Shown piece by piece: positions 1 through 64,000 of a DNA stretch of 64,000 bases. A model generated the notes under the pieces. It saw only the letters and a list, made by a program, of their open reading frames with translations. It was not told where the DNA came from and ran no database searches. Position 1 is the first letter of the stretch. The number at the start of each line of letters is the position of its first letter. Both the position numbers and the translations under genes were made by a program. Origin of the DNA: Pelagibacterium nitratireducens (GTDB lineage: Bacteria; Pseudomonadota; Alphaproteobacteria; Rhizobiales; Devosiaceae); assembly GCF_037044555.1 (NCBI RefSeq), contig NZ_CP146275.1, forward strand, positions 3,328,501-3,392,500. The letters run 5' to 3'.

Positions 1-1141
1 CCTCCGCAATCATCTGGCCGTTGTTGGCGGCGGTCCCGAACAGGGCCGGCTCAAACCCGATCTGGGCAGCGAGACGGCATTCGATCGATGAAGCGAACTC
101 CGCCGCGGGGATTTCCGGACGCTTGGAGATACCCGTTTTGTTGACCACGATAATGGGGTCGCTGTCGCTCGGGCGCATGGCCTTGACCGCATCGGCGATC
201 GCCTTGGCATTTCGCAAATTGGCTAGGTCTGGCTCGGCCACGATCACCACCTCATCGACAGCAGCCAAAGTATGGCGCACCCAGCCCGTCCACAGATGCG
301 GTATGTCGAGAATGACAACGGGTACGGTTTTCTGGCTGAGTTCGATAACCTGTTCGAAGCTGCGCTCTGTGAGATCGTAGGCTCTGTCGAGGGTGGCCGG
401 TGCAGCGAGCAGCGAAATGTGATTTGCCGCCTTGCTCATCAGCCGATCGAGCATCACAGCATCCATCTTGTCGCTGGCATAGATGGCATCTGCAATGCCT
501 TGCGGCGGATCCTGATTGAAGTCGAGCCCGGCGGTTCCGAAGGGCAGGTCGAGATCGACCACAAGAACGTCCTGGCGGATCGAGCGGGCGATGGCCCAGG
601 CAACGTTATGGGCAATGGTGGACGCCCCGGCGCCGCCCTTGGCCGAAATAAAGCCCATGGAACGGCCGATCGGAGCTGCGCCTTCCGATGCAAAAAGATC
701 GGTTATAGCATTGATGATTGTCGCGCTCGAGGACGGCATGACCAGATATTCGGAAACACCGGCGCGGATCAGGCTGCGATAGAGCATGACATCATTGACG
801 TGGCCGATGACGATGACGCGCGTCGAGGCGTCACACACCTCCGCCAGTTTTCCCAGAGCGCTTTCGATCTGGTCTGCGGGCAGCGTGGTTTCAACGATGA
901 TCAGGTTGGGCGTGGGATTTGTGCGGTAAGTTTCAACCGCCCCTTCCAAGCCGCCATTGTGGGTCGTGAGGGCCACCTTAGACATTCGCCGGTCGTGCGT
1001 CGTGTCTTCGATGATCTGCGCGGTCTGGGAGTGCTCACAGAAAGCCTGGATCGTTATGCGCGGGATCAGCCGTGCCCCGCTTACGGTCTCGGTGGGTGCC
1101 TCGGATGCATTTGCACGATCGTCGTTGTCGATAAAGGTCAT
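1..1141 (-). CDS. cpaE: CpaE-like pilus assembly ATPase (3' end outside window)
   Basis: This open frame on the minus strand starts at ATG 1141 (MTFIDNDDRAN) and runs off the left edge, so its C-terminus is missing. Residues about 25-140 resemble a degenerate receiver-like domain. Residues 168-175 (KGGAGAST) form the deviant Walker A of MinD/ParA-type ATPases, followed by a VVDLDLPFGT strand. In Tad systems CpaE is a cytoplasmic ATPase that helps localise the pilus machine. It lies 64 bases after cpaC, so no cpaD fits between them, although cpaD usually sits there in related loci. The family call is strong; the role is taken from the family. Confidence 0.88.
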   Translation of the reverse strand, partial: MTFIDNDDRANASEAPTETVSGARLIPRITIQAFCEHSQTAQIIEDTTHDRRMSKVALTTHNGGLEGAVETYRTNPTPNLIIVETTLPADQIESALGKLAEVCDASTRVIVIGHVNDVMLYRSLIRAGVSEYLVMPSSSATIINAITDLFASEGAAPIGRSMGFISAKGGAGASTIAHNVAWAIARSIRQDVLVVDLDLPFGTAGLDFNQDPPQGIADAIYASDKMDAVMLDRLMSKAANHISLLAAPATLDRAYDLTERSFEQVIELSQKTVPVVILDIPHLWTGWVRHTLAAVDEVVIVAEPDLANLRNAKAIADAVKAMRPSDSDPIIVVNKTGISKRPEIPAAEFASSIECRLAAQIGFEPALFGTAANNGQMIAE

Positions 1142-1205
1142 CGTTTCTACCCCAAGCGGGACGTCTCAAAAAGGGCGCGCCGGCGGCGATGCCGGAGCGA
1201 AGGGA

Positions 1206-2579
1206 TCAATCGAGCATGAAGCCCACGGAACCACGGAACTGTCCGCCCCCCGCGCCGCCGACCCCGTACATGTTCTCCATGCGCCCAAGGAACATGGCTT
1301 CTGCATCTGACGAGGGCTCGTAGAAATCGTCCGGCGTGGCCACCGGTGCCACACTTGGCTGGGCAATCACCGGCGTGACCAGGATCACCAGTTCGGTCTG
1401 GGACGTGCTGTATTCGTAGGACCGGAACAGCGCACCGAGGATGGGGATGTTGCCGAGCCCAGGCAATTCATTGATCTGGCGCCGTGTGCGCTCTTCGAGC
1501 AATCCTGCGATCGCCAGGGTCTGGTAGGCCGGAAGTTCCACCGAAGTGGACGCGCTGCGCGAATTGAGGGCACCCGAAATCGTATCGGAGATTTCGGAGA
1601 CTTCGGTATCTATATCGAGCGCGATCAATCCATTCGAGCGCACGGTCGGTGTGAAATTGAGCTTTATGCCATATTCCTTGTAGTCGTAGCTTTCCTCACC
1701 GTCGGTGACGACGCGGATCGGCAACTCACCGCCGACGTGGAAATTGGCTTCTTGCCCCGACATTGCCGTAAGCACCGGTTCGGCGAGAAGGCGCAGGGCG
1801 TTCTGGCTCTGCAACGCCTGCAGCGAAGCGTCGATGGAGAAATTGCCCTGGCTGAAATCGCCTGAATAACTGCCTGCGGTATCGCCGATTGTGGGATCCG
1901 AATTTATGCCCAGGTTAAGCGCGCCAACCGAGAGCGAACCGGACAGATTGATTCCCAGAGCTTTCGCCGCGTCACGCTTGATCTCGGCGACTACGACTTT
2001 GAGCGCGACCTGCTGACCGCCTGCAACGTTGATGACGGAAGTGACATTGGCTTCTCCGCCCACATATTGCGCGGCGATGGCAACTGCCTTTTCCATGTCA
2101 TCGCCGGACTGAACATCGCCCGAAAGAATGACAGAATTGGCAAAGGACTGCACCTGAACGCGAGAGCCAGGCAGCAGCCGATTGATGGTTGCCGCAAGGC
2201 CCGAGGAGTCCTGGGCAACCGAGATCTCGATCACCGCAATGCCTGCACCCGAGGAATCGAGGAACAAAATATTGGTTTCGCCCGGAGCCATGCCCTGAAT
2301 GACGGCACGGGTCCGTGTCCGCATCAGGGCGTTAGCCACGTTTGGCTGGGAGACGATAACCTCTCCGGCCTCAACCGGCAGATCGATGATGATCGATTTA
2401 TTGACCCCGATTTCCACGTATTGGGTGCGCCCCAGCTCGCTCTGGGCAATTCGCAGATGCGGCGAAGTGGCCCCCAGGGCCTGTGTGGCACCAAACAGGG
2501 TGGCCAGCAGCAAGCCTGCAAACAGGGCTCGCATCAGATCAACTCGAGCGGCGAAAGGCTGTTTCGGAACGAAGAGCAT
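1206..2579 (-). CDS. cpaC: CpaC/RcpA outer-membrane secretin of the Tad pilus
   Basis: The 457-residue protein has a signal-like segment at about 16-36 (MRALFAGLLLATLFGATQAL), a pilus-type N domain at about 45-125, a BON-like stretch at about 130-190, and a C-terminal secretin domain ending in the typical LPGLGNIPILGALF and TELVILVTPVI segments. It should form the outer-membrane pore for the Flp pilus. The ATG at 2579 directly abuts the cpaB stop. An internal ATG at 2534 would start exactly at the signal peptide and is a real alternative. It is co-transcribed with cpaB upstream and cpaE downstream. Confidence 0.92.
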   Translation of the reverse strand: MLFVPKQPFAARVDLMRALFAGLLLATLFGATQALGATSPHLRIAQSELGRTQYVEIGVNKSIIIDLPVEAGEVIVSQPNVANALMRTRTRAVIQGMAPGETNILFLDSSGAGIAVIEISVAQDSSGLAATINRLLPGSRVQVQSFANSVILSGDVQSGDDMEKAVAIAAQYVGGEANVTSVINVAGGQQVALKVVVAEIKRDAAKALGINLSGSLSVGALNLGINSDPTIGDTAGSYSGDFSQGNFSIDASLQALQSQNALRLLAEPVLTAMSGQEANFHVGGELPIRVVTDGEESYDYKEYGIKLNFTPTVRSNGLIALDIDTEVSEISDTISGALNSRSASTSVELPAYQTLAIAGLLEERTRRQINELPGLGNIPILGALFRSYEYSTSQTELVILVTPVIAQPSVAPVATPDDFYEPSSDAEAMFLGRMENMYGVGGAGGGQFRGSVGFMLD

Positions 2580-3485
2580 CTATCTGACCTCGATGACGGG
2601 CGACAACGGCTGGGCCGACACCGTTGGATCGGCTGGATTGTCCAGAGCCGAGACCGACGTGCCGGAGGACGGAGTAGTACGTTGCGCGCTGGATGTAACG
2701 GATTGGGACTGTCCGTAGCGGACGAGCCTTACGGTCTGGCTGCCGCCATGATCGTCCGCTGCGGTCTGCCCGAAATCGACAACCGAGCGCAGAACAAGCG
2801 CCAGCCGACCGACGGACCCGGACTGCAAAATGGTTTCCGACTGGGCAGGCGTGAGCTCGAGCGTGGCGATCTCGGCTTTTTCAAAGACCTGGGAAGAGGG
2901 GTTATCGGGATCGACCTGCCCGCCGGTCGTACCGACCTCACCGAGCCGCGTACCAATTGCCAGAACGCGAACATTTGAAAGGATTGTTTCGGAATAATCG
3001 CCACCGGAAGGGGTGAGAACGACATCGACGCGGTCGTTGGGTACGATGTATCCCCCCGACGCCGAATCAGGGTTTACCGAGACCGAAACGGCTCGCATGC
3101 CCTGTCCGATGACCGCCGAGAGATAGCCTTGGGTCGAATTGACGAGTTTGGCTTCGCGGATCGGTTCGCCGGCGAAAAATTCGAAACGGGCCACCGAGCC
3201 TGTCACCTGCTGGGGCGCATCGGGTACCGCACCGGCCGTGATGAATTCGGAGCGCACGCCGCCTTCGGGCCAATCCTGCCAGCCCACGTCCGCTTCGGTC
3301 AGGCGCTGTCCGAGGCCGATTGCCCGCGTTGCGACCAGAACCTGGGCGCGCGATTCGGTTTGCACTTCAAGCGCTGCGGATTCGGTCTCTTGTGGTCGGG
3401 GATTGTTGCCGCGTGTCGCCAGGAACGCCGCGAGCCCGCCCGCGACGATGGCAACCACGATGAGCAGAATACGCGCCGGTTTCAT
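2580..3485 (-). CDS. cpaB: CpaB/RcpC Tad pilus assembly protein
   Basis: The 301-residue protein opens with an uncleaved-looking hydrophobic segment (ILLIVVAIVAGGLAAFLAT, about 5-23). An SAF-like domain follows (VLVATRAIGLGQRLTEADV, then GEPIREAKLV) and then the RcpC/CpaB domain (IGQGMRAVSVSVNP, YIVPNDRVDVVLT). CpaB is a periplasmic partner of the secretin CpaC, which follows without a gap. The Ser/Thr/Pro-rich C-terminus looks disordered. The family assignment is clear from motif order and gene order. Confidence 0.9.
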   Translation of the reverse strand: MKPARILLIVVAIVAGGLAAFLATRGNNPRPQETESAALEVQTESRAQVLVATRAIGLGQRLTEADVGWQDWPEGGVRSEFITAGAVPDAPQQVTGSVARFEFFAGEPIREAKLVNSTQGYLSAVIGQGMRAVSVSVNPDSASGGYIVPNDRVDVVLTPSGGDYSETILSNVRVLAIGTRLGEVGTTGGQVDPDNPSSQVFEKAEIATLELTPAQSETILQSGSVGRLALVLRSVVDFGQTAADDHGGSQTVRLVRYGQSQSVTSSAQRTTPSSGTSVSALDNPADPTVSAQPLSPVIEVR

Positions 3486-3644
3486 CTGACCCTACACTCC
3501 CACTAGCCCATGCCTGTCGCGGCACCTGCATTGTTTTCGGGAGACAGCACACCTCAGCGCTTTGAGCCCCCGCAACGATCAGCCTTGGCACGCCATATTT
3601 GGATGCGCTTACGGCCTGATGGGGCAACTATTGCCGGTAAAGGG

Positions 3645-3659
3645 TCAAAACTTGGTTAA
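3645..3659 (-). promoter_or_regulatory. CtrA-like box (TTAA-N7-TTGA)
   Basis: On the minus strand the sequence reads TTAACCAAGTTTTGA, which matches the alphaproteobacterial CtrA consensus TTAA-N7-TTAA at seven of eight fixed positions. It lies about 160 bases upstream of cpaB. CtrA activation of pilus genes is established in Caulobacter; its use here is inference. Confidence 0.35.
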
Positions 3660-3679
3660 TTGATGCTTTTTTGCAAAGG

Positions 3680-3694
3680 TTAACCAATGGTTTA
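3680..3694 (+). promoter_or_regulatory. CtrA-like box (TTAA-N7-TTTA)
   Basis: The sequence TTAACCAATGGTTTA matches TTAA-N7-TTAA at seven of eight fixed positions and begins with the favoured TTAACCA half. It stands 20 bases from the site at 3645-3659, so the two could bind cooperatively upstream of cpaB. Confidence 0.35.
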
Positions 3695-3763
3695 GAGGAA
3701 GAGCTTCCTGCCCAACGCGAAACCTTGTGCTCAACGAGCGCAAGGCGACGGCCCGGCAAGACT

Positions 3764-4318
3764 TCAAAGTGTGCCCAGTTGATCGAGCAGGGTCTGCTGG
3801 ACAGCCTGATTGGTGACCAGACGCTCATAGATCAGGGTCTGCGGATAGATCAGCATGGCCCCGATCGCCAGAGCAATACCATAGGGCACCCCTGTCTTGG
3901 GATGATGCAGGCGCTGTATCCAGCCAACGCTCAGGAGCGGGGCCGGTAGCGCCCAGCGGCGACCGATGACAAGGGCCAAGGTCAAAACGCCGCCCAGAAC
4001 GGCCGCGTAAAGAAGAAAGGGCAGCATGAACTCAAAGCCCATCCACATGGCGATCCCAGCCGCCAGCTTTGCATCCCCGCCACCGATCCAGCCCAGAGCA
4101 AACAGGGTGAAAGTGACGGCCAGCACCAGTGCGCCGGCGGCCAGATGCATGCCGATCAGGGTCGGGCTCATGCCCACGACCAGAGCGACACCTACAAAAC
4201 CGACAATAACACCGGCAACGAGCGCGTTCGAAATGCGCATGGTGAGCAGATCTGAACAGGCAGCAAAGGCCATCAGAAGCGGGAATATCAGTGCGATCAA
4301 GGGATTGAACATTTGCAA
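3764..4318 (-). CDS. cpaA: CpaA prepilin peptidase (A24 family)
   Basis: This 184-residue, strongly hydrophobic protein has about six membrane segments. It shows the two catalytic aspartates of A24 peptidases: D23 in AFAACSDLLTMRISN and D82 in the GGGDAKL form of the GxGD motif. It lacks the N-methylation domain of long PilD enzymes, as is usual for TadV/CpaA. It should cleave the Flp prepilins and TadE-like pseudopilins encoded beside it on the cytoplasmic face of the inner membrane. It begins 12 bases after the second flp gene. Confidence 0.92.
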   Translation of the reverse strand: MQMFNPLIALIFPLLMAFAACSDLLTMRISNALVAGVIVGFVGVALVVGMSPTLIGMHLAAGALVLAVTFTLFALGWIGGGDAKLAAGIAMWMGFEFMLPFLLYAAVLGGVLTLALVIGRRWALPAPLLSVGWIQRLHHPKTGVPYGIALAIGAMLIYPQTLIYERLVTNQAVQQTLLDQLGTL

Positions 4319-4330
4319 TATTGGTCAGTC

Positions 4331-4516
4331 TTACTGGAAAACAACGGCTATGCTGTCTGAAATGTACTGGTACATTCCATCCATTTGCTCCTGGTAGAAA
4401 ATCAATGCTCCAATGATGGAGATTGAGACGAGCGAGGCAATGAGCGCGTATTCGATCGATGTCGCGCCTTCACTGTCCTTAATGAATAGACCGAACACGA
4501 TGCACACCCTCTTCAT
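4331..4516 (-). CDS. flp: Flp-family pilin, second copy
   Basis: Starting at ATG 4516 (MKRVCIVFGLFIKD) the product is 61 residues. It carries the Flp processing site EG/ATSIEYALIAS, with Glu+5 and Tyr+6, then a hydrophobic helix. An upstream start would add about 70 residues that do not resemble a pilin and would overlap the other flp gene, so I reject it. It lies between the first flp gene and cpaA. The tail MYQYISDSIAVVFQ differs from the partner pilin, so it may be a minor subunit. Confidence 0.85.
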   Translation of the reverse strand: MKRVCIVFGLFIKDSEGATSIEYALIASLVSISIIGALIFYQEQMDGMYQYISDSIAVVFQ

Positions 4517-4560
4517 TCGTGTTGTCGTCGTCGACCAACGATAGCGACGGCTGTTTAACA

Positions 4561-4593
4561 AACAAAAAAGAAAGAGGGCCAATGGCCCTCTTT
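4561..4593 (-). terminator. Intrinsic terminator after the first flp gene
   Basis: A perfect 10-base-pair stem (AAAGAGGGCC / GGCCCTCTTT, 4571-4580 and 4584-4593) with a 3-base loop is followed on the minus strand by CTTTTTTGTT. This is a textbook rho-independent terminator 32 bases after the first pilin stop. It would favour a short, abundant pilin mRNA over the downstream assembly genes. Confidence 0.9.
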
Positions 4594-4625
4594 CCATGCA
4601 AAACTGATTTAACGTCAGTGTTAGA

Positions 4626-4817
4626 TCAGCACGTCGTCGTAACGGTTTCTGTGCCGTCCCGCAGCGATGCGCCGATCGTGCAGAATGTCTCTTCGAGCTG
4701 CGGGCCAATGAGTGAAAGGCCGGCAATGATCACAACGGCAACAAGCGCCGCGATAAGGCCGTATTCGATGGCAGTGGCGCCGGAATCATCGGCGATGAAT
4801 TTCTTAAAAAGGTTCAT
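4626..4817 (-). CDS. flp: Flp-family major pilin candidate
   Basis: The 63-residue product starts at ATG 4817 (MNLFKKFIADDSG), preceded by a good AAGGAGC ribosome site. The processing site is SG/ATAIEYGLIAAL with Glu+5 and Tyr+6, followed by the hydrophobic helix VAVVIIAGLSLIGP. Mature Flp pilin polymerises into the Tad pilus. It comes first in the minus-strand pilus cluster and is followed by a strong terminator, which fits a highly expressed major subunit. The C-terminus has two cysteines, in FCTIG and at the end. Confidence 0.92.
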   Translation of the reverse strand: MNLFKKFIADDSGATAIEYGLIAALVAVVIIAGLSLIGPQLEETFCTIGASLRDGTETVTTTC

Positions 4818-5120
4818 GACTAAGCTCCTTGTTCGTGCGTCCTCAAGTGACTGCATCGTTCGACGCGTCACACATCGAACATGGGGCAAAGCTAGTCCCG
4901 GCCAGTTGAAATAGAGTTAATCCTAAGGCTCAAAACCGGCCGTTCAAAGCCAATACTCAATATGACTAGCAAATGGTTTAACCGACTTGTAAAACGATAA
5001 CTATTATCGCTGCCATCAACTCAATATATACACCGCCGCCGGACCCGCTCTCGTTTGCCAAATCGTAACCATTGCCGTCCATGATCGGGTAACCATGCCA
5101 ATCGGGACGGGAAGCCAGTC
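4818..5120. other. Divergent intergenic region of the pilus locus
   Basis: These 303 bases separate the minus-strand flp cluster from the plus-strand secretin N-domain gene. They contain no gene. They are AT-richer than the neighbours and hold one CtrA-like box (4978-4992) plus TAACCAT-type half sites near 5065 and 5091. Promoters for both directions must lie here, but I could not fix -10/-35 elements with confidence. Confidence 0.5.
4978..4992 (+). promoter_or_regulatory. CtrA-like box (TTAA-N7-GTAA)
   Basis: TTAACCGACTTGTAA matches TTAA-N7-TTAA at seven of eight fixed positions. It lies 161 bases upstream of the first flp start and 129 bases upstream of the gene at 5121. It is the third such motif in this locus. 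Confidence 0.35.
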
Positions 5121-5585
5121 ATGCCGGGTCAATTGCGCAGCACCCTGATTGCTGCAGTATTATTAATCAGCGGATATGGCCTAAGTCCCGCCATCGCTCA
5201 GGACCAGGACGCCATTACGGTCACTGTCAATACCAACATGGCCCGGGTGCTTCGCATCAACGCGCCGGCTGCCACGGTGATTATCGGCAATCCGGCAATT
5301 GCCGATGTCACGATACAGGACCCCCAGACCCTGATCCTGACCGGCAAGAGCTTTGGCCGGACCAACATGATCATCCTCGATTCCAATGGCGATCCCATAG
5401 CCGATACCATTGTCGAAGTGGCTCAACTCACCTCCGACACCGTTACCGTGTTTATGGGCGCCCAGCGGACATCGATGGCGTGCGCACCCAATTGCCAGCC
5501 CGTTATCATGCTGGGCGACGACACCAGCTATACCTCGGACGTGGTCTCTTCGAGCACCATCATCGACGGCGCGGCCAGCCGATAG
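5121..5585 (+). CDS. Stand-alone secretin N-domain (CpaC N-terminal) protein
   Basis: This 154-residue exported protein has a signal peptide (LIAAVLLISGYGLSPAIA, cut near residue 26). A single pilus-assembly N domain follows at about 30-105 (VNTNMARVLRINAP, ADVTIQDPQTLILTG, TNMIILDSNGD). This domain parallels the N domain of the CpaC encoded at 1206-2579, but no secretin pore domain follows. The C-terminal 50 residues contain two cysteines (CAPNC). It probably acts in the periplasm with the pilus machine. It leads the plus-strand TadE gene pair. Confidence 0.85.
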   Translation: MPGQLRSTLIAAVLLISGYGLSPAIAQDQDAITVTVNTNMARVLRINAPAATVIIGNPAIADVTIQDPQTLILTGKSFGRTNMIILDSNGDPIADTIVEVAQLTSDTVTVFMGAQRTSMACAPNCQPVIMLGDDTSYTSDVVSSSTIIDGAASR

Positions 5586-5717
5586 GTCGAAATCTTCCCA
5601 ACTCCTTAAGGTCCGGTTTACCGTGGCCTCAGATGCGCGGTCACGCGATCCAAACCCTAACTATTGGTTAGGAGAGCTTTGCGTATTGTGCCCAGCGATT
5701 TCAGACGGAGCGCGGGC

Positions 5718-6272
5718 ATGGGGACTACCGCAACACGATTATCGAGACGGAAATGGCTGGCCCGCAGGTTGGCGCGCCGTTTTGCCCTGTCCGATCGAGG
5801 TGTGACAGCCATCGAATTTGCGATTGTCGGTCCGGCGTTTCTTGCCTTGATTGGGGCAACGTTGGAAACCGCCCTCGCCTTTTTTGCAGGTTATGCCCTC
5901 GACACAGCGGTTATCGACTCCTCGCGGCTGATCCGTACTGGGCAATCGGCCTATATTTCCTCGGAAGCCGACTATAGGGAAGCGCTCTGCGGGCGCCTGT
6001 ATGGCATCTTCGATTGCGAACAGGTGCGTATGTCGGTGCGCCCTATCGACGATTTCGCCAGCTTTTCGATGTCCGGACCCATCGACACCGACACGGGCGA
6101 ATGGACGATGGACAATTTTTACACCGAAGCAGGGCCGCTCGAAACCATGATGATTGAGGCCTATTACAAATGGCCGACATTCTTCAATATTCCGGGCCTG
6201 AATGCCGGACAGACAGCCGATGGCAAGCGCCTTCTGGCCGCGACGCACGTCTTTCGAACGGAGCCCTTCTGA
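5718..6272 (+). CDS. TadE-like minor pilin/pseudopilin
   Basis: The 184-residue product, starting at ATG 5718, has a basic N-terminus and a prepilin-type site RG/VTAIEFAIVGP with Glu+5, followed by a hydrophobic helix (about 35-60). A soluble domain with two cysteines follows (LCGRLYGIFDCEQ). TadE/TadF-type pseudopilins are processed by CpaA and are needed for pilus assembly. A TTG start at 5664 would extend it by 18 residues; ATG 5718 with GGAG nearby is preferred. It ends 2 bases before the next TadE-like gene. Confidence 0.85.
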   Translation: MGTTATRLSRRKWLARRLARRFALSDRGVTAIEFAIVGPAFLALIGATLETALAFFAGYALDTAVIDSSRLIRTGQSAYISSEADYREALCGRLYGIFDCEQVRMSVRPIDDFASFSMSGPIDTDTGEWTMDNFYTEAGPLETMMIEAYYKWPTFFNIPGLNAGQTADGKRLLAATHVFRTEPF

Positions 6273-6274
6273 TC

Positions 6275-7048
6275 ATGTACGAACCGCGACAGGGCATAGC
6301 CGGGGCATTGGCCAGATTACTCCGCAACCAGAAGGGAATAGCGGCAGTCGAGTTCGCGCTGATCGTGCCCATCCTGTTGCTGAGCTATCTGGGGGCAACA
6401 GACGTAACGCAGGGCCTGGCCATTGACCGTAAACTGGGCCAGGTCGCCTCCACCGTATCGGATCTGGTGGCCCAGGAAGGTTCAATCACACGCGACGAGG
6501 TTCATGCGTTCTTTCAATCCGGAATCGCAATCATGCGCCCGTTTGACTTCGAGAACACGAAGCTTCGGCTGACCATCGTCGAAGTGAACGGCAGTTCTAC
6601 CGAAGTAACCGGCGCGACCGCGCGCAATTGGGAGATCGACGCCAGCAACGGAGAGACATATGAGTTGCCAAGCGACCTGCTGACGCTTTCAGATGAGCGC
6701 TATGTGGTGGTTGCCGAAGTAAGCTACGATTATTCTCCCATGTTCGGGACCGTCTTTAACAGCACAGTCCCCCTCGGGCAGCGTTCCCTTCACGTAACCC
6801 GCAAGGACGTCAGCGAATTCGGCTTTCCACCGGACGGCTCTCCGACCGGCGGGGGGCTCATCGAAGACGTTGTCGATGCAGTGGACGATGTCGTCGACGA
6901 CGTCGCAGGCGACGAGGATGAAGAGTCCGGAGAGGATGATGGCGGTTCCGCTGGCGATGGCGATGACGATGGACCGGGCGGTCCTGGCGGTGGATGGGGT
7001 GGCCCTGGTGGTGGATGGGGCGGCGGGTGCTGGGGCTGGCGCTGCTAG
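6275..7048 (+). CDS. TadE/TadG-like pseudopilin with acidic, Gly-Trp-rich tail
   Basis: The 257-residue product starts at ATG 6275, 2 bases after the previous stop. It has a prepilin-like site KG/IAAVEFALIVPIL with Glu+5 and a helix, then an extracytoplasmic domain to about residue 185. The last 70 residues are unusual. A strongly acidic run (about 190-230, Asp/Glu/Ser/Gly) is followed by Gly-Gly-Trp repeats and a terminal CWGWRC. The pseudopilin part is clear; the tail may be a surface-binding or metal-binding element, which is inference. Confidence 0.8.
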   Translation: MYEPRQGIAGALARLLRNQKGIAAVEFALIVPILLLSYLGATDVTQGLAIDRKLGQVASTVSDLVAQEGSITRDEVHAFFQSGIAIMRPFDFENTKLRLTIVEVNGSSTEVTGATARNWEIDASNGETYELPSDLLTLSDERYVVVAEVSYDYSPMFGTVFNSTVPLGQRSLHVTRKDVSEFGFPPDGSPTGGGLIEDVVDAVDDVVDDVAGDEDEESGEDDGGSAGDGDDDGPGGPGGGWGGPGGGWGGGCWGWRC

Positions 7049-7187
7049 CCCTCAGCCAGCAGCCATTGCCGCGACGCCGCAAATACCGGATCGCCCTTTT
7101 CTCTTGTCTCAGCGCGCCAGCGCCATGGGTGGTTGTAAATCACGCATCTGCCTGACATGACATCGATCGAACCCTGGAGCGATAGCG

Positions 7188-7805
7188 ATGTCCGAACCCC
7201 TCATTCCCGTTTTCGATCTTGGCGGCGTCTTTGTCGACTGGGATCCGATGTATCTGTTCCGCAAGCTGTTTGCGACCGAAGAAGAGGCGCGGTGGTTTGG
7301 CGACACCATCTGCACCAAGGATTGGAACCTTGAGTTCGATGCCGGGGATATCTATGCCGAAGGCGTGGCCAGGCTGATTACCCGCTTCCCCCGCTACTGG
7401 CGTGAAATCGGAGCCTATGATACCCGTTGGAAAGAGACCATCGGCGGCATTTTCCAGGGCACAGTCGATATCCACAACGAGTTGATCGAAGCGGAAATCC
7501 CGACCTTTGCGATCACCAATTTCTCATGGGAGAAATGGGTTTCGGTGCTCGACGAGTGGAGCTTTCTCGAAAAGTTCGACGGGGTGGTGGTCTCGGGACT
7601 TGAAAAAATGGTCAAGCCCGATCCCCGCATCTTCCGTCTGTTTTGCGACCGCTATGGATTGGCGCCGGAATCCTGTGTCTTTATCGACGACAACGAGGCC
7701 AATGTGGTTTCGGCCCGCGCGGTCGGCATGGAAGCGATCCATTTTTCATCGCCCGAGGCGCTCAGGGCCGAGCTTGTCGGTCTTGGATTGCCGCTCAAAA
7801 GCTAG
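7188..7805 (+). CDS. HAD-family hydrolase (HAD-IA)
   Basis: The 205-residue protein has the HAD motif I variant [12 protein letters not shown] at residues 9-20, motif II in FAITNFS, motif III lysine in [11 protein letters not shown], and motif IV in [10 protein letters not shown]. The DLGGV form is common in YihX-like sugar-phosphate phosphatases. The first Asp of DxD is present and the second position is Gly. It is monocistronic after the pilus genes. Its stop overlaps the upp stop on the other strand by 4 bases. The substrate cannot be told from sequence. Confidence 0.85.
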
Positions 7806-8431
7806 CGCGTGCCGTACATCCGATCGCCCGCGTCGCCCAGACCCGGAACTATGTAGCCATGCTCATTGAGCTTTTCATCCATGCTGGCCGTGAAGATCGG
7901 CACATCGGGATGGGCTGTTGTAAACCGCTCCACCCCCTCTGGCGCGGCCAGCAGGCACAGGAAGCGGATATTGTTGGCCCCACGATCCTTGAGTTTTTGT
8001 ACCGCCGAAATGGCAGAGTTCGCTGTTGCCAGCATAGGGTCCACGACGATCACCAACCGGTCGGCGGCGTCTGAGGGGGCCTTAAAATAGTATTCGACAG
8101 CCTCCAAGGTTTCGGGGTCCCGGTAAAGCCCGATATGGGCGACGCGTGCCGAAGGAACCAGATCGAGCATGCCAGCCAGAAGCCCCTCACCGGCCCTCAG
8201 AATCGAGGCGAATACGAGTTTTTTTCCCTTGAGGGTTGGGGCCCGGGTGGGCCCGACGGGGGTTTCGATATCAATATATTCGACCTCAAGGTCGCGCGTG
8301 ACCTCGTAGCATAGAAGATGCGCGATCTCGCGCAGAAGCCTGCGGAAGCTGGCGGTCGAGGTGTCCTTGCAGCGCATGATGGTGAGCTTGTGCTGGACAA
8401 GGGGGTGATCGACGATGGTCAGGTTCTGCAT
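7802..8431 (-). CDS. upp: Uracil phosphoribosyltransferase
   Basis: The 209-residue protein has the usual length of bacterial UPRTases. It has an N-terminal [12 protein letters not shown] segment, the central [12 protein letters not shown] region and the PRPP-binding motif [13 protein letters not shown] near residue 125. It converts uracil and PRPP to UMP. It is the last gene of the nucleoside operon, so uracil released from imported (deoxy)uridine can be salvaged. It starts 21 bases after deoB. Confidence 0.97.
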
Positions 8432-8452
8432 GAGGCCGCTCTTTGTTTATGG

Positions 8453-9673
8453 TTATAGGGCGCTGGAGCCGTGCTTGCCCGGCGCGATGCCCAGCCAGTG
8501 GGCAATTGTTTCGCCAATATCGGACAAAACGGGGCGCAGGCCAATGCTGCCCTTGTCCAAAGCGCGGCTAAATAACAGGATTGGCACCTGCTCGCGCGTG
8601 TGGTCGGTGCCGGGCCAGGTTGGATCGTTGCCGTGATCGGCTGTGATGACCAGAAGATCGTCGTCGCGGAGCCTGGCGATGAGTTCGGGGAGGCGGCGAT
8701 CGAACTGTTCGAGGGCGTCCGCATAGCCGCCCGGGTCGCGCCGGTGACCGAATTCTGTATCAAAATCAACGAAGTTCGTGAAAATCAGCGCGCCATCGGT
8801 TGCCATATCCATGGCTTCGAGCGTGCGGTCGAACAGCACCATGTTGCTCGATGCCTTGATCTTGTGGGTAATGCCGCGCGCTGCGTAGATGTCGGAGATC
8901 TTGCCGATGGCATAGACCTGCCGGTCGGCCGATTTGAGGCGATCGAGCACCGTATCTTCGGGGGGATCGATGGCGAAATCGCGCCGGTTTCCAGTGCGTT
9001 TGAAGCTCTTGGCGTCCTCGCCGAGGAAAGGTCTGGCGATGACGCGACCGACCTTTAGGGGGGCTGTGAACTTGAAGACCGTTTCGCAGAGCGCGTAGAG
9101 GTTTTCGAGGCCGAAATGCTCCTCGTGGGCGGCGATCTGGAAGACTGAGTCCACCGAAGTATAAAAGATGGGTTTTCCGGTGCGAATTGACTCTTCACCG
9201 AAATCCTCAATGACCTGCGTGCCCGAGGCGTGGGTGTTGGCAAGGGAGCCTTCAAGTCCTGCCGCTTCGTAGATTTTTGCAAGCAATTCCAATGGGAAAG
9301 CCGGATTTTCGTTAGGGAAATAGCCCCATGCGAAGGGAACCGGGACACCGGCGATTTCCCAGTGGCCGGACGGAGTGTCCTTGCCGATCGAGACTTCGCG
9401 CCCAACGCCCCAACGCCCGCCGAGGGGGGCGTTGCTCAGGCCGGGCGGGACTGTGCCGGTGGACAGTTCGGCTGCGGCGCCCAGGCCGAGGCCGTCGAGA
9501 TTTGGCAGATATAACATACCCTTACGGGTGCCTTCGATATCGCCACGGCCATCGGCGCAGGCCTGGGCGATGTGGCCGAGGGTGTCGGCGCCCGCATCGC
9601 CGAAATCGGCGGCGTCGGGGGCACCGCCGATGCCGAAACTATCGAGCAGACATAAAATGGCGCGGGGCATCAC
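8453..9673 (-). CDS. deoB: Phosphopentomutase
   Basis: The 406-residue protein is full length for DeoB. The metal-binding N-terminus ([14 protein letters not shown]), the phospho-accepting threonine segment KDTPSGHWE and the C-terminal [19 protein letters not shown] metal site are all intact. It interconverts (deoxy)ribose-1-phosphate and (deoxy)ribose-5-phosphate, linking the phosphorylases to DeoC. Its ATG overlaps the deoA stop by 4 bases. Confidence 0.97.
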
Positions 9674-10989
9674 TGGCCTCCCTGGGGAAGAATTTCACTA
9701 TAGATAACCGGATGTTCAGGCGCATCCTCATCGATCACGTAAGCCGCGAGAAGGCGCCTTTCGGCCTCTGCGGCAGTGGCCTCGTCGCGGGCATGGATGC
9801 GGGCGATGGGGGTTTGCGGGTCGACTTTCGTGCCGATGCCGGCGAGGCGATCAAAGCCCACATGGTAGTCGAGCTTCTGATTTGGATCGGTGCGTCCTCC
9901 CCCCAGAACGACCACCGCCATGCCCAAGGCACGTACATCGATCCGGGCCACACGCCCAATGGACGCAGCATACACTTCCCTTACCACACCCACTGGACCG
10001 GGCACATATTTTTCCAAATCGTGCCAGGATCCCAGCGCATTTGCCATGGCAAAAAACTTCTCGGCGGCAGCACCGCTGTCGAGTGCTATTTTGGCGCGGA
10101 TAAACCCGTCATCATAGTCGAGCGCCATACCCCCGAGGATCAGTCCGTGGGCACAAAGGGCGAGCGTTACCTCTTCGAGGCGCGGGTCGCGATGGGCGCC
10201 GGTGAGGAAATCGATGGCGTTTTTCACCTCCAGCCAATTGCCCGCCGCAGAGGCGAGCGGCTGGTTCATGTCGGTGATCAGCGCACCGGTTTTCAGCCCC
10301 GCTCCATTGGCGACCGATACCAGGCTTTCGGCCAACCCGACTGAATCCTCGAGCGTCTTCATGAAGGCGCCCGAGCCGGTCTTGACGTCGAGGATGAGAG
10401 CATCGAGCCCGGCGGCGAGCTTTTTGGAGAGGATGGAGGCTGTAATGAGCGAGATGTTTTCGACAGTCGCTGTGACGTCGCGGATGGAATAGAGCCGCCG
10501 GTCGGCGGGGGCGAGATCATCGGTCTGGCCGATAATGGCGCACCCCACGTCCTTGACCACCCGGCGCAGGGTGTCGATGTCGGGATTGGTCATATAGCCG
10601 GGGATGGAATCGAACTTGTCGAGCGTGCCGCCGGTGTGTCCGAGACCGCGGCCGGAAATCATCGGAACATAAGCGCCGCAAGCGGCAAGAATTGGCGCGA
10701 GCATGAGGGACACGTTATCGCCCACTCCGCCGGTCGAGTGCTTGTCGATCGTGGGGCCATCGAGATCGGACCAATCGAGCACGCGGCCTGAATCGCGCAT
10801 GGCGAGGGTCAGCGCCACGCGCTCATTACGCGTCATGTTCTGGAAATAGACGGCCATGGCAAAGGCGGCGGCCTGCGCGTCATTGACAGCGCCGGAGGTG
10901 AGCCCGGCGACGAAACCGGCGATATCGGCTGGGTCAAGTTCCAGACCGTCGCGTTTTCTGGCGATCACTTCCTGGGGGAGAAGCGGCAT
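9670..10989 (-). CDS. deoA: Thymidine phosphorylase
   Basis: The 439-residue protein matches DeoA in length. It carries the phosphate-binding segment [11 protein letters not shown], the region [13 protein letters not shown] and the downstream [15 protein letters not shown]. It cleaves thymidine or deoxyuridine with phosphate to give the base and deoxyribose-1-phosphate. It begins 6 bases after the DUF6958 gene and overlaps deoB at its end, so it sits in the middle of the operon. Confidence 0.97.
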
Positions 10990-10995
10990 GCAGGA

Positions 10996-11286
10996 TCAGA
11001 CCTTGTGGAGCCGGACGGGAGATTTTGGCGCGCGTTTCAATATGCCCTTGGCCTCAAGATCAAGTTGGACGCATTTGAACCACCAGCCGGCCTTTTCGCC
11101 GCCGGGAAACAGGTCCTGGGGCAGGTCGGGCTTGATGGCGGCGATCAGATCGGCCGGGGTGGCGCCCGGTTCGGTTGTGGGAATGTGTTTCATCACCGCT
11201 TCGCGGACCGCCATGTATTTGGCCTTATCGACCCGCGTCTTGTGGTTGGGGGAGGTGAAGTTTTCGACTTCGATCTTCTCGTTCAT
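10996..11286 (-). CDS. Small DUF6958-type protein in the deo operon
   Basis: The 96-residue soluble protein has the pattern EVENFTSPNHKTRVDKAKY, a central PTTEPGATPADL, then DLFPGGEKAGWWFKCVQLD and a basic C-terminus. I recognise it as the uncharacterised DUF6958 type from recall only; no search was run. The GWWxKxVQLDLEAKGxLxR end resembles a small winged-helix fold, so DNA binding is possible but unproven. It sits 3 bases after the aldehyde dehydrogenase gene and 6 before deoA, which suggests a role in nucleoside catabolism. Confidence 0.75.
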   Translation of the reverse strand: MNEKIEVENFTSPNHKTRVDKAKYMAVREAVMKHIPTTEPGATPADLIAAIKPDLPQDLFPGGEKAGWWFKCVQLDLEAKGILKRAPKSPVRLHKV

Positions 11287-11289
11287 GGT

Positions 11290-13659
11290 TCAGGCTCCGT
11301 AGGGTACCCAGACGTTTTTGATCTGGGTGGCTTTGCTCAGGAGATATTCGCCCTCCAGCGCCGGGTCGGCCCAATCGAAGGCCAGTCCGCGCGTGGTCCA
11401 GCTTTGCTTGACGTTGCCCGCCGAGAGCCTTTCGATTTCGGTGGAGTCTGCCAGAGAGCCGGCGAACCAGATGCCGTCCACGCCATCGTGTTCGGCAAGG
11501 GTTGTGGCCAGTGATTTCGCATCGCCGGTGACGATGTTGACGACGCCGGAGGGGACATCGGAGGTTTCGAGCACCTGATAGAAATCGGTGACGGCCAACG
11601 GATAGGCCGATGAGGGGATCAGGACCGTGGTGTTGCCCATGGCGATGGCCGGGGCGAGCAGGGAAACGGCACCGAGCAGCGCGCTTTCGAGCGGGGCGGC
11701 GATGCCGACGACGCCAACCGGTTCGACCATGGCCACAGCCATCATGCGGGCGGGCGGATTATGAACGGCACCATCGAACTTGTCGGCCCAGCCGGCAAAG
11801 GCAAACAGCCGCTCGACCGAAAGATCGACCTCGCGCCGCGCCGCATTGGCCGAGGTGCCGGTCATCGACCGGATGCGATCGGCAAATTCGGTTTTGCGAT
11901 AATCGAGATTTTCCCCGAGGTAATAGAGCACCTGTGCGCGGTTATGGGCCGTGGCATTGCTCCAGCCCAAGGCGGCGCGGGCCGCTTCGACAGCGTTACG
12001 GATGTCCTTGCGGTTGCCCTCTCCCACTTCGCCCAGATGCTTGCCGTCGGCCGATAGGACGGACCTTGCATAGCCTGAATCGGGGCGGGCCTGCTTGCCG
12101 CCGATATAGAGCTTTGCCGTGCGGTCGATGCCGGTTGTTTCGCTTGTGTCGGCCGGAGTGGGCCGTTTCACGTCCGGGGCGGCTTTGAGCTTTTTCTCCC
12201 AGGCGGGCTTGAGGTAGGCGGCCATGCCTTCCCTTCCCCCTTCGCGGCCAAAGCCGGATTCGCGATAACCGCCGAAGCCGACCGCTGCGTCGAACTGATT
12301 GGTGGAATTGATCCACACGACGCCGGCCTTGATCTGAGGGGCGATATCGAGGGCGAGATTGACGTTTTCGGTCCAGACCGAAGCGGCCAGGCCATATTTG
12401 GTGTTGTTGGCCAGCTCTACCGCCTCTTGAGGTGTGCGGAAGCTCATGGCGACGAGGACGGGGCCGAAGATTTCTTCGGACGCCAGCGTGTGGGCCGGAG
12501 AAATGCCGGTGACCAGCGTGGGGCGGACATAGCACCCCTTTTGCGGCATATCGCCATCGGGCGAATAGAACTCGCCACCCTCGGCCTTGCCGGCCTTTAA
12601 GAGATCGAGAACCCGTTCGACCTGAACGGGGGCAACGAGCGCGCCGATATCGATGGATTTATCCAGCGGATCGCCGACGCGCAGGGTTTTCATGCGCTGC
12701 TTGATCTTGGCGATGAAGGCGGTCTCGATCGATTCCTGGACAAGAAGGCGCGAGCCCGCGCAGCACACCTGCCCCTGATTGAACCAGATGGCATCGACCA
12801 GCCCTTCGACGGCGCTGTCGAGATCGGCATCCTCGAACACGACGAATGGCGATTTGCCGCCCAACTCGAGCGAAAGACCCTTGCCCGAACCGGCAGTGGC
12901 GCGGCGGATGATCTTGCCCACCTCGGTGGAGCCGGTAAAGGCGATCTTGTCGATATCGGGGTGGGTGACAATGGCCTCGCCGGTTTCTCCGGCCCCGGTG
13001 ACGATGTTGACGACGCCCTTGGGCAGGCCGATGCGAGCGCAGATTTCGGCGAACAGCAATGCGGTCAGCGATGTGAATTCGGCGGGCTTGAGGACAACCG
13101 TGTTGCCCGCCGCGAGGGCCGGAGCGATCTTCCAGGCCAGCATCAGCAGCGGGAAATTCCACGGGATGATCTGACCGCAAACGCCATAGGGCACATGGTC
13201 GGGGAAGGATTTCCCCAAATGCTGGGCCCAGCCGGCGTGATGATAGAAATGGCGGGCGACGAGGGGGATATCAATGTCGCGGGTTTCGCGGATCGGCTTG
13301 CCATTGTCGAGGGTTTCAAGAACGGCAAACAGCCGGCTTTCCTTCTGAATCTGGCGCGCGATGGCATAGAGATATTTGGCGCGCTCAAAGCCGCTCAGTT
13401 GCGACCAGCCGGAGAACGCGGCGCGGGCCGCCTTTACGGCCTTGTCCACATCGGCTTTGCCGGCTTCGGAAATGTCGGCCAGCTTTTCGCCATTGGCCGG
13501 ATTGGTCGAGGCGAAGGTTTTGCCCGGCCTGGTGAAATCACCATCGATGAAATGGCCGAATTTCCTGCCATGAGCCGCCAGCCAATCGAGGGCCGGGCCG
13601 GGCGCTTCGGGAGCCGGGCCGTATTCGAGGGTTTCAAAGATTTCCGCCACTTTGGTCAT
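11290..13659 (-). CDS. ALDH16-like aldehyde dehydrogenase with second non-catalytic ALDH domain
   Basis: The 789-residue protein contains a complete ALDH domain (about 1-490) with E265 in LELGGKSP and nucleophile C299 in NQGQVCCAGSR. A second ALDH-like region (about 510-789) follows, with an N-terminal and NAD-domain look but no catalytic Cys/Glu. This matches the ALDH16 architecture known in animals and some bacteria. In this operon the obvious substrate is acetaldehyde from DeoC, which would be oxidised to acetate; that is inference. It is separated from deoC upstream by 153 bases holding a palindromic repeat. Confidence 0.9.
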   Translation of the reverse strand: MTKVAEIFETLEYGPAPEAPGPALDWLAAHGRKFGHFIDGDFTRPGKTFASTNPANGEKLADISEAGKADVDKAVKAARAAFSGWSQLSGFERAKYLYAIARQIQKESRLFAVLETLDNGKPIRETRDIDIPLVARHFYHHAGWAQHLGKSFPDHVPYGVCGQIIPWNFPLLMLAWKIAPALAAGNTVVLKPAEFTSLTALLFAEICARIGLPKGVVNIVTGAGETGEAIVTHPDIDKIAFTGSTEVGKIIRRATAGSGKGLSLELGGKSPFVVFEDADLDSAVEGLVDAIWFNQGQVCCAGSRLLVQESIETAFIAKIKQRMKTLRVGDPLDKSIDIGALVAPVQVERVLDLLKAGKAEGGEFYSPDGDMPQKGCYVRPTLVTGISPAHTLASEEIFGPVLVAMSFRTPQEAVELANNTKYGLAASVWTENVNLALDIAPQIKAGVVWINSTNQFDAAVGFGGYRESGFGREGGREGMAAYLKPAWEKKLKAAPDVKRPTPADTSETTGIDRTAKLYIGGKQARPDSGYARSVLSADGKHLGEVGEGNRKDIRNAVEAARAALGWSNATAHNRAQVLYYLGENLDYRKTEFADRIRSMTGTSANAARREVDLSVERLFAFAGWADKFDGAVHNPPARMMAVAMVEPVGVVGIAAPLESALLGAVSLLAPAIAMGNTTVLIPSSAYPLAVTDFYQVLETSDVPSGVVNIVTGDAKSLATTLAEHDGVDGIWFAGSLADSTEIERLSAGNVKQSWTTRGLAFDWADPALEGEYLLSKATQIKNVWVPYGA

Positions 13660-13746
13660 TTTCTTTCTCCGGGCTTTGGAGCCCCTAAACTCGGCGTGTT
13701 ATCCTAGACCAGACCACTCAAGGGGCCGGAGTCTGGAGAAACGCAC

Positions 13747-13780
13747 ACTGGTCCCCGGGAATAAATCCCGGGATGACAGT
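13747..13780. repeat. REP-like palindrome between deoC and the ALDH gene
   Basis: The core CCCGGGA-ATAAA-TCCCGGG forms a 7-base-pair stem flanked by CTGGTC and ATGACAG. It belongs to the same (A)CTGGxxCCCGGG...CCCGGGATGAC family found at 46028, 46151, 46242, 48010 and 48077. Inside the nucleoside operon mRNA it would form a hairpin between deoC and the aldehyde dehydrogenase gene. Confidence 0.75.
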
Positions 13781-13812
13781 GGGGATGGGTGAAGCGCTGG
13801 AAGCCATGGCGC

Positions 13813-14802
13813 TCAGGCCATCGCGAAGCGGTAATCGGCGGCGTAGTGGCCGGTGATGCCGTGTTCGATCTGGCGTTCGATATCGGTCAAAAGCGAGGAG
13901 GCGCCAAAGCGGAACAGGTGCGGTTCGAGCCAGTTGCGGCCCAGTTCCTCGCGCATCAGCGCCATATAGGTCAGCGCGTCCTTGGCCTTAGAAATGCCGC
14001 CGGCCGGCTTGTAGCCGATCTCGATGCCGGTCTGCTCGTGAAACCAGCGGATCATGCGGACCATGGCCAGAGAGGTGGGCAGGGTCGCGTTGGTCTTTTC
14101 CTTGCCGGTCGAGGTCTTGATGAAATCGGCGCCGGCCAGCATGCAGACCAGCGAAGCCTTGGCGACATTGGTGAGCGTTGCCAACTCGCCGGTGCCAAGA
14201 ATGGTCTTGATATGGGCTTCACCACAGGCGGCGCGCATGGCACGAACCTGATCGTAAAGCCCCTGCCAATCGCCGCTGAGCACCATTCCGCGCTCGATGA
14301 CGATGTCGATTTCCTTCGCGCCGTCTTCGACCGAGGCCTCGATTTCCGCAAGGCGGATCTTGAGGGGGGTCAGCCCGTGGGGGAAGGCGGTGGAAACCGC
14401 GGCGACGGGGATATCTGTGCCCTCGAGCGCTTTGACGGCGGTCGCAACGAAATTGTGGTACACGCAGACCGCCGCCGGAGTAACGCCCAGTTTTTTGACG
14501 CCCATGGCTTCGACCAGATCAGCGCGGATGGGATTGCGGGCCTTGGCGCACAGGCGTTCGACCCGGCCCGGCGTGTCATCGGAATTGAGCGTGGTCAGAT
14601 CCATCAGTGACACGGCCTTCAAAAGCCAGGCAAGCTGGTGGTCCTTTTTGACCGAGCGGCGGGCGCCGATCGTTCCGGCGCGGCGTTCGAGCGCCGAGCG
14701 GTTCATGCGCACGCGTTCGACCCAATCGAGATCGAGCGGGAAGCCCGGATTGCGCTTGTGGCCGGTGGCGTGGCTCTGGCTGTCGACGATCTTGAGACTC
14801 AT
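13813..14802 (-). CDS. deoC: Deoxyribose-phosphate aldolase
   Basis: The 329-residue protein is the long DeoC form with an extra N-terminal 80-residue region. The Schiff-base lysine lies in ADFIKTSTGK, and the second active-site lysine in IGYKPAGGI. It splits 2-deoxyribose-5-phosphate into glyceraldehyde-3-phosphate and acetaldehyde. Its ATG overlaps the phosphorylase stop by 4 bases, so the two are translationally coupled. Confidence 0.96.
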   Translation of the reverse strand: MSLKIVDSQSHATGHKRNPGFPLDLDWVERVRMNRSALERRAGTIGARRSVKKDHQLAWLLKAVSLMDLTTLNSDDTPGRVERLCAKARNPIRADLVEAMGVKKLGVTPAAVCVYHNFVATAVKALEGTDIPVAAVSTAFPHGLTPLKIRLAEIEASVEDGAKEIDIVIERGMVLSGDWQGLYDQVRAMRAACGEAHIKTILGTGELATLTNVAKASLVCMLAGADFIKTSTGKEKTNATLPTSLAMVRMIRWFHEQTGIEIGYKPAGGISKAKDALTYMALMREELGRNWLEPHLFRFGASSLLTDIERQIEHGITGHYAADYRFAMA

Positions 14803-15593
14803 ATCTCCTCCATCAGCGCCGGGATGAGGCGCTTCAATTTCTCGGCCCCGTATTTCGCCACGTCCTTGGTCTGGGTGTGGGAGATGACCTCCTGAGCCAT
14901 GCCGGCGCCCATATTGGTGATCGAGGAACAGGCCCAGACCTTAAGGCCCAGGAACCGCGCCAGGATCACCTCGGGGACCGTGGACATGCCGACCGCGTTT
15001 GCACCCAGGGTCTGGGCCATGCGGATTTCGGCCGGCGTTTCGAAGCTGGGGCCAGAATACCACATATAGATGCCCTCCTTGAGGGCGATTTCGAGGCGGG
15101 CGGCGACCGCGTGGGTCGTGGCGCGCAACTCGGGATCGTAGGCATCGACCATGTTGACGAAGCGGGCGTCGGTATCCTCGCCGATCAGCGGATTGACGCC
15201 GGCGTAATTAATGTGATCGGAGAGCAGCATCAGATTGCCGGGCGGGACGTCGTGATCGAGCGAGCCGGCGGAATTGGTCAGGAGCAGCGTTTTGGCGCCG
15301 AGTTCGGCAAGGGTTTCAAGCGCCGGGCGCATGGCGGCGGGGTCGCCATGCTCGTAATAGTGCTGGCGGCCGGTGAGGATGGCGAGACGCCGGGAGCCCA
15401 TCTGGCCGATGAGCAGATCCTTGCCGTGGCCGGAAACGCCGCCCTGGGGGAAACCTTTGAGATCGGAAAAGGGGATCGTGACCTTGTCGGTCAGCAGGTC
15501 GCCGATGTCCGACAGGCCCGAGCCCAGGATCAGCGCGGCATCGATCGGGGTATCGCCCGCCAGATTGCGGATGGTCTTTTGTGCCTTGGCCAT
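14799..15593 (-). CDS. punA: Purine-nucleoside phosphorylase (trimeric type)
   Basis: From ATG 15593 (MAKAQKTIRNLAGD) the product is 264 residues. The phosphate-loop GSGLSDIG, the TNSAGSLD segment, the purine-site Glu in YSGPSFETPAEI and Asn in SSITNMGAGM fit trimeric PNPs. It releases purine bases and (deoxy)ribose-1-phosphate from imported nucleosides. An upstream in-frame start would run through the palindromic repeat, so I prefer 15593. Confidence 0.92.
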   Translation of the reverse strand: MAKAQKTIRNLAGDTPIDAALILGSGLSDIGDLLTDKVTIPFSDLKGFPQGGVSGHGKDLLIGQMGSRRLAILTGRQHYYEHGDPAAMRPALETLAELGAKTLLLTNSAGSLDHDVPPGNLMLLSDHINYAGVNPLIGEDTDARFVNMVDAYDPELRATTHAVAARLEIALKEGIYMWYSGPSFETPAEIRMAQTLGANAVGMSTVPEVILARFLGLKVWACSSITNMGAGMAQEVISHTQTKDVAKYGAEKLKRLIPALMEEI

Positions 15594-15656
15594 TCTCAGT
15601 GCCTTATGGTTTTCGCGTTTGCTCCGGTGGACCTCCCCATCCGATACCCAGAGCTG

Positions 15657-15762
15657 GAGCAGTTTCAGCATTTCTCCGAACCGCTGAAACTGCTCTAAGT
15701 CTTTGTTTTGTCGCGCTTCCGAACCAGATAAGTGGTACCCACCTATCCTGGAAACGCTCTAG
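15657..15762. repeat. Rhizobial-type palindromic intergenic repeat inside the nucleoside operon
   Basis: A perfect 13-base-pair stem, GAGCAGTTTCAGC (15657-15669) / GCTGAAACTGCTC (15683-15695), encloses a 13-base loop. It is followed by a TAAGTCTTTGTTTTGTCGC tract and a second block ending in CCTGGAAACGCTCTAG. This matches my recollection of a dispersed intergenic element of Hyphomicrobiales (stem, then TTTGTTTTGxCGC, then GGAAxxGCTCTA). Its right end forms the stop codon of cdd at 15759-15761. It fills the whole gap between cdd and the phosphorylase gene. Confidence 0.8.
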
Positions 15763-16175
15763 CGGCCCAGAAACTCAGGGCCGAAAGAGTGGGGCAGAAG
15801 TTCGCCCAGCGTCGTAAAGAGCGGTTCGCCCTCGACCCCGAGGCAGATGATTGGGGTGGTTTCGGAGGCGAATTCGCGGATGCGCTGGCGGCAACCGCCG
15901 CAGGGGGTGACGGGGGTTGTGCCGGGGCCCGTCACAAAGATCTTTTCGATGCGCCTGCCGCCGCCGGCCAGCATGGCGGCAATGGCCGAGGGTTCGGCGC
16001 AATTACCCACGGGGTAGGCAGCGTTTTCGACATTGCAGCCCGAATAGATGTTTCCATCATCGGCCAGGATTGCGGCGCCGACATGGAAGTTCGAATAGGG
16101 CGCGTACGCGAGGGCGCGGACGGCCTCGGCGGCGTCGAGCAGGGTTTTATCCTGCGGCGAAAGTGTTGCCATCAC
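15759..16175 (-). CDS. cdd: Cytidine deaminase
   Basis: The 138-residue protein matches the homotetrameric Cdd class. Motifs are CNVENAAYPVGNCAEPSAI, with the catalytic Glu after a zinc Cys, and PCGGCRQRIREF with the other two zinc ligands. It deaminates (deoxy)cytidine to (deoxy)uridine, feeding uridine-cleaving steps. Its ATG overlaps the permease stop by 4 bases. Its own stop lies at the edge of a dispersed palindromic repeat. Confidence 0.96.
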   Translation of the reverse strand: MMATLSPQDKTLLDAAEAVRALAYAPYSNFHVGAAILADDGNIYSGCNVENAAYPVGNCAEPSAIAAMLAGGGRRIEKIFVTGPGTTPVTPCGGCRQRIREFASETTPIICLGVEGEPLFTTLGELLPHSFGPEFLGR

Positions 16176-17134
16176 CGTTCCTTGACATAGGGCTGACCGG
16201 CCGCCTTGGGCGCGATGGCGCGACCGACAAAGCCGGCGAGCAGCAGGATGGTGAGCACGTAGGGCAGAGCCTGCATGGCCTGGGTGGGGACAGCGCCGAT
16301 CAGCGGGAGTTCGACGCCTTGCAGGCGGTACTGCATGGCTTCAAGGAAGCCGAACAGGAGGCAGGCGCCGAGGGCTGGATAGGGTCTCCATTTGGCAAAG
16401 ATGAGTGCCGCGAGCGCGATATAGCCGCGGCCCGAGCTCATTTCACGCGAGAAGCTGGCGGCCTGGGCCGTCGAGAGATACGCCCCGCCCGTACCAACCA
16501 GAACGGCGGTTATGGCGAGGGCCTTGTAGCGCAGGAAGCTCACCGACATGCCGGCCGTGTCCAGGGCCTTTGGGTTTTCGCCCACGGCGCGCAGGCGCAG
16601 CCCGAAGCGGGTGCGCCAGAGCACCCATGCGGTCAATGGCACGGCGAGGAAGGCGAGATAGGTGAGAATCGTGTGTCCGGACAGGAGCCCCGAATAGATG
16701 GGGCCGATGACCGGAACACCGGCCAGCTCGCGCGCGAAGGGCAACTCGATACCGTAAAAGCGGGCACCGCCGGACAGGGCGGGCGTGTTGCCGCCACGGC
16801 CGAACCAGGCGGCGCCCAGGAAGACGGTGAGGCCCGAGGCGAGGAAATTGAGCGCCACGCCGGAAATGATCTGATTGCCGCGGAAATTGATCGAGGCGAG
16901 GCCGTGTACGGCCGAAAACATCAGCGACACGCCAATGCCGGCCATGAGCCCGAGCCAGACATTGCCGGTGACCGAGGCCACGACGGCGGCGCCGAAGGCC
17001 GAGCCGAGCAGCTTGCCCTCGAGCCCGATATCGACGATTCCCGAGCGCTCGGAATAAAGGCCGGCGAGGCAGGCAAGAATCAGCGGGGTCGAGACGCGGA
17101 TGGTGGTGGTGAGAACCGAGATGATGTCCTCCAT
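16172..17134 (-). CDS. Nucleoside-type ABC transporter permease (second)
   Basis: The 320-residue integral membrane protein has about nine hydrophobic segments. It shows the conserved YSERSGIVDIGLEGKLL opening of the BPD-type inner-membrane family paired with BMP binding proteins (NupQ/YufQ-like). It forms the transmembrane pore with the permease encoded just upstream, 3 bases away. Nucleoside specificity is inferred from the partner BMP protein and the downstream nucleoside-cleaving enzymes. Confidence 0.9.
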   Translation of the reverse strand: MEDIISVLTTTIRVSTPLILACLAGLYSERSGIVDIGLEGKLLGSAFGAAVVASVTGNVWLGLMAGIGVSLMFSAVHGLASINFRGNQIISGVALNFLASGLTVFLGAAWFGRGGNTPALSGGARFYGIELPFARELAGVPVIGPIYSGLLSGHTILTYLAFLAVPLTAWVLWRTRFGLRLRAVGENPKALDTAGMSVSFLRYKALAITAVLVGTGGAYLSTAQAASFSREMSSGRGYIALAALIFAKWRPYPALGACLLFGFLEAMQYRLQGVELPLIGAVPTQAMQALPYVLTILLLAGFVGRAIAPKAAGQPYVKER

Positions 17135-17137
17135 CGC

Positions 17138-18259
17138 CTATGCCCCCTTCTCTTGCGGCACGGGATCGGGATCTCGCTTTTGCCGCGTTGCCATAAAGGC
17201 AAATTCGACCGGACGGCGCAGCATGTTGCTCATGGCACCGGTAAACAGGATCACAAGGGCCTGAATGGTGACGATCATTTCGCGGGTGATAGCGGGCATG
17301 GTAAAGGCCAGCTCCTGCCCACCCTGATAGAGCACGCCGAAGAGCAGCGCTGAGAGCCCCACCCCGATCGGGTGGGCCTTGCCCATGAAGGCCACGGCGA
17401 TGCCGACAAAGCCGGTGCCGGCTACGTAACCCAAAATCAGGCGGCCATGGGCACCGGCAGTGTCGTTTACCGCGACCATACCGACAAGCGCTCCGGAAAT
17501 TGCCATGGTGGCCATGATGAGCTTGGCGTTGGACATACCCGCATATCGCGCGGCGGTGCTGTTATGTCCCATAGTGCGCAGGGCGTAGCCGAACTTGGTA
17601 TGCCAGATCAGGATATAGACGCCGATCAATGCGAGAATGGCCAGAATGAAGGAGATGTTGACCGGCGTGTTGCGAAGCAGCGGTATCCATTCAGCCAGGA
17701 ACGGCACACGGGTGACTTCAGCGATGCGGGCACTCTCGTCGGAATTGATTTCTTCCGGCTTCAGGATGCGCGAGATGATGTAGCTCATCATCGAGGTGGC
17801 GATGAAGTTCATCATGATTGTGGTGATGACGACGTGCGACCCGCGTTTGGCCTGCAGATAGCCGGGAATAAAGGCCCATGCGCCAGCGAAAAGCGCCGAG
17901 GCGATCATGATGAGCGGCAGGGCGAAGGCCCAGTGCAACCCGCCAACGGCAAGCGCCACAAGAATGGCGCCGAGCCCGCCAACATAGGCTTGCCCTTCGC
18001 CGCCGATATTGAACAGCCCGCCGTGAAAGGCGACCGCAACGGCCAGGCCCGCGAAAATGAAATTGGTGGTGTAATAGAGCGTGAACCCGAAACCGTATCC
18101 GTAGCCGAAGGCGCCGTAGATCATGATGCGGACAGCTTCGATGGGGTTTTCACCCACGATCAGGACAACGATACCACCGATGATGAAGGCCAGGGTAACG
18201 TTGAGCACCGGCAGAAGGATGATATCGACCCAGCGGGGCAAGGGCATGGACGCACTCAT
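17138..18259 (-). CDS. Nucleoside-type ABC transporter permease (first)
   Basis: The 373-residue membrane protein of the NupP/YufP type has about ten hydrophobic segments. It shows the conserved FHGGLFNIGGEGQAYVGG motif, IPGYLQAKRGSHVVITTIM, and GTGFVGIAVAFMGKAHPIGV. Its start overlaps the ATPase stop by 4 bases. The cytoplasmic C-terminal tail is charged (RQKRDPDPVPQEKGA). It acts in the inner membrane with the permease at 16172-17134. Confidence 0.9.
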   Translation of the reverse strand: MSASMPLPRWVDIILLPVLNVTLAFIIGGIVVLIVGENPIEAVRIMIYGAFGYGYGFGFTLYYTTNFIFAGLAVAVAFHGGLFNIGGEGQAYVGGLGAILVALAVGGLHWAFALPLIMIASALFAGAWAFIPGYLQAKRGSHVVITTIMMNFIATSMMSYIISRILKPEEINSDESARIAEVTRVPFLAEWIPLLRNTPVNISFILAILALIGVYILIWHTKFGYALRTMGHNSTAARYAGMSNAKLIMATMAISGALVGMVAVNDTAGAHGRLILGYVAGTGFVGIAVAFMGKAHPIGVGLSALLFGVLYQGGQELAFTMPAITREMIVTIQALVILFTGAMSNMLRRPVEFAFMATRQKRDPDPVPQEKGA

Positions 18260-19848
18260 TGGCTCGACTCGGTGGATCTGGTTTTTTCGCCGGCCCCGAC
18301 ACCGGCCATAAGCAGGCCCAACTCGCCTTCATCGGCGGTGGCCGGATCGGCCTCGCCAACGATCTGGCCGTCGAACAGGACGACAATGCGGTCTGACAGC
18401 GAGCGGATTTCATCGAGCTCGACGGAAACCAGCAGAATGGCTTTGCCTGCGTCACGCATCTTGATGATCTGGTTGTGGATGAACTCGATGGCGCCAATAT
18501 CCACCCCGCGCGTGGGCTGGCCCACGATCAGGACGTCGGGATCGCGCTCCATTTCGCGGGCCAGAACGATCTTTTGCTGATTGCCACCGGAAAAATTGGC
18601 GGTCTTGAGGTCGGTATTGGCCGGACGGATGTCGAATTTTTCGATATGGCGCTCGGCCTCGGCCCTTGCGGCCCTGACATCGAGTATCAGTCCTTTGCCA
18701 TAGTTTTCATGGTAGCCGAGAATGGCGTTTTCCCACTCGAAGAAATTGGTGACAAGGCCCATGCGGATGCGGTCCTCGGGCACATGGGCCAGACCGTTTC
18801 GCCGCAGCATGGCGGCGCTGTCCTCGTTGACGGCGGTCACATCATGGCCGTTCAGGGAAATGCTGCCCGATTTTGCGGCGCGCATGCCGGCTATACATTC
18901 AAGCAGTTCGGACTGCCCATTGCCAGCAACGCCGGCCACGCCAAGAATTTCTCCAGCCCGCACCTTGAGTGATATGCCCTTGAGGCGTTCGACCCCTGCG
19001 TCGTCGGTGACGACGAGATCGTCGACATCGAGGAGCACATCGCCGGGGCGGGCCTCTTCCTTGTGGACGCGCAGCAGAACGCGGCGCCCCACCATCAACT
19101 CGGCGAGTTCTTCGGGACTGGTCTCCGAGGTCACCAGCGATTCCACCATCTGGCCCTGACGCATGACCGAAACAGTATCGGTGATGGCCATGATCTCGCG
19201 CAGCTTGTGGGTGATGAGGAGTATGGTCTTGCCCTCGTCGCGCAGCGTCTTGAGCACCTTGAACAGGTGATCGGCTTCGGCCGGGGTCAGCACGCCGGTC
19301 GGCTCGTCGAGGATCAGGATATCGGCGCCGCGATAGAGCGCCTTGAGAATTTCCACCCGCTGCTGCTGGCCGACCGAAAGGTCCTGGACCAGCGCATCGA
19401 CGGGAACATTGAGCCCATAGTCGTCAGCAAGGCGCTGCAATTCGCGGCGTGCCTTTTCGACGCTGGGGCCCAAAAGCGCCGAATCCTCGGCGCCCAGAAT
19501 GACGTTCTCGATGACCGAAAAATTGTCGACCAGCATGAAGTGCTGATGAACCATGCCAATGCCGAGCGCCAGCGCATCGGAGGAATTGTGGATGGTTACT
19601 GGCGTTCCGTTGACCACGATCTCGCCGCTGTCGGCGTGATAAAAGCCGTACAGAATCGACATCAGGGTCGATTTTCCGGCTCCGTTCTCGCCCACGATGC
19701 CATGAACCGTGCCTCGCGTAACAGCGAGGTCGATATCCTTATTCGCGTGAACCGGCCCGAAGCTCTTGTTGATCTTTTTCAGTTCGATCGCCAGAGAGGT
19801 TTCAGCGGCCGGAGCCGGCCGCTGAACGTTTTCGGTTTGCGTGTCCAT
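18256..19848 (-). CDS. Nucleoside-type ABC transporter ATPase (duplicated domains)
   Basis: The 530-residue protein holds two ABC domains. The first has a classic Walker A (GENGAGKSTL, about residue 54), LSVGQQQRVEIL and LILDEPTGVLT. The second has the degenerate Walker A GVAGNGQSELLE and the signature FSGGNQQKIVLARE, as in RbsA/NupO-type ATPases. It powers uptake by the two permeases encoded downstream and lies 31 bases after the binding-protein gene. Confidence 0.93.
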   Translation of the reverse strand: MDTQTENVQRPAPAAETSLAIELKKINKSFGPVHANKDIDLAVTRGTVHGIVGENGAGKSTLMSILYGFYHADSGEIVVNGTPVTIHNSSDALALGIGMVHQHFMLVDNFSVIENVILGAEDSALLGPSVEKARRELQRLADDYGLNVPVDALVQDLSVGQQQRVEILKALYRGADILILDEPTGVLTPAEADHLFKVLKTLRDEGKTILLITHKLREIMAITDTVSVMRQGQMVESLVTSETSPEELAELMVGRRVLLRVHKEEARPGDVLLDVDDLVVTDDAGVERLKGISLKVRAGEILGVAGVAGNGQSELLECIAGMRAAKSGSISLNGHDVTAVNEDSAAMLRRNGLAHVPEDRIRMGLVTNFFEWENAILGYHENYGKGLILDVRAARAEAERHIEKFDIRPANTDLKTANFSGGNQQKIVLAREMERDPDVLIVGQPTRGVDIGAIEFIHNQIIKMRDAGKAILLVSVELDEIRSLSDRIVVLFDGQIVGEADPATADEGELGLLMAGVGAGEKTRSTESSQ

Positions 19849-19879
19849 TATCGGACCCTTCCCTTAAAGGGGTAACGAA

Positions 19880-20887
19880 TCAGACCGGGCAGGACTCGTC
19901 TTCGCGGTAGTCGTGAACGACGATTTCGCCCGATACGATCTTGGCGGTAATGTCGTCAACCATAGCGCGCATATCATCGGTGATGAGCTCGGCGTTGTTT
20001 TCGTCGAATGCTGCGCCCACACCGTCTTCGGCAAGGCCGAGGACCTCAACGTCGTTGGTCCATTCGTCATTGGCAAAGTCTTCGAAGGCGTCGTAGACGG
20101 CAACGTCGACGCGCTTGAGCATCGAGGTCAGAACCTGTCCGGGATGGAGATGGTTCTGGTTGGAGTCCACACCGATGCCGAGAACGCCGGCATCGGCGGC
20201 AGCCTGGAGAACGCCGACACCGGCACCACCTGCAGCGTGATAGATGACGTCTGCGCCGCGGTCGATCTGGCTGCGGGCAACTTCAGTGCCGCCGCCGGGA
20301 TTGTTGAAGGCGTCAAAGCCAGTGCCAATGGCCGTTTCGATCACTTCGATATCGGGGTTCACATAAGCGGCGCCCTGCTTGTAGCCGCAGCCGAAAGCCT
20401 GGAGCAGCGAGAAATCGAAGGCCGGAATAAAGCCGATGGTGCCTGTTTCGGTTGCCATGGCAGCAAGCGCGCCCACGAGATAGGAGCCTTCATGCTCCTT
20501 AAAAATCACCGAGCGCACGTTTTCGATATCGTCAACGACGGTGTCGATGATGAGGAACGAGGTGTCGGGGAAATCCGGAGCAACCGCGCGCAGCGCGGTT
20601 TCCCAGCTAAAGCCCGGCAGGACGATGGGATTGTTGCCCCGCGCCGCAAACTGGCGGATAGCCTGTTCGCGCTGGGCATCGCCCGAAATTTCGAGATCCT
20701 GGTAGTCCTGCCCCGTATCTGTCTTGAACAGTTCGGCGCCGTTATAGGCCGCTTCGTTAAACGAAGCGTCGAACTTGCCGCCGCCATCATAAACGAGCGC
20801 GGGATCGGCAAGGGCCGTGCCGGCCAGGAGAGTGGAGAGGGCTACGCCTGCCAGGGCGGCGATGCCAGTCTTTGTTGTTTTGGACAT
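19880..20887 (-). CDS. BMP-family periplasmic nucleoside-binding protein
   Basis: The 335-residue protein has a classical signal peptide (ALAGVALSTLLAGTALA, cut before DPALVYDGGG). It has the BMP/PnrA fold sequence FDASFNEAAYNG, FKEHEGSYLVGALAA and IYHAAGGAGVGVLQAA. There is no lipobox, so it is a soluble periplasmic protein. It binds the ligand for the ABC transporter encoded immediately downstream. As the first gene of the operon it sets the operon's start; a dyad operator lies 119-144 bases upstream. Confidence 0.93.
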   Translation of the reverse strand: MSKTTKTGIAALAGVALSTLLAGTALADPALVYDGGGKFDASFNEAAYNGAELFKTDTGQDYQDLEISGDAQREQAIRQFAARGNNPIVLPGFSWETALRAVAPDFPDTSFLIIDTVVDDIENVRSVIFKEHEGSYLVGALAAMATETGTIGFIPAFDFSLLQAFGCGYKQGAAYVNPDIEVIETAIGTGFDAFNNPGGGTEVARSQIDRGADVIYHAAGGAGVGVLQAAADAGVLGIGVDSNQNHLHPGQVLTSMLKRVDVAVYDAFEDFANDEWTNDVEVLGLAEDGVGAAFDENNAELITDDMRAMVDDITAKIVSGEIVVHDYREDESCPV

Positions 20888-21005
20888 GATTGATGCTCCC
20901 TATTCACGGGCTGCAGAAAGGGGCCCGGCGACGGCCGGTGCATTTCCACGCGCGATGGCTTCAGATACAATCGCGCAAACAAAGCGGACGCAATAGAGAA
21001 TTTCG

Positions 21006-21031
21006 ATTTTTTGACCATTTGGGCAAAAAAT
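21006..21031. promoter_or_regulatory. Dyad operator candidate upstream of the nucleoside operon
   Basis: ATTTTTTGACC-ATTT-GGGCAAAAAAT is an inverted repeat matching at 10 of 11 positions per arm with a 4-base centre. It is the only strong dyad in the 177 bases between bmp and the coxG-like gene, and lies 119-144 bases upstream of the bmp start. The regulator is unknown; no regulator gene adjoins the operon. Confidence 0.5.
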
Positions 21032-21064
21032 TTTAGGGATGCGGTAAACCACGCAGTTGCCCGT

Positions 21065-21532
21065 CTAGAGCTGAGGCTCCAACGGGACAACCCTGGCGCC
21101 CATGGCCTCGCCGAAGCGCTCGAAAAATCCGTCGATGATCTTCTGGGCGGAATTGCCAACGATGGCCCTGCCCAGTTTCATGATCTGGCCAGACGCTCCA
21201 CCGGTGGCCGAAAAGCTCAGAAGCGTTGAAGAGTCGAGATCGATCAGTCTGATATCGGCCGAGGCCTGCGCCTTGCCGAGCAGCCCACCCCTACCCTGTC
21301 CGGTCAGCGTATAGCTTATGGCCGGGTCGATATCGGACAAGAACAGATCGCCTTTGAAAACGGGTTGAACCACGCCGAGATTGACAGTGATCTCAAGCTC
21401 GAGCGCGGTGTCGGACACCCAGCGAATCGCCTTGCAACCGGGTATACAGGCCTTGAGCACTTCGGCATCGTTGAGCGCGTTCCAAACCGCGAGCCGATTG
21501 GCATCGACCCTGTAGCGTCCACCGAAATCCAA
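21065..21532 (-). CDS. CoxG-like SRPBCC protein
   Basis: I choose the TTG at 21532, giving 155 residues that begin (M)DFGGRYRVDANRLAVWNAL. This aligns with the usual start of CoxG proteins, and AGAGGAAG stands a few bases upstream. The pattern NDAEVLKACIPGC and the C-terminal FSATGGASGQIMKLGRAIV fit the SRPBCC/CoxG family, which binds hydrophobic ligands or membranes. No CO-dehydrogenase genes are nearby, so a CODH role is unlikely. It is divergent from the three-gene cluster starting at 21691. Confidence 0.85.
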   Translation of the reverse strand: MDFGGRYRVDANRLAVWNALNDAEVLKACIPGCKAIRWVSDTALELEITVNLGVVQPVFKGDLFLSDIDPAISYTLTGQGRGGLLGKAQASADIRLIDLDSSTLLSFSATGGASGQIMKLGRAIVGNSAQKIIDGFFERFGEAMGARVVPLEPQL

Positions 21533-21690
21533 GCCATCTTCCTCTTCATTTAACTCAAACACCGTGTATGCGGCTTTTTGGCACCAATGGCGAGAAAACA
21601 GCGCCATGTGGTGCATGCGCAATTGTCTTATCTCTTGCCAGGCGGAATCATGTCACCACATCTGCAAAAGTTGCAACAGGGACGTGGGCA

Positions 21691-22896
21691 ATGAGCACCG
21701 AGATTACCCAAACCGAAGCTCCCCAGCTTATGGACAGGCCTCTGCAATATCTGGACAAGGCCGTCGCGGCGATCAAGGATCTTGGGCTCTGGCCCGAAGG
21801 TGAACCGGGCGAGGCACCGATTGCAGGGCTTCTGGCCGAAATCACGCATCTCGACGACACCAGGGTCATCCTGATCGGGCGTGTTCTGACCCAGGCAAGT
21901 GCCTTCAACGAAGTGGTGCGCACCCAAGTTGCGGCGATGAATGTGGGCGAGCGCTACGAGGACATTACCAAATCCTTCAATTCGATCCGCGACGACGCCA
22001 AGAGCATGGTCGACCAGCTCGAGGACGGCAAGATCGATATTTTCGAGCGCGCTTCTAACGTGTGGATGAAGGTCTCGCGCGGCGATATCGCCGCACGATT
22101 CGACAAGATTCGCGACACCTATCTCGACGTCTCGAAAGACACCAAGGACCAGATCGACCGCGAACATACGATTCTCGAAGCCTATCGCGACTTTCGCGGC
22201 GCGCTCAAGCAGGCCGAAGTGATGGCGCTCGAAGTGCTGGACATCGCCAGCGCGCAGCTCGAGCAGCGCAAGATCGACCTGCAGGGGGCAACCGATGCGC
22301 TCAACGCGTTCACCGAAGGGACCCCGGCCGACCGCGCACGACTGGAAATGGCGCGGGACGAGCGGGTGCGCGATCTGCAGAACGAGGAGCGTCGCTACCA
22401 GATCGCCAAGGATCTGTCGGACAACCTGACGATTTCCTACTCGACCTCGGAAGTGATTATGGCGCGGCTCATGCAGACGACCAACGCCAAGGAACGCGTC
22501 TATCAACAGTCCATCTCGTTCTTTTCGACCAACGAAACTGTCCTCACAGCGCTTTCGGCCTCGTTTACCGGCCTGTTCGGGCTCCATGAATCGACCGAAA
22601 CCCTCAATGCAATGAAAGAGGGCATGAGCCAGAGCCTGGAGACACTTTCGGAGATCGGCGGCAAGGTTCAGGAGGAAGCGCTAAGAGCGGGGTACGGTCC
22701 GACCATCCGCGCAGATGCGGTAAAAAAGCTTGTCGATAGCGTGGTCAGCTATCAGGAAAAAAGCATCACCATCATCGCCGAAATGCGCGATCAGGCCACC
22801 AAAAATTCGGCTGAAATCCGCGACGCTGTCGAAGACGGCAAGAAGCGGCTGGCAACGCTCGCCGCTGAAGGCAACGCCCTCGTTTCGGCCCGTTAG
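21691..22896 (+). CDS. TelA-like helical protein of an uncharacterised three-gene cluster
   Basis: From ATG 21691 (MSTEITQTEAPQL) the 401-residue product is soluble and almost wholly helical, with predicted coiled coil at about 125-240. It has no signal peptide or membrane segment. The overall style (ADTPADRARLEM-type helices, then MKEGMSQSLETLSEIG and a final long helix) recalls TelA/toxic-anion-resistance proteins, but no diagnostic motif proves it. Homologues are, from memory, often labelled cell surface protein, which the sequence does not support. It is first in a cluster with spacings of 17 and 7 bases. Confidence 0.75.
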   Translation: MSTEITQTEAPQLMDRPLQYLDKAVAAIKDLGLWPEGEPGEAPIAGLLAEITHLDDTRVILIGRVLTQASAFNEVVRTQVAAMNVGERYEDITKSFNSIRDDAKSMVDQLEDGKIDIFERASNVWMKVSRGDIAARFDKIRDTYLDVSKDTKDQIDREHTILEAYRDFRGALKQAEVMALEVLDIASAQLEQRKIDLQGATDALNAFTEGTPADRARLEMARDERVRDLQNEERRYQIAKDLSDNLTISYSTSEVIMARLMQTTNAKERVYQQSISFFSTNETVLTALSASFTGLFGLHESTETLNAMKEGMSQSLETLSEIGGKVQEEALRAGYGPTIRADAVKKLVDSVVSYQEKSITIIAEMRDQATKNSAEIRDAVEDGKKRLATLAAEGNALVSAR

Positions 22897-22913
22897 GATG
22901 CGATAACCCGATT

Positions 22914-23864
22914 ATGGCAAGCGGTGGGGCAATAACGGGACAGACAGGCAAGGCGCCGCTGGACGATGTGATGCTGGCCATGGACGTGGTGGATACACTG
23001 CGCCATGAGCAAAATCTCGTGGCCCGCGAACTGGGGGCCACCGCCCGCGAAGCCGAACTGATTGAGCGCCTGCGCAAGATCTATCACGACCAGGGGATCG
23101 AGGTTCCCGACCATATCCTCAAGGAAGGCGTCAAGGCGCTGGCCGAGAGCCGGTTTACCTATACCCCGCCGCCCGATACATTCTCCACACAGCTGGCCCG
23201 GCTCTATGTGAGCCGGCAGCGCTGGGGACGTACGGTGCTCATCGGGGTTGTAGTGCTGGCGGTGGTGCTGGGCGGGTATTTCCTTGCCTACCGTCCCTAT
23301 CAGGCGGGCATGGAGGCGGCGGCGCGGATCGAGCTGGCCGAAGAACTTCCGGCGCGAATCGACGCCGCCTATCAGCAGATTTTCAACGAGACCAAGGTGC
23401 AATCGGCCCTCGAGGTGGCCGAGCCCTGGGTCGAGCGCGGCAAGGCGGCCGCCGAGCGAGGTGATCGCGAGGACGCGCTGGCGGCCATCGAGCAGCTTGA
23501 GGCCATCCATGCGACATTGCTGGCAGAATATTCTATCCGCATCGTCAACCGGCCGGGGGAATCCACGGGGATCTGGCGATTCCCCGAGAGCAACACCGAA
23601 GCGACCAATTATTACCTCGTTGTCGAGGCCGTGGGGTCCGATGACGACCTGGTGACACTGCCGATCACCAATGAGGAAACCGGGCAAACCGAAGAGGTCT
23701 CGACATGGGCCATAAGGGTGCCGGACGTGACCTATGAATCTGTCCGGGCCGACCGGCAGGATGACGGGATCATCCAGCGCAATATCTTGGGCATAAAGCA
23801 GTACGGGTTCCTCGATACCGACTACACGATGCCGGTTCTCGACGGGGCAATTACGCAATGGTGA
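22914..23864 (+). CDS. DUF6384-type single-pass membrane protein
   Basis: The 316-residue protein has a cytoplasmic helical N-terminus (1-105, with an ERLRKIYHDQGIEVPDHIL motif) and one clear membrane helix (107-126, VLIGVVVLAVVLGGYFLAY). A periplasmic helical region (about 128-215) and a beta-rich C-terminal domain from about 217 (IRIVNRPGESTGIWRFP, NYYLVVEAVG, YTMPVLDGAITQW) follow. I recognise it as DUF6384-like from memory. It lies 17 bases after the TelA-like gene and 7 before the coiled-coil gene, so all three are probably one transcript. Confidence 0.78.
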   Translation: MASGGAITGQTGKAPLDDVMLAMDVVDTLRHEQNLVARELGATAREAELIERLRKIYHDQGIEVPDHILKEGVKALAESRFTYTPPPDTFSTQLARLYVSRQRWGRTVLIGVVVLAVVLGGYFLAYRPYQAGMEAAARIELAEELPARIDAAYQQIFNETKVQSALEVAEPWVERGKAAAERGDREDALAAIEQLEAIHATLLAEYSIRIVNRPGESTGIWRFPESNTEATNYYLVVEAVGSDDDLVTLPITNEETGQTEEVSTWAIRVPDVTYESVRADRQDDGIIQRNILGIKQYGFLDTDYTMPVLDGAITQW

Positions 23865-23871
23865 GGCTGCA

Positions 23872-25368
23872 ATGAGCGTAAGCGGACCTCAGGCCATGCG
23901 GGCGCTAGACGATGCGCTACGCGACATCCGGCGCGAGGAAGATGACATAACCAAGCGCATCGCGCGGGCCAATGAACGTGTGGGTAAGCTGCGCGAGACC
24001 GAATTGGGGCAATTGCGGGCGGTGGCAAAGGTGCGGCTTTCGCCAGAGGTTCAAAAAGACCTGGCCGGCACTCTGAGCCAGGCCGAGAGCCGGGCGCGTG
24101 AGCTGCTCAAGAGCCATGCAGCCGCGATGGCCGACATGGAAAGGGCGCTGACCGGCAAAGAGGCCGATCTTGCAAAACTCAGCGCCGAGCGGCAGGAGTT
24201 GCTGGAAAATACGCAGAAATGGCAGGCCGAAATCGACGCTCTGGAGGCGCCCGTCAAGGCGGCACTGGCCGATGATGCAGCTTATGTTGCGTTGATTGCC
24301 GAGCGGGCCGAGACCGAAAAGGTGGCGACCGAGGCCGATCGCAAGGCCGATATGGCCGAGGCGGATCGTGAAGAAAAGGGCAAGCCCTATCGCGAAGATC
24401 CGCTGTTTTCCTATCTGTGGGACCGGGGATATGGAACGGGGGCTTACAAGGCCGGCACCTTAACGCGCATGCTCGACGATTGGGTGGCGCGGCTGGTGCG
24501 TTTTGCCGATGCGCGGCCCAATTATGCAATGCTGATCGCCATACCCGAGCGCCTGCGCGAGCATGCCGAGAAACTGGCCGCCGACGCCGATGTGCTCGAC
24601 GAGAATGTGCGAGCGCGCGAGAACGCTGCGCTGGACGCCGCCGGTGGTGGGAAAGCGCGTGCGGCGCTGGAAACGGCACAGGCGCGGGTTGAGGCCATTG
24701 ACGCGGAATTGCTGGCCATCGAGGACGAGCGCGAGAACCTGACCGAAAAGCAAAAACAGATTGCAGATGGCGGTGATCCGGCCTTTGCCCAGGCAGTGGA
24801 CATGCTGGCAGAGGCGATAAGCGACACCGGTATCGAAAGGCTTCTGGCCGAGGCGCGCGCGACGCGCACCGAAGAGGACGACGCGATCGTCGTGCGGCTC
24901 GAGGAAACGCGGCGGCGCATTGCCGAAGAGCAACTCGAACTCGACGATGAACGCAGCCGGCTCAAGGTGCTCGAGGCGCGCCGGCGTGAGCTCGAGGACA
25001 TCGAGTTCGAGTTCAAGAAATCGCGCTATGACGATCCGCGCTCCCGGTTCGGCAATGAAAGGCTGGTCGGCGATCTTTTGACCGAATTTCTCAAGGGCGG
25101 GATGACAGCGGCGGCCTACTGGGGGCAATGGCGTGACTCCCAGGACTGGACCGGCACCTCCGGACCGATCGTTCCGACGTCGCCGCGCCGGTCGAAAAAG
25201 TCGAAGGGCGGGTTTTCCGTGCCGCCGGGGGGCTTTTCGCCGCGACCGCCTTCGGGCGGCAATTGGGGCGGATTCTCGCGTCCTCGCAGCGGCGGCTTTG
25301 GCGGCGGCGGGTTCAAGACCGGTGGCGGATTCAAGGGCGGTGGATTCAAGACCGGCGGCGGATTCTGA
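23872..25368 (+). CDS. Coiled-coil protein with Gly-Phe-rich tail
   Basis: The 498-residue protein has long charged coiled coils (about 10-170 and 222-400). They flank a conserved-looking globular block at 171-220 (KPYREDPLFSYLWDRGYGTG, then ARPNYAML). The last 53 residues (446-498) are a low-complexity Gly/Phe/Pro/Lys tail with four GGGF units, two of them preceded by KT. There is no signal peptide or membrane segment. I do not recognise the family. The sequence suggests a cytoplasmic scaffold that could assemble through its tail. It is third in the cluster. Confidence 0.75.
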   Translation: MSVSGPQAMRALDDALRDIRREEDDITKRIARANERVGKLRETELGQLRAVAKVRLSPEVQKDLAGTLSQAESRARELLKSHAAAMADMERALTGKEADLAKLSAERQELLENTQKWQAEIDALEAPVKAALADDAAYVALIAERAETEKVATEADRKADMAEADREEKGKPYREDPLFSYLWDRGYGTGAYKAGTLTRMLDDWVARLVRFADARPNYAMLIAIPERLREHAEKLAADADVLDENVRARENAALDAAGGGKARAALETAQARVEAIDAELLAIEDERENLTEKQKQIADGGDPAFAQAVDMLAEAISDTGIERLLAEARATRTEEDDAIVVRLEETRRRIAEEQLELDDERSRLKVLEARRRELEDIEFEFKKSRYDDPRSRFGNERLVGDLLTEFLKGGMTAAAYWGQWRDSQDWTGTSGPIVPTSPRRSKKSKGGFSVPPGGFSPRPPSGGNWGGFSRPRSGGFGGGGFKTGGGFKGGGFKTGGGF

Positions 25369-25413
25369 TCTTTTCATAACGGTCCGGCTTTGGAGTGCTC
25401 GGCAAACGAGCCC

Positions 25414-25469
25414 TTGACAGGTTCCGGCTTCGCCTTTATTAAACCAAATAGTTTAAAACTAAATGGTTT
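25414..25469 (+). promoter_or_regulatory. Promoter and autoregulatory operator of the ArsR gene
   Basis: A consensus TTGACA (-35, 25414-25419) is followed after 17 bases by TATTAA (-10, 25437-25442). Overlapping the -10 is a near-perfect dyad, AAACCAAATAGTTT (25441-25454) / AAACTAAATGGTTT (25456-25469), with 12 of 14 positions symmetric. It ends 6 bases before the start codon. This is a classic layout for a self-repressing ArsR-family regulator. Confidence 0.8.
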
Positions 25470-25475
25470 AATTTG

Positions 25476-25823
25476 ATGTCTGCCACCGACCCTCTCAGTC
25501 AGGTTTTTGGCGCCCTCGCCGACCCCACGCGCCGTGCGATCCTTGCTCGTCTGTCATCGGGCGAGGCGAGCGTTGGGGAGTTGGCAGCGCCGCACGAGAT
25601 GAGTCTGGCTGCAGTCTCCAAGCACATCAAGGTGCTCGAAAATGCCGGGCTGATCAGCCGCAAGAAGGATGCCCAGTACAGCTACTGCACATTGGTGGCC
25701 AGCCCGCTCAAGGATTTGCATGGGTGGCTCGGTGCCTATCGGAAGTTCTGGGACGAAAATCTCGACCAGTTCGAAACCTATCTCGCCGAGCTTCAGCGCG
25801 GCGATCCCAAATCAAAACAGTAA
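25476..25823 (+). CDS. ArsR-family winged-helix repressor
   Basis: From ATG 25476 (MSATDPLSQVFGALADPTRR) the product is 115 residues. The ADPTRRAILARLSSGEASVGELA and MSLAAVSKHIKVLENAGLI segments are the winged-helix of the SdpR/ArsR group. No cysteine metal site is seen, so it is probably not a metal sensor. It pairs with the AHSA1-type gene 15 bases downstream, a common arrangement. A palindrome overlapping its promoter points to autorepression. Confidence 0.92.
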   Translation: MSATDPLSQVFGALADPTRRAILARLSSGEASVGELAAPHEMSLAAVSKHIKVLENAGLISRKKDAQYSYCTLVASPLKDLHGWLGAYRKFWDENLDQFETYLAELQRGDPKSKQ

Positions 25824-25838
25824 CCAGGGAGCAATCGT

Positions 25839-26330
25839 GTGAGCGAAACAATCATCGCAACCCCAACCGACAAGCCGATCATCACCTTCACCCGGACATT
25901 CAAAGCGCCCCGCGCGCTGGTCTGGAAAGCCTATACCGAACGCGAACACGTTGCGCAATGGTGGGGCCCGAGGTCCATCGGACCGATCGAAATACTGGCA
26001 CACGATTTCAAGCCCGGCGGGAGTTGGCGCTATGTGCAGGACGTGCGGGATGTTGGCCAGGTCACCTTTTTTGGCCGGTTCATCGAGATCGATGCGCCCG
26101 AGGGCTATGTGAACACTTTCGGATTTGAAGGCCCGTTCGGATCGACCGAAGGCAATGAGGGACGCGAGACCCAGCGCTTCGAGGATCTTGGTGAGTCGAC
26201 CCTCTATACCGGCACGTCCCATTTCGACGATTTTGCGAGCCGCGACGCCGTTGTCGCCTCGGGCATGGAGAGCGGCGCGCGCGAGCAGATCGAGCAATTC
26301 GCAAATTACGTACTGGAAATGGAGCAGTAG
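25839..26330 (+). CDS. SRPBCC/AHSA1-type protein
   Basis: The 163-residue protein starts at GTG 25839 behind AGGGAG. It shows the AHSA1 pattern FTRTFKAPRALVWKAYTER, VAQWWGPRSI, FKPGGSWRYV and a C-terminal REQIEQFANYVLEME. These START-like proteins bind hydrophobic ligands; their task in ArsR-SRPBCC pairs is mostly unknown. It is co-transcribed with the ArsR gene. Confidence 0.9.
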   Translation: MSETIIATPTDKPIITFTRTFKAPRALVWKAYTEREHVAQWWGPRSIGPIEILAHDFKPGGSWRYVQDVRDVGQVTFFGRFIEIDAPEGYVNTFGFEGPFGSTEGNEGRETQRFEDLGESTLYTGTSHFDDFASRDAVVASGMESGAREQIEQFANYVLEMEQ

Positions 26331-26408
26331 CCCAGACGAGCGAGGTCGGCGGGCGGATTTTTTTATCCGGCTGGGCGTTGTTCAGACCATAGAGGCCCGC
26401 CCTCCGGA

Positions 26409-27446
26409 TCAGATTTCGATCTGCAGGCGCGCGCGGGTACCCTGAGGCACCTTGTCATAGGCCAGCGTCGCACCAAGGCCCGTCGCCGTTGCGGCAATGA
26501 CGCGAGACCCCACACCGGTCCCGTGAATTTTGCCCTCACCCATCCAGCCCACACCGTCATCTTCGACGATAATCTCACAGGTGCCGGGCTCTATCTGGCT
26601 GGCTCTGACGCGAATTTCGCCGACCTCGCGGTCCCGATAGGCGTATTTGGCGGCGTTGGTGACCAGTTCGTTGACGATAACGCCGACCGAGACCGCCTTG
26701 TCGGTGGGAATGCGAATGGGCTCGGCCACGAGCTTGATGTCCGCTGCAGCGCCGTCAAGGCTCATGGACATCTGAATCTCGCTGGCCAGATTGCCCAGAT
26801 AGGCATCGATTTCGACGAAACGTACGTCGTCGGTGGTATAGAGTCGCTTGTGGATGCCGGCTATGGCCGAGATGCGCCCCTGGGTTTCGGCAAGCGCTTC
26901 TTTTGCCGCCGGGTCCGCAACCGCCGAAGCCTGCAGCCTCACAAGCGCTGCAACCAGCGCCAGCGAATTGGCAACGCGATGATTGACTTCAGCCAGAGCC
27001 AGTTCGGCGCGCTCCTTGGCAGCGCGCAGTTCGCGTTCGGCCTGTTCACGTGCCTTGCGCAGGCGCGATGTCGTGATGGCCTGCTCGACCGCATTGCTCA
27101 AAAGTTCAAGAAAATCTTCGCCCACAGTCTTGAGCACATAGTCGGCAGCCCCCGCCTTGAGCGCGGCAACGGCAATTGCCGCTTCGGTCGAACCTGTGAC
27201 ATAGACGACCGGCGGGGAATCTTCGTTGGCGGCGACCTGTTCGAGCATGCCAAGGCCGGTGCTGTCTGCCAGATAGTGATCGAGCACCAGAACATCGATA
27301 TCGCCTTCGCCGAGCCGTTCGAAGCCCTTTTCGGCGCAGGTGACATGGATGATCTCGCGCCCCTGCCGACCCAGCACCTTCTGGACCAGCCGTCCGAGAG
27401 CGGGATCGTCATCGACATAGAGAATTTTGGCGGGTCTGTTGGGCAT
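26409..27446 (-). CDS. Hybrid receiver and HisKA_2/HWE-type histidine kinase
   Basis: The 345-residue protein has an N-terminal receiver (residues 5-120; ILYVDDDPALG, VLVLDHYLAD with the phospho-Asp, and a Lys in VLKTVG). A short coiled coil and a HisKA_2-type kinase follow, with the phospho-His in LAEVNHRVANSL, VNELVTNAAKYA, and DDGVGWMGEG. No membrane segment is present. It can receive a phosphate and signal as a kinase, so it is probably the output of the CHASE3 kinase encoded two genes upstream. It starts 5 bases after the response regulator stop. Confidence 0.9.
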   Translation of the reverse strand: MPNRPAKILYVDDDPALGRLVQKVLGRQGREIIHVTCAEKGFERLGEGDIDVLVLDHYLADSTGLGMLEQVAANEDSPPVVYVTGSTEAAIAVAALKAGAADYVLKTVGEDFLELLSNAVEQAITTSRLRKAREQAERELRAAKERAELALAEVNHRVANSLALVAALVRLQASAVADPAAKEALAETQGRISAIAGIHKRLYTTDDVRFVEIDAYLGNLASEIQMSMSLDGAAADIKLVAEPIRIPTDKAVSVGVIVNELVTNAAKYAYRDREVGEIRVRASQIEPGTCEIIVEDDGVGWMGEGKIHGTGVGSRVIAATATGLGATLAYDKVPQGTRARLQIEI

Positions 27447-27451
27447 CGGCG

Positions 27452-27895
27452 TTACGCGGTCTCCGGGACCTGCATGACCGAAAAGAACATGCCCAACTGG
27501 CGGATAGCGTTGGCAAAGCCGTCGTAATCGACCGGCTTGGTGATGTAGACATTAGCCCCGAGATCGTAGCAGCGCTGAATCTCGCGCTCGTCGTCGGTGG
27601 TGGTCAGCACGACGACAGGCGTACGCTTTGTGTGGGGGTTTGCCTTGACCTTTTCGAGGATGGAAACCCCGGTCATGTCCGGCAGATTGAGATCGAGAAG
27701 GATGAGATAGTGGCGGTTCGTGCTCACTGTGCCGCTGCCGTCCTGGCCGAACAGATAGGCAAGAGCATCGGTGCCGTTCACAAACGGAATGATTTCATTG
27801 TTCACCCCGGCGCGACGGATGTTTTTTTCGATCAGGCGTGCGTGACCATCGTCGTCCTCTATCATAAGGATGGTGACGGGTTTGGCGTCGGTCAT
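27452..27895 (-). CDS. Single-domain response regulator (Rcp1-like)
   Basis: The 147-residue protein is one receiver domain. MIEDDDGHARLI holds the acidic pocket, LILLDLNLPDMTG the phospho-acceptor Asp, VVVLTTTDD the switch Thr and YITKPVD the Lys. There is no output domain. Rcp1-like receivers commonly pair with kinases of this type. Its ATG overlaps the stop of the CHASE3 kinase gene by 4 bases, so it should accept phosphate from that kinase. Confidence 0.93.
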   Translation of the reverse strand: MTDAKPVTILMIEDDDGHARLIEKNIRRAGVNNEIIPFVNGTDALAYLFGQDGSGTVSTNRHYLILLDLNLPDMTGVSILEKVKANPHTKRTPVVVLTTTDDEREIQRCYDLGANVYITKPVDYDGFANAIRQLGMFFSVMQVPETA

Positions 27896-29391
27896 GGTCG
27901 GTCCTTGATTTTAGCAATGGCGCGCAGATCAGGCGCCACGATCACTGTAAATATGGTCCCATGATCGGGATTGGATTGCAATTGGATATCGCCGCCGAGG
28001 TTGCGGGCCATTATGCGCACATGGGCGAGCCCGATGCCCTCTCCGGGGACATTCTGGTTGCCCGATCGCCGGAACAGTTCAAACACGCGGTCATGGTCTT
28101 CGACAGAAATTCCGCGGCCATTGTCGATCACATCGATCACGATGCGGCCGTCGCGCTCCTGCCGTCCCTCGATGGTAATGGCGATGGGGCGCTCTGGATG
28201 CCTGTACTTTATGGCATTGTCGAGAAGGTTGCCCAAAATCTGCTCGAGCGCCAGGCGGTCGGAAAACACCGGCGGGGTTGCAACCTTTATGACGACGTCG
28301 CCATCTGTTTCCGCAACCTGATGGCGGACGGCCGATACCGTCGACTCCACGAGCGCTTCGAGATCTATGCGCTCGGCTTTGAGGTCTCGACGACCCTCGC
28401 GGGAAATCTTGAGAATGGCGTTGATCAGCCCATCCATCTTCTTTGTGGATGAGCGGATGAACCCTATTGCCTCCGGCAGGTCCTCGGTTGCGGTCTGACG
28501 CGCTTCGACAACAACAGGATCGTCGGGATCACCAGCGTGGCTTTCAACGAGTGCGTTGATAGGCCCCAGAGAGGCTTCAAGCTCGGAGGTAAAGCCCATG
28601 ATGTTGACCAGCGGCGCGCGCAGATCGTGGGTGACGATATAGGCGAAGCGCTGCACTTCCTCGTTGGCGCGCATGAGATCGCGGGTGCGCTCGCCGACCC
28701 GGGCTTCGAGATCGCGATTGACACTCTCGACTTCGGCGCGCGCGGTATCGATTTCGCGGGTGTACCGCAGGACCAGCCATGCGGCCCCCCCCACCACGGC
28801 GATAATCACCAGCGCGCCGATAATTGCGATGATGCGTAGTGCGCCAACCGCGCCGCGTTGTTCGACCACGCCGTTGAAGGTTCTCTCATCCGCTGCGGAG
28901 ACGATGGCATCGAGAAACGTGCGCATGCGCTCCATGATGATTTCACCCTGATCGGTGCGCACCAGATCCAGCGCCGACTGGAGATCGCCCTGCTGGGCAA
29001 GTTCCAGCGTCCTGTCGAGTTCGGCCAATTTGGTCTCGATATCGGAGCGCATCTGCACCATGGACTGCTCTGCTTCCGGATAGGGAATGAGCAACTCATT
29101 GAGCAATTCGTAAGCCGGGACGATGCGGTCGACGACGTCGCGATAGGGTTCGAGATAACGGTCATCGAGGGTCAGCAGATAGCCCCGCTGGCTCGACTGT
29201 GCGTTCTGGAGCAGATTGCGCAAATCGACGGCGGCGATGCGGGCCACACGGGCTTCGGTGACCTCGTCGAAATGGGCCCTGTTGCGCTCGACCAGCCAGA
29301 TGGTCGTGCCTACGATGCCGATCAGCGCCATAAGGCCAACAATGATGAGCGCAAGGCTGGACCGGGCGAAGCCCTTTGACGAGATTGGCAT
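27892..29391 (-). CDS. CHASE3-domain membrane histidine kinase
   Basis: From ATG 29391 (MPISSKGFARSSLAL) the product is 499 residues. Two membrane helices (about 11-32 and 180-203) bracket a CHASE3 sensor. Its typical NAQSSQRGYLLTLDDRYL segment lies inside. A coiled linker, HisKA (FAYIVTHDLRAPLVNI) and HATPase (NLLDNAIKY, DNGRGIS, GEGIGLAHVRIM) follow. The longer frame upstream is rejected because it lacks a membrane-type start. The signal is unknown. It is divergent from the VWA gene, 137 bases away. Confidence 0.9.
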   Translation of the reverse strand: MPISSKGFARSSLALIIVGLMALIGIVGTTIWLVERNRAHFDEVTEARVARIAAVDLRNLLQNAQSSQRGYLLTLDDRYLEPYRDVVDRIVPAYELLNELLIPYPEAEQSMVQMRSDIETKLAELDRTLELAQQGDLQSALDLVRTDQGEIIMERMRTFLDAIVSAADERTFNGVVEQRGAVGALRIIAIIGALVIIAVVGGAAWLVLRYTREIDTARAEVESVNRDLEARVGERTRDLMRANEEVQRFAYIVTHDLRAPLVNIMGFTSELEASLGPINALVESHAGDPDDPVVVEARQTATEDLPEAIGFIRSSTKKMDGLINAILKISREGRRDLKAERIDLEALVESTVSAVRHQVAETDGDVVIKVATPPVFSDRLALEQILGNLLDNAIKYRHPERPIAITIEGRQERDGRIVIDVIDNGRGISVEDHDRVFELFRRSGNQNVPGEGIGLAHVRIMARNLGGDIQLQSNPDHGTIFTVIVAPDLRAIAKIKDRP

Positions 29392-29528
29392 TTTTGGTGA
29401 TGAAGCCCGGAAATCAAAGCGTCGAAGTTCACTTTTGCCGGAAAATTGAACCGAACACAAGCAGCGCGGGCCGCACAGACTTGCGGGGCGTGGTGGCACG
29501 GCCCATATTTGCAGAGAAAGGAGAGCAC

Positions 29529-30254
29529 GTGGCCGAAAAGACCCCGACCAAGACCCCGAGCACCCCTCCGACCGATGATCGCGCATCGCATGCGGAGATC
29601 GCAGACTTCGTTGCGAAGGTGGGCGCAATGAGTGCCACCAGGACGGCAGGTACTGACCAGCGCGGTCGGCTGCTGTTTGCCATGGACGCAACGATGAGCC
29701 GCCAGCCGACATGGGATCTGGCCTGTCAGTTGCAGGGAGAAATGTTTGAGACGGTGGCCAAGACCGGCGGGCTCGACGTTCAGCTCATCTATTTCCGCGG
29801 CTTTGGGGAATGCCGGGCCTCGCGCTGGGTTTCCGACGCACGGGCGCTGGCGGGCCTGATGACCGGCATCGACTGCCGGGGCGGACATACGCAGATGTCC
29901 AAGGTGTTTTCCCACGCCCGAAACGAGCACAACTCCAAAAAGATCAACGCCGTCGTCTATGTGGGCGACGCCATGGAAGAAGACATTGACAAGCTGGCCC
30001 AGAAGGCGGGCGAGCTGGGGCTTTTGGGCTGCCCGATGTTTCTGTTTCAGGAAGGACACGACCCGGTGACCCAAACCGCGTTCAAGGAGTTCGCAAGGCT
30101 CACCAAAGGTGCCTATGCGCGGTTCAACGCCGGTGCAGCCGCGGAACTGGCGGCGCTGCTACGAGCAGTGGCCGCCTATGCGAGCGGTGGACGCGCGGCG
30201 CTCAAGCTCCAGCAGGGCGGGCCAGCGAAACTGCTGCTCGAACAGCTTTCATGA
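29529..30254 (+). CDS. Von Willebrand factor A domain protein
   Basis: I take the GTG at 29529, preceded by AAAGGAGAGC, giving 241 residues that begin (M)AEKTPTKTPSTPP. After a disordered N-terminus the VWA fold has a MIDAS-like D-A-T-M-S (D53), VQLIYFRGFGEC, GGHTQMSKVFSHA and AVVYVGDAMEE. It has no signal peptide, so it is cytoplasmic. It overlaps the J-domain gene by 4 bases (ATGA), so the two products probably work together. The partner and function are unknown. Confidence 0.82.
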   Translation: MAEKTPTKTPSTPPTDDRASHAEIADFVAKVGAMSATRTAGTDQRGRLLFAMDATMSRQPTWDLACQLQGEMFETVAKTGGLDVQLIYFRGFGECRASRWVSDARALAGLMTGIDCRGGHTQMSKVFSHARNEHNSKKINAVVYVGDAMEEDIDKLAQKAGELGLLGCPMFLFQEGHDPVTQTAFKEFARLTKGAYARFNAGAAAELAALLRAVAAYASGGRAALKLQQGGPAKLLLEQLS

Positions 30255-30991
30255 TCTGGTTTGTGCTTGCCGGCGCGGTGGCGCTGATTGCGCTGTATCT
30301 GTACGCACTGTTTTTACAGGGCGCGATCCGGCAATTGGTGCGCGCATTGCGCTGGATCGTCGGTGGCGTTTTGGTGATCGGCGCAGCAGTGCTTGGCGTG
30401 CGCGGCCAAATGCTTTTGGCCAGCTTCATGGCGGCGGGCGGGCTGGGCGTGTTGATGCGCGGACGGCTCGGCCCCATCGATTTTGGGGCGGGCCTGTCGA
30501 ACCCGAACAACGTTTCAAGAGTGTCTTCGGTCTATCTGGATATGGCACTCGAGCACGAGACGGGAGCGGTTTCGGGCACCGTACGTTCAGGGCATTTTGC
30601 CGGGCGCGGACTGGCGGACCTGTCTGCAGAGGAGTGCTGGGCGCTCTATGACGAGTTGAGCGACGATGCGGACTCGCTGGCGCTGTTCAAAAGCTGGCTC
30701 GACGCCAATCGGGCGGGCTGGCGGGACTATTTTGCCAGCGAATTCGGCATGGAAACCGGCGAGGAGGACGGCCAATCCGAAAGCCAGAGCACTGCCGGCG
30801 TCAGCGGGCTCGAAGAAGCCTATGAAGTGCTGGGGCTCAAGCCCGGCGCGGGCCCGGACGCCATCAAGGCGGCGCACCGGACGCTGATGAAAAAGGTTCA
30901 TCCCGATACGGGCGGATCGGCCTTTCTGGCCGCCAAAATCAATCAGGCCAAGGACTTGCTGCTCAAGGAGACCGCCTCGCGCAAATCCTGA
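30251..30991 (+). CDS. Membrane-anchored J-domain co-chaperone
   Basis: The 246-residue protein has two N-terminal membrane helices (about 2-24 and 35-66). A linker follows with LSAEECWALYDELSDDADS and a Glu-rich spacer, then a C-terminal J domain with HPD at 217-219 (KKVHPDTGGSAFLAAKINQAK). Placing the J domain last resembles DjlA-type and TIM14-type proteins, which recruit DnaK to membranes. It is translationally coupled to the VWA gene upstream. Confidence 0.88.
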   Translation: MIWFVLAGAVALIALYLYALFLQGAIRQLVRALRWIVGGVLVIGAAVLGVRGQMLLASFMAAGGLGVLMRGRLGPIDFGAGLSNPNNVSRVSSVYLDMALEHETGAVSGTVRSGHFAGRGLADLSAEECWALYDELSDDADSLALFKSWLDANRAGWRDYFASEFGMETGEEDGQSESQSTAGVSGLEEAYEVLGLKPGAGPDAIKAAHRTLMKKVHPDTGGSAFLAAKINQAKDLLLKETASRKS

Positions 30992-31112
30992 ATGCCAAGC
31001 GCGTTGTTTTCCACAGGCGGTTGTAACAACGCCACGCCCTGATAGACTTTACCCAAGTCAATTGCCTCGGGCCGCCGTTGTCCGGGCAAAAAACAAGAAA
31101 TGAGTGGGGTTC

Positions 31113-33113
31113 ATGTTTTCGGGTTTCGTCATCAATCCACCGGTCTTTTTCGGCGCCATTATCATTATTGCCGTTTTCCTTTTGATCGGGGTCGTGATGC
31201 CCGATCAGGCAGCCGATATTTTTTCCGCATTGCAGGCCGGTATTCTTGGCAATTTCGGCTGGCTGTACCTGCTGTCGGTGGGCATTTTTCTCGCCGCAGT
31301 TCTGCTGTTTTCGCTGGGGCGTTTCGGCTCGCTCAAGCTGGGGCCCGACGATGCCACGCCGGATTTCAAATATCTCTCCTGGATAGCGATGCTGTTTGCG
31401 GCCGGGATGGGAATCGGGCTGATGTTTTATGCCGTCGGCGAACCTATGACCCATTTTTATGCGCCACCGACCGCCGAGCCGGGCAGTATCGCTGCCATGC
31501 GCGAATCGATGGCGGTGACGTTTTTTCACTGGGGCATTCATGCCTGGGCGATCTATGCCGTGGTGGGGCTGTCGCTGGCCTATTTCGGCTATCGCTACAA
31601 TCTGCCCCTGACCATACGGTCCGGGCTCTACCCGTTGCTCAAGAGCCGGATCAACGGCCCGATCGGGCACGCTGTCGACATCTTCGCCATTGTGGGGACT
31701 ATGTTCGGCATCGCCACCTCTTTGGGGCTCGGGGTCAACCAGATCAATGCCGGGCTGAACTATCTGATCGGCGTGCCGATCGGACCGCAGGTGCAGGTTC
31801 CGCTGATTGCGATCATCACTGCATTGGCGACCGTCTCTGTGGTCACGGGGCTCGACAAGGGTGTGCGCATCCTTTCTGAAACCAATCTGGTCGTGGCCGT
31901 GCTGCTGATGGTGTTCGTGCTGCTGGTCGGACCGACGGCGGATCTTTTCAGGGATTTCGTCCAGAATATCGGTCTCTATCTCGATACGCTGCTGCTACGG
32001 ACCTTCAATATCTATGCTTATGAACCCACGCCCTGGGTTGATGGCTGGACGCTTTTCTACTGGGCCTGGTGGATTTCTTGGTCACCGTTCGTTGGCATGT
32101 TTATCGCGCGCATTTCACGCGGGCGGACGGTGCGTGAATTCATCGTCGCGGTGCTGTTCATCCCGGCCGGTTTCACATTCTTCTGGATGACGGTGTTCGG
32201 CAATACGGCAATGTTTGTGGATACGGGGGTGGCGGCCGGAGAATTGGGCACGGCAGTTGCCAACGACGTGGCCGTGGGACTGTTCCAGTTCTTCACCTAC
32301 CTGCCACTTCCGGCCGTGACCTCGACGCTGGCGGTCATTCTCGTTGCGGTATTTTTCATTACCTCATCGGATTCGGGTTCGCTGGTCGTGGACACCATCG
32401 CGGCTGGCGGGGAAACGGAAACCTCGACAGCCCAGCGCATCTTCTGGTGCGTCATGGAGGGCGTTGTGGCGGCCGGCCTGTTGCTGGCGGGGGGCCTCGG
32501 CGCACTGCAATCGGCGACCATCGCAAGCGCCCTGCCCTTCACATTCGTAATGCTGGCGCTGGTGTGGTCGCTTTATGTCGGCATGCGGGCCGACCTCGCC
32601 CAGCAGGACGCACAAGCGGCCTCTCCCCATTCCGGTCCGGCCCATCCTGCCTCAGGCTTGACCTGGCAAAGGAGGCTGGCCCTGATGCTCAAGGCGCCAA
32701 CGCTCAAGGAGGTCAAGGCCTTCATCAACGGCGACGCCAAGGCAGCGCTCGAACAGGTGCGGGACGAACTGGCCAAACGGGGCTGGAACGCGAACCTGGA
32801 GGAAGACGAGGCCGCCGGGACCATCGCGCTGGTGGCCCCTTCCGAAGGGGTGCGTAACTTCGTTTATGGCCTGCAGAGTTCCGAGCAGCGGCTGGCGGCT
32901 TTTACCGCCTTTGAGGCCAGCCGCCCCGAAGTGCGCCACGAGGCGCGGACCTATTTCTCGGACGGGTCGAAAGGCTATGACGTCATGGGGATGACGCGCG
33001 AGCAGCTCATAGCGGATGTGCTGGTCCAGTTCGAACGCTACCTGGCGCTGGTCCAGATGCCAGCGTCCCAACTCGTTACTGCAGCGCCAGAGCACAGCGT
33101 CGAGACGAACTGA
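31113..33113 (+). CDS. BCCT-family betaine/choline/carnitine transporter
   Basis: The protein of about 666 residues has twelve membrane segments and the BCCT signatures [29 protein letters not shown] and [24 protein letters not shown] at 31104 would add three residues. About 160 cytoplasmic C-terminal residues follow the last helix, as in BetT-like, osmotically gated members. It imports a quaternary-amine osmolyte driven by an ion gradient. It stands alone, with a strong terminator right after the stop. The exact substrate cannot be told. Confidence 0.93.
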
Positions 33114-33142
33114 GTGGGTTGGGGGCAACGCCCCCAACCCAC
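33114..33142. terminator. Bidirectional terminator between the BCCT and GNAT genes
   Basis: A perfect 13-base-pair stem (GTGGGTTGGGGGC / GCCCCCAACCCAC) with a 3-base AAC loop occupies the gap between the convergent stops at 33113 and 33147. Plus-strand U-richness is modest (ACTTTCAATAATTC), but the stem is very strong and its position is typical. Confidence 0.85.
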
Positions 33143-33146
33143 ACTT

Positions 33147-33584
33147 TCAATAATTCTTCATCTTGAGATGGGGAATGCCGGCGTCCATAAACTGGTCCCC
33201 ATAAGCCATGAATCCGAGCCGGGCATAAAAGCCCGTCTTGTCAGCCTGGCTTTCGAGATAGCACCGAGGCTGACCATTTTCACCCGCTAGCTGCACGGCA
33301 AATTGAATGAGCCGGGCACCCAGCTTCTTGCCGCGGTGGGACGCTGCAATAGCAACGCGACCGATCTTGGCGTGTTCGGGCTTGAACAGGATGCGGGCAA
33401 CGGCAACTACCGCTCCTTCGGCGATGCCAACGATATGGGTCGCTGTCATGTCATCGGCATCGTGCTCGAGGTGTTCGGGCACGCGCTGCTCGATGACAAA
33501 CACCTCGCGGCGCAGGGCAAAGCCAAGATTGCACAGCGGCGAGAAGACAGGCACCGCAAGCAGCGTAAGGTTCGACTGTCCCAT
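33147..33584 (-). CDS. GNAT-family N-acetyltransferase (ElaA-like)
   Basis: The 145-residue protein has the GNAT pattern REVFVIEQRVPEHLEHDADD, the acetyl-CoA loop VAIAASHRGKKLGARLI and the C-terminal KTGFYARLGFMAYGDQF. The ElaA-like N-terminus is clear; the substrate is unknown. It shares 1 base with the edd stop and is the last gene of the Entner-Doudoroff operon. Confidence 0.9.
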   Translation of the reverse strand: MGQSNLTLLAVPVFSPLCNLGFALRREVFVIEQRVPEHLEHDADDMTATHIVGIAEGAVVAVARILFKPEHAKIGRVAIAASHRGKKLGARLIQFAVQLAGENGQPRCYLESQADKTGFYARLGFMAYGDQFMDAGIPHLKMKNY

Positions 33585-35398
33585 CAGGCAAAAACGCTCG
33601 CGCCGCGATCTGCGGTTCCCACCAATTGCCGGAAGCCGGCGAACAATTCACGGCCCATGCCGTAATGCTGATCGGTCAGATCTTCGGTGGCCGCCGGGCG
33701 GGCTGCGAACTCCTGGGCATCGCCCAGAAATTCAAGCGTTCCGGTTTCAGCGTCGAGGCGAAGCAAGTCGCCGTCCCTCACTTTGGCGATGGGTCCGCCA
33801 TCGGCCGCTTCAGGGGTCATGTGGATGGCGGCCGGTACCTTGCCCGAAGCGCCCGACATGCGTCCATCGGTAACAAGCGCGACCTTGATGCCACGATCCT
33901 GAAGGATGCCCAGAGCCGGGGTGAGCTTGTGAAGTTCTGGCATGCCAATAGCCCTTGGGCCCTGAAAGCGGATGACGGCGATGAAGTCGGACGTCAACTC
34001 GCCGGCCTTGAAAGCATCCTGGAGGCCCTGCTGGGAGTGGAAGACCCGTGCGGGTGCCTGGACGAGACGATTTTCCGCCTTTACGGCGGAAATCTTGATG
34101 ACCGATTTGCCCAGATTACCCGAGAGCAGCTTTAATCCACCGGTCCTGGCAAACGGCTCGGACGCCACTGTCAGCACCTTGGGGTTGCCGCTCTGGGCGG
34201 GAGCAGGCTCAAAAGTCAGCTCTTCTTCGATATAGCGCGGCTCTTTGGTGTAGGCGTCGAGCCCCTTGCCCCAGACCGTGGTCACATCGTCGTGGAGGTA
34301 TCCCGCGTCGCGCAGTTCGCGGATGAGGAAACCCATCCCGCCGGCAGCGTGGAAATGGTTCACATCGGCCAGCCCATTGGGATAGACGCGAGCCAGAAGC
34401 GGTACGGCATCGGACAGTTCGGACATGTCATCCCAAGTGATTTTCAAGCCCGCCGCGTTGGCCATGGCGACAAGGTGCATTGTGTGGTTGGTCGAGCCGC
34501 CCGTGGCGAGCAGGCCTACGAGACCGTTCACTATGGACTTTTCGTCAATGACATGGCCGGCCGGGGTATATTCATTGCCCTGTGCCGTTATGGCCAGCGC
34601 CCGTTTGGTGGCCGCCTTGGTCAGCGCGTCGCGCAGAGGGGTGCCCGGATTGACAAAGCTCGCACCCGGCAGGTGCAGGCCCATGATTTCCATGAGCATC
34701 TGGTTGGAATTGGCCGTGCCGTAAAAGGTACAAGTGCCCGGGCCGTGATAGGATTTGCTTTCGGCCTCGAGCAATTGGTCGCGCCCAACCTTGCCTTCCA
34801 TGTAAAGCTGGCGGATGCGGGCCTTTTCGTCATTGGGCAGGCCGGTGGTCATGGGGCCAGCGGGGATGAAAATGGCAGGCAGATGCCCGAAGGTAAGGGC
34901 CGAAATCACGAGGCCGGGGACGATCTTGTCGCAGATGCCGAGAAAGACTGCTGCATCGAACATGTTGTGGGACAGGCCGACGGCAGCGGCCATTGCAATC
35001 ACATCTCGGGAAAACAGCGAGAGGTCCATGCCGAGCTGACCCTGGGTCACGCCATCGCACATCGCGGGCACGCCACCGGCGACCTGGGCGACACCACCCG
35101 CATCGCGCGCCGCCTCGCGGATGATGGCGGGATAGGTCTCATAAGGCTGGTGGGCCGAGAGCATGTCATTGTAAGAGGTGATGATGCCCAGATTGAGCGC
35201 CTGATCGCCGGCCAGTTGGGCCTTGTCGGACGGTCCGCACGCCGCAAAGCCGTGAGCGAGGTTGCCGCAGGACAGAGCCGAGCGATAAACGCCCTGGGCC
35301 CGCGCCTTGTCGAGACGGTCGAGATAGGTGCGGCGCGAGGCTTCCGAACGCCTCGTTATGGCATCGGTCACGTCCTTGATTGTGGTCTTTACGGTCAT
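33584..35398 (-). CDS. edd: 6-phosphogluconate dehydratase
   Basis: The 604-residue protein is full length for Edd. The iron-sulfur and active-site segments [10 protein letters not shown], the GPMTTGLPN region, [14 protein letters not shown] and [13 protein letters not shown] are intact. It converts 6-phosphogluconate to 2-keto-3-deoxy-6-phosphogluconate, the committed Entner-Doudoroff step. The aldolase eda is not in this window. It lies 51 bases after pgl. Confidence 0.97.
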
Positions 35399-35449
35399 GG
35401 TCGCCTCCTTAGCGAGGATGAAGGAGGTGACCCTGGGTCAGGTTGGGCC

Positions 35450-36148
35450 TCAGGGACACCAGAAGAGGGAAACGGGAATATGGTTTTGTGACAGCACGGC
35501 GCGCACCGGCATGGTTTCGACCGGCCCGGTTTGAAGCGCTTTGTCGAGCACCTGGGCCTTTTCATCACCTTCTATATGCAGATAGAGGGCACGCGTGGCC
35601 AACAGACGCGGCAGCGTGAAGGTGACGCGCGGTTCGCCGGCGCCAGGCGCGTTGATCGCGATGACCGGACCGTCGGCATTGAGAGCTTCCTGAAGCGTGT
35701 CACCGCCGGGAAAGAACGAAGCTGTGTGCCCGTCATTGCCCATACCGAGGACGACGGCATCAAAGGGCATGGGCAGGCAATCAAGAGCGGCGTTGGACTT
35801 TGCGATCCCAGTCGCGTCGGGTTCGGGCGTGCCGGCGTAAAGCGGCACAAAGGCCGCGACGGAGGCGGGGCCTGCCAGGAGATGTTCCTTTACCAGCCGC
35901 GCGTTCGACCGTTCCGAATTTTCGTCCACCCAGCGCTCGTCGACAAGGGTGACCGCAACGTTTTCCCAATCGACGTCCTCGCGCGCTCCGAGCACTTCGA
36001 AAAAGCGTTTGGGGGTCGAGCCGCCCGAAACGGCGAGCGAAGCCGTGCCGCGTTCATCGAGCCCGGCATTGAGGTTTTCGGCTATTGCGTCGGCAAGGGT
36101 TTCGGCCAAACGCTCCTTTGTCGAAAAGACGTTGCGCTCGATGGTCAT
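35450..36148 (-). CDS. pgl: 6-phosphogluconolactonase
   Basis: The 232-residue protein is of the DevB/Pgl type: LAVSGGSTPKRFFEVL, VTLVDERWVDENSERSNARLV, and VVLGMGNDGHTASFFPG. It hydrolyses 6-phosphogluconolactone to 6-phosphogluconate. It sits between zwf (18 bases upstream) and edd (51 bases downstream), in pathway order. Confidence 0.96.
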   Translation of the reverse strand: MTIERNVFSTKERLAETLADAIAENLNAGLDERGTASLAVSGGSTPKRFFEVLGAREDVDWENVAVTLVDERWVDENSERSNARLVKEHLLAGPASVAAFVPLYAGTPEPDATGIAKSNAALDCLPMPFDAVVLGMGNDGHTASFFPGGDTLQEALNADGPVIAINAPGAGEPRVTFTLPRLLATRALYLHIEGDEKAQVLDKALQTGPVETMPVRAVLSQNHIPVSLFWCP

Positions 36149-36166
36149 TGTATTCTCCAGACTGTT

Positions 36167-37648
36167 TCAGGCGTCGCCTTCGTGCCAGGTGCGCCCGTCA
36201 CGTTCGATCAACGCGACCGACGCTGTAGGACCCCATGTTCCCGCAGTATAGGTCTGGGGGGCATCTGACGCATTGTCCCATGCCTGGCGGATGGGATCGA
36301 TCCAGCGCCACGCGGCCTCAAGCTCGTCACGGCGCATGAACAGGGTCTGGTTGCCGCGAATGACGTCCATTAAAAGCCGTTCATAGGCCTCTGGGGTGCG
36401 TTCGGAGAAGGTTTCGGCAAAGGACAGGTTCAGAGGCACTTCGCGCAGGCGCATACCGCCGGGACCGGGGTCCTTGATCATCAAGAACAGCTTCACGCCC
36501 TCGTCGGGCTGCAGACGCAGGACGAGCTTGTTGGGCTTTGGGGCGCCCTCGGCATGATCGAAGATCGAATGAGGGATCGCGCGGAACTGGATGACGATTT
36601 CGGAAACACGCGAGGGCAGGCGCTTGCCGGTGCGCAGATAGAAGGGCACGCCGGACCAGCGCCAGTTTTCGACCTCAGCCTTGATGGCTACGAAAGTCTC
36701 GGTCTTGGAGCCCTTTTTGTCGTCCGGCAATTCATCCTGATAGGAGGTGACCGAACCGCCATTGACCGCGCCGCCCTTATATTGGCCGCGCACCGTAAAC
36801 TTGGAGACGTTGTCGCCGGTGATCGGCTTGAGGGACCGCAGGACCTTGAGCTTTTCGTCGCGCAGGGCGTTGGCATCGTCGGACGCCGGGGGCTCCATGG
36901 CGACGAGGCACAAAAGCTGCATCATGTGGTTCTGGACCATGTCCCGCAGGGCGCCGGAATCGTCGTAATAGCCGCGCGTGCCCGCCCCAACATCCTCGGC
37001 CACCGTGATCTGCACATGATCGATATGGGCCGCGTCCCAGATGGGCTCGAACAGGATATTGCCGAAGCGCAGAGCCAGAAGGTTCTGGACCGTTTCCTTA
37101 CCGAGATAGTGATCGATGCGGTAAACCTGATCTTCGGCGAAGACCTCCGAGATCGCATCGTTGATTTCCATCGACGATTCAAGATCCTGGCCGAGCGGCT
37201 TTTCGACAACCACGCGGGCATCGCGCCGCCAGTAGCCCTTGTTGTCGAGATATTCGCAGATGGGGCCGAACAGCCCCGGGGCGACGGCGAGATAAAAGGC
37301 GCGTTCGATCTCGGGATCGGTGCGCAGGGCCTTTTCGAGATCGGCCCAGCCATCCTTGTCGGTGACGTCGTTGGCGATGTAGGAAAAGCACGAGACGAAC
37401 CGGGCGATAACGTCCTTGTGCTGATCGACCTTATCCACAAATTCGCTCACGGCATCGCCGGCAAATTTCTGAAAATCGGCATCGGAAAGCTCCGAGCGCG
37501 ATACACCGATGATGCGCGAGCGCTCATCGAACTGGCCATCGGCAAAGCGATGATACAGCGCCGGGATCAGCTTGCGCCGGGTCAGATCGCCAGTGGCGCC
37601 GAACACCACATAATCGAAGGGCTGGACCGGAATAATGCGTGCGGACAA
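36167..37648 (-). CDS. zwf: Glucose-6-phosphate 1-dehydrogenase
   Basis: The 493-residue protein begins at TTG 37648, behind GGAGG; the start (M)SARIIPVQPFDYVVFGATGD fits the family. The NADP motif GATGDLTRRKL, the EKPLGQD lysine and the active-site RIDHYLGKE are intact. It oxidises glucose-6-phosphate to the lactone and makes NAD(P)H. It lies 24 bases after the sugar kinase gene and starts the zwf-pgl-edd block. Confidence 0.97.
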   Translation of the reverse strand: MSARIIPVQPFDYVVFGATGDLTRRKLIPALYHRFADGQFDERSRIIGVSRSELSDADFQKFAGDAVSEFVDKVDQHKDVIARFVSCFSYIANDVTDKDGWADLEKALRTDPEIERAFYLAVAPGLFGPICEYLDNKGYWRRDARVVVEKPLGQDLESSMEINDAISEVFAEDQVYRIDHYLGKETVQNLLALRFGNILFEPIWDAAHIDHVQITVAEDVGAGTRGYYDDSGALRDMVQNHMMQLLCLVAMEPPASDDANALRDEKLKVLRSLKPITGDNVSKFTVRGQYKGGAVNGGSVTSYQDELPDDKKGSKTETFVAIKAEVENWRWSGVPFYLRTGKRLPSRVSEIVIQFRAIPHSIFDHAEGAPKPNKLVLRLQPDEGVKLFLMIKDPGPGGMRLREVPLNLSFAETFSERTPEAYERLLMDVIRGNQTLFMRRDELEAAWRWIDPIRQAWDNASDAPQTYTAGTWGPTASVALIERDGRTWHEGDA

Positions 37649-37672
37649 GGACGAGCCTCCGTCATTAAAAAA

Positions 37673-38548
37673 TTAGCGGGCGGCGTTCTGGCGGGCCAGA
37701 ATCACCGCTCCGTGCAGCGGTTCTGCGCGGGGCAAGGAAACGTAATCGCCGTAGCGGATCTGAAGCAAAGGCATGAGCCTTTGGCCAAAGCCGCCGACAA
37801 TGGCGAGTCTGTCTGCACCACAGGATTTGAAGTAAGACACATAGCGATCGATATAGCCAAGCTCGATTTCCATCAGTTCGGCCGCTACAGGATCGCCTTT
37901 TTCAAAATATTCAATGAAAAGCGGCATCAACGCGCCGTAGTCTGCCGGCTGGCGGCTGTCGAAGCTCCAGGCCATGACGGCGTTGAGATCGCCACCGAGC
38001 TGGGCGATGACGGCATCGGTCAGAGGCGAGGTATCGACGAGGCCGTCGGTGGCTTCGACGGCGTAGCGGACGAGTTCTCGACCCAGAATGGCGCCCGACA
38101 TCTGATCGCCGATGTGAAAGCCCCAGCCGCCGACCTGAAAGCGCTCCCCGTTCACCAGCGCCATGCCGGCCGAACCGGTGCCCACGATAATGACTGCGCC
38201 ATCCTCGCCCTCATGGGCGCCGGCACGGGCGATGTCGATATCGTCATAGACTGTGACATGGGCGAATGGCCAGGGGCGCAGCGCGAAAGCCTCGCGTGCC
38301 GAGGGCAGCCGTGCGCCGGCCATGCCGAAACACGCTTCGGTGTTGGCTGTTTGGGCATAATCGAGCCCGGCCAACGCAAAGACCTGCCGCGTGCCTTCCT
38401 GGATGGACGCATAGGCCGGATCGCCACCCTCGAGCTGGAGATTGGAGCGTCCGCCACGGGCTTCGGCAAGCGTTTCAAGGTTGGCATCGGCGAGACGGAT
38501 GCGGCAATTGGTGCCGCCGCCATCAACGCCGAGGAAGTATTTGGGCAC
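37673..38548 (-). CDS. BadF/BadG-family sugar kinase (N-acetylglucosamine kinase-like)
   Basis: The 291-residue protein begins at GTG 38548 (MPKYFLGVDGGGTNCRIRLA), the phosphate-1 motif of the ASKHA fold. GAVIIVGTGSAGMAL and a C-terminal AIVGGFGQRLMPL follow. NagK- and GspK-like members phosphorylate GlcNAc or glucosamine. It is the first gene of the zwf-pgl-edd operon and may supply the phosphorylated hexose; glucose as a substrate is inference. Confidence 0.85.
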   Translation of the reverse strand: MPKYFLGVDGGGTNCRIRLADANLETLAEARGGRSNLQLEGGDPAYASIQEGTRQVFALAGLDYAQTANTEACFGMAGARLPSAREAFALRPWPFAHVTVYDDIDIARAGAHEGEDGAVIIVGTGSAGMALVNGERFQVGGWGFHIGDQMSGAILGRELVRYAVEATDGLVDTSPLTDAVIAQLGGDLNAVMAWSFDSRQPADYGALMPLFIEYFEKGDPVAAELMEIELGYIDRYVSYFKSCGADRLAIVGGFGQRLMPLLQIRYGDYVSLPRAEPLHGAVILARQNAAR

Positions 38549-38716
38549 GATCGGATCAGCTCCCGGTTTTCGCGGCGGACCATACTGCGCTTGCGCATAG
38601 GACGAAAGTATTATGAGGTCAAATCGTAAATCGGCCCGATGAAACGATCAGGCTGATTGAAGAGCTGAACGGGCGCAGCCATTTTTGCCCGGACACAGAC
38701 TGCGGAGGGCATAAAT

Positions 38717-39247
38717 TTGGCTGATCACATCCTGGTTCTGGGCGGAACGCGTTCGGGCAAGACGGCGCTGGCCGAACGGATCGCCCTGCGATCGAGCACC
38801 TCGCCCGCCTATCTGGCCACCGCCGAGGCGCTGGACGATGAAATGATCGAGCGGGTCTCGGCGCACCAGCGTGCCCGCGAGGGGCGGTTTGCCACCATCG
38901 AGGAGCCGCTGGAATTGCCGCAGGCGCTGTTTGCGGCGGCGCAGGCCCATGACGTGATTCTGGTCGATTGCCTGACCTTGTGGATCACCAACCTCTTGAG
39001 CATGGAGCGCGATGTGGCCGAGGAGGTCGATCTGTTGGTCGAAGTGCTTGAAAACATTACCGACACTCAGGTGATCCTGGTCTCCAATGAAGTGGGACTG
39101 GGGATCGTGCCCGACAATGCTCTGGCGCGGACCTTTCGGGATCTGACCGGGGCGGCGCATCAGGAGTTGGCGGGGATTTGTGAGCACGTCTATTTCGTCG
39201 TCGCCGGGCTGCCCATGGTGGTCAAGGGCAAGGCGCCCAAGCTTTAG
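38717..39247 (+). CDS. cobU: Adenosylcobinamide kinase / guanylyltransferase
   Basis: The 176-residue protein starts at TTG 38717 behind GGAGGGC. It shows the P-loop GGTRSGKTA (residues 8-16), the SAHQ histidine region after ATAEALDDEM, VDCLTLWITNLL and SNEVGLGIVP. CobU/CobP phosphorylates adenosylcobinamide and adds GMP for nucleotide-loop assembly. It is the only plus-strand gene at this end of the island and meets cbiB tail to tail with a 4-base overlap. I see no cobalamin riboswitch in the 168 bases before it. Confidence 0.95.
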   Translation: MADHILVLGGTRSGKTALAERIALRSSTSPAYLATAEALDDEMIERVSAHQRAREGRFATIEEPLELPQALFAAAQAHDVILVDCLTLWITNLLSMERDVAEEVDLLVEVLENITDTQVILVSNEVGLGIVPDNALARTFRDLTGAAHQELAGICEHVYFVVAGLPMVVKGKAPKL

Positions 39248-40200
39248 AAGACCATCGAAAATAGCGCCCAGACGGCAAGTATGCCGAGCGCGATGAGCAT
39301 GGCCCTGTCGTAAAGGCTTATGGCGGTTGCGATATCCTCGGCGGTGAGGTTTCGCTTGCCCTTACCCATTTTCGGCAGATCGAGCGTCTCGCCCTTGTAG
39401 GCGCGCGCGCCGCCGAGACCGAAGCCCAGGGCCCCGGCCATGGCGGCTTCGGGCCAGCCGGCATTGGGGGAGGCGTGATTGGGTGCGTCGCGGCGGGCGG
39501 TTTCCCAGGCGGCCCTGGGGTCGGCTTGTGGCATGGCGCGGGCGGCGAGGGCGAAGAGGCCGGCCGTCAAGCGCGCCGGGATGAAATTGACCAGATCGTC
39601 GAGCTTTGCTGACGCCCAGCCGAAGGCTGCGTGGCGCTCGGAGCGATGGCCGATCATGGAATCGGCAGTGTTGATTGCCTTGTAGATCGCGGCGCCGGGC
39701 AGGCCGAACAGGGCGAGAAACAAGAGCGGCGCGATGACGCCGTCGGAGGTGTTTTCGGCCAGGGTCTCGATGGCGGCGCGGGAGATTTCGGCTTCGTCGA
39801 GCTCGGCTGTGTCGCGGCCCACGATGTGGGCGACTTCGCGGCGGGCGCCTTCGATGCCCTGTTCGCGCAGGGCGCGGGCCACGGCGAGGACGGCGTCGCG
39901 CAGGCCTTTCTGGGCGATCAGGGTTGAGGCGAGCAGGATTTCTATGAGCCAGCCGAAGGGCAGAAAACGCAGGACCTGCTGGAGGCCGAGGGTGACGATG
40001 AGAACGGCGAGAACCACGATGGCGATGGCGAGAACGCCGGCTATCTTGCGGGAACCAAAGGATTTTTCAGGGTCGTTCTGGCGGCTGTCCAGAGCGTCGA
40101 TCAGCCTGCCGATCCAGATTACGGGATGGCCGATCCTATCGGTGAGCCAGGCGGGATAGCCCACAAACCGCTCGAGGATTGCGGCGAGGAAGGCAATCAA
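39244..40200 (-). CDS. cbiB: Adenosylcobinamide-phosphate synthase (CbiB/CobD type)
   Basis: The 318-residue membrane protein has five or more hydrophobic segments and the family motifs VGYPAWLTDRIGHPVIWIG, LAENTSDGVIAPLLF, YKAINTADSMIGH and DAPNHASPNAGWPEAAMAGA. It attaches the aminopropanol linker to adenosylcobyric acid. In rhizobial naming it is CobD. Its start overlaps the cobQ stop by 4 bases. Confidence 0.95.
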   Translation of the reverse strand: MIAFLAAILERFVGYPAWLTDRIGHPVIWIGRLIDALDSRQNDPEKSFGSRKIAGVLAIAIVVLAVLIVTLGLQQVLRFLPFGWLIEILLASTLIAQKGLRDAVLAVARALREQGIEGARREVAHIVGRDTAELDEAEISRAAIETLAENTSDGVIAPLLFLALFGLPGAAIYKAINTADSMIGHRSERHAAFGWASAKLDDLVNFIPARLTAGLFALAARAMPQADPRAAWETARRDAPNHASPNAGWPEAAMAGALGFGLGGARAYKGETLDLPKMGKGKRNLTAEDIATAISLYDRAMLIALGILAVWALFSMVF

Positions 40201-41663
40201 GGCTGCGGCTCCCGGGCGAGGGCGAGAACGGCCTCGAGGTCGAGATGGGTTTCGAGATGGGCGGCGAGATCGTCCAGGGTTCGATCGATCGCCGCGTCGA
40301 AATCGAGCAGCGGATCGGTGGAAATGCCAAGGTTTGCAAGGAATTGGCGGCGGAAGGCATCGGCGGCGAAAAGGCCGTGCAGATAGGTGCCCATGATTTT
40401 CCCGTCCGCCGATCGGGCGCCTTCGGGGGCGCCGTCGACATGGGCGAAGGGGCGGGATGTGTCGGGGCCGATCGTTGTGCCCATGTGCATGTGGTAGCCG
40501 GTGAGCGGTAACTGGGAGATGGCGTCGGTGGCGGTTTCGAGGCGGAGTTGTTTTGTACCTTCGAGGCGGGTGGTGACGGCGAGGTGGCCAAGTCCTTGGG
40601 TTTGCCCGGCTTTTCCCTCGATGCCGTCAGGGTCGGCCACCCAATCTCCGAGCATCTGGTAGCCGCCGCAGATGCCAAGGACGTGGCCGCCGGCGCGGAT
40701 GTGGGCGGCAATGTCGATGTCCCAGCCCTGGAGGCGGAGGAAATCGAGATCGGCACGAGTGGCTTTCGAGCCGGGGAGAATGACGAGTTTTGCTTCGCGC
40801 GGGATGGGCTGACCGGGCTGAACGATGACGAGGCGGACGCCGGGTTCGGCGCGCAGGGGATCGAGGTCGTCGAAATTGGCGATGCGGGCCAGACGCGGCA
40901 CGGCAATGACGGTTTCGGCTGAATTTTGTTCAATATTTTCAAGGGCTAAGACGTCTTCTGCTGGAAGACGGCTGGCGGGTGCAAAATGGGGGACGACGCC
41001 GAGACAGGGGCGGGCTGTACGGGTTTGTACGAAGGTCCGGCCAGCATCGAACAGCGATGGATCGCCGTGGAACTTGTTGACCAGCGTTGCCGCGATCAGA
41101 TCGGCATCTTGGGGCGCGATGACGGCGAAGGTGCCGACCAGCGCGGCGATGACGCCGCCGCGATGAATATCACCGACAAGGATCACCGGAATTTTCGTTT
41201 CCTGCGCGAAACCGAAATTGGCGATATCGCCATCGCGGAGGTTGATTTCCGATGCACTGCCGGCGCCCTCGACGATGATGAGATCGTTTTGAGCAGCGAG
41301 GAGTTTAAACGCATCGATGACGGCGGGCATAAATTGGGTGCGGGACGCGAAATAGTCGCGGGCCGACATGGAGGCGACGCGCCGCCCCCTGATAACCACT
41401 TGAGAACCCGTGTCTTTTTCCGGCTTGAGCAGGACGGGGTTCATCAGGGTGGTGGGTTGTTTGCGGGCGGCTTTGGCCTGGAGGGCCTGGGCGCGGCCGA
41501 TCTCGCCGCCATCTGATGTGACGGCGGCATTGTTGGACATGTTCTGGGGCTTGAAGGGCGAAACCGAAAGGCCGCGATTGGCAAAGGCGCGGCAAAGTCC
41601 GGCCACTATCAAGGACTTACCGACATCGGACCCGGTGCCCATGACCATTATGGCGCGGGTCAT
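40197..41663 (-). CDS. cobQ: Cobyric acid synthase
   Basis: The 488-residue protein combines an N-terminal ATPase-like part (MVMGTGSDVGKSLIVAGLCR, MSNNAAVT) with a class-I-like glutamine amidotransferase part (GHVLGICGGYQMLG with the Cys, and a His in YLHGLF). It amidates adenosylcobyrinate a,c-diamide to adenosylcobyric acid. It overlaps both cobB and cbiB by 4 bases, so the three are one translational unit. Confidence 0.97.
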   Translation of the reverse strand: MTRAIMVMGTGSDVGKSLIVAGLCRAFANRGLSVSPFKPQNMSNNAAVTSDGGEIGRAQALQAKAARKQPTTLMNPVLLKPEKDTGSQVVIRGRRVASMSARDYFASRTQFMPAVIDAFKLLAAQNDLIIVEGAGSASEINLRDGDIANFGFAQETKIPVILVGDIHRGGVIAALVGTFAVIAPQDADLIAATLVNKFHGDPSLFDAGRTFVQTRTARPCLGVVPHFAPASRLPAEDVLALENIEQNSAETVIAVPRLARIANFDDLDPLRAEPGVRLVIVQPGQPIPREAKLVILPGSKATRADLDFLRLQGWDIDIAAHIRAGGHVLGICGGYQMLGDWVADPDGIEGKAGQTQGLGHLAVTTRLEGTKQLRLETATDAISQLPLTGYHMHMGTTIGPDTSRPFAHVDGAPEGARSADGKIMGTYLHGLFAADAFRRQFLANLGISTDPLLDFDAAIDRTLDDLAAHLETHLDLEAVLALAREPQP

Positions 41664-43063
41664 TGTGCGGCGCCTTCGATGATATGGGCGTAGGAGCCCA
41701 TGACATTTTCAAGCACGCAGCCCATGGGATCGAGGGCGGTTCCCAGGGCGTCAACCGCGCCAAACAATGGCGCTAAAAGGTATGGAGTTGAGCGTTCGGT
41801 GACGCCAGATTGCTCAACATTGGGGAAATATTGTTGGGAATAATGAAATTCGTGCCCGCACAGTTTTTCCGGCCACGGCAATGGCGAGGCATGGGTAAGG
41901 CGGCGATAGCCGAGGACGCGCCTGGGGCGGTCGATGGCGGTTGAGACCGGCAAAAGACCGGCCATGGGGTAAGTGGCCCCCGATTTGTCGGTCAGGGTTT
42001 GCCCCAGGACCATATAGCCACCGCATTCGCCATAGATCAGGGCGCCACGGTCGCGGGCTTTGATAAGGCCCGATTTGAAACCCGACGCATTGGCGAGGGT
42101 GGCGCCATGCAGTTCAGGGTAGCCGCCGGGGAGGAAAACCGCGTCGGCACCTGCATCGGGCGCTTCGTTTGCCAGGGGCGAAAAAAAGTTCAGCGATGCG
42201 CCGGCATTGTGCCAGCTTTCGAGCAGGTGGGGGTAGATAAAGGCAAAGGCCGCGTCGTGGGCGATGGCGATGCGCTGGCCCAGCGGCGCAAGGCTGGCGA
42301 TTTGCGCGGCGGGCGCGACGGGTGCGGCGATGGCGCCAAGCAGGCGGAAATCGAGATGGGTGGTCATGATCGACCCGGCGCGGGCCAGATGGTCCTCGAT
42401 GCCTTCGATATCGCCAGGGAGGACCAGACCGAGATGGCGTTCGGGGAGCGCGAGATCGGCGCGGCGGGGGATGGCGCCAAGGCAGGGGATGGCTGTTTTG
42501 GCCAGCGCATCGCGCAGCATGGTTTCATGACGGTCGGACGCGACCTTGTTGAGGATGATGCCGGCGATCGTCACATCGTTTCGCCATGAGGCAAAGCCGT
42601 GGACCAATGCTGCGACGGACTGGGCCTGACGGTCGCAATCGACAACGAGGATGACCGGCAGGTTGAGCGTTGCGGCGAGATCGGCCGTGGAGCCTTTGCC
42701 GTCGATGGCGGAATCGAACAGGCCCATGACGCCTTCGATGAGCAAAATGTCGTGGCGCTCGGCGTGTTGGGCGGCGCGCGCCGTAAGGGTTGCAGCGTCC
42801 ATCGCCCATGGGTCGAGATTGATGGCGGCCGTGCTTTTTTGTGTCGCGGCTGCGAACGGCGAACCGGTTTCCACTTCGCCTGCATCCGCTTGAGCCGCTC
42901 TGGAGAGAAAGGCGGGATCGATATAGTCCGGGCCGGTCTTGGCCGGGGCGACGCGATAACCCGAATTGACGAGCGCGCGGGCGATGCCCAGCGTTATGGC
43001 GGTCTTGCCCGAGCCCGAGCGCGGGGCGGCAATGATGAAGCCGCGGGGGGACGGGTCAGTCAT
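41660..43063 (-). CDS. cobB: Cobyrinate / hydrogenobyrinate a,c-diamide synthase
   Basis: The 467-residue protein starts with FIIAAPRSGSGKTAITLGI (P-loop) and ends with an amidotransferase domain (ALIYGECGGYMVLG; GHEFHYSQ). In the aerobic pathway it amidates hydrogenobyrinate before cobalt insertion, which fits the presence of cobN here. It is the first gene of the cobB-cobQ-cbiB unit. The 248 bases before it hold palindromic repeats. Confidence 0.95.
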   Translation of the reverse strand: MTDPSPRGFIIAAPRSGSGKTAITLGIARALVNSGYRVAPAKTGPDYIDPAFLSRAAQADAGEVETGSPFAAATQKSTAAINLDPWAMDAATLTARAAQHAERHDILLIEGVMGLFDSAIDGKGSTADLAATLNLPVILVVDCDRQAQSVAALVHGFASWRNDVTIAGIILNKVASDRHETMLRDALAKTAIPCLGAIPRRADLALPERHLGLVLPGDIEGIEDHLARAGSIMTTHLDFRLLGAIAAPVAPAAQIASLAPLGQRIAIAHDAAFAFIYPHLLESWHNAGASLNFFSPLANEAPDAGADAVFLPGGYPELHGATLANASGFKSGLIKARDRGALIYGECGGYMVLGQTLTDKSGATYPMAGLLPVSTAIDRPRRVLGYRRLTHASPLPWPEKLCGHEFHYSQQYFPNVEQSGVTERSTPYLLAPLFGAVDALGTALDPMGCVLENVMGSYAHIIEGAAQ

Positions 43064-43116
43064 TTCTCGCCTCGTGCGAAATCAAACGCCGTGGATGCGC
43101 CTTTCCGCAACCTCGC

Positions 43117-43206
43117 TGCCCCGGCGAACGCCGGGTTCCAGCAGGGCTGATCCACAAACCGGAGTTCGCGGCGATGCACATGGACCCCGGCTTTCGCCGG
43201 GGAAGC
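43117..43206. repeat. Pair of GC-rich palindromes upstream of cobB
   Basis: Two CCCCGGCGAAxGCCGGGGT-type palindromes lie within 90 bases. GCCCCGGCGAACGCCGGGTT is at about 43117-43137 and TGGACCCCGGCTTTCGCCGG at about 43181-43200, in opposite orientation. Their shared GGxxCCAGC/TGGACC flanks suggest one repeat family. The rest of the cobA-cobB gap (43064-43311) holds no gene. Confidence 0.65.
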
Positions 43207-43311
43207 GATGGGGGGCAGGCGTGTGTGGGGACAAGCGCCGAGGGATGCGGGGATTGGAGGGAGAGCGCGAGAAGCGCGGGAGCGGGATATCCGTTAGCAG
43301 TGCGGTGTGCT

Positions 43312-44169
43312 TCAGCCAATGGTGTTCTCCCGCAGGCTTCCGGCGTACCAGTCGAAGGTTTCGCGGTAGCGTGAGACAGGGCCGAGGACGATGACGGCCG
43401 GGGTGGGGACACTGGCGTCGGCCAGCTCCCCGGCCCGGCCCAAGCGCGTTTCGAGAACGGTTTGATCGGGCAAGGCGGCGTTGGAGACGATGGCGAGGCG
43501 ATCGGCGGGGTCGCGGCCGGCGGCGATCAGCTTTTCGGCAATCGAGGGGAGATGCTTGACGGCCATATACATGACGATGACCGGGGAGGCGGTGGCGATG
43601 GAGGCCCAATCCACGCCCTGGGGGATGCCGCCCTTTTCGTCGTGGCCGGTCAAAAAAACCACAGTGTGGTTGGTGTCGCGATGGGTGACGGGGATGCCGG
43701 CATAGGCCAGCCCGCCAATGCCGGCGGTAATGCCGGGCACGATGCGGAAGGCGATGTTCTCGCGGGCAAGGGTCTGGACCTCCTCGCCGCCGCGCCCGAA
43801 CATCATGGGGTCGCCCCCCTTCAAACGCAGCACGCGTTTTCCCGCTTTGGCGTGTTCGACCAGTTTTAGGGTGATATCGGCCTGTTTGGGCGAGGGCTTG
43901 CCGCCGCGTTTGCCCGCATAGATCTTTTCGGCCTTCGGGTTGGCCATATCGAGCAGGCCCGGGCCGACAAGGGCGTCATAGACGATGACATCGGCCTGGC
44001 CCAGGGCGTGATAGCCCAAGAGGGTGATGAGGCCGGGCGCGCCGGGGCCTGCGCCGACCAGCCACACCGAGCCGGGCGCAAAGACCGGAAAGCGCGCGGA
44101 ATCGAGGGCGGCAAAATGGCCCTTTTCCACCGGTTTGCGCCTGAGCCAGCCGAACACGCGAATCCCCAT
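43312..44169 (-). CDS. cobA: Uroporphyrinogen-III C-methyltransferase (SUMT)
   Basis: From ATG 44169, with AAAGGAA just upstream, the product is 285 residues (MGIRVFGWLRRKP). The frame extends further upstream but overlaps cobK on the other strand and is not family-like. SUMT motifs are VWLVGAGPGAPGLITLL, LRLKGGDPMMFGRGGEE, PGITAGIGGLAYAGIPVTHR and PVIVMYMAVKHL. It makes precorrin-2, the entry to corrin synthesis. It is divergent from cobK with a 33-base gap. Confidence 0.96.
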   Translation of the reverse strand: MGIRVFGWLRRKPVEKGHFAALDSARFPVFAPGSVWLVGAGPGAPGLITLLGYHALGQADVIVYDALVGPGLLDMANPKAEKIYAGKRGGKPSPKQADITLKLVEHAKAGKRVLRLKGGDPMMFGRGGEEVQTLARENIAFRIVPGITAGIGGLAYAGIPVTHRDTNHTVVFLTGHDEKGGIPQGVDWASIATASPVIVMYMAVKHLPSIAEKLIAAGRDPADRLAIVSNAALPDQTVLETRLGRAGELADASVPTPAVIVLGPVSRYRETFDWYAGSLRENTIG

Positions 44170-44202
44170 TTCCTTTTTCGTAGCGCTGTATAAATCTATG
44201 CC

Positions 44203-44967
44203 ATGGATATGGGCAATCGCGACACCATTGGCAGGCGCATATTGATCGTTGGCGGCACGACCGAGGCGCGCGAACTGGCGGGCCTTTTGGTCGATGCCGG
44301 CTACGAGGTCATCACCTCGCTGGCCGGGCGGACCGACACACCGCGGTTTCCGGCCGGAATCGTGCGCATCGGGGGATTTGGCGGCAAGGAGGGGTTGGCC
44401 CGATATATCAGGGAGAACTGTATCGATCTGCTGGTCGACGCCACCCACCCCTTTGCGGCGCAGATTTCGGCCAATTGCGTTGCCGCGGCGGCGGACGCCG
44501 ATGTGCCGCTGATTCGGCTCGAGCGCCCGGCCTGGAAAAAGCCCGAGGGCGCGACCTGGATCGAGGTGGGCACGGCCCAGGACGCCGCCGACGCCCTGCC
44601 CCGCGGCGCGCGGGTTCTGCTGACCGTGGGCCGGCAGGAGCTGGGGCCGTTTCTGGCCTATACAGGCTGCCATTACACAGCGCGGATGATCGAGGTGCCG
44701 GCGGGGCTTCCCGACGATTGGCGCGTGATTGCGGCGCGCGGGCCGTTTACGCTCGAGGATGAGCTGCACCTGATGCAGGAACGCGGCATCACCCATCTGG
44801 TGACCAAGAATTCGGGCGGGACGCAGGTGGCCGGCAAACTGGAGGCGGCGGTGCAGCTTTCCATCCCGATCATCGTGATAAAGCGCCCCCGGTTGCCCAA
44901 GGCGAATGCCGTGGATTCGGTTGTCTGGGCGCACCAGAGCGTTACGCGGATTTTCCGAACCGGCTAA
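44203..44967 (+). CDS. cobK: Precorrin-6A reductase
   Basis: The 254-residue protein has ILIVGGTTEARELAGLL near the start, then DATHPFAAQISANC, VLLTVGRQELGPFL and VTKNSGG. CobK/CbiJ reduces precorrin-6A to dihydro-precorrin-6 with NADPH. ATG 44203 is used; ATG 44209 is also possible and neither has a strong ribosome site. Its 3' end overlaps that of cbiG by 26 bases. Confidence 0.94.
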   Translation: MDMGNRDTIGRRILIVGGTTEARELAGLLVDAGYEVITSLAGRTDTPRFPAGIVRIGGFGGKEGLARYIRENCIDLLVDATHPFAAQISANCVAAAADADVPLIRLERPAWKKPEGATWIEVGTAQDAADALPRGARVLLTVGRQELGPFLAYTGCHYTARMIEVPAGLPDDWRVIAARGPFTLEDELHLMQERGITHLVTKNSGGTQVAGKLEAAVQLSIPIIVIKRPRLPKANAVDSVVWAHQSVTRIFRTG

Positions 44968-45937
44968 CGTCTATGGGCGTATCGGCCCGGCCCAGCGCGC
45001 AGGTGACATTGCCCGCAATCTGCTTGGGCACGATGAGCGTGCCTGCCTTTATCGCCACCGCTTCGCACACGCCCGAAAGACCGATTGCCGCCTCGACACT
45101 GGCGGACGGGGTGACCAGGCGTTTTTTCTCACGGTCGATCTCGCGGCGGGTGAAGGTGCGCAGGGGCACGCCGAAATGGGCGGCCGCTTCGATGAGCGCG
45201 GGGGTTTTGCCATGAGTGTGGATGGTGGCCAGCGCGGCGAGGGCTTTCGGGGCGATGCCGGCGGTTTCCAGGGCAGCTTCGAGAAGGGTTATGACCTCAC
45301 GCATTTGGGCCTTGCTGGTGCAGCCAATGCCGCCGACCACGGTTTTGGGATGGACGAGCAGGCCGGGGCCGGGCGCGGGGCTTTCGGTGAGGCGCAAAAG
45401 CTGGCTGCCATGGCGCGAGACGGGATAGCCCGCCAGCTCCAGCCAGCCCGACAGGCCCTCGACGCGCAGCTTTTCGCCCTTCAAAAGCGCCGCCATGAGC
45501 GGGCGCACGGCATCTGGATTGGCCACCACATAGCCCGGCGGCGGGTCATCGAGGGAAAAATCGTAAAGCGTATCGGAGGTGGCGGTGACAGCGGCAAAGC
45601 CGCGAAAGCCATCGGCGATCCAGCGGGCCAGCGCGTTGGCGCCGCGATGGCTGCCAAGCAGGGGAACGGCAACCTTGCCATCGGCGGAAACCGCGACCAC
45701 GGGCGGCTCGGACATCTTGTCGCCCAGCGTGCCATCGAGCAGCCGGATCAAGGCGCCGGTGGCGCATACGCCCACAATGGGGGCGCCCTGGCGATAGGCA
45801 TCGCCGACGAGGGGTGCCGCATCGATCCGCCCCGGACCGCACAGATGCACCGGCGCACCCAGAAGCTGGGCCACGTGGCGGGCGATTTCATCGCCGCGAG
45901 GCGAGGTGGAAAATACGAGCGGGGTCTTCAACGCCAA
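44942..45937 (-). CDS. cbiG: Cobalamin biosynthesis protein CbiG (CobE-like C domain)
   Basis: The 331-residue protein has a CbiG N domain (about 60-125; VGVCATGALIRLL and LGSHRGANALARWIA), a central region, and a CbiG C/CobE domain (about 205-320; VVGGIGCTSKAQM, ATIHTHGKTPAL). CbiG opens the delta-lactone of cobalt-precorrin-5A in the anaerobic route. Rhizobial aerobic clusters usually carry only CobE, so the two-domain form beside cobN and cobK is notable. It meets cobK tail to tail. Confidence 0.88.
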   Translation of the reverse strand: MALKTPLVFSTSPRGDEIARHVAQLLGAPVHLCGPGRIDAAPLVGDAYRQGAPIVGVCATGALIRLLDGTLGDKMSEPPVVAVSADGKVAVPLLGSHRGANALARWIADGFRGFAAVTATSDTLYDFSLDDPPPGYVVANPDAVRPLMAALLKGEKLRVEGLSGWLELAGYPVSRHGSQLLRLTESPAPGPGLLVHPKTVVGGIGCTSKAQMREVITLLEAALETAGIAPKALAALATIHTHGKTPALIEAAAHFGVPLRTFTRREIDREKKRLVTPSASVEAAIGLSGVCEAVAIKAGTLIVPKQIAGNVTCALGRADTPIDVSRFGKSA

Positions 45938-46027
45938 AATTTAAGTTGAGTGAGGCAGTTCGGTTTTTTCGCCTAGCATGGTTGGGGGGAACGGGCAATG
46001 TGTTGGGGGCGGGAAGAGAGGTCTGGG

Positions 46028-46060
46028 GTACTGGATCCCGGGTCATCGCCCGGGATGACG
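46028..46060 (+). repeat. REP-like palindrome (CCCGGG type)
   Basis: TACTGGATCCCGGG-TCATCG-CCCGGGATGACGG. The 8-base-pair ATCCCGGG/CCCGGGAT stem with TACTGG on the left and GACGG on the right defines the family shared with 13747, 46151, 46242, 48010 and 48077. Confidence 0.8.
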
Positions 46061-46150
46061 GGGGTGGGGAGGAGGGGTTGGGGGGCAATAGGCAAGGTTG
46101 GGCGGGTGGTGAACGATGAAGCTGGTTCGCACGGGCTCGTCTCGCCTCCA

Positions 46151-46192
46151 CGGTCATCCCGGACTTGTTCCGGGATCCAGTACACCCAGCGG
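46151..46192 (-). repeat. REP-like palindrome, inverted copy
   Basis: CGGTCATCCCGGA-CTTGT-TCCGGGATCCAGTA is the reverse orientation of the element at 46028, with a CCCGGA/TCCGGG stem. The two copies are in head-to-head orientation about 90 bases apart. Confidence 0.8.
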
Positions 46193-46241
46193 TGTTGCAG
46201 TTGCAGGGGGTATGAAACGAGATGAAGACTGCTGGCTCTGC

Positions 46242-46280
46242 CGGGTACTGGGTCCCGGGTCTTGGCCCGGGATGACGGTG
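46242..46280 (+). repeat. REP-like palindrome (CCCGGG type)
   Basis: GGGTACTGGGTCCCGGG-TCTTGG-CCCGGGATGACGGT. The same stem and flanks as at 46028, ending 40 bases before the stop of the LacI-type gene. Confidence 0.8.
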
Positions 46281-46319
46281 GTTGGGGGGAGGGGTTGGGG
46301 GACAGCTTCGGCCTGGCGG

Positions 46320-47339
46320 TCAGGTGATGCGGGTAACCGACTCGCGGGGGACGAGGTGGACGGGCAATTCGATGATGGGAAGGTCGGATTTTGTGCGGGC
46401 TTCGATGATGTCGAGGACCAGGTTCATGGCGTGGCGGCCCATTTCTTCCTTGGGCTGGTGCACTGTGGACAGGCCCGGAACGTATGTATCGGCCAGCACG
46501 ATATCGTCGAACCCCATGACCGAAAGATCGCCGGGCACCGAGATGCCGTAGCGGTGAAGCTGGGAGATGAACCCCATGGCCGCCTCGTCATTGGCGCAGA
46601 AAACGGCGGTGGGGCGGTCCTTGAGCGAAAGGAAGCTCTGGGCGGCGGCGCGCCCGCCGATGGCCGAAAAGCCGCCTTCGAAAAACCATGTGTCATTGAT
46701 GGCGACACCGGCTTCGGTCAGCGCCCGGCGCAACCCGTTGGCGCGGGCGCGGCGCACAGGGGTGCGGTGGGGGCCATAGGCGTGGCCGATGCGGGTGTGG
46801 CCCATTTCAATGAGGTGCCGGCCGGCAATATAGCCGGCCCGTTCATTGTCGATGAGGATATGGGGCACGCGCATATAGCCGCGCTCCTCGCTCATGGCGA
46901 CGATGGGCGGGGTGCCCGAATAGAGCTGTTGCAGCAGCGACAGGTCGTGATCGGCGATTTCGTGGCCCGAGAGGATGATGACACCATCGACCTTGGCGTT
47001 GCGCAAATTGGACAGGATCAGATCCTGGGTGCCGCCGGGGCTGGGATTGGCAATGATCGTGGAATAGGACGAGGCTTCGGCCCGGCGCTGGACGCCGCGG
47101 AAGATTTCCGAATAGTAGATATTGCCGATATCGTTGGCGACGACCAGCACGGTGTTGGCGCGCTGCTTTTTGAAATTGCGCGCGGTTTCCGATTGCACGT
47201 AATGGAGCGCGTCAACGGCCTCCTGCACCTTGCGGCGGGTCTTTTCGGTAACGGTTTCGGGCGCGTTGATGGCCCGTGACACAGTTGCCGTCGACACGCC
47301 GGCCTGGCGCGCCACGTCTCCAATGGATGGTCTTTTCAC
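46320..47339 (-). CDS. LacI-family transcriptional regulator
   Basis: From GTG 47339, with GGGGCA upstream, the product is 339 residues. The helix-turn-helix (SIGDVARQAGVSTATVSRAI, about 4-25) and hinge (ARNFKKQRANTVLVV) are intact, with a periplasmic-binding-like effector domain (FRGVQRRAEASSY, VMGFDDIVLADTY). It therefore senses a small ligand, probably a sugar or nucleoside. It is inserted in the cobalamin island and has no obvious target gene beside it. It is divergent from the exported protein at 47460. Confidence 0.93.
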   Translation of the reverse strand: MKRPSIGDVARQAGVSTATVSRAINAPETVTEKTRRKVQEAVDALHYVQSETARNFKKQRANTVLVVANDIGNIYYSEIFRGVQRRAEASSYSTIIANPSPGGTQDLILSNLRNAKVDGVIILSGHEIADHDLSLLQQLYSGTPPIVAMSEERGYMRVPHILIDNERAGYIAGRHLIEMGHTRIGHAYGPHRTPVRRARANGLRRALTEAGVAINDTWFFEGGFSAIGGRAAAQSFLSLKDRPTAVFCANDEAAMGFISQLHRYGISVPGDLSVMGFDDIVLADTYVPGLSTVHQPKEEMGRHAMNLVLDIIEARTKSDLPIIELPVHLVPRESVTRIT

Positions 47340-47459
47340 TTGCCCCTGCCCCAAGCGCCGGTTTTGTGGCCATTGTTTACGCCAATTGTGGTCCGAGCGG
47401 AACCATGGCAGCCCAGAGATGGCTTGCGAAAGCCACAATCGGTGGGCAATCATCGCCAA

Positions 47460-47951
47460 ATGTTGCGCTCACTTGTCCTCGCCATTGCCGTTTTTTCCAG
47501 CGTTTCCGGCAGCTTGCCGGCGGCGGACTGGACTCGCTATGTCAATCCGCGATTCGGGGCGGCTGTCGATGTTCCGGCAGATTTCGCCGCCGATGGTCCG
47601 GCCCAGGTGGCCGGCGAAGGCAAACGGTTTCGCGCATCGAACGGGCGCGCGGTGATTACCGTATGGGGCGGTCCGAGCCAGGGCGCCGATTTTCTGACCG
47701 AAATGGGTCGCCGGATCGGGGCGGAAGAGGACGAGGGCTGGGCGATCACCTATCGCTCGGAAACCCCCGATTGGGCCGCGTGGGGCGGAACGCGGGGCGG
47801 GCACGTCTTTTATGCCAAGACCATTCTGGTCTGTAACGGGCGGCAGACCGCCAATGTGCGGCTCGACTATCCGGCGATGGACGTGCCGGGGTTCGACGCC
47901 GTGGTCAACCGGCTGGGGCAGAGTCTGGGCCAGGACGGGGCGTGTTTTTAG
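47460..47951 (+). CDS. Small exported protein of unknown function
   Basis: From ATG 47460 (MLRSLVLAIAVFSSVSGSLP) the product is 163 residues with a clear signal peptide cut near residue 21. The mature part has WTRYVNPRFGAAVDVPADF, a central GRAVITVWGGPSQGADFL and two cysteines (ILVCNGRQ and the end DGACF). I do not recognise the family. The layout resembles small periplasmic proteins of alphaproteobacteria. It is divergent from the LacI-type gene, 120 bases away. Confidence 0.75.
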   Translation: MLRSLVLAIAVFSSVSGSLPAADWTRYVNPRFGAAVDVPADFAADGPAQVAGEGKRFRASNGRAVITVWGGPSQGADFLTEMGRRIGAEEDEGWAITYRSETPDWAAWGGTRGGHVFYAKTILVCNGRQTANVRLDYPAMDVPGFDAVVNRLGQSLGQDGACF

Positions 47952-48009
47952 GTTGTGCGTTCAGTTAGGTGAAGGTGGCGTAGCGACAAGGTTGCCGCTC
48001 TTTCAGCGA

Positions 48010-48040
48010 CGTCATCCCGGACGTGATCCGGGATCCAGTA
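48010..48040 (-). repeat. REP-like palindrome, inverted copy
   Basis: CGTCATCCCGGA-CGTGA-TCCGGGATCCAGTA matches the element at 46151 apart from the loop. It lies between the exported-protein gene and cobO. Confidence 0.78.
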
Positions 48041-48076
48041 ATCGGCAGCGCAGAAATTTTCATCGCCAACGTGGAG

Positions 48077-48112
48077 TGTACTGGGCCCCGGGTCTTCGCC
48101 CGGGGTGACACG
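48077..48112 (+). repeat. REP-like palindrome (CCCGGG type)
   Basis: GTGTACTGGGCCCCGGG-TCTTCG-CCCGGGGTGACACG forms a CCCCGGG/CCCGGGG stem and lies 37 bases after the copy at 48010, in opposite orientation. The pair fills most of the 214-base gap before the cobO stop. Confidence 0.78.
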
Positions 48113-48165
48113 AGTGGGTTGGCGGGCTCGGGGACTGCCCCCCGCGAATATCGATTGCAGGCGCT

Positions 48166-48810
48166 CTAGAATTCAATCCCCGCCTGGGCCTTGATGCCCT
48201 GTTCGCGGAAGGGGTGTTTGATCTGGGTCATTTCGGTGACCAGATCGGCGATTTCGACAAGCTCGTCCTTGGCGTTGCGGCCGGTGACGATGACGTGCTT
48301 GTCGGCGGGGCGGGATTTGAGGGTTTCGATCACTTCATCGAGCGGCAGGTAGTCGTAGCGCAGGCAGATGTTGAGCTCGTCGAGCAGGACCATCTGATAG
48401 TCGGGGTCGGCGATCAGTTCCTTTGCCCGGTCCCAGGCCTTTCGGGCGGCTGCAAGGTCGCGCTGGCGATCCTGGGTTTCCCAGGTGAAGCCATCGCCCA
48501 TGGCGTTGATCGAGACCTGATCGGGGAAATGCTCGAGGATGTCGCGCTCGCCGGTGTGCCATTTGCCTTTCACGAACTGGACGATGCCGACTTTGAAGCC
48601 GTGGGCGATGCCGCGGAAGACCATGCCGAAAGCGGCTGTGGATTTGCCCTTGCCTTTGCCGGTGTGGACGATGAGCAAGCCCTTTTCATTGGCGTTGGCC
48701 TCGACCAGCCTGTCGCGGGCCGCCTTTTTCTTTTTCATCTTTTCGGCGTGATAGGCGTCGCGCTCCGCCTCGGACATGAGGTCGGTCTTTTTGGGCTGGC
48801 GTTCGGTCAT
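48166..48810 (-). CDS. cobO: Cob(I)yrinic acid a,c-diamide adenosyltransferase
   Basis: The 214-residue protein is BtuR/CobO-like, with the P-loop VHTGKGKGKSTAAFG, VQFVKGKWHTGE and LLDELNICLRYDYL. It adenosylates reduced cobyrinic acid diamide or corrinoids. Its ATG overlaps the cobN stop by 4 bases, so it is the last gene of the riboswitch-led operon. The N-terminus has a Lys/Glu-rich helix. Confidence 0.96.
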   Translation of the reverse strand: MTERQPKKTDLMSEAERDAYHAEKMKKKKAARDRLVEANANEKGLLIVHTGKGKGKSTAAFGMVFRGIAHGFKVGIVQFVKGKWHTGERDILEHFPDQVSINAMGDGFTWETQDRQRDLAAARKAWDRAKELIADPDYQMVLLDELNICLRYDYLPLDEVIETLKSRPADKHVIVTGRNAKDELVEIADLVTEMTQIKHPFREQGIKAQAGIEF

Positions 48811-51800
48811 GTCTCGTCCTCGAGATAGGCGTAGGCGGAATTGGAGCGGGGGGTCCAGAAGCCGCGGGTGCGGGCTTCGGAAAACTTTTCGATCAGCTCG
48901 TCATAGCCGAAGCGGTTGGCGGCGATGAGGAAGTCGCGGGTGGCGTCGTCCTCGATGAAGGCGGCAAAAGCCATGTCGAAATGGTGGGACTTGACCGCGC
49001 CCGTGGTGGCGGCAAAGCCGAACATGAAATCGACCGTCGCGATGATTTCGAAGGCGCCGCGATAGGAATGGCGCTTCATGGCATCGATCCATTTGGGATT
49101 GACGACACGGGCGCGCATCACCCGGGCGATTTCTTCCTCGAGCGTGCGCACTTTCGGCGTTTCGGGACGCGAGGTGTCGAGGTGGTAGGCGGCGGGCTTG
49201 TGGCCCGAGAGGGTTTCGACGGCGGCGGAAAGGCCGCCTTCGAACTGATAATACTGGTCGGAATCGAGCAGATCGTGCTCGGCATTGTCCTGAACGTGGA
49301 CGACGGCATCAGCCGATTTCAGGCGCGCGGCGAACAGCGTTTTTTCGGGCACGCCTTCGGTGCGGGCGCCATAGGCATATTGGCCGGTGGCGAGGACGGC
49401 TTCGGCAAGGTCGGATTTTTCGGCCCATTTGCCGGTCTCGACCAGCTTGCCGAGGCCGGTGCCATAGCCGCCGGGCGCGGCGCCGAAAATGCGGTGGCCG
49501 GCGCGCAAACCCGCTTCGTCCTGGGAAGTGCCTTGTTCCATCATGGCCAGAGCGTCGGTGCGCATGCGGGCGGCGATGGGGTTATCCTCGATGGGTTCGT
49601 CGAGCGCTCCGATGGCGCGGATTGCGCGGTCGAAGAGAGCAATCTGGGCGGGGAAGGCATCGCGGAACAGGCCGGAGATGCGCAGGGTGACATCGACACG
49701 GGGGCGGCCGAGTTTGGCGAGCGGGATGATCTCGTATCCCGAAACGGTGAGCGAGGCGCCCTGCCAGACCGGTTTGGCGCCGATGAGCGCCAGCGCCTGG
49801 GCGATGTCGTCGCCGCCGGTGCGCATGTTTGCGGTGCCCCAGACACTCATGGCGAGCGAGGTGAGCCAGAGGCCGTGATCCTGATAGTGGCGTTTGAGGA
49901 GATTTTCGGCGGCCTTGCTGCCCAGAGCCCATGCGGTCTGGGTGGGGATGGCGCGGTTATCGACTGAATAGAAATTGCGCCCGGTGGGGAGCGTATCGAC
50001 CCGGCCCCTTGTGGGGGCACCCGAAGGGCCGGGGGCAACGAATTTTCCCGCAAGGCCATCGAGGAGCGATTTGATCTCGTTGGGGCCGGACGCGGCCAAG
50101 CGCGGGCGGATGGTGGTTTGGATGGTGTCGAGGACGGCGGTTGTGGCGGTCCAAGCCGGATCGGGGGCGCGGCCGGTGACGAGATCGGCGGCCAGGGCTT
50201 CGAGGCGATCGATGGTATCGCCGTTGGAGCGCCAGACACCGGGCGTATCGAGCGCCTCGGGTTTTGGGCCGGTCCAGGGGGCGGCAAGATCGAGCGAGAG
50301 GGGATCGATGCCGAGTTTGAGATCGTCGGCCAGGGCGCGGATCAATGAAGCATCGCCCCCCTGCCCTTGCCCGCGCGGGACGCGGGCGAAGGCGACCAAA
50401 AGGTCGCGCTCGAATGTGCCAGTGGGCGATTGACCGAAGATGTGCAGGCCGTCGCGGATCTGGGCCTCTTTGAGTTCACACAGGAAATTGTCGATCTGGT
50501 TGAGGGCTTCGGTTTCATCCTCGGGCAGGCGCAGATCGAGATCGAGCCGCGCATCGCGGGTGAAATCGAGGATCTTGCGTTTGAGGCTTTCAAGCCGGCG
50601 CTGGTCCATGCCGAGCGCGGCGTAGTATTCATCGAGCAGGGCTTCGAGGTCTTTCAGGGGCCCATAGGTTTCGGCGCGTGTCAAAGGCGGTACCAGATGG
50701 TCGATGATGGTGGCGCCGGTGCGGCGCTTGGCCTGGGTGCCCTCGCCCGGATCATTGACGATGAAGGGATAGAAATGGGGGAGCTGGCCCCAGAGAACCG
50801 AAGGGTAGGATTCACTGTCGAGGGCATTGGCCTTGCCGGGCAGCCATTCGAGATTGCCGTGCTTGCCATTGTGGATCAGCGCGTCGATGCCAAAGGCGTG
50901 GCGCAGCCAGAGATAGGAGGCGATATAGGCGTGAGGCGGCACGAGATTGGGATCGTGGAAGCTGATTTCCTCAGCCACATCGTAGGCGCGGGCCGGCTGG
51001 AGCAGGATGGCGATGTTGCCGAAGATTTTTATCGGCAGATGGAAGGCGTTGCCGCGCACGAAAGGGTCGGCCTCGGGGGCGCCCCAGCGGGCGGGGACAT
51101 CCTCGCGGATGCAGGGGTGGAGGGTTTCGAGCCAGGCCTTGTAGGTTTTAACCGGCAGGATGGCGTCGGAAGTGCCGTTGTGCGGACGGGCATTGGTGGG
51201 GCCGGTCTGGAGGTACTCGACAAGGGCGGTGCCCGATGGCGGAACAGGCGAAATATCATAGCCCGTTTCAGCGAGGGTTTTGAGAATCTCGACGCTCGAT
51301 TGGGGGGCGTCATAGCCGACGCCGTTGGCGAGGCGGCCGTCCTTTAGGGGATAGTTGGCGAGGACGAGGGCGATCTTGCGCTCGGCGGGGGATTTGGCGC
51401 GCAGGCGGGCGTAGTTCTGGGCGAGGTCGGTGGCGCGGGCGATGCCGTCGGGTTCGGGAGTGAAGGCGGTGAGCGGGCATTGGGTGCGCTCGTGCCAGAC
51501 CGCTTCGGCCTTGTGGCCGACGATCAGCGCGCCGACGCGGCCATCGATTTCGGGCAGGACCACCTGCATGGCGAGATCCTTGGAGGTCAAACCGCGCGGA
51601 TCGGCTTCCCACATGATGGGCGGGCGCGAGCCCTGGACGAGCTGGATGACGGGCGCGTCGGTCAGCGCGAAGGGGTTTTTCTCGGGCGTGAGGTCGTTGA
51701 TGCCCAGGGCGAAGCCGGTGAGGTTGAGAATCGCGGCGGGCTCGATGTCCCCCAAAGCCTGGCGCACGAACGCGGCGCAGTCGGGCGATTTCAGCGAAGA

Positions 51801-52526
51801 GATAACGATGGGCACTGGTGCCAGACCCTGACGCTCCAGCCCGCTTGTCAGCGCTTCGAGGGTCGCTGTGCCCGATCCTTCGAGCACGGCGCGGTAAAAG
51901 AGGATGGGCACATGGGCCGGCTTTTTATGCGGTGTGTCGATTGGTTCGGGACAGACACCGCGCGCTGGCGCGCTGACGATGCCGCGTTGGCGATCCCAGA
52001 AGCCAAAGGCGGGAAAAGGGTGGGGCGCGGCGGGGATGGGTTCGCCCGCAGCGAGGGCGCGGAAGGCCGATAGGATCGCGTCCGCATTGTCGGGACCGCC
52101 GGTCAGAAACAGTTTGTGCAGGGCATGCCAATCGGCGTCCGCAATGGTCGAGCGGGCCAATAGGATCGGGTCGGGGGTGGCGTCGCCGGGCAGGAAAGCC
52201 AGGGGAATGGATTTTTGCCGGGCCAGCATTTCGATTTCATCGCAGCCATAGGGCCAATAGGCCGAACCGCCGATCAGGCGGATGACAATCAGTTTGGTGT
52301 GGGCGAGGGTATCCTGGCACCAGAGGTCGACCGAGAAATTGTGAGTCAGCCGCATGAGGTTGGCCAGCCGCAAGCCGTCCGCGCCAGCCCTATCGGCGGC
52401 GGCGGCCAGCATGGCCAGTTCGCTATCGGCTGAGGAGGCAAAGGCAAAATCGCCCGGGGTCTGGGCAAGATCGATGGCCTCGCCCTCCTGCTGGAGGGCG
52501 CCGGCCTGGGCGGCAAGCAGATGCAT
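48807..52526 (-). CDS. cobN: Cobaltochelatase large subunit CobN
   Basis: From ATG 52526 (MHLLAAQAGALQQEGEAID) the product is 1239 residues, the usual size for CobN. Typical segments are AYIASYLWLRHAFGIDALIHNGKHGNLEWLPG, which contains the substrate/metal His region, and NPKWIDAMKRHSYRGAFE near the C-terminus. With CobS and CobT, which are not in this window, it inserts cobalt into hydrogenobyrinate a,c-diamide using ATP. Its ATG overlaps the stop of the upstream membrane-protein gene by 1 base. The longer upstream frame is rejected. Confidence 0.96.
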   Translation of the reverse strand: MHLLAAQAGALQQEGEAIDLAQTPGDFAFASSADSELAMLAAAADRAGADGLRLANLMRLTHNFSVDLWCQDTLAHTKLIVIRLIGGSAYWPYGCDEIEMLARQKSIPLAFLPGDATPDPILLARSTIADADWHALHKLFLTGGPDNADAILSAFRALAAGEPIPAAPHPFPAFGFWDRQRGIVSAPARGVCPEPIDTPHKKPAHVPILFYRAVLEGSGTATLEALTSGLERQGLAPVPIVISSLKSPDCAAFVRQALGDIEPAAILNLTGFALGINDLTPEKNPFALTDAPVIQLVQGSRPPIMWEADPRGLTSKDLAMQVVLPEIDGRVGALIVGHKAEAVWHERTQCPLTAFTPEPDGIARATDLAQNYARLRAKSPAERKIALVLANYPLKDGRLANGVGYDAPQSSVEILKTLAETGYDISPVPPSGTALVEYLQTGPTNARPHNGTSDAILPVKTYKAWLETLHPCIREDVPARWGAPEADPFVRGNAFHLPIKIFGNIAILLQPARAYDVAEEISFHDPNLVPPHAYIASYLWLRHAFGIDALIHNGKHGNLEWLPGKANALDSESYPSVLWGQLPHFYPFIVNDPGEGTQAKRRTGATIIDHLVPPLTRAETYGPLKDLEALLDEYYAALGMDQRRLESLKRKILDFTRDARLDLDLRLPEDETEALNQIDNFLCELKEAQIRDGLHIFGQSPTGTFERDLLVAFARVPRGQGQGGDASLIRALADDLKLGIDPLSLDLAAPWTGPKPEALDTPGVWRSNGDTIDRLEALAADLVTGRAPDPAWTATTAVLDTIQTTIRPRLAASGPNEIKSLLDGLAGKFVAPGPSGAPTRGRVDTLPTGRNFYSVDNRAIPTQTAWALGSKAAENLLKRHYQDHGLWLTSLAMSVWGTANMRTGGDDIAQALALIGAKPVWQGASLTVSGYEIIPLAKLGRPRVDVTLRISGLFRDAFPAQIALFDRAIRAIGALDEPIEDNPIAARMRTDALAMMEQGTSQDEAGLRAGHRIFGAAPGGYGTGLGKLVETGKWAEKSDLAEAVLATGQYAYGARTEGVPEKTLFAARLKSADAVVHVQDNAEHDLLDSDQYYQFEGGLSAAVETLSGHKPAAYHLDTSRPETPKVRTLEEEIARVMRARVVNPKWIDAMKRHSYRGAFEIIATVDFMFGFAATTGAVKSHHFDMAFAAFIEDDATRDFLIAANRFGYDELIEKFSEARTRGFWTPRSNSAYAYLEDET

Positions 52527-52972
52527 CAGTGGTCGCTCCAGGGCAGCGCAGTGGCGGCAAGGGCGACCGCTCCACCGACACCACCCAGAAACGAAAACGC
52601 ACTGAAGGGCGCGAAGCTGTGGCCGAAAAGAAGCAGCATTGGCCAAATCAAGACCGCACCGGAAATGCCACCGATTATGAGGGCGGCGATCGTACGCGCG
52701 AGTGGGTGGCTCAAGCGGCATCCAACGCTGAACCACACGTATGCCGAAACCAGCGCCGGCAAGAAGCCGACAAACCAGCCGAAGAACAGAAAAAATCCTA
52801 GATCCGACCAGAAACTGGTTGTGAAATCGCTCGAGAGCCATATGCGCTCGGCGAGCATCACGCTGGCAAAGACGGTAAGCGATCCGACAATTGGGCCTAA
52901 AAAGCCGATCGCCGCCGATCTCCGTGAGGCGCGACGGGTCGATGGGCTTTTCAAGTCCGGCAAGATCAGCAT
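52526..52972 (-). CDS. Four-helix membrane protein of unknown function in the cob operon
   Basis: Starting at ATG 52972, 4 bases after the cobW stop, the product is 148 residues with about four membrane helices (IGFLGPIVGSLTVFASVM, LGFFLFFGWFVGFLPALVSA, IAALIIGGISGAVLIWPMLL, SFLGGVGGAVALAATALP). I recognise no family. It is locked between cobW and cobN, sharing 1 base with cobN, so it should be expressed with them under riboswitch control. A cobalt or corrin-related membrane role is inference. Confidence 0.7.
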   Translation of the reverse strand: MLILPDLKSPSTRRASRRSAAIGFLGPIVGSLTVFASVMLAERIWLSSDFTTSFWSDLGFFLFFGWFVGFLPALVSAYVWFSVGCRLSHPLARTIAALIIGGISGAVLIWPMLLLFGHSFAPFSAFSFLGGVGGAVALAATALPWSDH

Positions 52973-52976
52973 GACG

Positions 52977-54029
52977 CTATGCCGCCTCGGCAATCTTTTT
53001 CAGGCTCGCCTCGATGGCGTCGCGGGCCAGGGGGCTTTCGCCGATGACGACGAGGCGGGTTTCGCGCGCTTCGCCCTCTTGCCAGTCGCGGTCGAAATAG
53101 GCGTTGACGCGGGGGCCGACGGCCTGGATGGCGAGGCGGGCGCGGGCGCCGGGGATGGCGGCGAAGCCTTTCAATCGCAAAACGTCATGGGTGGCGATGG
53201 TATCGGCGATGGCGGTGAGGAGCTGATCGCGGCCGGGGCCGGACGGGATGGTGAGCGAGAACGAATCGAAATCGTCGTGCTCATGGCCTTCGCCGTCATG
53301 CTCAAGCTCGTGATGGCTTTCGCGGCCTGCCAGATTGTCCTCGGTGGACATGCCAAGACCGAGAAGCGCGATTGTATCGACGTGGCCGTTGGCGGCGCGC
53401 ACGATCTGGGTGCCCTTGCGCATATGTTTTTTGAGTTCTGACTCCACCGCTTGGAGGGCGGCGGGATCGACCAAATCGGTCTTGTTGAGAACGATCATGT
53501 CGGCGGCGACCATCTGGTCTTCGAAGAGTTCGCCGAGCGGGGTTTCGTGATCGAGCATTTCGTCGAGCCGGCGCTGGGCGTCGACGGCCTCTTCATTGGC
53601 GGCGAAGCGGCCTTCGGCGAGGGCGGCGGCATCGGCGACGGTGACGACGCCATCGATGGTGACCTCGGCCTTGATCTCAGGCCAGTTGAAGGCGCGGATC
53701 AGGGGCTGGGGGAGCGCCAGGCCGGAGGTTTCGATGACGATGTGATCGGGGCGGTCGGGGCGCGCGAGGATCTGTTTCATCGTGGGGATGAAATCATCGG
53801 CAACGGTGCAGCAGATGCAGCCATTGGCAAGCTCGATCATATCCTCCTCGCGGCAGGTTTCATCACCGCACCCGGCCAGGACGTCCTTGTCGACACCGAT
53901 ATCGCCGAACTCGTTGATGATGAGCGCTATGCGCTTGCCTTTGGCGTGGGCGAGAAGATGGCGGACCAGCGTTGTCTTGCCGGCGCCGAGAAAGCCCGTG
54001 ATGACGGTTGTGGGGATTTTCGAGGTCAT
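52977..54029 (-). CDS. cobW: CobW-family GTPase (metal chaperone)
   Basis: From ATG 54029 the product is 350 residues. Walker A is GFLGAGKTTLV (12-22), the metal motif is NGCICCTV (CxCC), and NKTD follows. A Gly/His/Asp-rich loop (HHELEHDGEGHEHDD) precedes the CobW C-terminal domain. CobW proteins deliver cobalt to the chelatase at the expense of GTP. Its start overlaps the cbtA stop by 4 bases. Confidence 0.95.
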   Translation of the reverse strand: MTSKIPTTVITGFLGAGKTTLVRHLLAHAKGKRIALIINEFGDIGVDKDVLAGCGDETCREEDMIELANGCICCTVADDFIPTMKQILARPDRPDHIVIETSGLALPQPLIRAFNWPEIKAEVTIDGVVTVADAAALAEGRFAANEEAVDAQRRLDEMLDHETPLGELFEDQMVAADMIVLNKTDLVDPAALQAVESELKKHMRKGTQIVRAANGHVDTIALLGLGMSTEDNLAGRESHHELEHDGEGHEHDDFDSFSLTIPSGPGRDQLLTAIADTIATHDVLRLKGFAAIPGARARLAIQAVGPRVNAYFDRDWQEGEARETRLVVIGESPLARDAIEASLKKIAEAA

Positions 54030-54715
54030 GAGACCCTCCGTGAAAAACGTGACGTGAGAACACCATAGCTGACACCGAGCACCACCCAGAAGACGAGCCC
54101 GTTGGCGAGAACGGCGGACGCAAAGGACGCGGCGAGGCCGGCGGGAACGCCGGTCTCCTCGAGCGGGGGCCGGGGGGCGCCGGCGGCGTGCGGCAGAACG
54201 ATGAGGATGGCGGCCAAAGCGAGGGCCCACCATGTGCGCCATTTGGCAATCGCCAGCAGGCCGAGCGCCGTGGAGACGGCGGCAAAAACCCACCAGATCT
54301 GCCGCGCGCCGGTTTCGGCGACCGGCATGCCGGGCAGGCCCGGCGGCAGGCCAAGGGCGGGCGCGAGGGAAAAGGCGATGAACCCGCCGATCCCCCAAGC
54401 CAGCCCCGTCTGTGGGGTTACGGGCAGGTTGAAGATGAGCGAAATCGCCGTGATGACGAAGGCAAAGCCGGCGGCCATGAGCAGATTGGCGGCCACTGTG
54501 AAAGCGGTGCGCTCGAACCCGTCGGCGGGCATCCATTCGCCTTCGTCGTGAGAGTGGGGCGCGACGGTTTGTTCGCCGTGATCGTGGGGGGCTTCGCCCT
54601 CATAGCTTTCGGCGGCGACGATCAGGGGGATCAGCCGGAAATGCTGGATGATGGATGTGGCCAAGCCGGCACACAACGCGGCGATGAGCGCCGCGAAGAA
54701 CAGATTTCTAAACAT
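54026..54715 (-). CDS. cbtA: CbtA-family cobalt transport protein
   Basis: The 229-residue membrane protein has five to six hydrophobic segments. A first helix (NLFFAALIAALCAGLATSII) precedes a His-rich loop (PHDHGEQTVAPHSHDEGEW). PQTGLAWGIGGFIAFSLAPALGLPPGLPG, typical of CbtA, follows. With CbtB it is predicted to take up cobalt. It starts 23 bases after cbtB. Confidence 0.92.
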   Translation of the reverse strand: MFRNLFFAALIAALCAGLATSIIQHFRLIPLIVAAESYEGEAPHDHGEQTVAPHSHDEGEWMPADGFERTAFTVAANLLMAAGFAFVITAISLIFNLPVTPQTGLAWGIGGFIAFSLAPALGLPPGLPGMPVAETGARQIWWVFAAVSTALGLLAIAKWRTWWALALAAILIVLPHAAGAPRPPLEETGVPAGLAASFASAVLANGLVFWVVLGVSYGVLTSRFSRRVS

Positions 54716-54738
54716 GTGATTGAATCCCCGATCCTGCC

Positions 54739-54918
54739 TTAATGGCAGGGAAAGCCCATGGAATGGCGGGTATCGTGGGCCCCGTTATGGGCACGATAAT
54801 CGCCGGCAAAGCCCGTGCCCGCGACGAACACCGCGCCGAGGACGAGAAACAGGGCTCCAAGGAGCAGTCTTTGGGAAACAGATAGCGGACCAGCCGCCGA
54901 AACAGTTGCAGTCGTCAT
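54739..54918 (-). CDS. cbtB: CbtB-family small cobalt-transport subunit
   Basis: The 59-residue product starts at ATG 54918 behind GGAGGG. It has one membrane helix (RLLLGALFLVLGAVFVAGTG) and a His-rich metal-binding end (HNGAHDTRHSMGFPCH), the hallmark of CbtB. It is the first gene after the cobalamin riboswitch and begins the cbtBA-cobW-cobN-cobO operon. Confidence 0.93.
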   Translation of the reverse strand: MTTATVSAAGPLSVSQRLLLGALFLVLGAVFVAGTGFAGDYRAHNGAHDTRHSMGFPCH

Positions 54919-54949
54919 GGCAACACCCTCCGTGTGCGAACGCGATATG

Positions 54950-54970
54950 CCGGCCCCCTCATGGGGCCGG
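54950..54970 (-). promoter_or_regulatory. GC hairpin between riboswitch and cbtB (possible expression platform)
   Basis: CCGGCCCC (54950-54957) / GGGGCCGG (54963-54970) forms an 8-base-pair stem with a 5-base loop. It lies between the riboswitch 3' end and the cbtB ribosome site. No U-run follows, so control of translation start is likelier than termination. Direct sequestering of the GGAGGG site is not obvious from the stem alone. Confidence 0.45.
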
Positions 54971-54980
54971 GCCTGTGTGC

Positions 54981-55181
54981 TGGCAGGTCTCCTGGCTGAT
55001 CGCTTTATCGGTTCCCGGATGCCTTCCCGGCCTTTGGGCCAGTGGATAATTCCGAAATCCATCGCGACTTACAGTTGCGGGGGCAGCCACGGCATTGGCC
55101 CCTTTTTGGGTCGTCCGCACCGTGTTCCCTTTTGCTTCCCGTTTCGACTCTTGCAACGAAAGGGGAACCAACACGGTTCTA
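54981..55181 (-). ncRNA. Cobalamin (adenosylcobalamin-type) riboswitch
   Basis: The minus strand shows the hallmarks in order. An outer helix pairs ACCGTGTTGGTTCCC with GGGAACACGGT (about 55124-55181). Then come GGCTGCCCCCGCAACTGTAA, CCACTGGCC, CCGGGAAGGC and the B12 box-like AGCGATCAGGAGACCTGCC at the 3' end. It should repress the cbtBA-cobW-cobN-cobO operon when cobalamin is abundant. A TTGACG at 55206-55211 is a possible -35 element for the transcript. Confidence 0.95.
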
Positions 55182-55276
55182 GATGTGCCACGCGCAATGA
55201 CCTCTCGTCAATTGCATCGGATGGCATGCTCGCTTATCACCAAAGAGAACCGGACAACCCGAGAGGCAGGACAAAG

Positions 55277-56254
55277 ATGAAAACGCGGCGATTGGGCAAA
55301 ACCGACTTTCTGGTTTCCGAAATCGGATTGGGCACCTGGCAACTGGGCGGCGATTTCGGCCCGATCGAGGATATGGACGCCTCAACCATCCTGGCCAATG
55401 CGGCGCGGCTGGGGGTCAATTTCTGGGATACGGCCGATGTTTACGGCAACGGGCTGTCCGAGCACCGGATCGGCACGTTCTATGGCAAGCCCGACGGGCT
55501 GGTGGTGGCCACCAAGGTGGGCCGGGCGGCGGCGCTCTATCCCGACAAATACACAAAGGGCGGGGTGCGCGAGAGTCTCGAAGAGTCGGCGCGGCGGCTG
55601 TGTGTGGAGAGCATCGATCTCGCCCAGCTCCATTGCGTGCCGCGCGCAGTGCTCGAAGCGGGCGAAATCTTTGGCTGGATGGACGAGATCAAGGCCGAGG
55701 GGCTGATCAAGAACTGGGGCGCAAGCGTGGAAACGATCGCCGAAGCGGAAATCTGTCTCGAGCACGAAGGGCTCGCGACGCTGCAGATCATTTTCAACAT
55801 CTTCCGCCAGGACGCGACCGAAAGCCTGCTCGATAAAGCCATGGAGCGCGACGTCGGGGTGATCGTGCGCCTGCCGCTGGCCTCGGGGCTGCTGTCGGGC
55901 AAATATACGCGCGACACCGAATTTTCCCCCACCGACCACCGCAGCTACAATCGGGATGGGCAGGCGTTTTCAGTGGGCGAGACGTTTGGCGGCATTCCGT
56001 TCGAGGTCGGGGTGGAGCTGGCCGACGAATTGCGCGGCTATGTGCCCGAGGGCCAGCGGATGAGCCTTTTCGCGCTGCGCTGGATTTTGGACCACAAGGC
56101 GGTCTCCACGATCATCGCGGGGGTTTCGCGGCCCGACCAGATCGGGGTCAATGCCGAGGCGGGCGATCTGCCCGAACTTCCGCAGTCCGTGCATGAAAAG
56201 CTCAAGGCGTTCTATGCGGAAAAGGTGCGGCCGGCGATAAGGGGCGAGGTCTGA
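55277..56254 (+). CDS. Aldo/keto reductase
   Basis: From ATG 55277 (MKTRRLGKTDFLVSEIGLG) the product is 325 residues. The AKR motifs GTWQLGG, NFWDTADVYGNGLSE with the catalytic Asp and Tyr, and VSTIIAGVSRPDQI for NADPH binding are present. The upstream frame overlaps the riboswitch antisense and is rejected. Such proteins reduce aldehydes or sugars; the substrate is unknown. It is a single gene, transcribed away from the riboswitch operon. Confidence 0.92.
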   Translation: MKTRRLGKTDFLVSEIGLGTWQLGGDFGPIEDMDASTILANAARLGVNFWDTADVYGNGLSEHRIGTFYGKPDGLVVATKVGRAAALYPDKYTKGGVRESLEESARRLCVESIDLAQLHCVPRAVLEAGEIFGWMDEIKAEGLIKNWGASVETIAEAEICLEHEGLATLQIIFNIFRQDATESLLDKAMERDVGVIVRLPLASGLLSGKYTRDTEFSPTDHRSYNRDGQAFSVGETFGGIPFEVGVELADELRGYVPEGQRMSLFALRWILDHKAVSTIIAGVSRPDQIGVNAEAGDLPELPQSVHEKLKAFYAEKVRPAIRGEV

Positions 56255-56269
56255 GCCAGGGCGGGCACG

Positions 56270-56935
56270 TCAGGCCCTTTCCAGCAGGTCTGCCAGTTCA
56301 TCGGGCATGAGCAGCGGGACGTCGTGACCGCAGGGCAGTTCGTGGACGCTCCAGGCGGGATCGTCGCGGAGCGGGGCGGCTACAGAGCCAAAACCGTCCC
56401 AGCCGGTGGCGAGGATGAAACTCTTGCGGGCGATCTTGAGATAGGCGCCGGTGAGCGTGAGGCGTTCGGTGAAGGTGCCGGTGGGCTGTGGCGTGGCCAG
56501 CGCGGCGACCCGGTCGGTTTCGGCCTTTGTGGCGTATTCGCCATCGCCGATTTCGGGCACCGGCACGACGGGGCCGGTCAGTTTTTCGCCCATGATGTCT
56601 TCGAAGGACTGGCCATCTTCAGGGATGAAGGCGTCGAGATAGACAATCGCGGCGATGCGCTCGAGCGCACGCTCGGCCACACCCGTTGCGACGAACCCGC
56701 CATAGGAATGGGCAACCAGAACCACATCGGTCAGCTCGTGCCAGATCATCTCGTTGACGATGTCGTCGATATGGGTGCTCAGGGTGATGGGCAGCAGGGC
56801 CAGGTGCGAGCGTTCGCCCAGCCCGCTCAGCGTGGGCACGTAAACGTCATGGCCCGCCGCGCGCAGCCGCTTTGCCACACGGTCCCAACCCCATGCGCCT
56901 GTCCAGGCGCCGTGCACTACGACAAAAGTCGTCAT
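56270..56935 (-). CDS. Alpha/beta hydrolase
   Basis: From ATG 56935 the product is 221 residues. VVVHGAWTGAWGWDRVAKRL holds the oxyanion region, VLVAHSYGGFVATGVAERA the nucleophile Ser, and LPCGHDVPLLMPDEL the catalytic His. It resembles the salicylate-esterase-like, HGAW-type hydrolases. It lies 68 bases from the divergent HxlR gene, sharing an operator-like palindrome, so it is probably its target. Confidence 0.9.
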   Translation of the reverse strand: MTTFVVVHGAWTGAWGWDRVAKRLRAAGHDVYVPTLSGLGERSHLALLPITLSTHIDDIVNEMIWHELTDVVLVAHSYGGFVATGVAERALERIAAIVYLDAFIPEDGQSFEDIMGEKLTGPVVPVPEIGDGEYATKAETDRVAALATPQPTGTFTERLTLTGAYLKIARKSFILATGWDGFGSVAAPLRDDPAWSVHELPCGHDVPLLMPDELADLLERA

Positions 56936-56949
56936 CGCCTCCTCCTTAC

Positions 56950-56983
56950 GATTGCAAAATGCAATCACTTGTTTTTTGCAATC
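56950..56983. promoter_or_regulatory. Operator candidate between hydrolase and HxlR gene
   Basis: A perfect 7+3+7 palindrome, GATTGCA-AAA-TGCAATC (56950-56966), is followed by a third half-site TGCAATC at 56977-56983, exactly 17 bases after the second. All lie within the 68-base divergent spacer, where a regulator could act on both promoters. Confidence 0.7.
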
Positions 56984-57003
56984 ATTGAACCTAGAGTCAA
57001 CCC

Positions 57004-57432
57004 ATGGACTCATCAGTTTTTCGTTCCGGCTGTCCGATCAATCTCGGTCTTGAAGTGTTCGGGGACAAATGGACCCTTTTGATCATCCGCGACATGATGT
57101 TTGCGGGCAAACGGCATTTCCGCGAGTTCCTGGGCTCGGACGAGGGCATCTCCACCAACATTCTGGCGGACCGGCTGGCCATGCTGACGCGCATCGGCAT
57201 TATCACAAGGGCGGACGATCCCAGCCACCGGCTCAAGGCCATCTATTCGCTGACGGAAAAAGGCATTGAATTGCTGCCGGTGATCGCACAGATCAGCCGC
57301 TGGAGCCGCAACCATATGCCGGTCGATCCTGCGCTCGCGGCAACGGGCGAGGCACGCGATCGCGCCGGGCCGGGGGCCGTGGAGGCACAGATGGACGCGT
57401 TGCGGGCGGTGCATCTGAACACCGGCGGCTGA
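57004..57432 (+). CDS. HxlR-family transcriptional regulator
   Basis: The 142-residue protein has the HxlR winged helix with the conserved Cys at residue 10 (RSGCPINLGLEVFGDKWTLL). IIRDMMFAGKRHFREFLGS and ISTNILADRLAMLTRIGII follow. Some HxlR members sense thiol or aldehyde stress through this Cys. It is divergent from the hydrolase at 56270-56935 across a 68-base palindrome-bearing spacer. Confidence 0.93.
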   Translation: MDSSVFRSGCPINLGLEVFGDKWTLLIIRDMMFAGKRHFREFLGSDEGISTNILADRLAMLTRIGIITRADDPSHRLKAIYSLTEKGIELLPVIAQISRWSRNHMPVDPALAATGEARDRAGPGAVEAQMDALRAVHLNTGG

Positions 57433-57543
57433 CGGGGTTCGTCGTGAGCTGTGATCGTTACAGAAGATTGCACTTGATTTTGGTACGCGAAGCGCGCTTT
57501 CGATTTCGGTCCGCCAATCGTGGCGGCGTCCGAGACCTCAGCC

Positions 57544-57918
57544 ATGACCGCCCTTGCCGCAGCGCCCTCGCTCCTATCCCTTGCCGCCCCGATCCTTTTG
57601 TTGATTGCCTCGAACGTCTTTATGACGTTCGCCTGGTACGGGCATCTGAAATTTCCCGGCGCGGCGCTGTGGGTCGTGGTGCTGGTGAGCTGGGGGATTG
57701 CGTTTTTCGAATACTGGCTGGCAGTGCCCGCCAACCGGATCGGGTATGGCACCTATTCCGCGGCCGAGCTCAAGACGATACAGGAAGTGATCTCGCTATC
57801 GGTGTTCGCGCTGTTTGCGATTTTCTATCTCGGGGAGAAATTCACGCTCAACCATCTGGTCGGTTTTGCGTTTATCGCGCTGGGGGCGTTCTTCATCTTC
57901 AAGGGGCCGATTCGATAG
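57544..57918 (+). CDS. DMT-family small membrane protein (DUF486-like)
   Basis: From ATG 57544 the product is 124 residues with four membrane helices. The pattern IASNVFMTFAWYGHLKF, WGIAFFEYWLAVPANRIG, TIQEVISLSVFALFAIFYLGE and HLVGFAFIALGAFFIF is that of the DUF486/DMT family. A start at 57520 would add eight residues. It probably acts in small-molecule transport; the substrate is unknown. A terminator follows. Confidence 0.88.
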   Translation: MTALAAAPSLLSLAAPILLLIASNVFMTFAWYGHLKFPGAALWVVVLVSWGIAFFEYWLAVPANRIGYGTYSAAELKTIQEVISLSVFALFAIFYLGEKFTLNHLVGFAFIALGAFFIFKGPIR

Positions 57919-57938
57919 AGCCCTGCGTGATCGCGGGG

Positions 57939-57966
57939 GGACCGCCCCGAAAGGCGGTCCTTTTAT
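57939..57966 (+). terminator. Intrinsic terminator after the DMT-family gene
   Basis: GGACCGCC (57939-57946) / GGCGGTCC (57953-57960) forms a perfect 8-base-pair stem with a 6-base loop. It is followed by TTTTATT on the plus strand, just before the convergent aztD-like gene. Confidence 0.9.
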
Positions 57967-57968
57967 TG

Positions 57969-59159
57969 TCAGTGCACGGCGCCAGAGCCGCCGGCGACGA
58001 CGATGCCCATGGGGAGGCCATCGACGGGGATGGTTCCGGCAAGCTCGAAGGCGTTCGCATCGATCCGGTGGATCTGCGAAGCGTTGGGATCGGTCACGAG
58101 GATCTCATCGCCAGCGACCGCGATGCGGGGGCGCGGGTCGGACCAGTGGCCGTCCATGGAATAGGGTTCGGTGAGCGCCAGGGTTGCGCTTATCTCGCCC
58201 GAGAGGGTGTTGAGGCGGTGCAGATTGCCGCCCTCGGTGAAGATGTAGGCGAATTGCGGCCGGACGGAATCGACGGCGAAATGCACGCGGCGGGTGGGCA
58301 GATCGACGAGGCGGAAGGTTTCCTGATGGGGATCGATCAGCACGACGCGGTCGGCGCCGTAATTGCCGAGGAAATACTGGATGCCGACGCCGCCGAGCAG
58401 AGTGGAGCTTTTGCCTTCGGGCAGCGCCTCGTCATAGGGCAGATGGGTGATCTGAGGACCGTCGGCGCTGTCGGTGACCAGAAGAAGGCCGGTATCGCAG
58501 GCGATGGCGAGCAGATTGCCGGAACTGGCCTCGCCGTGAAGGCCGGGGCAGGCATGGGTATCACCCAATTGCTGGTCGTTGGCATCGAGGATGTTGATGC
58601 CAACGGGAAGGTTCGAGGGATCTTGGGGGTGCGGTTCGGTGACGAGGACATAACCGCCATAGGCAGCGGCGACGCCGTGATGAGGGGCGCCGGACTCCAC
58701 GAGGCGCGGTTCGTTCGTTCCGAAATCGGATTCATCGATGATCTTGGCAACGCCTTCATCGTCGAAGAACAGGGCGATCTGGCCGTGATGTTCGACGAAG
58801 TGGACGGGATATTCGCCCTCGATTGCCGCATCGAGCAGAGCGGGGTCGGTGATGTCGATGTCGCCATGGTCGCCGTGATCGTCGATGGCGATGCCGGTAT
58901 CGATGGCCTGGACGATGTTGGCACCGCCCTGAACGGCAAAGACGCGCTCGCCGCTGGAGGTGACATAGAGGCTGGCGGGACCGTTGAGGGCGAAGGTGTC
59001 GGCGATTTCGCCGGCTTGAAGGTCGATGACGTTGACGGTGCCCTGGGCCTGATCGGCTACGAAGGCGCGCCAGACGGAGACCTCGTCGGCATGCGCGATG
59101 CCGGGGAGTGCGATGCCGGCCAGAAGGAGGGCGCGGAAGAGAGGGGGGTTCGGTTTCAC
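57969..59159 (-). CDS. aztD: AztD-like periplasmic zinc chaperone
   Basis: The 396-residue exported protein starts at GTG 59159. It has a signal peptide (ALLLAGIALPGIAHA, cut near 24) and repeated beta-propeller-like blades (FVADQAQGTVNVIDLQAG, LYVTSSGERVFAV). A His/Asp-rich loop (DDHGDHGDIDITD) and a THACPGLHGEAS segment could bind metal. AztD passes zinc to an ABC-transporter binding protein in Paracoccus. The neighbouring znuA and an adjoining Zur-like box support the call. The exact ortholog status is not tested. Confidence 0.82.
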   Translation of the reverse strand: MKPNPPLFRALLLAGIALPGIAHADEVSVWRAFVADQAQGTVNVIDLQAGEIADTFALNGPASLYVTSSGERVFAVQGGANIVQAIDTGIAIDDHGDHGDIDITDPALLDAAIEGEYPVHFVEHHGQIALFFDDEGVAKIIDESDFGTNEPRLVESGAPHHGVAAAYGGYVLVTEPHPQDPSNLPVGINILDANDQQLGDTHACPGLHGEASSGNLLAIACDTGLLLVTDSADGPQITHLPYDEALPEGKSSTLLGGVGIQYFLGNYGADRVVLIDPHQETFRLVDLPTRRVHFAVDSVRPQFAYIFTEGGNLHRLNTLSGEISATLALTEPYSMDGHWSDPRPRIAVAGDEILVTDPNASQIHRIDANAFELAGTIPVDGLPMGIVVAGGSGAVH

Positions 59160-59172
59160 GGCAATTTATCCT

Positions 59173-59188
59173 TTATGTTATAACATAA
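59173..59188. promoter_or_regulatory. Zur-like operator of the aztD-like gene
   Basis: TTATGTTATAACATAA is a perfect 16-base palindrome 14 bases upstream of the GTG start. Its TGTTATAACA core is shared with the boxes between znuA and znuC. Alphaproteobacterial Zur sites follow TGTTATAnnnTATAACA-like patterns, and a zur gene lies in this cluster. Confidence 0.8.
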
Positions 59189-59263
59189 CACTGCAAATGA
59201 AAGGTTTGCGATTGTGGGGTGGAATTGGGGAATAGCGGACGTCGGGGTTTGGGTGCGGTACGG

Positions 59264-59286
59264 GTCCTCGGGGCGAGACCGAGGAC
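59264..59286. repeat. Short palindrome downstream of znuA
   Basis: GTCCTCGG-GGCGAGA-CCGAGGAC is an 8-base-pair stem flanked by GTACGG and GACGACG. The flanks recall the REP-like family seen at 46028, but the core differs. It lies in the 267-base gap between znuA and the aztD-like gene, which holds no gene. Confidence 0.5.
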
Positions 59287-59362
59287 GACGAAAGGGGGTG
59301 ACGGTCTGGGTCGTTCTGCCTTTTTGAACCATCACAATCGGGGATGGCGGCAATTTCGGGGT

Positions 59363-59391
59363 GGGGCGGGTGCCACACGGCGCCCCGCCCC
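59363..59391. other. GC-rich hairpin just after znuA
   Basis: GGGGCGGGTGCC (59363-59374) / GGCGCCCCGCCCC (59379-59391) forms a strong stem with small mismatches and an ACAC loop. It starts 36 bases after the znuA stop on the minus strand. No U-run follows it, so it may stabilise the 3' end instead of terminating by itself. Confidence 0.55.
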
Positions 59392-59426
59392 TATGCCCGG
59401 CAACCGGGTCCGGCAGGCAAACCGGC

Positions 59427-60440
59427 TCAGTCGGCGAGGCAATCGAGAAGGCTGTCAGCCATGGTGTTCATCAAGGTGAAGTACAGTTCTGGGCCGTCGG
59501 CGATGGCGGCGCCCAGGGGATCGAGGGTGCCGATGCGGGCGCCGGTGCCATCCGCGATGGTCTCGATGACCTGGGGGGAGAACTGGGGTTCGGCGAAAAG
59601 GCAGGCGGCGCCTTGCTGTTCGACAATTGCACGGATTTCGGTCAGCCGCCCTGCCCCCGGCGCGATCTCGGGATTGACGGTGAACGAGCCCGTTGCCTCG
59701 ATGTCAAAACTTTCTTCGAAGGCGTGATAGGCGTCGTGGAAGACAAAGAAGGGCGTGCCGCGGGCGGGTGCGAGGCGGGCATCGATTTCGGCCTGCAGCG
59801 CATCGAGGCGGGCAGCGAGGGCCTGGCCATTGGCGTTGTAGGTTTGCGCATTTTCAGGGTCGGCGGCGATCAGGGCGTCGGCGATGGCGGCGACCATGAG
59901 ACGGGCGTTTTGCGGGTCGAGCCAGATATGGGCATCGCCATGCTCGTGAGCGTGGTCATGATCGTCTGCGTGATCGTGGTTATCCGCGTGATCGTCCTCA
60001 TGAGCGTGTTCGTCGTGCTCATGGTCATGATCGTCGTGCGCTTCATGGCCCTCATCACCATGGCCGTGGGCTTCGAAGAGGCCCCCTTCACGCAACTCGA
60101 GGATATTCATGCCCTCGACATCCATCATCTCGATTTTCGTGGCGTTGGCCGAGATGGTTTCAAGGGGACCGTCGAGGAAGGTTTCGAGATCCTCGCCGAT
60201 CCAGAAGACCAGATCGGCGCTTTCGAGCTTGCCGGCATCGGAGGGGCGCAGGGAAAAGCCGTGCGGGCTTGCCGCGCCTTCAATGAGCAACTCGGGCGTG
60301 CCCACGCCCTCCATCACGCCTGCGACCAGCGAATGCAGCGGCTTTATGGTGGCGACCACATTGGGCGCGGCGAGCGCGGGGGTGGCGGCGAACAGCGCAA
60401 GGGCAGCGGGTGCGAGAAGAGCAAAGGCTTTATTGGGCAT
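59427..60440 (-). CDS. znuA: Zinc-binding periplasmic protein ZnuA
   Basis: The 337-residue protein has a signal peptide (LLAPAALALFAATPALA). The cluster A-I fold includes TIKPLHSLVAGVMEGVG with a metal His, FWIGEDLETFLDG and FFVFHDAYHAFEESF. A very His/Asp-rich loop of about 45 residues at roughly 118-165 (DDHDHEHDEHAHEDDHADNH) precedes HIWLDPQNA. It captures zinc for ZnuCB. It is divergent from znuC, sharing two Zur-like boxes, and points toward the aztD-like gene. Confidence 0.95.
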   Translation of the reverse strand: MPNKAFALLAPAALALFAATPALAAPNVVATIKPLHSLVAGVMEGVGTPELLIEGAASPHGFSLRPSDAGKLESADLVFWIGEDLETFLDGPLETISANATKIEMMDVEGMNILELREGGLFEAHGHGDEGHEAHDDHDHEHDEHAHEDDHADNHDHADDHDHAHEHGDAHIWLDPQNARLMVAAIADALIAADPENAQTYNANGQALAARLDALQAEIDARLAPARGTPFFVFHDAYHAFEESFDIEATGSFTVNPEIAPGAGRLTEIRAIVEQQGAACLFAEPQFSPQVIETIADGTGARIGTLDPLGAAIADGPELYFTLMNTMADSLLDCLAD

Positions 60441-60464
60441 TGTCGGAAGGGCTCCGTGCGACTA

Positions 60465-60479
60465 TGTTATGATATTACA
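60465..60479. promoter_or_regulatory. Zur-like box, znuA side
   Basis: TGTTATGATATTACA is an inverted repeat matching the TGTTATA...TATAACA pattern at most positions. It lies 25 bases upstream of znuA and, with the next box, covers the divergent promoters. Confidence 0.75.
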
Positions 60480-60484
60480 CAACC

Positions 60485-60503
60485 AATGTAATGCTATAAC
60501 ATT
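60485..60503. promoter_or_regulatory. Zur-like box, znuC side
   Basis: AATGTAATGCTATAACATT is a 19-base inverted repeat (seven of nine arm positions) centred 46 bases from the znuC start and 54 from znuA. Two boxes in 39 bases suggest cooperative or differential control of the divergent znu genes. Confidence 0.78.
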
Positions 60504-60539
60504 GCGACTTGAGTCAATGCACATCTGGCAGGATCGGGC

Positions 60540-61388
60540 ATGAAAAATTTCAGCGCACCCGAGCGCGACGATATCGTCAGGGTTAAAGGCGTCGGGGTGA
60601 AGCGCGACGGGCGCTGGCTGGTGCGCGGGGTGGATATGGCCATCGCGCGCGGGGAAATCGTGACGCTGATCGGGCCGAACGGATCGGGCAAATCGACAAC
60701 GGTCAAGACCGCTCTGGGCATCATCAAGCCCGATGAGGGCAGCGTCTGGCGGGCGAAAAACCTTGCCATCGGCTATGTGCCGCAAAAAATCGCCATGGAC
60801 CGCTCGCTGCCCATGACGGTGGAACGGTTGATGGGGCTGACGGGACGGCGGACCAAGGCCGAGGTCGCGGCAACGCTTGAGATGGTGGGGATTTCCCATC
60901 TGGCCCGGGCGCAGGTGCATTCGCTTTCGGGCGGGGAATTTCAGCGCGCGCTCATCGCCCGCGCGGTGATCGGGCGGCCCGACCTCTTGGTGCTCGACGA
61001 ACCCGTGCAGGGGGTCGATTTTTCCGGCGAGGTGGCGCTTTACGATCTGATCGGGCGGATCCGCGACGAGACCGGATGCGGGGTGGTTCTGATTTCGCAC
61101 GATCTGCATGTGGTGATGGCGCGCACCGATACGGTGATCTGCCTCAATGGCCATGTGTGCTGCCAGGGCACGCCCGACAGCGTGGCGGCGAGCGGGGAAT
61201 ATGCGGCGCTGTTCGGGCCGCGGGCGGCCGAAACGCTGGCGTTCTATCGCCATGAGCACGACCATTCCCATCTGCCGGACGGGTCAGTGCGCGACGCTGC
61301 GGGGCATTTGCATTTCGACCATCACGCGCACGGGCCTCATTGCGAGCATGAGCATGAGCACGAGGGCGAGGGGCACAAGCATGCTTGA
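60540..61388 (+). CDS. znuC: Zinc ABC transporter ATPase ZnuC
   Basis: The 282-residue protein has an ABC domain (1-235) with LIGPNGSGKSTTVK, LSGGEFQRALIAR and LLVLDEPVQGVDF. A His-rich C-terminal tail of about 45 residues (HDHSHLPDG, HHAHGPHCEHEHEHEGEGHK) could bind zinc in the cytoplasm. It overlaps znuB by 8 bases. With ZnuB it drives high-affinity zinc uptake. Confidence 0.95.
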   Translation: MKNFSAPERDDIVRVKGVGVKRDGRWLVRGVDMAIARGEIVTLIGPNGSGKSTTVKTALGIIKPDEGSVWRAKNLAIGYVPQKIAMDRSLPMTVERLMGLTGRRTKAEVAATLEMVGISHLARAQVHSLSGGEFQRALIARAVIGRPDLLVLDEPVQGVDFSGEVALYDLIGRIRDETGCGVVLISHDLHVVMARTDTVICLNGHVCCQGTPDSVAASGEYAALFGPRAAETLAFYRHEHDHSHLPDGSVRDAAGHLHFDHHAHGPHCEHEHEHEGEGHKHA

Positions 61389-62181
61389 GAGCTTTTTCAC
61401 GCGCGCTTTGATCGCCGGGGTGGGGCTGGCGGCGGTGACGGGGCCGTTGGGCAGTTTCATCGTCTGGCGGCGGATGGCCTATTTCGGGGATACGATGGCC
61501 CATTCGGCAATACTTGGTGTCGCTCTGGCCCTGTTCTTTTCGTTTTCGCCGGTGGTGGGGGTGTTCGCCATTGCCGTTATGGTGGCGCTGATCCTGGCGT
61601 TTTTGCAGCGCCGGGGCACGCTGTCGGCGGATTCGCTTTTGGGGCTTTTGAGCCATTCGGCGCTGGCGCTGGGACTGGTGCTGGTGTCGCTGATGCCCAA
61701 TGTGAGGATCGATCTGATGGGGTTGCTGTTTGGCGACATTCTTGCGGTGTCGGTGAGCGATCTTTTTGTGATCTATGGCGGCGGGATCGTCGTTCTGGGG
61801 GTTCTGGCGTGGCTGTGGCGGCCGATGCTGGCGGGGACGGTGTCAGAGGACATCGCCCAGGCCGAGGGGCTGAGCCCCGAGCGCACGCGGCTGATCTTCA
61901 TGGTGCTGCTGGCCGGGCTGATCGCGATATCGATGAAAATCCTGGGCGTGCTGCTGATCACCGCCATGCTGATCATTCCCGCGACCGCAGCGCGGCGGCT
62001 GGCCAATACGCCCGAGCAGATGGCGATCTATGCCGGGCTGGGCGGGATCGCCGCCGTGCTTGCGGGCTTGTGGGCCTCGCTTACTTTCGATACGCCATCG
62101 GGACCCTCGATCGTGGTTGCGGCGCTTTGCGTTTTTGCTATTACCTCCATCGTTCCGCTGGGCAACAAGGGAGCCGCCTGA
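61381..62181 (+). CDS. znuB: Zinc ABC transporter permease ZnuB
   Basis: From ATG 61381 the product is 266 residues with about eight membrane helices. SFIVWRRMAYFGDTMAHSAILGVAL and LGVLLITAMLIIPATAARRLA are diagnostic of the ZnuB/MntB permeases. The longer upstream frame only overlaps znuC and is rejected. It is followed after 3 bases by zur. Confidence 0.95.
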   Translation: MLESFFTRALIAGVGLAAVTGPLGSFIVWRRMAYFGDTMAHSAILGVALALFFSFSPVVGVFAIAVMVALILAFLQRRGTLSADSLLGLLSHSALALGLVLVSLMPNVRIDLMGLLFGDILAVSVSDLFVIYGGGIVVLGVLAWLWRPMLAGTVSEDIAQAEGLSPERTRLIFMVLLAGLIAISMKILGVLLITAMLIIPATAARRLANTPEQMAIYAGLGGIAAVLAGLWASLTFDTPSGPSIVVAALCVFAITSIVPLGNKGAA

Positions 62182-62184
62182 GAC

Positions 62185-62583
62185 ATGAGTGCGCATTCCG
62201 ATCTCACCCGCAACCAGTCGCTGGTGCTCGACCGGCTGGAAAAGGCCGAATCGCCGATGAGCGCTTATGCGATCCTCGACCAGTTGCGCGATGACGGCTT
62301 GCGGGCGCCGCTGCAGGTCTATCGGGCGCTCGAAAAACTGCTCGACATGGGACTGGCGCACAGGCTGGAATCGATGAACGCGTTCGTTGCCTGCGCACAG
62401 CCCCATTGCCATGATTCCGGGTTGATCGCCTTTGCGATCTGCGAGAAATGCGGGCAGGTGAGCGAGTTTTCCGACGATGTGGTGCGCGAAAGACTGACCG
62501 GCTGGGCGGACCGGGAGGGGTTCGTGGTCAAGCGCACGACGATGGAGATTCGCGGGGAGTGCCGGGTGTGTGCGGCGGCTTAG
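62185..62583 (+). CDS. zur: Zinc uptake regulator Zur (Fur family)
   Basis: The 132-residue protein has a winged helix (SAYAILDQLRDDGLRAPLQV). The metal-binding half has CAQPHCHDSGLIAFAICEKCG and a C-terminal CRVC; the two Cys pairs form a structural zinc site. Together with Zur-like boxes in front of the aztD-like gene, znuA and znuC this makes Zur the best call over Fur. It is the last gene of the znuC-znuB-zur unit and should sense zinc excess. Confidence 0.93.
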   Translation: MSAHSDLTRNQSLVLDRLEKAESPMSAYAILDQLRDDGLRAPLQVYRALEKLLDMGLAHRLESMNAFVACAQPHCHDSGLIAFAICEKCGQVSEFSDDVVRERLTGWADREGFVVKRTTMEIRGECRVCAAA

Positions 62584-62907
62584 TTTTGCCTCACGGGGCG
62601 CACCGCATTTTTCATGACGCGCTAAAACCGCGCTGTGAAAAATGCTGCCCCTCCGGCCGGGCGGCGAAAACGTTCGCCGGGGTCCTCGCCAAGGGCTCGT
62701 CCAGGCGTGCCCATAATTAGCGCAGCATAGGGTGCTTCCAGAGATGGTGCGGCGTTGGTGCCAATCGCACCGGCCCCCACCATTACGGGAAGGGACCGCC
62801 AAGACGGCGTGCAAGCGGTTCCAAATCCCCAATGCAACACCCTCCCTCATGACGGAGGAGGATGGGAGGGGGTGGCGCGGCAGGCGCTACGGCCGGAACG
62901 CCGGGTG
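62584..62907. other. Intergenic region after zur
   Basis: These 324 bases between zur and the peptide ABC-transporter gene hold no plausible gene. They contain one long hairpin (62595-62651) and further GC-rich short palindromes (CCGGCCGGGCGG near 62654, GGCGCGGCAGGCGC near 62877). Confidence 0.6.
62595..62651. repeat. Long imperfect hairpin after zur
   Basis: Nested arms GGGGC (62595-62599) / GCCCC (62647-62651) and GCATTTTTCA (62605-62614) / TGAAAAATGC (62636-62645, perfect 10 base pairs) enclose TGACGCGCTAAAACCGCGCTG. No U-run follows, so it is not a simple terminator. It may be another dispersed element or an mRNA 3' stabiliser. Confidence 0.6.

Positions 62908-64000
<1,093 letters not shown>

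What the first reader, a model, noticed from the sequence alone, without database searches (positions are those of the whole stretch)
21691..25368. Three-gene cluster of unknown function: TelA-like helical protein, DUF6384 membrane protein, coiled-coil protein with Gly-Phe tail
Three adjacent genes (gaps of 17 and 7 bases) encode a soluble all-helical protein, a single-pass membrane protein with a periplasmic beta-rich end, and a coiled-coil scaffold with a low-complexity GGGF tail. Seen: domain order, membrane helix at 107-126 of the second protein, and four GGGF units at the end of the third. Inferred: they form one envelope-stress or membrane-scaffold complex, with the TelA-like part as the soluble effector and the DUF6384 protein as the anchor. 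The style recalls Ter/Tel stress systems, but no known core gene (terD, terC) is here.
Basis: partly seen in the sequence, partly recalled or inferred. Interest (0 to 1): 0.75.

Follow-up and report, generated by a model that had tools for sequence, protein, structure and literature searches.

The report
Three-gene TelA-like membrane complex, unstudied
Three neighbouring genes that travel together, in bacterial chromosomes, giant plasmids and one giant virus of bacteria, look like a distant cousin of a known membrane-protection protein plus a membrane anchor and a scaffold with a conserved end-tag; what they do has not been shown.

Summary
Genes A (21691-22896), B (22914-23864, DUF6384) and C (23872-25368) lie in a Pelagibacterium-like genome and form a strictly conserved operon: in 80 of 80 DUF6384 loci A precedes B and C, or its contig-cut beginning, follows (77 full-match, 3 cut). 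In 150 genomes of the order, 35 of 36 A places sit beside B and 35 of 35 above-cut-off B places beside A. The trio also occurs at 10 of 10 plasmid loci examined (of 11 with an A hit) and in jumbo phage phiR1-37. A is a probable remote homologue of TelA (profile-profile E 7.4e-5, score 42.9; 100 control comparisons at most 25.3), but Pfam's TelA model does not recognise it, and TerD is absent from the 34 A-B genomes of the order sample. C's 'low-complexity' tail is a variable linker ending in a conserved free C-terminal peptide, F-x-T-x-x-x-F (86 of 88, against 2 of 815 control ORFs); B ends in Trp in 87 of 92. Best reading: a self-contained TelA-type sub-membrane complex for envelope protection or exclusion of incoming elements. 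The function is inferred, not shown.

The parts
21691..22896 (+). Gene A: 401-aa soluble, all-helical, TelA-like protein (several NCBI records call relatives 'cell surface protein')
22537..22698 (+). A residues 283-336: conserved 'head' (mean conservation 0.82 vs 0.75 for the rest); residues 291-339 have pLDDT under 50; mostly missing in the orphan A paralogue L102, which has no B or C in 12 kb
22914..23864 (+). Gene B: 316-aa DUF6384 (PF19911) single-pass membrane protein
22914..23231 (+). B residues 1-106: helical domain on the positive (inferred cytosolic) side
23232..23288 (+). B residues 107-125: transmembrane helix (mean KD 2.53)
23289..23861 (+). B residues 126-316: helical stalk and small beta domain (inferred periplasmic), ending in Trp as in 87 of 92 B proteins
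23872..25368 (+). Gene C: 498-aa coiled-coil protein with a conserved middle block and variable tail
24352..24576 (+). C residues 161-235: most conserved inner part (GKPYREDPLFSYLWDRGYGT...IPERLREH)
25339..25365 (+). C residues 490-498: conserved free C-terminal peptide GGFKTGGGF (Thr at -5 in 77 of 77, Phe at -7 in 76, Phe at -1 in 75)

Best explanation
A, B and C are one functional unit: a TelA-type sub-membrane complex. B spans the inner membrane once; its beta domain samples the periplasm and its N-terminal helical domain faces the cytosol. C is a cytosolic coiled-coil scaffold with a variable linker that presents a free C-terminal peptide (F-x-T-G-G-G-F-COOH) as a docking tag. A, the most conserved member, is a long helical TelA-like protein whose head (residues 283-336) engages B, C or the membrane. 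When the envelope is disturbed (xenobiotic, membrane-protein overload, incoming DNA), B would let A and C assemble under the membrane and shore it up or block entry. Shown here: the strict three-gene unit, B's TM helix, remote A-TelA homology, conserved C-termini of B and C, presence on megaplasmids and in a jumbo phage. Inferred: membrane orientation, physical binding, who reads the C peptide, trigger and protective output.
For: Order and co-occurrence: A in 80 of 80 loci, C in 77 plus 3 contig-cut beginnings; 35 of 36 A places paired with B in 150 genomes, Fisher P 6e-33 on genomes; class survey: A and B in the same 2 of 240 genomes, copy numbers 1 and 2 matching. The three proteins' distance matrices correlate (Spearman 0.63-0.78, permuted maximum 0.13). 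A vs TelA profiles: score 42.9, E 7.4e-5, 310 aligned columns, colinear; reversed and B/C controls at most 24.6, 50 neighbour families at most 25.3. Orphan A without B/C lacks most of the head. C-terminal peptide 86 of 88 vs 2 of 815. TelA's known setting: telA1 and an XpaC-like gene, listed as putative CesSR-regulon genes, rise 3.4- and 10.3-fold on membrane-protein overproduction in L. lactis (PMC3139573, passages and the first part of one section read); a jumbo-phage survey lists TelA among Ter components forming sub-membrane structures that prevent entry of phage or xenobiotic (PMC7824862, one passage read). A StiP-PELOTA gene lies a few genes upstream of the trio on pMPPla107; pBASL58 has an annotated StiP gene there.
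Against: A is not recognised by the Pfam TelA model. The profile link was 1% probable with 79 close A rows and 19% with nine TelA rows, and reached 62% only with hand-picked diverse A rows and 17 TelA rows; the 50 control families are shallow (3 or more members). No interaction was modelled. No stress promoter signature upstream. Neither TerD nor TelA occurs in the 34 A-B genomes of the order sample, so the link to the Ter system is by analogy. StiP next door was seen in two of ten plasmid loci; four of the ten have no annotation and were not scanned for it.
Confidence: 0.5

Rival explanations
1. A is a ClyA-superfamily-like helical protein whose head inserts into the membrane, so the trio is a pore-forming or membrane-breaking device (for example abortive defence), with B as receptor and C as regulator.
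Confidence: 0.15
2. A housekeeping envelope or cell-shape scaffold (crescentin- or divisome-like), unrelated to stress, with C as a coiled-coil skeleton anchored by B.
For: Coiled-coil C with variable tail, membrane anchor B, high conservation of A (57-66% identity in the 57 rows from fetched loci), presence in all five genomes of the window's family sampled.
Against: Patchy: 2 of 240 genomes of the class, 35 of 150 of the order, 2 of 299 of the phylum; carried by megaplasmids and a phage, where a housekeeping skeleton is not expected.
Confidence: 0.15
3. A selfish or exclusion module: it protects the resident chromosome, plasmid or phage from competing phages or plasmids.
For: A is found on 11 plasmids, all 323 kb or larger (ten examined, all with B and C), and in one jumbo phage; TelA itself shows the same habit, with hits in 100 phage and 599 plasmid records and a proposed anti-superinfection role. 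Compatible with the best explanation as its output.
Against: No shared defence neighbourhood: in blastp clusters no neighbour family occurs in more than 12 of 80 loci, though flanks were not scanned for defence genes; no PADLOC family explains A or B. Most copies found lie on contigs not typed here as plasmid or phage.
Confidence: 0.2

Closest known systems
TelA family (PF05816, toxic anion resistance protein)
   Same: Helical protein of similar length; colinear remote profile similarity with A; occurs in jumbo phages and on plasmids
   Different: A is not hit by the Pfam model. TelA sits beside TerC, TerD and a TerF-like vWA gene in one of the five annotated phage loci read and near a yceD-type gene in another (TerD kinship of yceD is recalled), while A sits with DUF6384 and C. 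TelA and A-B were never in the same genome among 150, but 0 overlap has chance 0.16
TelA-XpaC envelope-stress pair (L. lactis telA1 / llmg_1115)
   Same: TelA gene paired with another gene, induced under membrane-protein load (PMC3139573)
   Different: B belongs to DUF6384 with a modelled beta domain and no Pfam XpaC hit; there is a third gene C
Ter system (TerB/C/D/F, StiP-PELOTA, PRTases)
   Same: TelA-like part; StiP-PELOTA neighbour on pMPPla107
   Different: TerD absent from the 34 A-B genomes of the order sample; no further gene belongs to the conserved unit
ClyA-type alpha-pore proteins
   Same: Overall helical-bundle arrangement of the A model
   Different: No such PDB chain found by sequence with A at E up to 1; fold match not above what helical bundles give

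Membership tests
DUF6384 (PF19911) for B | Pfam model above its 25-bit cut-off over the full length | tested here: met
   457.3 bits, E 3e-137, positions 3-308 of 308
TelA (PF05816) for A | Pfam model above its cut-off | tested here: not met
   No TelA hit in the window's A at E up to 10, nor among the 25 of 93 families listed for 62 A proteins
TelA (PF05816) for A | Homology by profile comparison | tested here: met
   E 7.4e-5, 62% probability, score 42.9 against a control maximum of 25.3, after two weaker tries; remote, so A is called TelA-like, not TelA
Ter system | TerD-type protein in the same genome or operon | tested here: not met
   TerD in 1 of 150 genomes of the order, G367, which has no A or B; none in the window's genome
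Ter system | TerC-type membrane protein | not tested
   TerC was not searched; B is DUF6384
ClyA-type alpha-pore superfamily | Fold with membrane-inserting head | tested here: inconclusive
Known anti-phage defence systems | PADLOC family match | tested here: not met
   A: best E 0.024; B: no hit; C: LmuB and JetC stretches, best E 8.5e-6, read as coiled coil
A-B-C operon as one unit | Same order and strand in unrelated genomes | tested here: met
   80 of 80 A-B; C full in 77 and cut by contig end in 3; 10 of 10 plasmid loci examined with A, B and C by HMM; phage with A and B by HMM and C by position and tail

The most novel reading that the evidence does not exclude
A new kind of sub-membrane assembly system, shared by chromosomes, megaplasmids and a jumbo phage, in which a TelA-like polymer is recruited by a membrane sensor and locked by a C-terminal peptide tag, serving to exclude rival phages and plasmids and to protect the envelope.
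Probability: 0.25. Interest if true: 0.75.

Novelty: new variant of a known kind. Interest (0 to 1): 0.55.

Why it matters
TelA is tied in print to tellurite, phage and envelope stress, but its mechanism is, to my knowledge, not settled. This trio would be a minimal, self-contained TelA-like unit with a visible membrane anchor and a short, testable docking peptide; one seven-residue truncation would say whether the tag matters. It also gives DUF6384 fixed partners. No paper naming DUF6384 was found in the open-licence library searched.

Tried and rejected
Pfam, NCBIfam, PADLOC, PHROGs and PDB sequence searches gave no family for A or C beyond coiled-coil or chance level. First A-TelA profile comparison with 79 near-identical A rows (Neff 1.9) failed, no better than C against TelA. 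B fold search: rows span mainly 132-205 (helical hairpins); nothing for the beta domain, which was not folded alone. Stress-sigma promoter motifs: one EcfG-like match in 84 upstream regions, as in mononucleotide shuffles. TelA and A-B exclusion: 0 of 7 overlap, not significant. Tree of A: Nitrospirota and Thermodesulfobacteriota rows lie among Pseudomonadota, but long branches and likely mislabelled bins (two Acidobacteria rows inside Hyphomonas) stop a claim of proven transfer. Viral-contig scans: the TelA query gave no relative, the A query found only phiR1-37. PMC13030884 was searched for g190-g193: no occurrence. Motif text search: 12 papers hold TGGGF-type strings; the ten listed look unrelated by title. 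Searches for phiR1-37 and for YceG/YceH gave nothing on the trio. The name 'cell surface protein' for A is not supported: no strongly hydrophobic segment.

Rows dropped or chosen: L038 (A cut by contig end) left out of the A, B and C sets; L050 (A in two ORFs) left out of the A set, pieces not joined. For the TelA set, L089 (frame with a stop), L095 and L096 (weak or partial) were left out, and upstream frame residues were trimmed by hand. For the diverse A set, 10 of 78 locus rows were picked by hand and joined with the window, 11 plasmid or phage rows and L102. In one search, L083 (C cut by contig end) was not counted. One search lists 37 A pieces; two pieces in G248 were taken as one place.
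Full report
What is there. The window is part of a 3.85-Mb genome whose closest named proteins are from Pelagibacterium. Genes A, B and C are at 21691-22896, 22914-23864 and 23872-25368, gaps 17 and 7 bases. The gene upstream on the other strand is a CoxG-like protein; downstream are an ArsR-type regulator and an AHSA1-domain protein.

A strict unit. From 526 DUF6384-encoding stretches, the 80 best were kept. A precedes B on the same strand in 80 of 80, including one locus where A is cut by the contig end and one where A lies in two ORFs; C follows in 77 of 80. In the other three the contig ends 97-393 bases after B, and the frame running off the end matches the C profile: 118.6 and 90.4 bits in L052 and L053, 26.8 bits in L011, where only 97 bases are left. 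The records are labelled Alpha- and Gammaproteobacteria, Thermodesulfobacteriota and Nitrospirota, many of them metagenome bins. Beyond the trio no neighbour cluster is found in more than 12 of 80 loci. A few loci have an extra ORF inside the unit: L078 (a surface-protein-like ORF) and L047 between A and B, L017 and L007 between B and C. Because these loci were chosen by B, the reciprocal test matters: in 150 genomes of the order, 36 A places were found, 35 with B 31-282 bases on by match ends, and all 35 above-cut-off B places have A. Three sub-cut-off B matches exist, two of them in genomes without A. The one A without B (G366) is a diverged paralogue. In the class, A and B are in the same 2 of 240 genomes; in the phylum sample A is in 2 of 299 (B was not searched there). 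C could not be surveyed genome-wide: the tool failed twice. The three distance matrices correlate over 76 operons, as expected for genes inherited together.

Mobile copies. A tblastn search found A on 11 of 72,556 plasmid records, all 323 kb or larger, and in one phage, phiR1-37 (two records of it), of 50,697 phage records. Ten of the 11 plasmid loci were fetched (H7 was not), and the phage locus. All ten plasmid loci carry A, B and C by HMM. In the phage, g190 is A (42% identity), g191 is B (E 2e-24), and g192, the next gene, has no HMM match to C at 1e-3 but ends GGFSSSDSF, the same nine residues as C of pMPPla107. On pMPPla107 the trio follows a StiP-PELOTA gene, a metallophosphoesterase and a PTH2-type gene; pBASL58 has an annotated StiP gene and peptidyl-tRNA hydrolase gene upstream. 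The other annotated plasmid loci show no StiP label in the stretch fetched.

Protein A. Most conserved member: 57-66% identity to the window in the 57 A rows from fetched loci, against 34-50% in 61 B rows and 26-38% in 58 C rows. The AlphaFold2 model is all helix with two helices of 80 or more residues; residues 291-339 have pLDDT under 50 although 283-336 is more conserved than the rest (0.82 against 0.75). The orphan paralogue L102 matches A at model positions 10-282 and 336-385 with only 14 residues between instead of 53, and has no B or C in 12 kb. One case only, but it suggests that the head serves the partners.

A and TelA. With 79 close A rows the profile comparison showed nothing. With 23 diverse A rows and nine TelA rows it gave 19%, and with 17 TelA rows 62%, E 7.4e-5, score 42.9, colinear over 310 columns. 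Reversed sequences, B and C against TelA scored at most 24.6 in that call (28.9 for C against reversed TelA); 50 neighbour families against A and against TelA (100 comparisons) at most 25.3. These controls are shallower than the test profiles. I take A as a probable remote TelA relative. Pfam does not call it, so it is not filed as TelA. In BFVD, three named tellurite or TelA phage proteins are among the first 50 rows, E 0.025-0.062, weak support at best, since tape-measure and SMC proteins rank with them.

Protein B. DUF6384 over its full length. One TM helix at 107-125; of 80 rows, 67 have a 19-mer of 1.6 or more, and K+R is higher on the N side in 55 of 80 (equal in 16, lower in 9): N-in, C-out, inferred. 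The model is good (pLDDT 87.7): helices, a stalk and a beta domain. It ends in Trp in 87 of 92 against 5 of 815 control ORFs; in the other five a few residues follow the Trp.

Protein C. Probable coiled coil with a conserved inner block at 161-235. The tail varies freely (entropy 2.8 bits at -10 to -40) but the last nine residues do not (0.55 bits): Thr at -5 in 77 of 77, Phe at -7 in 76, Phe at -1 in 75. With the plasmid and phage tails, [FWI]x[TSN]xxx[FILV]-end holds in 86 of 88 (not L109, L112), against 2 of 815 neighbouring ORFs; the pattern was written after seeing the tails. In the window's genome the DNA pattern for F-[KR]-T-G-G-G-F-stop occurs once, in C. A free conserved C-terminus normally means that something reads it (general knowledge); what reads it is unknown. 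C has no signal peptide by eye; 13 of 77 C proteins have a 19-mer of 1.6 or more, so some may touch the membrane.

Mechanism. I favour a sub-membrane complex of TelA type. Support from print: TelA is listed among Ter components forming sub-membrane structures that prevent entry of phage or xenobiotic (PMC7824862, one passage), and telA1 with an XpaC-like gene rises on membrane-protein overproduction in L. lactis, in the paper's table of putative CesSR-regulon genes (PMC3139573). Against: TerD is absent from the A-B genomes of the order sample, no stress promoter was found, and no binding was tested.

Novelty. No paper naming DUF6384 was found, and searches with TelA/Ter terms listed none whose title or abstract start describes this trio; the library lacks most subscription papers. 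I rate it a new variant of a known kind: TelA-like in one member, with its own anchor, scaffold and tag.

Noticed in passing
window:16172-20887: PnrA/Bmp-type ABC importer with its substrate-binding protein (19880-20887, Bmp E 1.7e-57) and, by its translation, an ABC ATPase (18256-19848), on the strand opposite the trio.
   Followed up: no
window:25473-26330: ArsR/SmtB-type regulator next to an AHSA1-domain protein just downstream of the trio.
   Followed up: no
window:43312-54536: Cobalamin gene region: CobN, CobW and a tetrapyrrole methylase whose ORF has a long N-terminal extension.
   Followed up: no
L102:5588-6568 (-): Orphan A paralogue of 327 aa lacking most of the head, in another genome of the order, without B or C in 12 kb.
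   Followed up: partly
L078:6176-7867: A SpaA/DUF7507-type surface-protein ORF between A and B in a Hellea genome bin.
   Followed up: no
L120:3794-8918: Brevundimonas phage Papperlapapp (357 kb) has TelA, a TerF-like vWA protein, TerC and TerD in a row, a short Ter set for comparison.
   Followed up: no
L121:3063-5014: Azospira plasmid pAZI09 has two TelA-like genes in tandem, one short (267 aa, E 5e-7 but 0.5 bits below the Pfam cut-off).
   Followed up: no
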